This document shows, in pieces, positions 1 to 37,863 of a stretch of 37,863 nt of DNA. Location of the stretch: assembly GCA_003246755.1 (NCBI GenBank), contig QKDC01000175.1:1-37863 (forward strand). The letters run 5' to 3'. Position 1 is the first letter of the stretch. Each line of letters starts with the position of its first letter. The notes under the pieces were generated by a model, which made no database searches, was not told the origin of the DNA, and saw only the letters and a program-made list of their open reading frames with translations. This stretch comes from Gemmatimonadota bacterium. GTDB taxonomy: Bacteria > Gemmatimonadota > Gemmatimonadetes > Gemmatimonadales > GWC2-71-9. The position numbers were made by a program, and so were the translations under genes.

Positions 1-1
1 T

Positions 2-1045
2 GACACCTACCCCGTTTTGGCCGAGTTCCTCCGAGACCGTGGCGTCGCGACTGGCGGTTTTGTTGCCAATCGGTACTACGCGAACCGGGGTACGGGTCTG
101 GGACGTGGGTTTGCCGACTACTATGACTATCCGTTGTCTCTTGCTGAGGCCGCGCGAAGCACTTGGGTTGCAACCAAAACGGTGGGCCCAATCTGGACGT
201 GGCTGACAGGCCGGGTGATGACCACTCGGAAGGAGGCACCGACCGTCAACGCTGAGTTCTTGGGGTGGCTGGAGGGGGTAGGGCAGAGGCCGTTCTTTGC
301 TTTTCTGAACTACTTCGATGCACACGACCCATACCTACTGTTCGAAGACACTGAGGCCGTGCTCAACCAGGGCGACCCACCAGAGACGGTGGTTCAGGAA
401 GACGGCACATTGGAGCCACGCGAGAGGGAACTCGTTGAGGCCATGGACCGGTATGATACCGGCGTCGCCTTTATCGACCTCCATATCGGACGACTGCTTG
501 ACAGTCTCGAGGTCCTTGGGATTCTAGAGAACACCATAGTTGTCATCACGTCTGATCACGGTGAGCACTTTGGAGAGCGGGGAGTCGTCCAGCATTCCCG
601 GAGTCTCTACAGCCAACTGATCCGAGTGCCGTTGATCTTCATCTACCCACCGTCGGTCCCCTCCATTCGAGTGAAAGAAGCGGTCTCGCTCAACGAGGTT
701 GCGGCAACGATCATGGATCTGGTGGGTCTCGAAGACTCTCCGTTCCCCGGAGAGTCTCTTGCGAGGTTCTGGGGCCCTGGTGGGGACCACGTGCAACGTC
801 TTAGCCCGGCTCGCTCCGTGGCGTACCCCAATCCTTCTTGGGATGACCTCTCAGGTCCCATCCGTCATGGAAGCATGCGGTCAGTGGTGTTCGATCGCCT
901 CCACTACATCAAGACCGGAGACGGAACCGAGGAGCTGTTCGATCTCTTTGACGACCCGAGAGAGTTACACGACCTGTCCAGTGTGCCCGAGTGGGCAGAG
1001 GACATGGCCCGTCTGCGCTCCATGCTCGAGCCGCCTCCTCGGTAA
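2..1045 (+). CDS. Sulfatase, C-terminal part (5' end outside window)
   Basis: This is the C-terminal about 347 residues of a type I sulfatase (alkaline-phosphatase superfamily), which hydrolyses sulfate esters. The frame is open from base 2, so the gene starts upstream; the TTG at 17 is internal. The N-terminal formylglycine motif (CxPxR) is therefore not visible. What is visible is the core after it: the FDAHDPYL stretch near 315, the metal-binding TSDHGEHFGE motif near 550, and the HSRSLYSQLIRVPLIF segment that follows that motif in sulfatases. The end matches the usual sulfatase C-terminus, where a conserved region reads ELFDLFDDPRELHDL. A signal peptide, the precise substrate and an N-terminal partner gene cannot be judged. 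The next gene follows after 77 bases and has its own Shine-Dalgarno sequence. The family call is secure; substrate specificity is unknown. Confidence 0.9.
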   Translation, partial: DTYPVLAEFLRDRGVATGGFVANRYYANRGTGLGRGFADYYDYPLSLAEAARSTWVATKTVGPIWTWLTGRVMTTRKEAPTVNAEFLGWLEGVGQRPFFAFLNYFDAHDPYLLFEDTEAVLNQGDPPETVVQEDGTLEPRERELVEAMDRYDTGVAFIDLHIGRLLDSLEVLGILENTIVVITSDHGEHFGERGVVQHSRSLYSQLIRVPLIFIYPPSVPSIRVKEAVSLNEVAATIMDLVGLEDSPFPGESLARFWGPGGDHVQRLSPARSVAYPNPSWDDLSGPIRHGSMRSVVFDRLHYIKTGDGTEELFDLFDDPRELHDLSSVPEWAEDMARLRSMLEPPPR

Positions 1046-1122
1046 CCGATCTCGATACCTGAACGTCGATCGGGCGACCAACCTCGAACCGATATCCCAG
1101 CGACACCGTCACGGAGGACGAC

Positions 1123-2430
1123 ATGCAACGACGTGATGCAGTGAAGGCCATGGCCGCCGCGGTGGTCATTCCCCCCGCGTTCCGCTGGCAGGACCCCGCT
1201 TGGACCCAATGGCGTGTGAACGGAGAGCGCGTCAACCGCTTCATGAGCGAAATGGCGCCCATCGGTCGCTCCCCTGAAGGCCAGGTTCGCACCGGGTTCA
1301 GCGATGCGGTGATCGATGCCCGGCGCTACGCCACGGGTCTCATGCGCGGTGCCGGACTCGAGGTCGAGATCGACCCTGCGGGCAACATCATCGGGCGACG
1401 TGCGGGGTCGAGTGCCGACGCCAAGCCCATCCTCTTCGGCTCGCACGTCGACTCGGTCTTCAATGGCGGCAACTACGACGGGGCCACGGGGACCATGTGC
1501 GCCCTCGAAGTCGCCCACTCCCTCAACGATCAACGTTACCGGAACCGGCACCCTCTCTGGGTCACCATCTGGTGCGATGAAGAGCGTGGACTGACCGGAA
1601 GTCGTGGCTTCATTGGCCACATCACCACGGAGGATCTCGCACATCCTGATGCGGACGGAAGAACCCTCGCCGAGAACATCCGTCGGATCGGTGGCGACCC
1701 GGCCCGGGTGACCGCCTACCGCCACGAACCTGGAAGCATCGCGTGCTACCTCGAACTGCACATCGAGCAAGGAGGCATCCTCGACCGGACGGGGATCCAA
1801 ATCGGTGTCGTGGAGGGGATCGTCGGGATCATGTCGTGGGATGTCACCATTACGGGTTTTGCGAACCATTCCGGCACGACTCCGATGGACGAGCGGCGCA
1901 ACGCACTCCTCGCCGCCAGTGAACTCGCGCTGGCCGTCGATCGCATCGTCCGTGCGAGGCCCGGTCGGCAGGTTGGGACCGTCGGGCGTTTCACGGTCAA
2001 ACCAAGCGTCCAGAACATCGTCCCCGGCGAGGTGAGCCACAGTATCGAGCTGCGGGACCTCTCCATGGAAAAACTCGAGAGCCTCTGGGAGGAAATTCGC
2101 GCCGAGGGCGATCGCATCATGGAACGACGCGAAACCACATGGATCCACGAGCAACGACCCACCAACATTTCCGCGATTTCCACACCCGCCATCCGCGATG
2201 TGATCGCAGAATCGGCAGGCTCCCTCGGCCTCTCCACGCAGGTGATGCCCAGTGGAGCGGGACATGACGCGCAAGACCTGGCCAGGATCGGACCCATGGG
2301 GATGATTTTCGTGCCCTCGGTGGGGGGGATCAGTCACTCTCCCAAGGAGTTCACCAGGCCTGAGGACATCACCAACGGCGCGAATGTGCTACTGCAGACC
2401 GTGTTACGCCTCGATCAACGGCTCCCGTGA
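1123..2430 (+). CDS. Zn-dependent amidohydrolase, M20 family (hydantoinase/carbamoylase or allantoate amidohydrolase type)
   Basis: This is a 435-residue member of the amidase family that includes N-carbamoyl-L-amino-acid hydrolase, beta-ureidopropionase and allantoate amidohydrolase. These enzymes cleave N-carbamoyl or ureido groups with a two-metal centre. Visible metal-site motifs are GSHVDSV (H108), NYDG (D119), CDEERG (E153/E154), ELHIEQGG (H213) and the C-terminal GISHSPKEF histidine. The SGAGHDAQD motif near the end is also typical. The N-terminus carries a twin arginine followed by a short hydrophobic stretch (RRDAVKAMAAAVVIPP), which suggests Tat export; this is unusual because most relatives are cytoplasmic. 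The ATG at 1123 is supported by GGAGG six bases upstream. The substrate cannot be chosen from sequence alone. The aminotransferase downstream would fit amino-acid release from carbamoylated substrates, but that is inference. Confidence 0.9.
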   Translation: MQRRDAVKAMAAAVVIPPAFRWQDPAWTQWRVNGERVNRFMSEMAPIGRSPEGQVRTGFSDAVIDARRYATGLMRGAGLEVEIDPAGNIIGRRAGSSADAKPILFGSHVDSVFNGGNYDGATGTMCALEVAHSLNDQRYRNRHPLWVTIWCDEERGLTGSRGFIGHITTEDLAHPDADGRTLAENIRRIGGDPARVTAYRHEPGSIACYLELHIEQGGILDRTGIQIGVVEGIVGIMSWDVTITGFANHSGTTPMDERRNALLAASELALAVDRIVRARPGRQVGTVGRFTVKPSVQNIVPGEVSHSIELRDLSMEKLESLWEEIRAEGDRIMERRETTWIHEQRPTNISAISTPAIRDVIAESAGSLGLSTQVMPSGAGHDAQDLARIGPMGMIFVPSVGGISHSPKEFTRPEDITNGANVLLQTVLRLDQRLP

Positions 2431-2480
2431 ACCAGCCAGGGGACTCCGCTGCCACCCTAGGACGGAAGCCGCTCCGGGAC

Positions 2481-2486
2481 TACAAT
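2481..2486 (+). promoter_or_regulatory. Candidate -10 box for leaderless aminotransferase transcript
   Basis: TACAAT lies five bases before the ATG at 2492, and no Shine-Dalgarno sequence is present. A TANNNT box 5-7 bases before a start codon is the known pattern for leaderless mRNAs in several phyla. The -35 region is poor (TAGGAC, 17-base spacer). Confidence 0.4.
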
Positions 2487-2491
2487 CCGGC

Positions 2492-3826
2492 ATGACTCAC
2501 GGTGCCATGAAGGACCTGGAACGCCTCCGGTATGCCACGATGCCTACCAAGGAGAATGCGTTCTCCGGTACGGCCCGGGGGATGCAAGGCTCGGAGGTTC
2601 TCCGCATCGCCGCCGAGGTCCGAAAGCTCCTCTCTGAAGGCCGACCACTCTGCAACCTGACAGTCGGCGATTTCGATCCGAGACAATTCCCGGTACCGGA
2701 CGCCCTCCGCGAACAGGCCATCGCGGCCTTCGAGCGTGGAGAGACGAACTACCCTCCCTCGGAGGGGCTGCCAGCTCTGCGTGAGGCGATCGTTGCCTAC
2801 GTGGCCCGCGAGCAAGGGACCGCGTATCCGATCGAGTCGGTTCTCGTGGCGTCCGGAGTCCGCCCCCTGATGTATGCCGCATGTCGTGCACTCCTCGATC
2901 CCGGCGATGAATTGGTGTTCGGGGTGCCATCATGGAACATGAATCACTATGCCTGGCTGACGCAGGCCCGCGCGGTTCCGCTCATGACCGTCGCGGAGCA
3001 CGCCTTTCACCCGACCCTCGATCTCATTCGTCCTCACCTGAACTCGGCCACCGTCGTTCATCTCTGCTCACCCGCGAATCCGACCGGGACGATGATGTCG
3101 GTCGAAGAACTGGAGCGGATTACAACCGCGATCGTCGAAGAAAACCAACGACGCATTGGGGAGGGCCGGCGGGCGCTGTTCCTGTTGTACGATCAGGTCT
3201 ACGGTGGGTTGGTTCATGGAGCGGCGGGCCACGCGAATCCGGTGGGTCTTGTCCCCGAAGTTGCCCCATGGACGGTCTGCCTCGATGGGATCTCGAAGAT
3301 GTTCGCCGCGACCGGCCTTCGGGTGGGATGGTCGTTGGCGGCTCCCGCCGTCAGTGTCGTGATGCGTGATCTGCTCGCGCACGTGGGCGCCTGGGCCCCC
3401 CGACCGGAACAGGTCGCGACCTCGAAGTTGTTGGGTGACGAGCCGGCGGTCGAGGCATTCAGGGTTGTCATGAATGCGGGGATCAAGAGCCGTCTGGACA
3501 CCCTCTGCGAGGGCTTCACGGCGCTCCGCAGCGCGGGATATCCGGTCGACTGGGTTCGGCCCGAAGGCGCCATCTATCTCTCCATCCGTCTCGATCTCGT
3601 CGGACGCACCGTCGACGGGAGGCAGATCACCTCCAACGAAGATGTCCGGTACCTCCTGCTCGAACAGGCAGGCTTTGCGGTCGTGCCTTTTCAGGCCTTC
3701 GGTCTCGAAGGCGAGACCGGGTGGTTTCGAGCCTCGGTCGGCGCCGTCTCCCTCGGCGATATCGGTGATGCCTTCCCTCGGATCCAGGCACTCCTGGATC
3801 GCTGCCAGCCGTCGGAGACAAACTGA
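2492..3826 (+). CDS. PLP-dependent aminotransferase, class I/II
   Basis: This is a cytoplasmic fold-type I aminotransferase of about 444 residues that moves an amino group between an amino acid and a 2-oxo acid. Visible family signatures are the N-terminal NLTVGDFDP and TNYPPSEGLPALREAI segments, the nucleotide-like SPANPTG loop that holds PLP, LLYDQVYGGL with the conserved Asp/Tyr, and SKMFAATGLRVGW with the PLP-binding lysine. The frame is open upstream to an ATG at 2384, but that start lies inside the preceding gene. I prefer ATG 2492, which sits five bases after a TACAAT box; 2507 and 2540 are alternatives. The stop codon shares its last base with the ATG of galE, so the two are translationally coupled. 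Substrate is not identifiable; aspartate-, alanine- or aromatic-type enzymes all share these motifs. Confidence 0.88.
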   Translation: MTHGAMKDLERLRYATMPTKENAFSGTARGMQGSEVLRIAAEVRKLLSEGRPLCNLTVGDFDPRQFPVPDALREQAIAAFERGETNYPPSEGLPALREAIVAYVAREQGTAYPIESVLVASGVRPLMYAACRALLDPGDELVFGVPSWNMNHYAWLTQARAVPLMTVAEHAFHPTLDLIRPHLNSATVVHLCSPANPTGTMMSVEELERITTAIVEENQRRIGEGRRALFLLYDQVYGGLVHGAAGHANPVGLVPEVAPWTVCLDGISKMFAATGLRVGWSLAAPAVSVVMRDLLAHVGAWAPRPEQVATSKLLGDEPAVEAFRVVMNAGIKSRLDTLCEGFTALRSAGYPVDWVRPEGAIYLSIRLDLVGRTVDGRQITSNEDVRYLLLEQAGFAVVPFQAFGLEGETGWFRASVGAVSLGDIGDAFPRIQALLDRCQPSETN

Positions 3827-4839
3827 TGCGCGTACTGGTCACTGGTGGAGCGGGCTACGTCGGCAGCCACACGAGCCTAGTACTTCTGGAAGCGGGACAC
3901 GATGTCGTCATGGTCGACAACCTTTCCAACAGCTCGCGTTCAGCGGTCGAACGTGTCGAGGAGCTCGCGGGGAAGTCGGTGGAGTTTCACCAGGTCGACA
4001 TTCTGGATCGCGACGGGCTCGATCGGATCTTTGACGAGGCTCCGATCGAAGCCGTTCTGCACTTCGCCGGCCTCAAGGCGGTCGGGGAGTCGGTGGAGCA
4101 GCCGCTTCGGTACTTCCACAACAATGTCGGCGGTACGGTCGTGCTCTGTGAGGCGATGCGGAGTGCGGGAGTGCGTACGCTGGTCTTCAGCTCGTCGTGC
4201 ACCGTGTACGGCGACCCCCATACCGTTCCGATCACCGAGGAGTTTCCGCTCTCCGCGGCCAACCCCTACGGCCGGTCGAAGTTGATGATCGAAGAAATCC
4301 TCCGTGACCTCAGGATCTCCGACCCCGAGTGGCGGATAGCGATTCTGCGATACTTCAATCCCGTCGGTGCGCACGAGAGTGGACGGATCGGTGAGTCACC
4401 CAATGGCATTCCCAACAACCTGCTTCCCTACATTGGCCAGGTCGCCGTCGGCAGGCTCCCCGAACTTCAGGTCTACGGCGGGGACTACCCGACGCCGGAC
4501 GGCACGGGGGTTCGGGACTACGTCCATGTGATGGATCTGGCGGTGGGTCACGTCAAAGCACTCGACCGCCTCGCGGAGGGGCCGGGCGTGGTGACCTACA
4601 ACCTCGGCACCGGACAAGGACACACCGTCCTCGAGATGGTGAAGGCCTTCGAACGGGTCTCGGGTCGACCGGTTCCCTATCGTATCGTCGATCGGCGCCC
4701 CGGCGACATCGCCACCGCCTGGGCCGATCCCTCGCTCGCCGCGCGGGAACTCCGGTGGACGGCCGAGCGGGATCTCGACCAAATGTGCCGGGATGCCTGG
4801 CGCTGGCAGGAGGCCAATCCCCAAGGGTTCGCGGACTGA
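3826..4839 (+). CDS. galE: UDP-glucose 4-epimerase
   Basis: This is a 337-residue extended short-chain dehydrogenase/reductase that interconverts UDP-glucose and UDP-galactose for the Leloir pathway and for surface polysaccharides. The NAD-binding TGGAGYVGSH motif is at residues 6-15, the VDNLSNSS segment follows the second strand, the active-site Ser lies in SSSCTVYG (near 122-124), and the catalytic YxxxK is Y148-K152. The C-terminal DGTGVRDYVHVMDLA stretch is characteristic of GalE. The length is normal for the family. One small oddity is Cys in SSCTVYG, where Ala is more common. Its ATG overlaps the aminotransferase stop by one base, an unusual partner, so expression probably depends on that gene. 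UDP-GlcNAc epimerase activity cannot be excluded. Confidence 0.93.
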   Translation: MRVLVTGGAGYVGSHTSLVLLEAGHDVVMVDNLSNSSRSAVERVEELAGKSVEFHQVDILDRDGLDRIFDEAPIEAVLHFAGLKAVGESVEQPLRYFHNNVGGTVVLCEAMRSAGVRTLVFSSSCTVYGDPHTVPITEEFPLSAANPYGRSKLMIEEILRDLRISDPEWRIAILRYFNPVGAHESGRIGESPNGIPNNLLPYIGQVAVGRLPELQVYGGDYPTPDGTGVRDYVHVMDLAVGHVKALDRLAEGPGVVTYNLGTGQGHTVLEMVKAFERVSGRPVPYRIVDRRPGDIATAWADPSLAARELRWTAERDLDQMCRDAWRWQEANPQGFAD

Positions 4840-4896
4840 GTCGTCGCCCTGAACCTCGCGGTCAGGTGCCGCGAGTTGCTGGGTAGCCGAAGCGAG

Positions 4897-4933
4897 AATA
4901 AATAATAATGTGGTATTCCACAAAATATTTATT
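4897..4933. promoter_or_regulatory. 37-bp AT-rich concentric dyad, probable operator of the HTH gene
   Basis: Outer arms AATAAATA (4897-4904) and TATTTATT (4926-4933) are exact reverse complements. Inside them TGTGG (4909-4913) and CCACA (4918-4922) are also exact, with a TATT centre. The two dyads share a centre to within half a base. The block is strikingly AT-rich against its surroundings and sits directly upstream of the regulator at 4945, overlapping its likely promoter. Autoregulation is inferred. A terminator for galE is less likely because the GC stem is only five bases and no T run follows. Confidence 0.6.
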
Positions 4934-4938
4934 ACTTT
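4933..4938 (+). promoter_or_regulatory. Candidate -10 box of the HTH gene (leaderless)
   Basis: TACTTT lies six bases before the ATG at 4945 and touches the right arm of the dyad. No Shine-Dalgarno sequence is seen before the ATG, so transcript and reading frame may start together. The dyad centre would fall in the -35/spacer region, where a repressor could block RNA polymerase. Confidence 0.4.
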
Positions 4939-4944
4939 CGTTCC

Positions 4945-5622
4945 ATGCCTCCGAATCGCCCATCGGCGGGCCGCCCGAAGGGACGACTCCCACCCGCTCG
5001 CAAGCTCATCACGCGTCGCGTTCGTTCACTGGTCAACGAGGCACATCTCGGCAACCTGAGTGAGGCCGCGCGCCACACCGGTTTGCCCTACGGCACGGTA
5101 CGCGACCTCTTCCTCGGCCGAACCACCACGCCAGGTCTCGACACCCTGGTGGTCCTGGCACGAGCGTACGATCTCACCCCCAACTGGTTCATCGATCAAA
5201 CCTCGAACGAGCGCCCGGGGATGGCACTCGAAACCTCGTTGCCACCGGATCCCGAGTACCGTCGAGGAAGCGAAGGACGCCGCTTCACCATTCCACTCGC
5301 GGCCTGGCCACTCGCCCGACTCATCCTCCTCTTCGAAGACTATCTGCCGACGCTTCCCGCTTCTCCCGATCGCCCGTTGATTGGTGCGCAGAACGACCGC
5401 GCACGCATCCGGCAGACCCTCGTGGTCTTCTTGTTGAGACCGCTCATGGATGGGCAGCGATTTGGGTACACACGGGTGCTGGGGGCCGACCCACCGTTTC
5501 GTGGAACGGAGCGAGCCGACGAGGCTCAACGAGCCGCGTGGGTTGCGACTCTGCGGGCGCTCGGGAGTTTCTGGGAGCGTGCCTTGAGCGACTTGATTGG
5601 CGCTGCCGAAGCGGTCAGGTGA
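4945..5622 (+). CDS. Helix-turn-helix (XRE-like) transcriptional regulator with unknown C-terminal domain
   Basis: This is a 225-residue protein. Residues about 22-88 resemble a Cro/C1-type HTH: LSEAARHTGLPYGTVRDLFLGR supplies the two helices, followed by the TPGLDTLVVLARAYDLTPNWFI segment common in XRE proteins. The first 20 residues are rich in Pro, Arg and Lys and may contact DNA backbone. The C-terminal 130 residues (helical, with FTIPLAAWPLARLILLFEDYL and a basic middle) match no domain I recognise and probably bind a ligand or form dimers. It follows a 37-bp dyad that is a likely autoregulatory site. It ends six bases from the convergent CopD stop, so it could regulate the copper block, but nothing in the sequence proves this. 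The ATG start is fixed by the promoter context. Confidence 0.75.
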   Translation: MPPNRPSAGRPKGRLPPARKLITRRVRSLVNEAHLGNLSEAARHTGLPYGTVRDLFLGRTTTPGLDTLVVLARAYDLTPNWFIDQTSNERPGMALETSLPPDPEYRRGSEGRRFTIPLAAWPLARLILLFEDYLPTLPASPDRPLIGAQNDRARIRQTLVVFLLRPLMDGQRFGYTRVLGADPPFRGTERADEAQRAAWVATLRALGSFWERALSDLIGAAEAVR

Positions 5623-5628
5623 AGGGGG

Positions 5629-6507
5629 CTATTCCTCGCCCGGCATCGGTTGTGAAACCAGGATGGCAGTCACCAAGAGCACCACCACGGCAAACCCCAA
5701 CTCGAGCATGCTCGACTTGGCGATGCGATTCGCGCCCTCGGGACGGCCGAGTGTTGGCTTGACCACCTTCCAGTTGTGCCGGCCGAGGGCGGCGACACCG
5801 CCCAACACGAGGAGCTTGAGTGTGAGGGTCCTGCCGTACCTGCTCCCCCACAGGGCGGTGACCGACCAGTCGAGATAGCGCAGAGCGAGGATGCTTCCGG
5901 CGACAACGACGATTGTGGCGCCTCCCAGAGCGATCGGATGGAAGGCGTTCACGAGCCGGCTCACCGTCGTGCCCCTGTGCTCGGGGTCGAGGCCACTCAA
6001 GGCGGGCAAACCGACCACGACCAGCGTGGCCAAGGTGCCCAGCCAGACACCGGCACCGAGGACGTGGAGGACATCGAGTGGGTAGCCCCACGCCCCTGCC
6101 TGCTCGGCGCCAGTGGCGTGCCCGGTGAGAGGTGCCGCCAGGGCCACCGCGCTGGCCCCCGCGACGGCGAGCACCCACCCCACCGCCGGGCGGAGCAACA
6201 CGACCCCGAAGCCCAGGGTGGCGAGGAGACCTCCGACGATCTGGGCGGTCCACCCTTCCCCCCAACTCGTGCTGCGAACGATCGTGCTCAGCAACTCCCA
6301 GGTGACCGGCTCCCCGGGATCGACGAAAGACCCAGCCTGTGCCACGACCTTGGCGAGGAGTCCCGCCACCAAGCTCGCGGATGCCAGGAGCCCGAGCCAG
6401 GCCGTCCGGCGGTCCGATGCGTTGGCGACCTCGGGGGCGGCGTGGTGGAAGACACGTTGCAGACCGACCCTGAAGCCGCAGGCCCCCAACACGAGAAGGG
6501 TCGCCAT
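5629..6507 (-). CDS. copD: Copper resistance/transport membrane protein, CopD family
   Basis: This is a polytopic inner-membrane protein of 292 residues from the first canonical start, with about eight hydrophobic segments. CopD-family proteins move copper across the cytoplasmic membrane, usually with a periplasmic CopC partner. Family marks are the LDVLHVLGAGVWLGTLATLVV segment with its conserved His and Trp, VNAFHPIALGGATIVVVAG with a second His, and GSRYGRTLTLKLLVLGGVAALG near the C-terminus. The first ATG (6507) falls inside the first membrane helix. In-frame codons upstream encode IEVLGIVSRWVAF, which completes that helix, and an AGGGGAG Shine-Dalgarno-like sequence lies eight bases before an ATC codon at 6546. 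The true product may therefore be about 305 residues. It lies 58 bases downstream of copC from the canonical start (19 from the ATC) and is probably cotranscribed. Confidence 0.87.
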   Translation of the reverse strand: MATLLVLGACGFRVGLQRVFHHAAPEVANASDRRTAWLGLLASASLVAGLLAKVVAQAGSFVDPGEPVTWELLSTIVRSTSWGEGWTAQIVGGLLATLGFGVVLLRPAVGWVLAVAGASAVALAAPLTGHATGAEQAGAWGYPLDVLHVLGAGVWLGTLATLVVVGLPALSGLDPEHRGTTVSRLVNAFHPIALGGATIVVVAGSILALRYLDWSVTALWGSRYGRTLTLKLLVLGGVAALGRHNWKVVKPTLGRPEGANRIAKSSMLELGFAVVVLLVTAILVSQPMPGEE

Positions 6508-6565
6508 GAAGGCGACCCACCGCGAGACTATGCCGAGGACCTCGATGGCTCCCGCTCCCCTCGGT

Positions 6566-6970
6566 CTAGGGCTTCAAAGTGAAGGAGTACTTCCCACGGA
6601 TCACGTGGCCGTCTTTCCCTGACGTCTTCCATTCCACCGTGAATGTTCCGGGGCTCACGGATCCCGTGACTGGTGCAGACACCGACTTGGGGTCCTCGGC
6701 TTTCCGAAGTTTGCCCAATGCCACCTTCGCATCGTCGGCACCCTTCAACGTGATGCTGGAGAGCACCAGTTCGGGTTCCTCGGCAAACCAGAGCTGAATC
6801 GTCTTAGGCGCCTGGGTGATGACCTCGTCCTTTTCTGGCAGGCTCTTGGTGAGTCGATTGTGGAAGATCCATCCCGATGTCGTCAGGACCAGAACCAGAA
6901 GCACCAAGATGTTTCTGAGCCTGTGCGAGCCGAAAGCCTTCACCGTCGTGTTCCTCACCTTCACTGTCAT
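6566..6970 (-). CDS. copC: CopC-domain copper-binding protein
   Basis: This is a 134-residue exported or membrane-anchored protein of the CopC family, which binds Cu(II) in the periplasm and hands it to CopD. A hydrophobic segment (residues 20-33) precedes H37, which corresponds to the N-terminal histidine of mature CopC proteins. The C-terminal DGHVIRGKYSFTL motif supplies D120 and H122 of the usual Cu(II) site, and LTKSLPEKDEVI and LWFAEEPEL match the beta-sandwich core. The methionine-rich Cu(I) loop of plasmid CopC is absent. The frame continues upstream to 7102 without homology; I chose ATG 6970 because GGGAGG precedes it and the signal segment begins shortly after. It lies between the SCO1-like gene and copD in one probable operon. 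Confidence 0.88.
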   Translation of the reverse strand: MTVKVRNTTVKAFGSHRLRNILVLLVLVLTTSGWIFHNRLTKSLPEKDEVITQAPKTIQLWFAEEPELVLSSITLKGADDAKVALGKLRKAEDPKSVSAPVTGSVSPGTFTVEWKTSGKDGHVIRGKYSFTLKP

Positions 6971-7022
6971 GTCCCTCCCGTTGCGAGTGCGACCTGCCGG
7001 TCGGCGCTGCCGTAATGTAATC

Positions 7023-7670
7023 CTACTCTGGCCAGCCGTTGACCAGGATCGGGATGTCATTGGCCCAGTCCGGCTGTCGGATTCCGAAGGGATAGATGAC
7101 ATGCGCGAGGTTGTCGGTGGTATAGGCGATGACCTGGGCGGCGTGAGAGACAGTATAGGCAGATGGGTCGGACACCTCAGCGGAGTCTCTCATCGCCGGG
7201 AGCACACCTGCGGCGCGCTGGGCTCGGACGATCTCCTCCAGTGAACCGGTGAGACCAATGAATTCTGGATGAAACCCACCCAGCCATTCCCGGAGTCTCT
7301 CGATCGTGTCGCGCTCAGGATCGGTCGTGACGAACACGACCTTGACCTTGGACGTCACCTCCGATGGTAGTCCCTTCAGCACCTTACTGATGTTCGACAT
7401 GTGCACTGGGCAGACATCGGGGCAGTGCGTGTAGCCGAAGAAGAGCAGCGTCAGAAAGCCCTCTGTGTCCGCCCGCAGGTCGAAAGACGTCCCATCCAGA
7501 GCGGTGAGCGTGAAGTCGGGTTTTGGTGCGGGCACGCCGACCAGCACGCCATGGATTTGCCCTGTCGCCGCCGTTACAGCAGGCGTGGGGTGCTCCGCGA
7601 CAGGTGTCTCGTCGACATGATCCTGCTGGGTACAGCCTATGAGCAGCAACAACGGCAGAAACTTCTTCAT
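7023..7670 (-). CDS. SCO1/SenC-family copper chaperone lipoprotein
   Basis: This is a 215-residue thioredoxin-fold protein that delivers copper to the CuA centre of cytochrome c oxidase or acts as a periplasmic thiol reductant. A type II signal peptide with lipobox LLIGC makes C13 the lipid-modified residue, so the protein should be membrane-tethered. The copper-binding CPDVC is at C83-C87, and the conserved histidine is H176 in YTVSHAAQVIAY. The block TTDPERDTIERLREWL is typical. The frame extends upstream to 7724, but ATG 7670 starts a clean lipoprotein signal. No strong Shine-Dalgarno is visible. It is the first gene of the minus-strand copper block and is divergent from the alkaline phosphatase. 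No copper-responsive operator was recognised. Confidence 0.92.
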   Translation of the reverse strand: MKKFLPLLLLIGCTQQDHVDETPVAEHPTPAVTAATGQIHGVLVGVPAPKPDFTLTALDGTSFDLRADTEGFLTLLFFGYTHCPDVCPVHMSNISKVLKGLPSEVTSKVKVVFVTTDPERDTIERLREWLGGFHPEFIGLTGSLEEIVRAQRAAGVLPAMRDSAEVSDPSAYTVSHAAQVIAYTTDNLAHVIYPFGIRQPDWANDIPILVNGWPE

Positions 7671-7735
7671 GAGAATCGTTCTTTCGTCTGAGCGGCAGGA
7701 AAGTGGTTCTCCCGTCGCGGGCAATCAAGCCCTGT

Positions 7736-7765
7736 CTGGCAATGATTCGCGGCTCACGATACCAT
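7736..7765 (+). promoter_or_regulatory. Candidate promoter of the alkaline phosphatase gene
   Basis: CTGGCA (7736-7741, four of six matches to TTGACA), an 18-base spacer and TACCAT (7760-7765) end five bases before the ATG at 7771. With no Shine-Dalgarno, this again fits a leaderless transcript. No Pho box was recognised. Confidence 0.4.
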
Positions 7766-7770
7766 TCTGC

Positions 7771-9345
7771 ATGCGAAATCTCATCACCTTACTCGTGCTG
7801 TCGGCCGCCCTGACCGGGCTGCCGCTTTCCGGTCAGGCCGCAGCCCAGGATCGGGTCGCCCCACCACGTCTCGTGGTCTTCATCGCGGTTGACCAAATGC
7901 GTCCCGACTATTTCACCCGATATGCCGACCAGTTCACCGGTGGACTGAAGCGGTTCTATCACGAGAGTGCGTTCTACACACGCGGGGAACAAGACCACGC
8001 ACTGACGGAAACAGCTCCCGGCCATGCCACGATGTTGACCGGAAGGTCGCCGGCCAGCGTCGGGATCGTGTCGAACACTCTCGGCGTGCCGGATCCGGAA
8101 TCTCCGATCGTCGCCTTGGACGGTCCGGGAGCTTCTCCTCGTCGATTCCGTGGCACAACCCTGTACGACTGGATGAAGAAGGCAGATGGCGGCGTGAGGG
8201 TTCTTTCTGTCTCCCGAAAGGACCGTGGTGCGATCCTCCCGATCGGTCGGGCCAAGGTGCCGGTGTACTGGTACATCAGTGGCTTCTTCACGACGAGCAC
8301 CTGGTATGCCGACGCCATTCCCGACTGGTTACGGCGATGGAACCGGAGGGGAGGAGCGTATCAACTCGCCGGAATGACATGGGATCTCCTTCTCCCGGAA
8401 GACCAGTACGACGAACCCGACGATCAGCCCTGGGAGTACGGCGGTCGGGCAACGACGTTCCCCCATCGGCTCTCCAGCGACAGTCTTCGCGTGGTCAACG
8501 AGCTCATCTCCACCCCGTGGACCGACTCGTTGACCCTCGACGTAGCGCTCGAGGGCGTCCACGCCTTGGAGCTTGGGCGAAGGAACCGCCCGGACCTGCT
8601 TTCGATCTCCCTGTCGTCGACCGACGCGGTCGGACATGGGTGGGGCCCCGACTCACGCGAAATCCACGATCAACTCCTCCGGCTCGATCATTGGTTGGGC
8701 TGGTTCATGGATTCGCTGGCCACGATGGTTCCCCGCGATCGCACCCTCTACGTGCTGACCTCCGATCACGGCGTTCAGTCGTTTCCCGAGCAACGCGATG
8801 CCGCAGGCAAGATGGGTGGACGGGTCGTCCTGGGCGGCATCATGCTCGGCGTCAACGACATCCTCGAAACGAAATACAGCAGGTCATTTGGGCTGAGCTT
8901 CGACAATGGCTTGCTCTACGGCGATGTCTCGGCGCTGCGGAGGGCCGGGGTAGACGTTGACAGCCTCGCTTCCTCCCTGGCCTCGCTGGTGGCGAATCAA
9001 ACGGGGGTCACTGGGGTCTTCACGCCAACGTCGCTGGCGGAAGCAACGGAAGACAATCGAGCCGCCGCCATGTGGCGCCGCTCGATTCCTTCCGATTTCG
9101 AGTGGCTCGTTGCGGCGAATCTCGCCCCAGGGTACCTCTGGAGCTACAGCAGTTTCACCACGACGCATGGCACGACAAACAGCGCCGATGTTCTCGTTCC
9201 GATTGCGTTCATGGGGAAGGGTATTGCGCCCGGCCGGTACACGCGCGCCCGTACGGTGGATATCGCCCCGACCATTGCGGCCTACCTTGGGATCAAACCA
9301 CTGGAGGCGGTTGAAGGTGAGGTCTTGAAAGAAATCGTGCCCTAG
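7771..9345 (+). CDS. PafA-like alkaline phosphatase
   Basis: This is a 524-residue secreted phosphatase of the type I phosphodiesterase/PafA branch of the alkaline-phosphatase superfamily, which releases phosphate from monoesters with two zinc ions. A Sec signal peptide ends near AAAQD (residue 26). D41 (AVDQMRPDYF) is a metal ligand. T81, at the start of TAPGHATMLTG, fits the nucleophile, N102 follows in IVSNTLG, and K150/R152 lie in SRKDRG. These four match the T79, N100, K162 and R164 active-site set of PafA, which favours monoesterase over diesterase activity. SSTDAVGHGW and LTSDHGVQSF give further zinc ligands. The frame is open from 7639, but the signal peptide and -10 box support ATG 7771. 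The precise in vivo substrate is unknown. Confidence 0.9.
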   Translation: MRNLITLLVLSAALTGLPLSGQAAAQDRVAPPRLVVFIAVDQMRPDYFTRYADQFTGGLKRFYHESAFYTRGEQDHALTETAPGHATMLTGRSPASVGIVSNTLGVPDPESPIVALDGPGASPRRFRGTTLYDWMKKADGGVRVLSVSRKDRGAILPIGRAKVPVYWYISGFFTTSTWYADAIPDWLRRWNRRGGAYQLAGMTWDLLLPEDQYDEPDDQPWEYGGRATTFPHRLSSDSLRVVNELISTPWTDSLTLDVALEGVHALELGRRNRPDLLSISLSSTDAVGHGWGPDSREIHDQLLRLDHWLGWFMDSLATMVPRDRTLYVLTSDHGVQSFPEQRDAAGKMGGRVVLGGIMLGVNDILETKYSRSFGLSFDNGLLYGDVSALRRAGVDVDSLASSLASLVANQTGVTGVFTPTSLAEATEDNRAAAMWRRSIPSDFEWLVAANLAPGYLWSYSSFTTTHGTTNSADVLVPIAFMGKGIAPGRYTRARTVDIAPTIAAYLGIKPLEAVEGEVLKEIVP

Positions 9346-9384
9346 GGGAGGCGTGGAAAGGCGAGCGGCTGGATTTGGTCACCG

Positions 9385-9404
9385 CTGTCCCCCCGGGGGG
9401 ACAG
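9385..9404. repeat. Perfect 20-bp GC palindrome
   Basis: The site has a centre of six C followed by six G, flanked by CTGT and ACAG, and is a perfect palindrome without spacer. It begins 40 bases after the phosphatase stop in a 182-base gap. It could be a terminator stem, but no T run follows, or a protein-binding site. Apart from it, 9346-9527 shows nothing recognisable. Confidence 0.6.
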
Positions 9405-9527
9405 GGCGACGGCTGCGGATCGCGAACCACATACCGTAAACCTCTCCATGACAACAAGATAGTATCGGTGCGCATTGTGGGTCTGACTATTGCCTAGTTG
9501 GGCGTGTACCACCGCCAGGGGGAAGAA

Positions 9528-10139
9528 ATGAGGTTCAAGGTTGCAGGACTCGTGATGGTCATCGCCGCATTCGCGGCGCAAGATGCGGTTGCCCAGCGTC
9601 GCGGGCTCGTCGATATCTCACCGGATCACTACCGTCACGGCTTCTGGCTGAGCGGTGGTCTCGGATGGGGTCAGGAGGCCTACAAGTATGGCAGCGATCC
9701 GTATTCGGAAGGACTGGGCAAGCCGACGTTCTCTCTTGCGATTGGAGGCACTCCCGATGCACATGTCCGGTTGGGTGGGGAAGCCACGGTCTGGGTGAAC
9801 GAATTTCAGGACTTCGATACCGGCGAGAACATCACTGAGACATTGTCGAGTGTGATGCTCACCGCACGCGTCTTTCCGGTTCGCACGAGCGGCTTCTATC
9901 TCAAGGGTGGGGCCGGTCTCGGCGTGACGACCGCCGACGTCGAGTTCGGGTTGGGGAGTTCGGAGACCGGGTTCGGGACTGTCCTGGGGGCAGGGTATGA
10001 GTTGAAGCTTGGAAGGACGCTCTTCATTGCACCCGAGATGACCTGGCACCGTTCCACGTTCGAGAAGCGAGGCGACGACACGCTCCACGAACGGCTGGTC
10101 AATTTCAGCGTCGGAATCACGTGGCAGCCGGGCCGGTAA
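9528..10139 (+). CDS. Small outer-membrane beta-barrel protein
   Basis: This is a 203-residue protein with a Sec signal peptide (hydrophobic segment followed by DAVAQRR) and an eight-strand-type barrel pattern like the OmpA/OmpW-sized outer-membrane proteins. Alternating strands such as HGFWLSGGLGWG, FYLKGGAGLGV, GTVLGAGYELKLG and VNFSVGITW are visible, with an aromatic-rich C-terminal strand. ATG 9528 is preceded by AGGGGGAAG, a good Shine-Dalgarno, and was preferred over the frame start at 9498. The function is not recognisable; structural or small-molecule pore roles are both possible. It is monocistronic by appearance, with the 20-bp palindrome upstream and a strong hairpin downstream. 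Confidence 0.8.
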   Translation: MRFKVAGLVMVIAAFAAQDAVAQRRGLVDISPDHYRHGFWLSGGLGWGQEAYKYGSDPYSEGLGKPTFSLAIGGTPDAHVRLGGEATVWVNEFQDFDTGENITETLSSVMLTARVFPVRTSGFYLKGGAGLGVTTADVEFGLGSSETGFGTVLGAGYELKLGRTLFIAPEMTWHRSTFEKRGDDTLHERLVNFSVGITWQPGR

Positions 10140-10157
10140 GCGAAGTCCTGCTGGCCT

Positions 10158-10212
10158 GATGAGCGAAGGGGTCGAGCGAGAACCAGTGTCTCGCTCGACC
10201 CCTTCGCTCATC
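10158..10212. terminator. Bidirectional hairpin with perfect 23-bp arms
   Basis: Arms 10158-10180 and 10190-10212 are exact reverse complements around a nine-base loop (10181-10189). The hairpin lies between the stop codons of two convergent genes (10139 and 10226), so it can stop transcription from both sides. No long T run follows on either strand. Confidence 0.85.
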
Positions 10213-10225
10213 CGCCCTGCTGTGC

Positions 10226-13200
10226 TTACGGTTCCAGTTCTCCGGTCGGCAGCCCACCATTCCCCTTCACCTTGGCCACCCGAACCTTCTGCTTGAACGT
10301 CTTGCCGGCCACCGTGAGGGTCACCAGGTAGTCGCCGGGGTCCACCAGCGTCTGGCCACCACCAAAACCACCACTCCCGCGAGGCAGGATATCTCGCAGT
10401 GCCCGGAACCCGCCGAGACCCTGGGCGATCTTCCCCATCGGGCTATCGCCGAATCCCCCACCACCGCCACCGCCCTGGCCCACCGGCCCACCCTCACCGG
10501 GTCGCTCGCGGAACGCCGGGACACCAGGGGTCTGGATACCGCCACCTCCACCGCCGCCACCCCCGCCGAACCCTCGGAAGGTCCCCTTGATCAAGTCGGT
10601 CGCCACCGAGTCGAGAGGCTGACGCTCCTCACCGGCCTCGACCAGCGAGTCAACGACCCGGTTGATGCGTTCGGCGATCCGTGCGCTATCCTCGGGCGAA
10701 CGTGGCACCGCACGAGGTGTCGCCTGGAAATTCCAATTCACGCGATGCAGTCCCGAGCGACCAAATCCACTCAGGGAGCGCACCGTGTCACCCATCACAT
10801 CGGTAATCGTGATCTGCGCTCGGCCACGCGCGGCTTCGGGGCCGACGTAGTAGATGATCTCGGCGCCGTGAGGCACGGAGTTGCTTTGGAAGAACATGTG
10901 TCCCAACTCCGCGCCACCGCCCATGTGCCCATCGGGCCTGTCGACGAGTTGATACGCCGTCTTCGGGGTGAATAGATGCGCGTCCGCGACGAGGATATCG
11001 TCGGTCAGTTCCTCGAGCGGCGAAATGTCCACCGCCCAGATCGAGCGACCGTGTGTCCCCGCGACCAACTCCTGATCCCGCGGATGGATCTGCAGATCAT
11101 GGACTGGTACCGTCGGCAGTCCCGCCATGAAGCGCTGCCATGAAGCCCCCCGATTGGCCGAGACATAGGCGCCCACATCGGTGCCGACGAAGAGGAGATT
11201 CGGGTTCCGCGGGTCTTCCCGCACGACATGCACGAAATCCGGGCCGCCCGTTGGGAGGTTGTTGCTGATCGACTTCCAGGTCTCGCCGAAGTCGTTGGAC
11301 ACATATACGTAGGGTGTGAAGTCACCGCTGCGGTGTCCGTCGAAGGTGACGTAGACCCGAGCGGAGTCGTGAGACGACGGTTCGATCCGGCTCACGTAGG
11401 TCATGGGCGGGACACCGGGGAACCGCCCCGTCAGGTCCTTCCACGAGCCACCGTCATTTCGCGTGATCCACACCTTGCCGTCATCGGTCCCGGCATACAG
11501 CAAGCCCGGACGCACCCTGGATTCGTTGAGTGAGACGATGGTGGCGTACTCCTCGGCCCCGGTGGCGTCAATCGTGATGCCACCGGTCGTGCGTGTGCTC
11601 ACCCGGATCTTCATGGTATCGGCCATGGTGAGGTCGGGTGAGATCGGATACATCTCGTCCCCACGCTTGGTGGACTTGAGCACGCGATTCGCCCCGATGT
11701 ACATGACCTGTGGGTTGTGCGGTGAGAGGAAGAAGGGTGTGTTCCAGTTCCAGCGGAGCTCGAGGTCGGCGGAGTCCCGGCTCGCGCGTTGCTGCAGTTG
11801 GGTGACCAACCGCCGGGTGGCGGCTGACATCGGTCTCGTCGTATCGCCACGGACCTTCTTGATCGAGTCGGTCCATGTCGCGTAGACGTCTCGCCACGAT
11901 GGCTTTGAGAGGCCTTGGCGATTGTCGGTTCGGTAGTCGTACCGGCCGATGTTGCCGCCCTGCGACTCGCTGTAGATGATGTTCGGATCGGTGGGATCGG
12001 ACTGCGTGACGAACCCATCGCCCCCACTCACGTTGTACCAACTCTCATTCATGATCGGGCCGTTCCGGCGCCGGCTGGGCCCACACCACGAGCCGTTGTC
12101 CTGCAGGCCCCCACAGACGTTGAACGGGATCGCATTGTCGAGCGAGATGTTGTAGAACTGGCCGATGGCGAAGATGTTGGGATAGATCCAGTTCCCGCCC
12201 TGGTCCCAACTGATCGCGATACCGCCGTCATTCCCGACCACGATGAAATTCGGGTCGTTCGGATCGATCCACATCGCGTGGGTATCCACATGGATCCCCT
12301 GCTGGAAGGTGCGGACCGTGTCGCCGCCATCGCGACTGAAGTTCTGTGGCGTCGAACTCCAGTAGACGCGGTCGGGGTCCTTGGGATCGACGCGAACCTG
12401 GGAGTAGTAGAAGGGCCGGGAATTCTGGTCGGCCACCTTCTTCCAGTTGACCCCACCATCATCGGAACGATAGAGACCGCTCGGCTTGGTCTGGGGCTTG
12501 GCGTCCTTCTCAGGCTTGGGATTCGGCATCGTGTCGGCTTCGACGAGCACATACATGACGTCGGGTTTGCTTCGGGCGATACCGATGCCGATCCGTCCGA
12601 GTGTCGATTCCGGGAGACCATTCCCCGTGACAGCGTTCCACGACTCCCCTCCGTCGGTGCTCTTCCACAGACCACTGCCCGGGCCCCCGCTCTGGAGGTA
12701 GTACGGCCCCCGCTGGCGTTCCCAACTCGAGGCCCAGAGGACGTTCGGGTCTCGCGGATCCATGGCGAGGTCGACGAAGCCGGCTTTGTTGGAAATGAAA
12801 TTGACCAGGCGCCAGTTCTCTCCGCCGTCCGTCGACTTGTAGAGCCCGCGTTCGGGATTGCTGTTCCAGATCGCGCCCAACGCCGCCACCCAAACCGTGT
12901 TGGGATCGGTTGGATGAACCAGGATTCGCCCGATGGCCTGCGTCTCCTTCAGTCCGACGAAGGTCCAGGTCTCGCCGGCGTCGGTGGACTTGTAGACTCC
13001 GCCTCCCGGGGAGATGGAGTTTCTGGAGTCCTCCTCACCCGTGCCCGCGTAGATCACATTGGGATCGGAAGGGGCGATCGCCAGGTCACCCATGGAGATC
13101 ACGCGCCCCACATCGAAGATGGGTTTGAACGTGGTCCCGGCGTTGGTGGTCTTCCAGATCCCGCCACCCGCCGCTGCGACATAGAAGGTGCGCGACGGAC

Positions 13201-13378
13201 TCGGCACGCCCTCCACATCGGTTACCCGGCCCATCATGTTGGCCGGTCCGAGACTCCGCCATCGCATCGAGGCAATGAGGGCTGAATCGAGTGGGGCGCT
13301 GATCTGGGCGGGAAGGGGTTGGGGAAGGGAGGAGACGGCCAGGAGGCCGACGAACGCCAGGAAGGGTCTGGGGTGCAT
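10226..13378 (-). CDS. Sortilin/VPS10-like Asp-box beta-propeller protein with Gly-rich tail
   Basis: This is a 1050-residue secreted protein built mainly from BNR/Asp-box repeats and often annotated as a glycosyl hydrolase or sortilin-like protein. A signal peptide ends at PLPAQ. At least nine Asp-box-like motifs (S/T-x-D/N-x-G-x-x-W/F) are visible, for example KSTDAGETW, KSTDGGENW, KSTDGGESW, RSDDGGVNW, ITRNDGGSW and VSNDFGETW. They indicate one or two large propellers over about residues 40-760. The C-terminal part (about 930-1010) contains glycine runs, including one of ten glycines. A final 40-residue beta segment (GDYLVTLTVAGKTFKQKVRV) may be an anchor. No catalytic residues can be assigned, so carbohydrate or protein binding is as likely as hydrolysis. 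No convincing Shine-Dalgarno precedes ATG 13378. Confidence 0.85.
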   Translation of the reverse strand: MHPRPFLAFVGLLAVSSLPQPLPAQISAPLDSALIASMRWRSLGPANMMGRVTDVEGVPSPSRTFYVAAAGGGIWKTTNAGTTFKPIFDVGRVISMGDLAIAPSDPNVIYAGTGEEDSRNSISPGGGVYKSTDAGETWTFVGLKETQAIGRILVHPTDPNTVWVAALGAIWNSNPERGLYKSTDGGENWRLVNFISNKAGFVDLAMDPRDPNVLWASSWERQRGPYYLQSGGPGSGLWKSTDGGESWNAVTGNGLPESTLGRIGIGIARSKPDVMYVLVEADTMPNPKPEKDAKPQTKPSGLYRSDDGGVNWKKVADQNSRPFYYSQVRVDPKDPDRVYWSSTPQNFSRDGGDTVRTFQQGIHVDTHAMWIDPNDPNFIVVGNDGGIAISWDQGGNWIYPNIFAIGQFYNISLDNAIPFNVCGGLQDNGSWCGPSRRRNGPIMNESWYNVSGGDGFVTQSDPTDPNIIYSESQGGNIGRYDYRTDNRQGLSKPSWRDVYATWTDSIKKVRGDTTRPMSAATRRLVTQLQQRASRDSADLELRWNWNTPFFLSPHNPQVMYIGANRVLKSTKRGDEMYPISPDLTMADTMKIRVSTRTTGGITIDATGAEEYATIVSLNESRVRPGLLYAGTDDGKVWITRNDGGSWKDLTGRFPGVPPMTYVSRIEPSSHDSARVYVTFDGHRSGDFTPYVYVSNDFGETWKSISNNLPTGGPDFVHVVREDPRNPNLLFVGTDVGAYVSANRGASWQRFMAGLPTVPVHDLQIHPRDQELVAGTHGRSIWAVDISPLEELTDDILVADAHLFTPKTAYQLVDRPDGHMGGGAELGHMFFQSNSVPHGAEIIYYVGPEAARGRAQITITDVMGDTVRSLSGFGRSGLHRVNWNFQATPRAVPRSPEDSARIAERINRVVDSLVEAGEERQPLDSVATDLIKGTFRGFGGGGGGGGGGIQTPGVPAFRERPGEGGPVGQGGGGGGGFGDSPMGKIAQGLGGFRALRDILPRGSGGFGGGQTLVDPGDYLVTLTVAGKTFKQKVRVAKVKGNGGLPTGELEP

Positions 13379-13469
13379 GGGATCCGTGCGCGGGTTGTGG
13401 TGGAAAATCAGGACACGCGAACTACGGGAAGGTACGCGAAACTGGCTGGGAACGTTGAATCAGTTTGCA

Positions 13470-13498
13470 TTGACCCCCTCCCGGAAGGGCGCTATACT
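13470..13498 (+). promoter_or_regulatory. Near-consensus promoter of the tRNA operon
   Basis: TTGACC (13470-13475), a 17-base spacer and TATACT (13493-13498) give five of six matches to each element of the primary sigma-factor consensus. Transcription should begin near 13505, just before tRNA-Leu. This is the best promoter in the window and a reference for the others. Confidence 0.8.
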
Positions 13499-13507
13499 CG
13501 TGCCCGC

Positions 13508-13589
13508 GCCCTGGTGGTGAAATTGGTAGACACGCTATCTTGAGGGGGTAGTGCCGAAAGGCGTCCCGGTTCGAATCCGGGCCAGGGCA
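13508..13589 (+). tRNA. tRNA-Leu (anticodon GAG)
   Basis: This is a class II tRNA of 82 bases. Acceptor arms GCCCTGG and CCAGGGC pair fully, and the D arm is GTG/CAC. The anticodon stem CTATC/GGTAG holds a seven-base loop with GAG at 13542-13544. A long variable arm (TGCC GAAA GGCG) is present, and the T arm is CCCGG-TTCGAAT-CCGGG. The discriminator is A and the CCA end is not encoded. Confidence 0.95.
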
Positions 13590-13600
13590 TCCGGCTTTTC

Positions 13601-13672
13601 GCCACTGTAGCTCAGGGGTAGAGCTCTCGATTCGTAATCGAGTGGTCGTCGGTTCGAATCCGACCAGTGGCT
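13601..13672 (+). tRNA. tRNA-Thr (anticodon CGT)
   Basis: This is a 72-base class I tRNA. Acceptor GCCACTG pairs with CAGTGGC, the D stem is GCTC/GAGC, and the anticodon stem CTCGA/TCGAG holds loop TTCGTAA with anticodon CGT (reads ACG, Thr). The T arm is GTCGG-TTCGAAT-CCGAC. CCA is not encoded. It follows tRNA-Leu by 11 bases under the same promoter and ends seven bases before the convergent stop at 13680. Confidence 0.95.
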
Positions 13673-13679
13673 CTCTTTC

Positions 13680-15512
13680 CTACCGCTGTCGATTCTCGAA
13701 GTACCGCACTCCGCCACCGACGTTCCCCACGATCAAGTCCAGATCGCCGTCCCCATCCATGTCGCCAAGCGCCGGCGCCGATATGGGCGGTACGTCGAGG
13801 GCCCAGGTCGTGTCATGCACGAACCGGGGAGTGGTCCGGGTGCCCTGGTTGCGATAGAGCACCAGCCCCCCTTCATCCGATCCGATCAACAGGTCGAGGT
13901 CACCGTCCCCGTCGATGTCGGCGAGCGTCGGCGCACTTCGCCGTCCCACATCGATATCCTCCCAGGTGTCGCTCACGAGCACGAAGTTCGGGGTTCGGGG
14001 AGTCCCCTCGTTCCGATAGAAATTGAGAGGCCCCGAGGCCTCACCAACCAGGAGATCCAGGTCTCCGTCGCCGTCGAGGTCACCCAGGGTGGGTGTTGTG
14101 TTCGTCCCACGCGTGATGGTGATATAGGCTGAGTCCGTGGGTGTCCACACGGGTGCGGCCACTCCACCATCGTTCCGATGGTAGGACACCGTTGCCCCCC
14201 AGCCACCGAGCAACATGTCGAGATCGCCGTCTCCATCGAGGTCGCCCAGCGCCGGTGCAAAGTGATAGCGTCCGGTCACGGGCAAGGCCATTCGCATCCG
14301 GAACGCGGGGGTGCGCGCCGTCCCCACATTTTCGAACCGATAGACCCGGGAGGTACGGCGGTCGAAGGGTTCGATCTTGTTCCCGAGCAGCAGGTCGAGG
14401 TCCCCATCACCATCGAGATCGATCAGCACCGGTATGGACTCACTGCCCACGTCGACCATCGGAAGGAGTTGACTGGTGCGGTGGTTGAACTTTCGCGACG
14501 CATCCTGCTGCAGGTAGTGGAGGTTGGCGATCGTGGTCGTGTTGGGGTCGGAAGAACCGCCGATGACCCCAACCACCAGGTCGAGATGACCGTCACCATC
14601 CACGTCACCGAACGTCGGCGCGTTGTACCCGCTGGTGATGAGTGGTTGCTCTCTGGGAAAGCGAATCGGAGTGTTGCGAAACTCCGGTGAGGCACAGCTC
14701 CCGGTGTTTTCGAAGAGCAACAGACCCGCTTCGAAGAAATCCCCCCAGAAGAGGTCCGGGTCGCCATCTTCATCGTAGTCGACGAAGGCCATGGTATTAG
14801 CCCCGTGGAGTCCGCCCTGTCCGGTGATGATCTCGAGGTCCTGGAATCGTTCGGTCAGGAGCCGAAAGACGGGGACGGGATCGGATTGGGAGGTCGCCTC
14901 GTACCGAAGGATGGTGCCGCTGATCCGCCCGATCAGGAGGTCCTGATACCCGTCGCAATCCAGATCCCCGACCTGGGGGATGTTCTGACGGTCGGAAAAG
15001 ATCGGTGCGCCCGTATCATCCCGCAGCGTGTCCGATGCCGCCACATACCGCGGCCGACCCGGCGTGCCCACGTTGCGTCGGTAGGAGATGTAGCTGAACG
15101 GCTGCTCCGAGAGGAGATCGAGGTCGCCATCCCCATCCATGTCCACCAAACGCGACCACTCGCCGACGTCGAGGTCGAGGTAGCGCCAGGAGCCGAGTCG
15201 GAAGCGGGGGATGCCAGCGTCGGTGCCCTCACGGACGAACGACAACATTCTCCCGGCGTACTCCTGGAGTACCAGATCGAGATCCCCATCCCCGTCGATG
15301 TCCGCCAACTGTGGGCGGGGCAGATTGAAGCCGCCCAAGAATGCGAGTTCGAGATCTCGGCCCGTCGAATCCTCGACACTGAACGGATGAACGACCGGGA
15401 CGAACTCGGCGCTACCGAGTTCCGGAGAGGTGGCTGGGGTCGTGATGTACGATGGAGCGCCGCAGGCTCCGAGTAGGACGCCCACGGCAAGAACGACAGC
15501 GGTTCTCGTCAC
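13680..15512 (-). CDS. FG-GAP/VCBS-repeat calcium-binding lipoprotein
   Basis: This is a 610-residue surface lipoprotein. The signal peptide ends in lipobox LLGAC (C17). The rest is a tandem series of FG-GAP/VCBS units, each carrying an Asp-rich calcium loop of the form DxDGDGDxDL. I count ten, for example DIDGDGDLDL, DMDGDGDLDL, DLDCDGYQDL, DYDEDGDPDL and DVDGDGHLDL. This spacing (roughly 50-60 residues) predicts a beta-propeller like the integrin alpha headpiece. Two loops deviate from the consensus. No catalytic domain is seen; adhesion or ligand binding is the likely role. Its ATG overlaps the stop of the upstream propeller gene by four bases, so it is translated as the third gene of that operon. 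Confidence 0.88.
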   Translation of the reverse strand: MTRTAVVLAVGVLLGACGAPSYITTPATSPELGSAEFVPVVHPFSVEDSTGRDLELAFLGGFNLPRPQLADIDGDGDLDLVLQEYAGRMLSFVREGTDAGIPRFRLGSWRYLDLDVGEWSRLVDMDGDGDLDLLSEQPFSYISYRRNVGTPGRPRYVAASDTLRDDTGAPIFSDRQNIPQVGDLDCDGYQDLLIGRISGTILRYEATSQSDPVPVFRLLTERFQDLEIITGQGGLHGANTMAFVDYDEDGDPDLFWGDFFEAGLLLFENTGSCASPEFRNTPIRFPREQPLITSGYNAPTFGDVDGDGHLDLVVGVIGGSSDPNTTTIANLHYLQQDASRKFNHRTSQLLPMVDVGSESIPVLIDLDGDGDLDLLLGNKIEPFDRRTSRVYRFENVGTARTPAFRMRMALPVTGRYHFAPALGDLDGDGDLDMLLGGWGATVSYHRNDGGVAAPVWTPTDSAYITITRGTNTTPTLGDLDGDGDLDLLVGEASGPLNFYRNEGTPRTPNFVLVSDTWEDIDVGRRSAPTLADIDGDGDLDLLIGSDEGGLVLYRNQGTRTTPRFVHDTTWALDVPPISAPALGDMDGDGDLDLIVGNVGGGVRYFENRQR

Positions 15513-16621
15513 CTGCAGGTCGAAGGCGTCTCGGGAACCGTGACAGGTGCCGGAACACCGATTCCGGCCGCGTAGTTGCCGACCGGGATCATCGCTTCCA
15601 CCGTGAGGGTCGGGATGCAGATCGCGGCAAGGTAGCCATGCGTGACCGGTCTTCCACCCTCATGGTCGTGCGCCCCGCCCGCCTGCGATCGATTGCTGAC
15701 GTAGACATACCGGCCATCGGGCCCGAATCCCACGCCATGGGGTTGGGCGAACCGCTCGTCACGAATCACCTGTCGAACGGTCCAGGTGTCGGTGGCAACG
15801 ACGGTCACGGCATTGGCTCGCAGGTTGGTCACGAACACGGTCTGACCATCGAGTGAGAACCCGGGCTCGAAGGGACCCTCCTCCATGGGGATCGATCGCC
15901 GAAAGACGGGCCGGTCCGGGTTGGTCACGTCGAACACCAGCAACTGATTACTCGATTCGGCGGTGACCACGAGCCAGCGACCATCGGGTGAGATCGCGAA
16001 TTGGGTGAAGGTGTGAAGCGGGCCATCGACATCCACCAACTCGACTACCCCATCCTCCAGCCGGACACTCGCCAGTTGATTGACGCCGAGACTCGCGACG
16101 TAGGCGTGGGAGCCGGTGGGGTGGAGAATCAGGGCGTGAGGTCGAGGGAAGAAGACGCCGATCTCGTCGACGCGCTCCATGTCGGACGGTCGAACAACGG
16201 TCAGAAGCCGCGGCGGATTGACGGCGGCCATGGAGTGCGCCACGACCAGGAGATCCTTCGTCGGATGGAGCGACATGAGACCGGGGACCGGCATGTCGAT
16301 AGAGCCCACGATGCGGTTCTCACGGTCGAACTTGAGGACCTTTCCACCGCCGATCAGCGTGAGATACCAGAACTCCCCGTTCGGTGCCACCATCGCGTGG
16401 TGGGGTTTGGCGTTGGCGGCGAAACCCATCTGCTGGAGGTCGAGGGTTTCGATCACCTCGTGGCTGGTGAGGCTTACGATCGACACCGTGGCATCATCCT
16501 GGTTGGTCACGTAGAGACGATCGGCCTGCGATGCCTGCATCTGGAGCGCGACCGTCGTGCGGGGAGCACTCGCCGCACACGCCGCGGCAAACAGAAACGC
16601 AACCGCCGAACCCCTGCTCAT
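15509..16621 (-). CDS. YVTN/YncE-like secreted beta-propeller protein
   Basis: This is a 370-residue exported protein with an N-terminal signal segment (AVAFLFAAACAASA). It then carries repeated strands of the YVTN/cytochrome D1-like seven-bladed propeller: LYVTNQDDATVSIVSL, FWYLTLIGGGKVLKF, AYVASLGVNQLASVRL, LLVFDVTNPDRPV, VFVTNLRANAVTVV and YVYVSNRSQAGG. An AAACAAS sequence could be a weak lipobox, so lipid anchoring is possible. A His/Asp cluster, AGGAHDHEGG, lies near the end and might bind metal. No enzymatic residues are recognised. It is the middle gene of three, with four-base overlaps at both ends (15509-15512 and 16618-16621), implying tight co-translation with its neighbours. Confidence 0.82.
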   Translation of the reverse strand: MSRGSAVAFLFAAACAASAPRTTVALQMQASQADRLYVTNQDDATVSIVSLTSHEVIETLDLQQMGFAANAKPHHAMVAPNGEFWYLTLIGGGKVLKFDRENRIVGSIDMPVPGLMSLHPTKDLLVVAHSMAAVNPPRLLTVVRPSDMERVDEIGVFFPRPHALILHPTGSHAYVASLGVNQLASVRLEDGVVELVDVDGPLHTFTQFAISPDGRWLVVTAESSNQLLVFDVTNPDRPVFRRSIPMEEGPFEPGFSLDGQTVFVTNLRANAVTVVATDTWTVRQVIRDERFAQPHGVGFGPDGRYVYVSNRSQAGGAHDHEGGRPVTHGYLAAICIPTLTVEAMIPVGNYAAGIGVPAPVTVPETPSTCR

Positions 16622-19044
16622 GGGACGAGGTTGGCGGGCCGATGCCGCAGCACGAAGAGCCCCTCCCGCATGCTCGACACCAGAATGGTGCCGCTCTTGA
16701 AGAACGGGTAGTTGCTCCAGGAGCCTGCAAAGCCAGGGGTGTTCCCACCCATGGGAACGGTGTCGAAGTACCCCACTTCCTTGGGGTTGGCCGGGTCAGC
16801 GATATCGATGATCCGGAGACCGCTCACGTAGTTGGACTGGTACATGAGGTTGCCACGGACATAGAGGTTGTGATCCGAGGACGAGGTCGTGCCCAAGAAC
16901 TCCGTGAGCAGTACGGGCTCCTCGAGCACTCGGACGTCCCACACCAACGTCCGCGTCTTGGGAGTGGTTCCGGCGATCTCGTCCAACTCGTCGTTGAGAT
17001 AGAAGTACTGATGATCGTCACTGAGCCACCCCTGGTGGCTGTACCCCACATTGGGATAGGCAGCTGAGGCAATCGGTGTGGGTGCCGACTTGTCGGTCAC
17101 GTCCGCAATACCGACGGCCGTCTCCGAAGCGTTGAAACACACCTCATGGCCCGCGTACTTGGCGTCCGGGCCATGATAGATGACACACTGTCCGTCATGG
17201 GTGTAGCCGGTGCGGGCGTTGCCGGTAGCCGGATCGCCGAAGCATCCGGCGAACGTGGGATGGACCGGATCGCGAATGTCGATCATGTGAAGGGCCCCAC
17301 CACAGGTCTCGCCACCCGCGGAGTTCCCCACGGTGTAGGCAAACCCCGACTCCTCATTGATGACGATGTTGTGCGCGCTCGCGATGCCGCCGTAGTGCGC
17401 CGTCTCCGTGAAGGTCTGTGGACGGTTGGTCACGTTACGGAGTTGGGTGAGGTCGAACACCTGCATGCCGTGCGGGCCGGCGCCGTCGCTCACGATGAAG
17501 GCGTGGTTCTTGTAGGTCTTGATGTCGCGCCAGAGGTTCGGTTGCGCCCCTTCGTGGAAGGGGAGCTCACCCAGGTACACGGGATTGGAAGGATCGGTGA
17601 CGTCGACGAATGTGGTGCCGTCCATCCGGCCCACGATAGCGTACTCCCGGTCGGTATCGGGATCGGTCCAGCCCCAGAGGTCGTTGACCATGATACCCCG
17701 ACGCGCACCCAGGTCGGCATTGGGAACGTAGGCAAGCAGGCTCACGTCCTGGCAGTCGAACCCGCCGACCTTCCCGTTGGTGCATGCCACTTCCTCGCCC
17801 GTCATCGCCGCAACCGCCGTCGGCGACGCGACCACCGTGGGACCAGCGGTCCACTCACCCGATGCCGCATCACGCTGGTAGGTGTAGCCGGTGCCTTCGA
17901 AGAAATCGGCCATCGGACCACCCACCACCGCGAGGTCAGAGCCCAGGCCGATCGAACTTCCGAACATGCCACCCAAGCCGAGTGACGATGCCGTGAGTTG
18001 CTGCTTCTCCGACCATCCTTCCGTGCCGCGATCGAAGGTGTAAACCGCGCCCGCTCCACCCCGAAGAATCGGTGCTCCGACAAACATGCGATCGCCGGCG
18101 ACGCCGAAGGTGAAGCCAAAGGCCTGTTGCCCGGTCGTCGAAGCCGCCTGAATCTTCTGCTTGACCGACCACGCTTCGCCGCTTTGAGCGAACTCGTACA
18201 CCACTCCTCGCCCCCGATTGGCGAGCGGGGATGAGACGTACGCTGCATTGCCGACCAAGTGCACGGCATAGCCGTAGGCCATGACGGTATCGGTCCCGAC
18301 GCCGAGCGTGGCCGCCTGATGCCACGCGCCGCCGTCGCCCCGCTCGTAGATCGCTGCGGATCCGGTTTTGAAGCCGGGTGGTCCACCGCCGAACCCACCG
18401 AGCGGGATTCTCCCGGGTGCGCCGATGAGGGCTCTGGTTCCATCGAGAGAGAGGGCGGACCCGAGGCGAACGCCGGCCTCCGTGCCTGAGGCAACGACGG
18501 CGGGAGTGTCGGAGCCTCTGCTGATGGCGTAGACCTTCCCCTTGGCGGAGTCGCTCCCCGGGGCCGCAATGAGTATCGCGTTGCCCCCGATCCCCACCGC
18601 CGCGCCGAACTCGTCACCCTCCGCCGGGTTGGGGGAGACGAATCGCCTCACCTGCGACCACCGACCGTCGTCAGCCTTCATGAACACGTAGGCCGCTCCA
18701 CCCGTGCCGTGCGATGGGGCTCCCACGACCATGAGGCTCCCCCGAACGGCGATCGCCGACCCGAATCCATCTGCCAACTCCGTATCATCACCGGTGACCG
18801 AGGCAACCTCGGTCCACGACCCGTCGGTGCCTCGCTGGAAGATGTGCACGGTCCCCTTCTGATTCGGGGGCAGTGGGAAGGCCGGCACGGTGCCCGGGTG
18901 ACCGACATACAGGTAATCGTCTGCCAGGACGATGGCAGCACCGAAGCCGGTCAAGGCATCGGGAAACTCCGCCACCCGAGTCTGCGCAGGCAGTGTGGTG
19001 GATGTGAGAACGGCTGTAAACAGGGCGACGGCAACGACTCGCAT
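16618..19044 (-). CDS. Choice-of-anchor B family protein with FG-GAP N-terminal propeller
   Basis: This is an 808-residue exported protein with a Sec signal peptide (MRVVAVALFTAVLTSTTLPAQ). The N-terminal half (about 25-400) is integrin-like FG-GAP repeats, seen as GFGAAIVLADDYLYVG, GFGSAIAVRGSLMVVGAP, GSALSLDGTRALIGAPG, AFGFTFGVAGDRMFVGAP and MFGSSIGLGSDLAVVGGP. The C-terminal half (about 430-800) matches the choice-of-anchor B domain with LVIVD-type repeats such as DVTDPSNPVYLGELP, MIDIRDPVHPTFAGCFGD and LRIIDIADPANPKEVGYFD. ATG 19044 starts the signal peptide; the frame opens at 19071. GAGAGAG precedes it. It is the first gene of the propeller operon. The family has no proven function; adhesion or surface assembly is plausible. 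Confidence 0.85.
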   Translation of the reverse strand: MRVVAVALFTAVLTSTTLPAQTRVAEFPDALTGFGAAIVLADDYLYVGHPGTVPAFPLPPNQKGTVHIFQRGTDGSWTEVASVTGDDTELADGFGSAIAVRGSLMVVGAPSHGTGGAAYVFMKADDGRWSQVRRFVSPNPAEGDEFGAAVGIGGNAILIAAPGSDSAKGKVYAISRGSDTPAVVASGTEAGVRLGSALSLDGTRALIGAPGRIPLGGFGGGPPGFKTGSAAIYERGDGGAWHQAATLGVGTDTVMAYGYAVHLVGNAAYVSSPLANRGRGVVYEFAQSGEAWSVKQKIQAASTTGQQAFGFTFGVAGDRMFVGAPILRGGAGAVYTFDRGTEGWSEKQQLTASSLGLGGMFGSSIGLGSDLAVVGGPMADFFEGTGYTYQRDAASGEWTAGPTVVASPTAVAAMTGEEVACTNGKVGGFDCQDVSLLAYVPNADLGARRGIMVNDLWGWTDPDTDREYAIVGRMDGTTFVDVTDPSNPVYLGELPFHEGAQPNLWRDIKTYKNHAFIVSDGAGPHGMQVFDLTQLRNVTNRPQTFTETAHYGGIASAHNIVINEESGFAYTVGNSAGGETCGGALHMIDIRDPVHPTFAGCFGDPATGNARTGYTHDGQCVIYHGPDAKYAGHEVCFNASETAVGIADVTDKSAPTPIASAAYPNVGYSHQGWLSDDHQYFYLNDELDEIAGTTPKTRTLVWDVRVLEEPVLLTEFLGTTSSSDHNLYVRGNLMYQSNYVSGLRIIDIADPANPKEVGYFDTVPMGGNTPGFAGSWSNYPFFKSGTILVSSMREGLFVLRHRPANLVP

Positions 19045-19334
19045 GGTCTCTCTCGGTTTGGGGATCACCACTCCCGACGACCTGGGATGGGGCCCGGTTT
19101 CAGGGGATTGGAAGCAGGGAAAATAGCACGGAATGGGCGGGGACGGGCTGGGAGGTATCGGTGGCGCGCTCTGGCAAGATCGCTAGCGGAGGGGCATGGG
19201 CTGGTGCGGAGTGGTGTTGGTTCAAGCCACAGCGCCGGATACCAGCCAAACGGGCACAGGCGTCGAACCGTCAGCCGCGAGCGCGACCCTGGTGCCTCTC
19301 AGCCTTGAGACACGGTGCCCCTCCGCCACACCAT
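19045..19334. other. Intergenic region before the propeller operon
   Basis: This is a 290-base gap between two minus-strand genes. It holds the hairpin at 19292-19313 and, on the minus strand, a TATTTT sequence near 19120 that might be a -10 box for the propeller operon but lacks a good -35. Superficially tRNA-like fragments did not fold into a tRNA. No small reading frame with a convincing start was found. Confidence 0.4.
19292..19313 (-). terminator. Stem-loop after the O-methyltransferase gene
   Basis: On the plus strand, TCTCA (19297-19301) pairs with TGAGA (19306-19310) around GCCT, and GTG (19292-19294) pairs with CAC (19311-19313) across a two-base bulge. GGTGCC flanks the stem on both sides as a direct repeat. 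It lies about 20 bases beyond the minus-strand stop codon. There is no T tract, so terminator function is uncertain. Confidence 0.35.
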
Positions 19335-19997
19335 CTACCGCTTCAGAGCCAGCGTCAGCCCATCCGCCATCGGCAACAAACTCAGATCGACCCGATCGTC
19401 GCCGTGAACCAGCTCATTGAGGGCGCGAATCGCATCGACGTTGGAATTGCTGATCGAGGGGTCGGCCACTTCCCCTTCCCACAACACGTTGTCGATCGCC
19501 ATCAGCCCACCGGGCCGCAGCAACGCCAGCACCCGCTCGTAATAGGCGACGTAATTCTCTTTGTCCGCATCAATGAAGCCGAAATCGAAGCTGTTCGCCT
19601 CACCGGCACCGAGCAGATCGTCGAGTGTTTCGAGGGCCGGAGCCAAGCGCAGATCGATCTTGTGGTCGACACCGGCCTCCTTCCAATACCGCTTGGCAAT
19701 CGCGGTGTATTCCTCGCTCACATCACAGGCGATGACCCGACCATCGGCGGGGAGCGCCAACGCCACGACCGCCGAGCTGTAACCGGTGAAAACACCGACC
19801 TCGATCGTCTTGCGCGCGCGTAGCAGGCGCACCAGGAGGGCCATGAACTGACCCTGCTCGGGTGCGATCTGCATCCGGCCCATCTCGTGGCTCGCCGTTT
19901 CCTCACGGAGTCGCCCGAGGATCTCGGGCTCGCGGAGTGAGACGTCGAGCAGGTAGCGATAGAGCCGTTCATCGAGTCCATTGGTTTGTCTCGCCAT
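19335..19997 (-). CDS. SAM-dependent O-methyltransferase, caffeoyl-CoA OMT family
   Basis: This is a 220-residue cytoplasmic class I methyltransferase that transfers a methyl group from S-adenosylmethionine to a catechol-like hydroxyl. The SAM-binding region reads IEVGVFTGYSSAVVALAL, followed by ACDVSEEY for the ribose-binding acid. FGFIDADKENY is the metal-binding DADK motif of the family, and LLRPGGLMAIDNVLW carries the conserved DN metal ligand pair. The frame is open to 20207 without homology; ATG 19997 matches the usual family N-terminus. The Shine-Dalgarno is weak. It is divergent from the PadR gene. The substrate is unknown; bacterial homologues act on catechols and some flavonoids. 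Confidence 0.9.
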   Translation of the reverse strand: MARQTNGLDERLYRYLLDVSLREPEILGRLREETASHEMGRMQIAPEQGQFMALLVRLLRARKTIEVGVFTGYSSAVVALALPADGRVIACDVSEEYTAIAKRYWKEAGVDHKIDLRLAPALETLDDLLGAGEANSFDFGFIDADKENYVAYYERVLALLRPGGLMAIDNVLWEGEVADPSISNSNVDAIRALNELVHGDDRVDLSLLPMADGLTLALKR

Positions 19998-20054
19998 GGT
20001 GCGCCAAAGATGGGCCAGACCACCGCGATCCGGGAGAGGGCGGCGAGGAGGTGC

Positions 20055-20083
20055 TTGACCACAGGAAGTTGCCGAATCAGATT
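20055..20083 (+). promoter_or_regulatory. Candidate promoter of padR-ADOP operon
   Basis: TTGACC (20055-20060), the same -35 sequence as in the tRNA promoter, is followed by a 17-base spacer and CAGATT (20078-20083). A start near 20090 leaves room for the GGGGAG Shine-Dalgarno at about 20099. A dyad typical of PadR operators was not found. Confidence 0.5.
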
Positions 20084-20110
20084 CCCCACACCTGGTAAGG
20101 GGAGAGAGTC

Positions 20111-20443
20111 GTGAGTCGCAAGCCAATGGATCTGCTGCAGGGAACACTCGATGTCCTCGTGCTTCGCACCCTGGCCTGGGGACCCATGCACGGGTACGCC
20201 GTGTCACGCTGGATCCGGGAACGGACCGACGGCACGCTCGACATCGAGGACGCCGCCCTCTACAAGGCCCTGCATCGCCTCGAACGGGCCGGGTGCGTCG
20301 AGGCCCAATGGGGGCTCTCGGAAAACAATCGACGGGCCCGGTTTTACGAACTCACTCCCAAGGGTCGGAAACAGTTCCGGGTCGAAGAGTCGGTGTGGCG
20401 TGCCTACGCCGCGGCGGTGTTCCAGGTGCTGGAGGCGACATGA
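20111..20443 (+). CDS. PadR-family transcriptional regulator
   Basis: This is a 110-residue winged-helix repressor. The N-terminal DLLQGTLDVLVLRTLAWGPMHGYAVSRWI, split here by helices one and two, and the later ALYKALHRLERAGCVEAQWG wing are diagnostic of PadR. The start is GTG 20111 with GGGGAGAG about seven bases upstream. Its stop overlaps the permease ATG by four bases (ATGA), so the two are coupled. In Acidobacteriota and Gemmatimonadota this PadR type regularly precedes an ADOP permease and probably represses it in response to a small molecule. The C-terminus is short, typical of the PadR-s2 group. Confidence 0.95.
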   Translation: MSRKPMDLLQGTLDVLVLRTLAWGPMHGYAVSRWIRERTDGTLDIEDAALYKALHRLERAGCVEAQWGLSENNRRARFYELTPKGRKQFRVEESVWRAYAAAVFQVLEAT

Positions 20444-23094
20444 TGCGTCGGCTCTTTCAGTTTCATCACCGCTCGGCCCGGCAAATCGGTCACGACGTGG
20501 ATCATGAAGTGAGCTTCCACCTCGAAATGCGGACCAAGGAGTTGATCGAACAAGGGATCTCCCCAGCCGATGCCCGGGCTCAGGCACGGCGCGAATTCGG
20601 CGACGTGTTGGCCGCTCGGCAAGTGCTCGTCGGCATCGATCGCCGCACCGAAGCCGACCAGCGCAGGAGAGATCTCCTGGCCGACCTCAAAGACGACCTT
20701 TTGTTCGCACTCCGGCAACTCCGTTCCGCGCCGGCCTTCACCATCGCCGCGTTGTTGACACTCACGCTCGGTATCGGTGCCAATACGGCGATCTTCTCGG
20801 TCGTGCACGGGGTCCTGATGCGACCGCTGCCGTTCCCCGAACCCGAGCAGTTGGTGAAGGTCTGGTCGGCCAACGTGGAGGCCAACAACCTTCGCGCACC
20901 CGTCTCGGCCGTGGATCTCGACGACTGGCGCGCGCAACGTCAGGTGATCGAGGACATCGGTGGGTATTGGTACGCCGACGGATCGAGCGGGACCGACTTG
21001 ACGGGATTGGGGGAACCCCGGCGCTTGTCCGCGGCCTTCATCAGCCCCGGCTTCTTTCCAACGCTCAAGGTGCCGGCGCGCCACGGGCGTCTTCCCCGTG
21101 AGGAGGAGATGGTTCGTGGGGGTCCCGACCGGGTTGTGGTCTTGTCCTACGGGTTCTGGCTCCGGCAATTCGGAGGAGCGGAATCCGCCGTCGGTTCCAC
21201 CGTGACTCTCGGTGACCAGCCCTATCAGGTCCTCGGTGTCATGCCCGCCGAGTTTGGGTTCCCCTCCGACCGGGTGGACGTCTTCATCCCCTTCTCGACG
21301 ATACCCGATGAATCGATCCCGAGAATCCGTCCCGTCCGCATCATGGACGTGGTGGCTCGGATGGCTCCAGGTGTCACCGTCGGGCAGGCGCAGCAGGAGA
21401 TGACCCTCATCACCCGCAGACTCTCCGAGGAGTACTCGCAGGACGCCTCCTGGGGGGCCGCGACGGTGGTCCCTCTCCGGGACGCCCTCACCGGGCAAGT
21501 GCGGGCCGGACTCCTGGTGCTCCTGGGTGCGGTGGCGGTTGTGCTGTTGATGGGCTGTGTGAATGTCGCCAGCCTGCTGCTGGCCCGCGGCGCATCGCGG
21601 CAACGTGAACTCGCCATTCGGGCCTCGATGGGTGCGACGCGGGGACGAATCGTGCGCCAGCTCATGACCGAGAGTCTCGTCCTCTCCCTGGTGGGAGGGG
21701 CCCTCGGGCTGCTGGTCGCGATGTGGGGGACGCAGTTCCTGCTCACCCTCGCGGCCGGTCAACTCCCACGAACGTCCGATATCCGTCTCGACGGTACCGT
21801 GCTTCTCTTCGCGCTCCTGGTCTCACTCGTGACGGGGTTCGTGTTTGGTCTGGTCCCGGCACTCCGGGCGTCCGATCCCAACCTCCAGGGCGCGCTCCGC
21901 GAGGGGGGCCACGGGTTGGTCGGTGGCGCGCATCGTCTTCGGGCAGGTCTGGTCGTGGCGGAAGTGGCCCTTGCCGCGATACTGGTGATCGGCGCCGGGC
22001 TGATGGTGAGGAGTTTCGTGTCCCTGCTCCGGGTCGACCCCGGCTTCCGACCCGATAACCTCCTCGCGATGTCGTTCACGCTGAGCACGAATCGCCACCC
22101 CGATGCCACGTACCGGGATGTCTATCAGGAGATCATCGAAACCGTCCGAGCCCTTCCAGGGGTGATTTCCGCTGGAGCGGCGAAAGACGCCCCATTCAAG
22201 GGAAGCGGTGAGCGAATCAACTTCCTCCCCCAGGGCATGGTGTTGGGAGACGAGGAGCAACGGCCGACGGCCGACGCCATTCATGTGAGTGCGGGGTACT
22301 TCCAGACCATCGGAACGCCGGTGATCACGGGTCGCGAGTTCACCACCGACGACCGGTTTGGCGAACCCTGGGTTCTGGTCGTCAACAAGGCACTCGCCGA
22401 GCGGTACTTCCCCGGGGAGGACGCCGTGGGCAAGACCCTGCGATTCGGTAATATCCCCGCCCAGATCGTCGGGGTCGTCGGGGACATCCGGCAACGTGCG
22501 ATGGAGGCGTCGGCCGAACCTGCCGTGTATATCCACAATCTTCAGAACAGCAGGGTCAAGATGACCCTCGTCGCGCGTACCCAAGGCGAGCCTCTCTCGC
22601 TGGTCCCCTTGGTACGTGATGCGATTTGGAGTATCGACCGGCAGCAGACCATCACTTCGATCTTCACCTTTGATCAGATCGTGCACGATGCGCTGGCCCG
22701 GCCGCGCCTGCTCACTGTCCTCCTCGGTGCGTTCGCCGCGATTGCCCTGACACTTGGTGCCCTCGGCATCTATGGTGTTCTCGCCTATCAAGTGAGCCAA
22801 CGAAAACAGGAAATCGGAGTGCGGATTGCACTCGGCGGGGGCACGAGCCAGGTGCTTCGCATGATCGTGGGACGAGGAGTCGGACTGGCCATCGCCGGGG
22901 TGGCGATCGGCTTGGGAGGGGCGCTCCTCCTCACCCGATTCCTGCAGAGCGTGCTCTATGGAGTGGCGCCGACCGATATCCTGACCTTTGCGGTGGTGGC
23001 GATCGTCCTCGTGGCCATCGCCGGTGTGGCGAGCTACATGCCGGCCCGGCGGGCGGCCAGGATCGACCCCGCCATCGCCTTGCGGTCGGACTAA
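20440..23094 (+). CDS. ADOP-family ABC-type permease (duplicated FtsX, MacB-like)
   Basis: This is an 884-residue membrane protein of the acidobacterial duplicated orphan permease type. The first about 90 residues form the permease prefix domain (HDVDHEVSFHLEMRTKELIEQ and ADARAQARREFGD). A MacB-like periplasmic core starts at LRSAPAFTIAALLTLTLGIG, and two FtsX membrane blocks follow, one around residues 360-480 and one at the C-terminus with QRKQEIGVRIALGGG. Such proteins resemble MacB without a fused ATPase and may work with an ATPase encoded elsewhere, in efflux or in envelope mechanotransmission. No ATPase gene is adjacent. The ATG at 20440 overlaps the PadR stop and has GGAGG nine bases before it. 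Confidence 0.93.
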   Translation: MMRRLFQFHHRSARQIGHDVDHEVSFHLEMRTKELIEQGISPADARAQARREFGDVLAARQVLVGIDRRTEADQRRRDLLADLKDDLLFALRQLRSAPAFTIAALLTLTLGIGANTAIFSVVHGVLMRPLPFPEPEQLVKVWSANVEANNLRAPVSAVDLDDWRAQRQVIEDIGGYWYADGSSGTDLTGLGEPRRLSAAFISPGFFPTLKVPARHGRLPREEEMVRGGPDRVVVLSYGFWLRQFGGAESAVGSTVTLGDQPYQVLGVMPAEFGFPSDRVDVFIPFSTIPDESIPRIRPVRIMDVVARMAPGVTVGQAQQEMTLITRRLSEEYSQDASWGAATVVPLRDALTGQVRAGLLVLLGAVAVVLLMGCVNVASLLLARGASRQRELAIRASMGATRGRIVRQLMTESLVLSLVGGALGLLVAMWGTQFLLTLAAGQLPRTSDIRLDGTVLLFALLVSLVTGFVFGLVPALRASDPNLQGALREGGHGLVGGAHRLRAGLVVAEVALAAILVIGAGLMVRSFVSLLRVDPGFRPDNLLAMSFTLSTNRHPDATYRDVYQEIIETVRALPGVISAGAAKDAPFKGSGERINFLPQGMVLGDEEQRPTADAIHVSAGYFQTIGTPVITGREFTTDDRFGEPWVLVVNKALAERYFPGEDAVGKTLRFGNIPAQIVGVVGDIRQRAMEASAEPAVYIHNLQNSRVKMTLVARTQGEPLSLVPLVRDAIWSIDRQQTITSIFTFDQIVHDALARPRLLTVLLGAFAAIALTLGALGIYGVLAYQVSQRKQEIGVRIALGGGTSQVLRMIVGRGVGLAIAGVAIGLGGALLLTRFLQSVLYGVAPTDILTFAVVAIVLVAIAGVASYMPARRAARIDPAIALRSD

Positions 23095-23143
23095 CCAGCC
23101 ACTGAGACCCGCTGTGGGGCACGCCCACGCGCGGCGGGCGGTA

Positions 23144-23171
23144 TTGCCCAATCCCCGGCACGAGACATATT
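23144..23171 (+). promoter_or_regulatory. Candidate promoter of the kinase gene
   Basis: TTGCCC (23144-23149), a 16-base spacer and CATATT (23166-23171) each match four of six consensus bases. The -10 ends seven bases before GTG 23179, leaving little or no leader, in keeping with the missing Shine-Dalgarno. Confidence 0.35.
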
Positions 23172-23178
23172 TGGACCC

Positions 23179-25725
23179 GTGACCGACGACATGCAAGCAC
23201 GACTGACCGAGTGGTTGAAGGACCGCTACGCCGTGGAGCGCGAGCTCGGGCGGGGCGGCATGGCCACGGTCTATCTCGCCACCGACATCAAGCACGACCG
23301 CAAAGTGGCCATCAAGGTCCTGCTTCCCGATCTCTCTGCCACCATCGGTGGCGAACGCTTCAGTCGAGAGATCAAGCTTGCCGGCAAGCTGCAGCATCCC
23401 CACATCCTGGGCATGTACGACTCCGGCGAGGCCGACGGCCTTCTCTATTACGTCATGCCGTTCGTGGAAGGGGAGGCGCTCCGCGACAAGCTCGATCGCG
23501 AGGGGCAGCTGACCATCGACGATGCGATCCAGATCATCCTCGAGGTGGCGGACGCGCTGGGGCATGCGCACAAGCAGGACATCATCCACCGGGACATCAA
23601 GCCGGAGAACGTGCTGCTCTCCGGAGGGCACGCGCTGGTCGCCGACTTCGGTATCGCCAGGGCGGTGACCGAGGGCACGGCACAGAAGCTCACGCAGACG
23701 GGGATGGCGGTGGGGACGCCGGTGTACATGGCGCCCGAGCAATCGGTGGGTGAGAAGGTGGGTCCACCCGCGGATATCTACAGTCTCGGCTGCATGCTCT
23801 ACGAAATGCTCGCGGGGGAGCCACCGTTCACCGCCAAGAACGCGATGGCGCTCATGGCCCGCCACGCCATGGAGGCGGTACCCAGCATCCGGATCGTCCG
23901 CAATACGGTTCCCGAGGAGGTGGAGGACACCATCTTCGCGGCGATGGCGAAGTCCCCGGCCGATCGGCTGCAGACCGCAGAGGAATTTGCGGAGATGTTG
24001 GGAATGCCCCTCGGGGCGACGGCGACGCGACGAGCCTCGATTCGGGCGACCGCTTCGCGCCGGGTGCCGACCATGGCCCACCGGACCATGGTGCTCGAGC
24101 AGCCGTGGTGGAAGAAGCCGTGGGCCATCGCGGCAGGGGCGCTGGTCATCGTTGGGGGAGCGTTGGCGACCTGGCAGTTCGGCTTCAGCGGGTCCGGTGC
24201 ACCCGTGGTAGGCGCGGACGGACTCGATCCCTCTCAGGTGGCCGTCCTCTACTTCGAAGATCAGAGCCGGGAACAGGACCTGGGGTTCCTGACCGATGGT
24301 GTCACCGAGGCACTGATTCAGCGTCTGGCCACCGTCCAGGGGCTGGGAGTGGTCTCCAAGGGCGGTGTGGAGGCCTGGCGGGGGGCCACGGTGGGGGACG
24401 ACAGCGTGGCTCGCGCACTCCGGGCCGGCACGATCGTTCGCGGCGCCATCGATCGGGATGGCCAGAATCTCCGAGTGAGCCTCAGACTGGTGGACGGGAA
24501 CAGCGGCGTCGATTTCGAACGGACGAGTTTCACGGAACCCGAGGCCGATCTGATTCAGATTCGCGATTCCGTCGCAATGACGGTGGCCAGTTTGATCCGG
24601 AATCGCTTGGGACAGGAAATTCGTCTCCGGGATCAGCAGCGGAGCACGTCGAGCGTGGAAGCCTGGTCGTTGGTGCAGCGAGCGGAACAGTTGAGGAAGA
24701 GCGGCGAAGCGGCGGCGGCAGTTGGGGACAGTGCGTCGAGGGTCCAGTTCGAACGCGACATGACCGCGGCCGACTCCATCCTCGCGCTGGCGGAGGGGCT
24801 CGACCCCTCGTGGGCGGAGCCGGTAGTGCTGCGCAGTCTCGTGGCCTACAAACGCTCGCGGCTCTCCGGCAGGGATCAGGTGGAGATCCAGCGGTGGGTC
24901 GACATCGGGCTTGGGCATGCCGATCGTGCTCTGGAGATGGACGGCACGAATGCGGATGCGCTCGAGCACCGCGGGAACCTCAAGTATTGGAGTTGGTTGA
25001 TCGGACTCGAACCCGATCCGGTGAAGGCGGCGGCACTCCTCGAGGAGGCCAAGACCGATCTGGAGCAGGCTACCGTCTATAACCCGGCCCAAGCCGGGGC
25101 GTGGGCGTCGCTTTCGCATCTCTACAACCAGACCGGGAGTGGCGTGGACGTGAACCTGGCGGCTCGGAGGGCTCTGGAGGCCGATGCCTTCCTCTCGGAC
25201 TCCGACGTGATTCTCAACCGGCTCTTCCTCTCGTCGTACGATCTCGAGCAACTCCCGGACGCCGCCCGGTGGTGCGACGAAGTACGACGCCGATTCCCCA
25301 CCTCGTTCAACGCGCCGAGGTGCGAACTCTACATGTTGACGACGCGGGCTCGCGAGCCCGATGTCGCTCGCGCGTGGCGCCTGGCCGATTCCGTGACTCA
25401 GATGTCACCGCGCCCTGCGTATTACGAGCTCAACTCCAATATGCTGGTGGCCGCAGTGCTGGCCCGTGCGGGTCTCACCGACAGCGCCGCGGCACTGGTC
25501 GAGGCCTCCAAGGGGGACGCGGAGATCAGTCCCACGCGAGATCTGAATCTCTTCGGGGCGTTCGTGTATCGGCTTCTCGGCGATACCGACAAGGCCGTGG
25601 ACATGCTCAAGGTGTACTTTGCCGCGAACGAGAGGTTTCGGGCCGCCTACGCCCAGGAACCCGGCTGGTGGTTCAGAGACATCGCCTCCGATCCCAAATA
25701 CCGCCAACTGGTTGGTGGCCCATAA
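23179..25725 (+). CDS. PknB-like Ser/Thr protein kinase with TolB-like and TPR sensor region
   Basis: This is an 848-residue transmembrane kinase. The N-terminal catalytic domain (about 15-285) has the Gly loop GRGGMATVY (24-32), ATP-binding K46, catalytic HRDIKPEN, and ADFGIARA followed by an activation loop ending GTPVYMAPEQ. All key residues are present, so it should be active. One membrane segment lies at about 315-334. The outer part begins with a TolB/FlgO-like stretch (VAVLYFEDQSREQDLGFLTDG, residues near 354) and continues as TPR-like helices to the C-terminus. This architecture is common in Gemmatimonadota and Acidobacteriota. The start is GTG 23179 or ATG 23191; neither has a Shine-Dalgarno. 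Its targets are unknown. Confidence 0.93.
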   Translation: MTDDMQARLTEWLKDRYAVERELGRGGMATVYLATDIKHDRKVAIKVLLPDLSATIGGERFSREIKLAGKLQHPHILGMYDSGEADGLLYYVMPFVEGEALRDKLDREGQLTIDDAIQIILEVADALGHAHKQDIIHRDIKPENVLLSGGHALVADFGIARAVTEGTAQKLTQTGMAVGTPVYMAPEQSVGEKVGPPADIYSLGCMLYEMLAGEPPFTAKNAMALMARHAMEAVPSIRIVRNTVPEEVEDTIFAAMAKSPADRLQTAEEFAEMLGMPLGATATRRASIRATASRRVPTMAHRTMVLEQPWWKKPWAIAAGALVIVGGALATWQFGFSGSGAPVVGADGLDPSQVAVLYFEDQSREQDLGFLTDGVTEALIQRLATVQGLGVVSKGGVEAWRGATVGDDSVARALRAGTIVRGAIDRDGQNLRVSLRLVDGNSGVDFERTSFTEPEADLIQIRDSVAMTVASLIRNRLGQEIRLRDQQRSTSSVEAWSLVQRAEQLRKSGEAAAAVGDSASRVQFERDMTAADSILALAEGLDPSWAEPVVLRSLVAYKRSRLSGRDQVEIQRWVDIGLGHADRALEMDGTNADALEHRGNLKYWSWLIGLEPDPVKAAALLEEAKTDLEQATVYNPAQAGAWASLSHLYNQTGSGVDVNLAARRALEADAFLSDSDVILNRLFLSSYDLEQLPDAARWCDEVRRRFPTSFNAPRCELYMLTTRAREPDVARAWRLADSVTQMSPRPAYYELNSNMLVAAVLARAGLTDSAAALVEASKGDAEISPTRDLNLFGAFVYRLLGDTDKAVDMLKVYFAANERFRAAYAQEPGWWFRDIASDPKYRQLVGGP

Positions 25726-25864
25726 TACAGCGGGTTCCAAATTGCGACCCCCAAGGTCGTAACTCGTTGTGCTGCAACCGCAACACTTGACTTTCTGCCC
25801 AATAATCTTACATCTATGTCTTGTACACTCCCTCCCGTCCGCCTGGGCTGGGGACGGCAGTGGG

Positions 25865-25893
25865 TTTGGGTTCGCAGGCGGCCACCGTATAAC
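25865..25893 (+). promoter_or_regulatory. Candidate promoter of the Ig-like lipoprotein gene
   Basis: TTTGGG (25865-25870), a 17-base spacer and TATAAC (25888-25893) precede an AGGA Shine-Dalgarno and the ATG at 25911. A second candidate, TTGACT at 25787 with TACATC at 25809, lies upstream. The 185-base gap from 25726 also holds a weak CGACC/GGTCG stem at 25745-25759 after the kinase stop. Confidence 0.4.
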
Positions 25894-25910
25894 AATAGAA
25901 ACAGGACATC

Positions 25911-28700
25911 ATGACACGACGACATCTCGCCGCGCTCGGCATTTCCATTTTCCTCTTCACCGCCTGCTCTCCCGATGCCATCGGGCCGAGAGAGTTCGAA
26001 TCTCCCTCGGACATTGGGCCACCACTCCCCGTCTCCGGCGATGCTGGAGATCCGGGTGATGCGCTCGCGATCGAGAGCGACCTGACAATCCTGATGGGGG
26101 AGATCGTTCCCAACGACAACTCGACCCTCGGCAAGTTCAAGAACATCCAGGACTTGTATAACTCGGGCGATGTTCAGGGTGCGATAGAGGCGACGGGGAA
26201 CCTGATTTCTTTCATCACCAACAAGTACGATCAGTACCTCGATCCTCCGAAACCCGGTCACGAAGACACCTGTCTCGAGTACAACGGCGTGGCGGGAGAG
26301 CAGTGCGCACCGACCCCCTACAAGGGCGAGGCCTGGACTCCTGGCAATGACATCTACGTCGACCAGTTGTTCACCCTGACCAAGACCAACCTGTGGGCCT
26401 GGGTCGGGCTCGGCGGTAACGTCTGCGAGGTTCCGAGTGCGAACCCCGGGACGTTCTGCCAGACCACGGACGATTCTGCTTTCGTGTACTTCCCTCCCTC
26501 GATCTTCCAGAACCTGACCTTCGTCTCGGTCGAGAAGAATCCTCCTGGGCTGACCAAGCTTCAGGACACGTTCGATGAGTACCCCAACTACGTCCGAATC
26601 CTCACGGCTCCCTTCGCCGATTTCTCGGATGACGTCCTGTACCCCGTCAAGCCACTCGTCGTCGTGTGCTTCAACCAGACGGTGCTTCAGAATCCGACGA
26701 GTCTCCTCGCGCGACTGCTGCTCGGGACCAATCATACGGATCCCAATACCGGCATCACCGAGTTCAAGCTCCTCCCGAAGCCGGATTTCAGTTCCTACGA
26801 TGCCGAGGCGCTTGCACAGGCCCAGGCTATTTGTGGTGCCCCGCCGGCCCCATCGGCTCCGGCCTTCTCGAATGGCACGGTGATTGGCCGTCTTGCCAAC
26901 AAGGTGCTCGATGCCTTGTTGCCACGATCGGTCCAGGCCCAGTATCGCTACGATGAGATGGCATTCGGTGGTGTTGGTGGTTCTGCCGAGGAGTTCAGCG
27001 ACTTCGGTGGCATCGATCCCGGCATGGACTTCGGTGGCGTGGGCGGTTCGGCCGAAGAATTCTCCCCACCCGCCTTGGCCCCTGGAGCGCAAGCGCTTCC
27101 GACGGACAATCCACCCGCCGGCTCGATCGTCGGACCGGCAAGTTCCGCGGACAACAGCACCGGCGCACCGTGGGCCACGGTGACGGTCAAGACCGACCTC
27201 AACGTCCCGATCATGGGGGCCGAGGTCACCTTCGCCCTGCTTGACCCGGTGACCTACTCCGACACGAGCCAAGCAGCCTTCTGCGGAGGCGCCGCCGCGG
27301 TCGTGGATACCACGGACGTGAACGGTGAAGTGACGCTTGATTGCCTCAACTTCGGGACGCTCGCCGGCTTCAAGAACCTCAAGGCGACCGTGAACCCGGC
27401 CACCGTCAACACGCTGGCCTGCGTCATCATCCCATCGGGTACCGACGCCGGTCTCTGCGCCACCGATCCATCCACCGTCGGGGTAAACTTCCTCGTCGTG
27501 ACCCAGCCGGCCACGGCGGCGAAACTCTCGGTGACCAATACCCCGTTGTCGCCGAGTGCGGGTGCGGTCCTGAGTCCCGCGCCCACCGTGCAGGTCCTGG
27601 ACGCCTTCGACAATCCGGTGGGCGGCGTGCGGACGGTGACGGCGAGTCTCGCTCCAGATACCTCCCTGGCCGGTACGACCTCGGAGAGTACGAACAGCGA
27701 TGGTCTGGCGACCTTCGACGACCTCAAGCTCGGCGGGGTCGTGGGCACGACGTATACCATCACCTTCGCTTCGACGGGTCTCACCGGTGCGACGGTCAAC
27801 GTCACGATCACGGCTGCAGGCGCCGCCGCGGGTATCACGTACGACCCGGCCGTGCATGGGCCGGCATCCACGGCGCCGAACGGGGTGTACGGTTCCTTCA
27901 ATCCCTTCACGGCGGTCAGTCCGAACCCAACCGTGATCGGGACCGATGCGTGGGGTAATGTCACCTCGGGTGGTGGGGCGGTCAGCTGGTCGCTCTCGCC
28001 CACCGACATCCTCAGCGGTGCCACCGTGACCAATCCCGTCAACTCCTACTCAGCGCAGTGGAAGCTCGGTGACGGCGGTGGTGTGCTTCAAACCCTGACC
28101 GCGAGCCTTGGTGCGTCGTCGGTGAACTTCACGGCGACGGACGTGGCGGGAGGCATTTCGCTCGCGTGTGTCCCGTCCAGCCCGACCAAGAAGTCCGATA
28201 TCGGGAATGCCGTTCCGATTGACGCCACCATGAGCACCTATACTGCCTACTTCTCCATGAGTCCCGAACTCGCGGCCAGGATGCGGAGCGTGACCCTGTA
28301 CGCCTCGGTTACGGGACAGTCGAGTTCGCTGGAGACGTACGACGCTACGTTGACCGCGTATCGTGGCGGTGCGTCGCCAACGACGCTCGGACCATTGCTG
28401 TCAACTTCCGAAGCCGGGAGCGGTCTCACGTTGCCTGGGGACAACGGCAACCCGACGGCCGTCACGTTCGACATGACCCCTGCGGCGATTGCGGTCGCGA
28501 GTCCGGGCAACACCAACAAGGTCATCTTCAAGCTGGTCGTGACCGCCGCCTCGAACCGCACGGTGACGCTCTGGTATAACTCCAAAGCCAACAGCGGAAT
28601 CTGCGGCAGTTCGATCATCTATGCCCCAGGAGTCACGGACTTCAACAGCAATTCGAATAAGGACATCTCCAAGGGACTGCAGATCACCGTTACGAACTGA
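25911..28700 (+). CDS. Large lipoprotein with Ig-like domains
   Basis: This is a 929-residue surface lipoprotein. Lipobox FTAC makes C19 the anchor. Residues about 45-340 form a domain I do not recognise, containing IVPNDNSTLGKFKNIQDLYNSG and several Cys. Around residues 352-385 a 12-residue unit FGGVGGSAEEFS occurs twice with a short linker. Residues about 395-650 look like bacterial Ig-like (invasin/Big) domains, with DTTDVNGEVTLDC, VTNTPLSPSAGA, LDAFDNPVGGVRTV and STNSDGLATFDDL as strand and turn marks. The C-terminal 190 residues (from ACVPSSPTKKSDIG) form another beta-rich domain. The role is probably a surface adhesin or scaffold. It stands alone with its own promoter and terminator. 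Confidence 0.82.
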   Translation: MTRRHLAALGISIFLFTACSPDAIGPREFESPSDIGPPLPVSGDAGDPGDALAIESDLTILMGEIVPNDNSTLGKFKNIQDLYNSGDVQGAIEATGNLISFITNKYDQYLDPPKPGHEDTCLEYNGVAGEQCAPTPYKGEAWTPGNDIYVDQLFTLTKTNLWAWVGLGGNVCEVPSANPGTFCQTTDDSAFVYFPPSIFQNLTFVSVEKNPPGLTKLQDTFDEYPNYVRILTAPFADFSDDVLYPVKPLVVVCFNQTVLQNPTSLLARLLLGTNHTDPNTGITEFKLLPKPDFSSYDAEALAQAQAICGAPPAPSAPAFSNGTVIGRLANKVLDALLPRSVQAQYRYDEMAFGGVGGSAEEFSDFGGIDPGMDFGGVGGSAEEFSPPALAPGAQALPTDNPPAGSIVGPASSADNSTGAPWATVTVKTDLNVPIMGAEVTFALLDPVTYSDTSQAAFCGGAAAVVDTTDVNGEVTLDCLNFGTLAGFKNLKATVNPATVNTLACVIIPSGTDAGLCATDPSTVGVNFLVVTQPATAAKLSVTNTPLSPSAGAVLSPAPTVQVLDAFDNPVGGVRTVTASLAPDTSLAGTTSESTNSDGLATFDDLKLGGVVGTTYTITFASTGLTGATVNVTITAAGAAAGITYDPAVHGPASTAPNGVYGSFNPFTAVSPNPTVIGTDAWGNVTSGGGAVSWSLSPTDILSGATVTNPVNSYSAQWKLGDGGGVLQTLTASLGASSVNFTATDVAGGISLACVPSSPTKKSDIGNAVPIDATMSTYTAYFSMSPELAARMRSVTLYASVTGQSSSLETYDATLTAYRGGASPTTLGPLLSTSEAGSGLTLPGDNGNPTAVTFDMTPAAIAVASPGNTNKVIFKLVVTAASNRTVTLWYNSKANSGICGSSIIYAPGVTDFNSNSNKDISKGLQITVTN
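26964..27065 (+). repeat. Two copies of a 12-codon repeat in the lipoprotein gene
   Basis: Copies at 26964-26999 and 27030-27065 both encode FGGVGGSAEEFS, separated by ten codons (DFGGIDPGMD). The DNA differs at many third positions while the peptide is identical, so the peptide appears to be under selection rather than recently duplicated. Confidence 0.85.
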
Positions 28701-28721
28701 TCACGTCGTTCCTGCAAGTGC

Positions 28722-28751
28722 GAAGGGGCGGGCCAAATGGCCCGCCCCTTC
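28722..28751. terminator. Bidirectional terminator hairpin
   Basis: Exact 13-base arms (28722-28734 and 28739-28751) surround the loop AAAT. The stem has a GGGGCGGGCC core, and the right arm ends CCCCTTC. It lies 22 bases after the lipoprotein stop and before the convergent stop at 28777, serving both genes. Confidence 0.85.
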
Positions 28752-28776
28752 TGCGTAACGGTTCTTTGAGATTCCC

Positions 28777-29763
28777 CTAGTCGGTGTCGAGAAACTCCGC
28801 GGCGGACACGACACAGTTGCCGCCCTGCTCCTTGGCCTTCTTCACCGCAGCCTTGACCGCGTCCAATGCCTTCGCGGTCGACACCTCGTCCGAAGGCACG
28901 ACTCCGAGAGCCCCCGCGCGGATGGTGAGCTTCTTCCCCGGCAACCCTTCGTGCTTGATGCCGAGCGCCAGCACTTCCTTCCGAATCACCTCGGCCATCT
29001 CCTCCGCCGCCGCCTGGGTGAAACCCCCATGCGGGAGGAATCCGAACGCCTGCCCGCCGATCCGGGCCGCCAAGTCGCCGGCACGCCGCGAATGGTCACA
29101 CAGGATGGCCCCCACTTTGGCCAGGGCCCGGTCTCCCGCGTCGAAGCTGTACCGCTCGTTGAAGTTCCGGAATCCGTCCATGTCGAAGATGATGAGTCCG
29201 AACCCGACCTCGAGCCGGTAGCATCGGCTCCACTCCCGCGTCACCGCCTCGTCGAAGAGGCGTCGTGATGCGAGACCCGTCAGCAGGTCCACCCGGTCCT
29301 GGCCCCTCTTCCATCGCGTGACGTCACGGGCCACGGCGTAGAGCAGCCCGGTGCCCGGTTCGGGGTGCGAGGTCCACTGGAAATCGAGATAGGTCCCGTC
29401 CTTGTGCCGGAACCGGTTTTCGAAGGAAAGCGTCGGTGCGCCACCGGCGAGACTCCCGATCTCGGCCACCGTCTCCGAGCGGTCCTCCGGATGGATCAAC
29501 TCCACGAAGGGCTTGGCCAGGAGCTCCTCGGCGGTCCAGCCAAGCGTCTTTTCGAAGGCGGGATTGACCCGCTTGAAGTAGCCATCGGTCCCGGCGATAC
29601 ACAGCATGTCGAGCGCGTAGTTGAAGAACCGGTCGACGTCGTAGACGTCGTATTCCCCGGTATGCGCCGCGACCACGCCGACGCCACAGGCCGGGCAGTA
29701 TACGGCCCCCTCGGGGAGCACCGCTTCACAACGACGACAGGCTGCGGAGGTCTGTGGGTCCAT
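28777..29763 (-). CDS. Zinc ribbon-PAS-degenerate GGDEF protein (probable c-di-GMP receptor)
   Basis: This is a 328-residue cytoplasmic signalling protein. An N-terminal zinc ribbon has C9/C12 and C23/C26 (CRRC and CPAC). A PAS domain follows at about 45-150 (VDRFFNYALDMLCIAG, ELIHPEDR, ARDVTRWKRG). A GGDEF domain spans about 160-320 and begins with DLLTGLASRRLFDE. Its signature reads GGQAF (residues 236-240) instead of GGDEF, so diguanylate cyclase activity is unlikely. However, RAGD (227-230) is exactly where the RxxD inhibitory site lies in active cyclases, so c-di-GMP binding may remain. ATG 29763 is used; a TTG at 29790 with GAGG eight bases upstream overlaps the upstream peptidase gene and is an alternative. 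It is cotranscribed with the peptidase. Confidence 0.85.
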   Translation of the reverse strand: MDPQTSAACRRCEAVLPEGAVYCPACGVGVVAAHTGEYDVYDVDRFFNYALDMLCIAGTDGYFKRVNPAFEKTLGWTAEELLAKPFVELIHPEDRSETVAEIGSLAGGAPTLSFENRFRHKDGTYLDFQWTSHPEPGTGLLYAVARDVTRWKRGQDRVDLLTGLASRRLFDEAVTREWSRCYRLEVGFGLIIFDMDGFRNFNERYSFDAGDRALAKVGAILCDHSRRAGDLAARIGGQAFGFLPHGGFTQAAAEEMAEVIRKEVLALGIKHEGLPGKKLTIRAGALGVVPSDEVSTAKALDAVKAAVKKAKEQGGNCVVSAAEFLDTD

Positions 29764-29782
29764 GGCTGTTGGGGGTGCAGAT

Positions 29783-31300
29783 TCACTCAATAGTACTACC
29801 TCTTCCTGGACTTTGTTGAGACTCCGCCTCCGCGAGCCCATCGGAGTTCCGAATCAGCTGGGCGAAGAACTGGACCCCGCCGGCAAAATCCTCGATCCCC
29901 ACACGCTCGTCGACCCCATGAAAACGCGTCAAATCGTCCCCTCTCAGGGTGACCGCCATGAAGCGGTAGACCTTGTCACTCAGTGGCGCCCAGTACTTGG
30001 CATCGGTCCCGCCCATGACCAGGTAGGGTATGACCGGGAGGTCGGCCGGGCCCACGGCCTGTCGCACCGTCTCGGCAAGCATGCCAAACTCCGGCCCTTC
30101 CGCATCCGACACCGTGGTGGGCTCCATCGCCATCCCCTGATAGACGCTCACCGTCACCCGCGCGTCATCAATGACACTACGGACTCGGTCCGTGACCGTT
30201 TCGGTCGTCTCTCCCGGCCGAATCCGGAAGTTCACGACTCCGGAAGCCCGCGGCGGGAGCACATTGTCCTTGACCCCGGCCTGCAGCAGCGTCGGTGCGG
30301 TCGTGGTTCGGAGGAGGGCGGCACCGAGCGGGTCCTTGGCCATCTCCCGCTGCACGAAAGGACCGGTGAGCCAGAAGTTGGCCAGGGCCAGCCGCCGTCC
30401 AAACGACATGTAGGGCGCCATGGCCTCCAGCATGCCCCGAGAGGGCCCATCGAGGTGCATGGGAAACGGGTTGGCTTCCACCTTGGCAATGGCCTTGCTC
30501 AGCACTCCGACGGCGCTCTCACCGGGTGGCATCGAGGAGTGGCCACCGGCCGCCTCGGCGACGAGCTCCAGACTGATATATCCCTTCTCCGCCACCCCGA
30601 TGATCGCCGCCGGCATCTGCAACCCGGCGATACTCTCGGTGATCATCCCACCCTCATCGAGAACGAAGGCGGGTGTGACTCCGCGTGAGGCCAGCAGATC
30701 GACCATCGGCTTGGCCCCATACATCCCCCCGACTTCCTCATCATGACCGAAGGTCAGATACACGGTCCGCTCGGGTTGAAAGCCATCCCGGATGAGGGCT
30801 TCGACGGCCTCGAGGAGCGCGATGACGGTCATTTTGTCGTCGAGCGCACCACGGCCCCACACGAATCCGTCGGCGATCTCCCCACCGAAGGGATCGTGGG
30901 TCCACCGATCGGCGGATGCCTCGGGAACGGGCACCACATCCATGTGACCCATCAGGACCAAGGGCTGAAGCGAGGGGTTCCTGCCGGTCCAGGTGTACAG
31001 GAGACTCAAGTTCGCGACGGTTTCTCGCTCCAGAGTCGAGTGAAGCAATGGGTACGTCTCACGGAAGTACTCATGAAGTGCGAGGAACGCCGCCGTATCG
31101 ATAGGGGCTCCCGAAGCGAACGAGACGGTCGCGAACCTGACGGCCCCTGCCAGATGCTCCGCGGCACCCGCGCCATCGATCGAGATGGGCGTCGAGACGG
31201 AGGCCGCTTCGGGTGGGGGTGGAACCCTGAGCGTCCTGACGATCGCGACGCCCGCCAAGGCAACGATCACCGATGCAAGGATGAGAAGGGGCTTCTTCAC
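29783..31300 (-). CDS. Membrane-anchored M20 metallopeptidase (CPS1/PM20D1-like)
   Basis: This is a 505-residue dizinc peptidase of family M20, related to yeast carboxypeptidase S and vertebrate PM20D1. It has one N-terminal membrane segment (KKPLLILASVIVALAGVAIV), so the catalytic part should be periplasmic. Metal and catalytic motifs are complete: VLMGHMDVVP (His and Asp), WGRGALDDK (bridging Asp), GHDEEVGG (catalytic and metal Glu), VLDEGG, and a late TRFHGVDE histidine. A dimerisation insert with GGHSSMPP is present. The start is GTG 31300 with AGGAG seven bases upstream, preferred over ATG 31330. PM20D1 relatives cleave or form N-acyl amino acids; here substrate is unknown. It is followed after 19 bases by the PAS-GGDEF gene. 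Confidence 0.9.
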   Translation of the reverse strand: MKKPLLILASVIVALAGVAIVRTLRVPPPPEAASVSTPISIDGAGAAEHLAGAVRFATVSFASGAPIDTAAFLALHEYFRETYPLLHSTLERETVANLSLLYTWTGRNPSLQPLVLMGHMDVVPVPEASADRWTHDPFGGEIADGFVWGRGALDDKMTVIALLEAVEALIRDGFQPERTVYLTFGHDEEVGGMYGAKPMVDLLASRGVTPAFVLDEGGMITESIAGLQMPAAIIGVAEKGYISLELVAEAAGGHSSMPPGESAVGVLSKAIAKVEANPFPMHLDGPSRGMLEAMAPYMSFGRRLALANFWLTGPFVQREMAKDPLGAALLRTTTAPTLLQAGVKDNVLPPRASGVVNFRIRPGETTETVTDRVRSVIDDARVTVSVYQGMAMEPTTVSDAEGPEFGMLAETVRQAVGPADLPVIPYLVMGGTDAKYWAPLSDKVYRFMAVTLRGDDLTRFHGVDERVGIEDFAGGVQFFAQLIRNSDGLAEAESQQSPGRGSTIE

Positions 31301-31369
31301 GAGCGACTCCTGTAGGGGTAGGTGGTGCACCCGCGTGTCACTGTCCGAGCGGGGGAAGTTGCGTGCATC

Positions 31370-31385
31370 GTAGCGGAGGCGCTAC
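31370..31385. repeat. Short inverted repeat in a divergent promoter region
   Basis: GTAGCG and CGCTAC surround a four-base centre, between the divergent M20 peptidase (start 31300) and cytochrome (start 31495) genes. It is a possible operator; six-base arms can occur by chance. The remainder of 31301-31494 shows no clear promoter. Confidence 0.3.
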
Positions 31386-31494
31386 AGGCAGGCCGCCGGG
31401 ATCCAGCTAACAAACCGTCCCCCGCAAGCGTCCAAGGGCTACAGACCCACGAGAAATCGAAACGACCCGTCTTCCTCGGCCAGAGGGTAACTCT

Positions 31495-32745
31495 ATGTAT
31501 CACAAGACATTAGTACTCATCCTCGCAGCCATGGTGACGGGATGCGAGGGCCGGAGCGGTGTCTCCGCCCCAGACTTCCCGCTGACCAACGTCGCAGCCG
31601 GTCATGAGGCCTTCACCGCCGAATGCGCCTCCTGTCATGCCGCCGGAGACGGCTTCGACCTGGCCCTCTTCGGTTTCACCGACACCACCATCATCCGCCG
31701 AGCCCTCGGCCACGTCGATTCGGCGACGAGTCGAAACATCGTGGCGTACATCAGGACGCTCGGTGTCCCCGCCGTCGCCGAAGAGACCAGGCTCTTCCAG
31801 CCCGGTGGCGAGCCCCTCCAGGGCGATGTGGAATTCGCGGTGTCCTTGTTTGGACGCGACGCGTGGCCTGAAGACCTGACCACCGCACGACTCCAAGCCA
31901 CCGATCCCCGGCAGATGCGCATCGCGGTTCCGCTGCCGATCTGGTCGGATGAGGGATCGAATCTCGACTGGATGCCCGACGCCGCATTGCCCGAAGCGAT
32001 TCTCCAGTACGCGGGACGGATGGCCGAAGCGGCCATAGCCGGCTATCGCTCCGCCCCGACCAACGAGAATCTGCGCCGGGCGGTCCTTGCGCTCCGGAGT
32101 GCCGATCGGGTGACGGGCAACCCTGGGGCACCCTGCACCTTCCAGGAGCCCGATCGGGTGCGGTATGTCGAGTGCTTCGAAGTGCGGCGCTGGACCTCGA
32201 CCCTCGTCGCCCAGCACATGCTGCGCTACGGAACCCAGGTGTTGAGTCCGGAGGTCCACGACATCTGGTGGGATGTGGGGAATGCCGCTCGGAAGTCCCG
32301 AACGGATCCGACGCAGGTCATAGAGAACGTGAACGCGAATTGGGCCAGCTGGATGTTTCTGGGATGGAGTTTCGACCCGTCTCGGCATCCCAGTGTGTAT
32401 ACCGGAGGAGGATTCCAGCAGCTCGGCCTGCCGCGACACGCCACCGTCGTGGCGCTTCGGAGTCAGGTGGCGCGCCCCCGGAACAGCCCCATGGTGTACG
32501 ATGACCTCGCGGAGGCGGCGAGGTTCGCACCCAACGAGTGGACCACTGCCGTCACGAAGTTCGCGCTGGAGCACCTTCTGGAGCGGCTGGCTGCGGGAGA
32601 TCGGCCGATGCGTCCGGAACAGATTACCGAGGCCATCGCCGACGTGAATCGCGCCATCCTCACCGCCAATCGGAAGGTGGCGGTGAGCGATCGGCCACTC
32701 CTCCAGGCGCTCGGGGAGCAGGTGATCGCCGCCTTGATGGAGTGA
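31495..32745 (+). CDS. Mono-heme c-type cytochrome lipoprotein with long novel C-terminal domain
   Basis: This is a 416-residue lipoprotein (lipobox VTGC, C17). A cytochrome c domain covers about residues 33-88: heme motif CASCH is at 44-48, and the closing helix reads ATSRNIVAYIRTLG. No Met follows CASCH within the domain; H73, in LGHVDS where many cytochromes have Met, may be the sixth ligand. Residues about 90-416 form a mainly helical region with DEGSNLDWMPDAALP and WASWMFLGWSFDPSRHP that I do not recognise. It should sit on the outer face of a membrane and carry electrons. ATG 31495 is preceded by AGAGGG eight bases upstream. The partner redox enzyme is not adjacent. Confidence 0.82.
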   Translation: MYHKTLVLILAAMVTGCEGRSGVSAPDFPLTNVAAGHEAFTAECASCHAAGDGFDLALFGFTDTTIIRRALGHVDSATSRNIVAYIRTLGVPAVAEETRLFQPGGEPLQGDVEFAVSLFGRDAWPEDLTTARLQATDPRQMRIAVPLPIWSDEGSNLDWMPDAALPEAILQYAGRMAEAAIAGYRSAPTNENLRRAVLALRSADRVTGNPGAPCTFQEPDRVRYVECFEVRRWTSTLVAQHMLRYGTQVLSPEVHDIWWDVGNAARKSRTDPTQVIENVNANWASWMFLGWSFDPSRHPSVYTGGGFQQLGLPRHATVVALRSQVARPRNSPMVYDDLAEAARFAPNEWTTAVTKFALEHLLERLAAGDRPMRPEQITEAIADVNRAILTANRKVAVSDRPLLQALGEQVIAALME

Positions 32746-32769
32746 GTGCGGCCCTCTGAGGCTGAGGGG

Positions 32770-34296
32770 CTAGGGAATGCTCCCCAGCACCTCGGCGTCG
32801 GCCATGCTCCAGAGTTCTTCGAGGAGTGCGTAGGCCGAGTCCGCGTCTGAGGTGCGCCCCAGCGCCTCGGCGCTCCGAGCCAACCCAAGCACGGACAGAG
32901 GACGGCGCGGGGTACGCGCCAAGGCCGACACGAATTCCCGATGCCTCCCCTGTGCCGCCAGGATCTCGCCGAGCAACTCGTGCGGGGGTTTGATGGTCCA
33001 GGGCGGGCCGAAGGGAATCGGGAGACCGTCGTCGATCTCCGCCGCTTCCCGCACCGAGGCGACCGCGGCGTCGCCATTTCCCTCCGCCGCTTGGATCATC
33101 CCTTTGATTTCGAGCATGAGGATCCGGCTGTAAGGCCGGATGCGGTCCGGAATCTTCTCCATCAGTGGTTCCATCCGTGCCAGGGCGTCCTTGGCGGAGG
33201 CCAGGTCGCCCCTCTGAACGGCCGCGTAGCCGGTGCCATAGGCCAGGTGGATGACCGTCCTGGGGAGCCGCCCCTCGGGTTCCTCCACATGCTTCCCGGT
33301 CCACTGTCGGCTGTCCACGATGAAGGCCGCACGCATGCCCGCCATACCTTCGACGTCATCGCCGGCGCCCTCGGTGCCCGGACGATTCCAGCACCCGTCG
33401 AGCACCTGGGCAGCGTCGCTTACCCGGCCCTGCTGCAGGTAGCCGTACTGCAACCACTCCGGATAGTGCCCGCATCCCGAAGCGGTGCCGCCACGAGCAG
33501 CGGCCGCCCGTTTCGCGATGTTCACGGCCCTCTCGTTGACCGCGACGACATCGTCCCACATTCCCAGGGCGAGGAAGATGTGCGATGTCATGTGCTGGGA
33601 GTGGCCGGCATCCGGTGCCGACTCGCGATAGGCTCGGGCGGCCGCGAGCCCCAGAGGCGCGTGCGTCGGGTCGTCGAAGGAATGGATCACGTAGTGGGCG
33701 GCACCTGGGTGGTTCGGATGCCTGTTGAAGACATCCAAGGCGATCGCGCCTGCCTTCATGTACGTCGGAACATCGCGTACGCCCTGGCTCAGGCCGAGGA
33801 GGGCCAGGGCATGAAAGAGCTGGGCCTCGTCGTCATCGGGGAATCGTGAGGCGAGGTCGGCCATGGCGCTCGCATATGCGGTGTCCCTCCACTCCTTGCC
33901 ACCTTCACCGTACAGGATCTCGACGGCCCTGAGGTAGCCCTTCTCTCTGTCGGTCTGCGCCTTGGCCTGTCTTTCCTCCGGTGTCTTTGCCAGGCGCTTC
34001 AGGATGGCCCTCGCCGCCGTGACATTCTGTTGGTTCCAGACCGGGTGGGTATGGGTCATGGCTTCGCCCCAGTAGGCCATCGCAAATCCAGGATCGGCCT
34101 GTTGAGCCTCTTTGAACGCCCGTGCCGCCGATGCGTATTCGAAACTGTGGAGGTAGAGCATCCCGAGTTCGAAGTGAGGCTGCGCGGCCGTCGATCCCGA
34201 GGTCGGAAAGGACAGCTCGCCGAGTCGTTGGGCGGATACTGGCGTGATCGCGCCGGCTACGATGGCGCCAAGCAATAGAGCAAGGGCACGTCGCAT
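32770..34296 (-). CDS. Secreted TPR protein with His-rich motif
   Basis: This is a 508-residue exported protein with a Sec signal peptide (LALLLGAIVAGAITPVSAQ). TPR helices begin directly after it: FELGMLYLHSFEYASAARAFKEAQQADPG is split over two helices of the first repeat, and further repeats appear at FPDDDEAQLFHALALLG and YLQQGRVSDAAQVLDG. A conserved-looking central segment carries several histidines (NHPGAAHYVIHSFDDPTHA, then AGHSQHMTSHIF), which could bind metal or a ligand. I know no function for this family. ATG 34296 has GGGAG seven bases upstream. It begins 21 bases after the stop of the kinase-M23-aminotransferase fusion, so the two are probably cotranscribed. Confidence 0.8.
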   Translation of the reverse strand: MRRALALLLGAIVAGAITPVSAQRLGELSFPTSGSTAAQPHFELGMLYLHSFEYASAARAFKEAQQADPGFAMAYWGEAMTHTHPVWNQQNVTAARAILKRLAKTPEERQAKAQTDREKGYLRAVEILYGEGGKEWRDTAYASAMADLASRFPDDDEAQLFHALALLGLSQGVRDVPTYMKAGAIALDVFNRHPNHPGAAHYVIHSFDDPTHAPLGLAAARAYRESAPDAGHSQHMTSHIFLALGMWDDVVAVNERAVNIAKRAAAARGGTASGCGHYPEWLQYGYLQQGRVSDAAQVLDGCWNRPGTEGAGDDVEGMAGMRAAFIVDSRQWTGKHVEEPEGRLPRTVIHLAYGTGYAAVQRGDLASAKDALARMEPLMEKIPDRIRPYSRILMLEIKGMIQAAEGNGDAAVASVREAAEIDDGLPIPFGPPWTIKPPHELLGEILAAQGRHREFVSALARTPRRPLSVLGLARSAEALGRTSDADSAYALLEELWSMADAEVLGSIP

Positions 34297-34317
34297 GAGT
34301 GCTCCCAGGATGACGAG

Positions 34318-37300
34318 TCAGATTGAGGGTCTTCGAAGGTAATCTTCCTGCAGAATCCGGTCGAGCGTCTCGGCGAGTCTGTCGGCGTCACCCTGTGAGA
34401 AGCAGAGAGGTGGTTTGATCTTGATCACGTTACGATCGGGCCCATCGGTGCTGACGAGTATCCCGCGGTCGCGCATCCGGTTTGCCACATAGGCCGCCTG
34501 GTCGGGTGCTGGGATGGGACCGTCCGGGGCCGCTCCTGCGACGAGTTCCAGTCCGAGAAAGAGGCCGAGCCCGCGGGCATCGCCCGCCATGGGGTGACGG
34601 GCGACGAGATCTCGGAGTCCGTCGAGGAGGTGCATCCCCACGACCCGTGCATGCTCCTGTAGCCCTTCCCGTTCGATCACCTCGAGCACCGCCAACCCGG
34701 CGGCGCAGGACACCGGGTTCCCCCCGAAGGTGCTGAAGTACTCCATGCCGTTGGCGAAGGCGTCCGCAATCTCCCGCGTGGTGACGACCGCCCCAAGTGG
34801 GTGACCGTTCCCGATCGGTTTGCCGATCGTGACGATGTCGGGGACGACACCCTGTGTCTCGAAGGCCCACATGTGACTCCCGACGCGACCCAGTCCGACT
34901 TGCACCTCATCCGCGATGCACACTCCTCCCGCCGCCCGTGCCCGTGCGTATGCTGCCGCCAGGAATCCGTCCGGACAGACGACCTGACCCCCACAACTCA
35001 GGATCGGCTCGGAGAGAAACGCCGCCAAATGCTCGCCATTCGACTCGAGGGCGGCCACGGCTTCGGTGACGGCAGCACCGTACTTCCTGCCCGCCTCCGG
35101 ATCGTCCCGGCCCCAGGCGCCGCGATACGGATCGGGCATGGGGATCTTCCGCACCCAGCGTGGCGGTCCCGATCCGCCCGGTCCATCGTGCTTGTAGGGA
35201 CTCACGTCGATCAGCGTCGAAGTGTTCCCATGGTATCCGACATCGACCACGACCATTCCCCGCCGACCGGTGGCCACGCGCGCCATCCTGATGGCGAGTT
35301 CGTTGGCTTCACTCCCCGAGTTGGTGAAGTAGCACACCTGAAGCGGACCGGGGAGGGTGGCGGTGAGGCGCTCGGCATACTCCACCAGTCGCTCGTGCAG
35401 GTAGCGGGTGTTGGTGTTGAGCACCGCCATCTGCTCTCGCACAGCCCGGACCACGGTCGGATGAGAGTGGCCGACATGGGGAACATTGTTGACCGCATCG
35501 AGGTAGCGCAGCCCGTCGTCGTCGTACAGGTACTGCTTCCAGCCGCGAACGATGGTGAGGGGACGATGGTAGGAGACGCTCAGTGAGGGACCGATGTGTG
35601 CCTCGCGACTCGTGGCGATCTGATCGGAAGGCCTGTGGGGAGGAACGAGCCGCTCTTCGGGGAGTCGCGCGATCAGGTTCGGATTCGGTGAGAGACTCTT
35701 CCACAACGAGCGCTGGTCGGACCGTGCCACCCCGGGAAACTCCCCATCGCGGTCGAGGAGGTCGGTAATGATCTGGAAATGGGGATGTGGGGGCCACCCT
35801 CCGTTGACGTCCCAATCGCCGGTGACCCCGATGCGGTCCCCACGCTCCAGTCGCGTTCCCGGTCGGAGTCTGCCGATCACCTCGCGACCGAGGTGCCCGT
35901 ACAGAGTGTGGAAGGTCGGTCCCGCCCAGGTCTCATGTCGCAGGATCACCGTGGGTCCATAGTCTCGGGCACCGGGATTGTCCCGCACACTTTCCACCGT
36001 GCCCGGTAGAGGCGCGAGCACCGGGGTTCCCGCGTCCACGAAGAGGTCGAGACCGATGTGTACCGTGCGAGGCACGTCCCGCTCGTTCCCTGCCGCGGAG
36101 TATGCCTCGCCCACATAGAGAATCCGTGCCTCGTCGTAGTACCCGATTCCCACCGAGGCTCCAAGGGGGCGGACTCGCTCCGCAAGCTTCCGACTGAACG
36201 CCGGCACATCGTTGGGTTCATCGGGTTTCTCGACCAGTGGACTTCCGATGCTCAAGTCGAGCGGTTCGATGCGGTCGTTGTGTTCGATGTCCAGGATGGG
36301 GCCGAACTCCTCCCGGTGCCCCTCGAGCCACTCGATCACCGCGGTGGTATGAGGGCAGGGCTCCAGGCCGGCCGCATTCCGGAAGGCATAATGCGCGAGA
36401 CGCGGGTGGACCCCGTCGAGTCGGCGGAGGGTCTCCCATCCTCCTGCTTCGCTGATCGACTGATACGGGTCTCCCGGCTTTGCCTGTGCCTGGATTGCCG
36501 AGTTGACGAGACTGACGGCCAAGCGGGTGCGGATCAGGGGGTAGAGTACCGCCAACTCATCTTCGGTGAGTGGATAGGCGGCGTGGTAACCCTCGACCAC
36601 GAGTGCCGCTGCCCCGAGCGGGTCGGCCTTCCCCTGCATGGCGTAGGTGCAGGCGATGGCCAGTTCGCTCACGGTGATGGTCTCGAGAATGTCCCCGAAG
36701 TCCACCAGGCCCGAGACGGTCCGTTCGAAGGGATGGGCGAGGCCGACGATCACATTCCAGTCATTGGCATCATTGTGGACGATGCTTCGTCTGAGCGTGC
36801 CGAGCAGGGGTGCGACATCGTCGTTGAAGCGATCGAGACACGCCGTGAGCGTCCGGCGCTGGTTGGCATCTCGGATGAGATCGAGGTGGTCACGGATCCA
36901 AGACGGAGCGGTGAGGTCCCACTTCAGCTCCCGCCGTGCGGCGGGGTGCGCGAAATCATCGAGCGCCTTGTCGATCCTACCACCAACCTCGCCCAGGCTT
37001 CTCAGCAGTCGCGGAGTATGAGGGGCGACCTCGGCCATGACCCGCCCGGGGATCCAGGTCAACGCCCGCATCAGGTGATCCGTTCCATCCGCCGCCTGGA
37101 CAGACACCAGTTCTTGACCAGCGTTCGTCGCCAGGGCCCGCTGCACGGCCAGGTTGGGGTCCCGTCTTGCGATGTGCTCGACCGCTCGGTGCTGGAGATC
37201 GAGTATCTCGGGTGATTCTCCCGCGCGGGAAATCTTGAGAACGCGATGACCGTCTTCTGATTCGAAGAGCGTATTCAGATCGTACTCGCCCGGAAGCATC

Positions 37301-37428
37301 CGGATGCTCCCGGTGAGCCCGAAATGTTCCCCTCCAAGCCGGCGCACTTCCGACTCGGTGAATACCGGTTTGTTGGACGTCACGAGGACCATGGAATTCC
37401 GGATGCTGGTTAGGACCTCGTCAAACAT
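34318..37428 (-). CDS. Trifunctional fusion: APH-type kinase, M23 domain and class III aminotransferase-fold enzyme
   Basis: This is a 1036-residue fusion. Residues about 20-320 are an aminoglycoside-phosphotransferase/hydroxylysine-kinase-like domain with the catalytic loop HNDANDWN (near 218) and the metal-binding VDFGD. Residues about 430-570 are an M23/LytM domain with all zinc ligands: HIGLD (near 456), YGHL and HPHF (near 548). Residues about 620-1036 are a class III PLP enzyme with DEVQVGLG and the PLP lysine in TIGKPIGNG (near 870). In animals the two ends resemble hydroxylysine kinase and the ethanolamine-phosphate or phosphohydroxylysine phospholyases, so a phosphorylate-then-eliminate route for an amino alcohol is likely. 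Why an M23 domain lies between them is unclear. ATG 37482 is an alternative start. No signal peptide is seen. Confidence 0.9.
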
Positions 37429-37515
37429 GGGCCTGCAATAGGTGTTTGGGGAGGGCGTCGGAGGTTGTACTAGATTACGCATCCTGCTCTAACCCTCAAC
37501 GTCCTAGAGGCCCGG

Positions 37516-37863
37516 ATGCCTTCCTCCTTGCCCCGAACAGCGGTTTTCTCGAGTGTCATCGCCCTTCTCGTTTGCGCTGCTCCTGTGGGCGCTCAGGTCC
37601 CCACGTTCCAGAGCGTCACCGGCCACGCATTCGGCGAGCGGATCACTCAGCATCACGAGATGGTGCGCTACGTCGAGACGTTGGCTGAGGTCTCGCCGAG
37701 GGTCACGGTGATCCGTCAGGGGGAGAGCTGGGAGGGCAGGGCGCTCCTGCTGGCCGTCGTGACCTCACCCGAGAACCACGCGCGACTCGAGTCGATTCGC
37801 CAGGCGTCGCTGCGTCTTGGCGATCCGCGTCGCACGAGCCAAACGGAGGCGGAAGGCCTCATC
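37516..37863 (+). CDS. M14-family zinc carboxypeptidase, N-terminal part (3' end outside window)
   Basis: The first 116 residues of a secreted peptidase of family M14 are visible. A Sec signal peptide (VFSSVIALLVCAAPVGAQ) is followed by RITQHHEMVRYVETLAEVS and IRQGESWEGRALLLAVV, the conserved first strands of M14 enzymes just before the zinc-binding HxxE region, which lies beyond the window. ATG 37516 is supported by AGAGG five bases upstream. It is divergent from the fusion gene and separated from it by only 33 to 87 bases, depending on which start the fusion uses. The substrate and the presence of the catalytic residues cannot be checked here. Confidence 0.85.
   Translation, partial: MPSSLPRTAVFSSVIALLVCAAPVGAQVPTFQSVTGHAFGERITQHHEMVRYVETLAEVSPRVTVIRQGESWEGRALLLAVVTSPENHARLESIRQASLRLGDPRRTSQTEAEGLI

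Follow-up and report, generated by a model that had tools for sequence, protein, structure and literature searches.

Small repressors of the XRE type, among them SinR and the phage repressors 434 and P22 c2, act on dyad operators near promoters, and autoregulation is frequent among them. EspR, a more distant comparison, is a nucleoid-associated protein with many binding sites. The locus described here lies in a stretch of 37,863 nucleotides from a Gemmatimonadota genome (contig QKDC01000175.1; the whole stretch is referred to as the window) and comprises an XRE-type gene preceded by two AT-rich inverted repeats.

The HTH gene and its product

The gene extends from 4945 to 5622 on the plus strand and encodes 225 residues; upstream of its ATG at 4945 there is no in-frame ATG, GTG or TTG. 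Its product was classed as an XRE-type HTH regulator from the open reading frame, profile searches and the predicted structure. The HTH covers approximately residues 21-83, with the likely recognition helix at 49-57. HTH_3 was matched by eight of the 13 family members (best E 6e-6); at 21.8 bits the window protein falls just under the cut-off of 23. The AlphaFold model was fairly confident (pLDDT 84, with a block of 88-96 over residues 21-90) and placed a HTH before a C-terminal region of two strands and four helices. The HTH of the model gave TM scores, by target length, of 0.7-0.85 to the domains of SinR and P22 c2, and its predicted fold is the Cro/C1 fold of XRE regulators.

The best profile and fold match to the N-terminal HTH was DdrO, the XRE repressor of Deinococcus (PDB 6jq1, 6rnz and 6rmq). 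This likeness ends at the HTH: the C-terminal region of the window protein does not superpose on that of DdrO (TM by query length 0.25-0.27), and a DdrO-type C-terminal dimerisation domain was rejected, the alignments being good over the HTH only and the longer ones having an rmsd near 15 Å. SinR, 434 and P22 c2 share the HTH fold but consist of the HTH only or carry other C-terminal domains, and their operators differ in sequence from the window's; in contrast to the phage repressors, the gene showed no phage context in the flanks that were read. EspR (PDB 3qf3 and 3r1f) gave a weak profile match over the HTH plus linker (E about 0.003), with no match at the C-terminus.

All fold and profile matches were thus confined to the HTH (DdrO, SinR, P22 c2 and 434). 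The C-terminal half returned nothing with E below 0.001 in fold searches of PDB and BFVD, the NCBIfam search of the protein gave no meaningful match, and the conserved C-terminal stretches (IP.AAWP, DRP..G, LTTF..QPLL and LG..W) match no described family. The initial annotation had proposed a 225-residue HTH protein with an unassigned C-terminal domain directly downstream of the dyad, and these results bear it out on both counts.

Twelve full-length orthologues (36-42% identity) were found in 102 genomes of the window's taxonomic family. Outside that family, a 394-genome sample of the class held no full-length relative, viral contigs held no relatives, and a peptide-pattern scan of the genome collection gave no full-length relative and a single short partial match, in an Allomuricauda MAG. 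In the tree, six proteins of genus g38 (L007 and L011-L015) were separated with full support from the window protein and six others (L004, L005, L006, L008, L009 and L010). The L005 gene has an in-frame TGA at 2134-2136, near the C-terminus, with an open frame beyond it; this is probably merely an earlier stop. The family was not found described in a literature search, and by sequence the window protein appears to belong to a narrow, lineage-restricted XRE family lacking prior description.

The nested dyad

The 48 nucleotides before the start codon (4897-4944) read AATAAATAATAATGTGGTATTCCACAAAATATTTATTACTTTCGTTCC, with the ATG following at 4945. The outer dyad is formed by AATAAATA at 4897-4904 and TATTTATT at 4926-4933, and the inner dyad, TGTGG-TATT-CCACA at 4909-4922, by the arms TGTGG (4909-4913) and CCACA (4918-4922). 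All arms are exact, neither dyad was assigned to a strand, and the centres (4915.0 and 4915.5) coincide to half a base, as expected from the earlier description of two nested inverted repeats on one centre. The AT-rich island of that description is equally real: nowhere in the window is the AT content higher than in the dyad region, where it reaches 82.5% per 40 bp against a window mean of 36% AT (64% GC).

In dinucleotide-preserving shuffles, perfect nests (inner arms of 5 or more within outer arms of 8 or more, all exact) arose at a frequency of 0.0001 for the 65 bp upstream of the gene and of 0.00035 for the 48-bp island, so that exact nesting of both dyads is unusual, though judged by a post hoc criterion that was picked once the dyad had been seen. 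By itself the inner arm of 5 was common, being present in 46-59% of the shuffled sequences, and when the 60 bp upstream of the gene were scored for their best dyad of any kind, the result was not significant (P=0.07). A search of the 3.15-Mb genome for further copies of TGTGG-N4-CCACA found none beyond the dyad's own; the reversed control pattern had two copies.

The scan of the window's upstream region for a consensus promoter found none. A weak σ70-like candidate, TTGCTG-19-AATAAT (4876-4906, plus strand, score 5.6), would place the start inside the dyad, leaving a leader some 30 nt long; the leaderless promoter proposed at first is not supported in the window, where no promoter was convincing.

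Upstream regions of the orthologues

Neither AATAAATA/TATTTATT nor TGTGG-N4-CCACA was kept in the upstream region of any of the 12 orthologues. A different element, CATGAAAT, was common to five of the 12 (L004, L005, L006, L008 and L010), that is, to five of the six in the window's branch; these represent three genera, with three of the five carriers belonging to a single genus. It ends 6-30 bp ahead of the start codon, usually just past a σ70-like -10. In none of 5000 shuffle sets did any 8-mer occur in five upstream regions, the maximum being three. In L005, L006, L008 and L010 the element aligns right after a TAnnAT-like sequence, the remaining upstream DNA being barely alignable. No CATGAAAT was found upstream of the first ATG of L009, also of the window's branch.

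The best promoter candidates of the CATGAAAT orthologues scored 6.5-12.3, compared with 5.6 in the window. The σ70-like pairs TTGAAG-17-TATCAT (L006), TTGCTC-17-TACTAT (L008) and TTGCCA-17-TATTAT (L010) are so placed that CATGAAAT would lie near +1, a position suited to repression. In L004 the element lies between TTGACG and TATTCT; since TATTCT sits 6 nt before the ATG, this gene might be leaderless, and a leaderless promoter may thus occur in the HTH family.

The positional counterpart of the orthologues' CCATGAAAT element in the window is CCACAAAAT (4918-4926, plus strand), which includes the inner right arm. The two agree in 7 of 9 letters, a level reached in 24% of shuffles (P=0.24) and alone not significant. 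From position and sequence we infer that CCACAAAAT is homologous to the CATGAAAT element. The dyad as written thus failed the comparison with orthologues, and what survives at the same place is a probably homologous element.

Some orthologues have dyads of their own, varying in arm length, spacing and sequence: TTCATGGC...GCCATGAA in L004 (P 0.03), TGGCATG...CATGCCA in L005 (P 0.045) and a different one again in L009 (P 0.09); L006, L008 and L010 had no upstream dyad above chance. TTCATGG...CCATGAA occurs elsewhere at most once per genome, and the L004 copy is the only one at the gene of this HTH family.

In the three genomes with the CCATGAAATNNWW form before the HTH gene (G075, G099 and G101), all other copies of CCATGAAATNNWW lie within long open frames, and a wider regulon defined by it was rejected. 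The L005 site is itself inside an open frame that continues the divergent topoisomerase gene upstream, probably beyond that gene's true start. DdrO acts on several DNA-repair genes; for the window protein, by comparison, a second site in non-coding DNA was not established. The sole other possible non-coding copy among the scanned genomes was CCATGAAATCAAA in L049 (G051:C1:1655348-1655360, minus strand), outside long open frames.

CATGAAAT was absent from all six g38 upstream regions. In its place, four of the six g38 genes (L007, L011, L012 and L015) have a promoter-like CTGGCG-17-TAnnTT 25-27 bp before the start, often inside CTCTGGCGG. The recognition helix reads Y[PG]TxRDL[YF] in the window protein and the CATGAAAT orthologues and Y..LR[ED][IL]H in the six g38 proteins, an agreement between helix and element that is confounded with descent in the tree.

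The dyad as an operator, and the alternatives

The reading that we consider probable is that the XRE-type gene has its operator and core promoter region in the AT-rich dyad at 4897-4933 and would be negatively autoregulated. A dimer of the HTH protein would bind the inner dyad, its half-site CCACAAAAT having diverged from the CCATGAAAT of the family, and, bound over or beside the transcription start, would repress its own gene. The outer arms would most simply be AT-rich promoter or flanking DNA that aids melting and bending, or might form a weaker second dimer site. Both binding at the dyad and repression by the HTH protein are what we infer from sequence. Autoregulation, part of the initial annotation, is indirectly supported because five of the 12 orthologues share CATGAAAT shortly before the start codon and because the other CCATGAAATNNWW copies in three genomes lie in long open frames; the dyads themselves, being unconserved, count against it. 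The best reading would be a fast-evolving operator near the transcription start, as for other XRE repressors, and the layout is most likely a common autoregulatory arrangement, ordinary in kind.

The island could instead be merely a core promoter, AT-rich -10 or UP-type DNA in a GC-rich genome, its symmetry having arisen by chance in sequence of low complexity. The general dyad score, the frequency of inner arms of 5 in about half of the shuffles, the conservation of the arms in no orthologue and the AT-rich DNA at the same place in several orthologues all agree with this. We nevertheless regard it as rather doubtful: the exact concentric nest was rare in shuffles, and CATGAAAT adjoining the -10 in related genes hints that a protein has its site within the interval.

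That the dyad is an RNA hairpin or intrinsic terminator, ending the galE transcript or affecting translation of the HTH gene, is quite unlikely. The strand does fold (-11.3 kcal/mol, z -3.5), a terminator-like pattern is present on both strands, and the end of galE, a gene of the same strand, lies about 70 nt upstream; but the stem is short with only three G-C pairs, the tail is AAATATTTAT and not a U-run, and the hairpin has no Rfam match. An intrinsic terminator, with a G+C-rich stem and a U-run, was rejected on these features. Nor do the orthologues keep the hairpin, L004 included, which likewise has galE upstream; among the orthologue flanks compared, this arrangement is common to the window and L004 only. 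Elsewhere in the window, Rfam placed two adjacent tRNA genes at 13508-13672 on the plus strand.

An operator for another regulator, or one serving the copper-protein genes directly downstream of the HTH gene (copD, copC and a SCO1-like gene, 5629-7724, minus strand), is very improbable, since the inner dyad is single-copy in the genome and the copper genes are convergent with the HTH gene, their promoter therefore lying beyond 7.7 kb. A link to these genes had been suggested for the regulator as well; no CopC, CopD or SCO1 match was found in the flanks (about 1.5-5 kb) of any of the 12 orthologues, and a copper-responsive regulator with conserved linkage was rejected.

A four-cysteine protein beside related genes

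At seven of the 12 orthologue loci, in all six g38 genomes and L004, the HTH gene is divergent to a gene for a small protein of 75-101 residues with four invariant cysteines (CxxC...C...C). These genes lie on the plus strand in L007 (2258-2506), L013 (2279-2536) and L015 (2292-2540) and on the minus strand in L004 (1063-1365), L011 (1035-1289), L012 (1098-1322) and L014 (1043-1288). A Pfam scan of two members gave no match, and the protein was not found in the window's genome. Beyond the HTH loci it was convincing in only one genome (G057) among the 102, at L067, where no HTH gene was seen nearby and the adjoining ORF resembles a dimethylargininase by eye.

Tentatively, the proteins may form an XRE subfamily confined to this lineage, its C-terminal domain undescribed and its regulation existing in two states. 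One branch would have a self-operator of the CATGAAAT type; in the sister branch the gene is paired divergently with that of the four-cysteine protein, which the regulator would possibly sense or control. L004, having both, would bridge the two.

Significance

The layout is an ordinary autoregulatory one in an uncharacterised regulator family, and its direct importance is modest. In sister genomes, the Cys-rich protein encoded divergently may hint at what the signal is. The regulator-operator pair seems to drift fast between genera, and could help in studying how recognition helices and operators change jointly.
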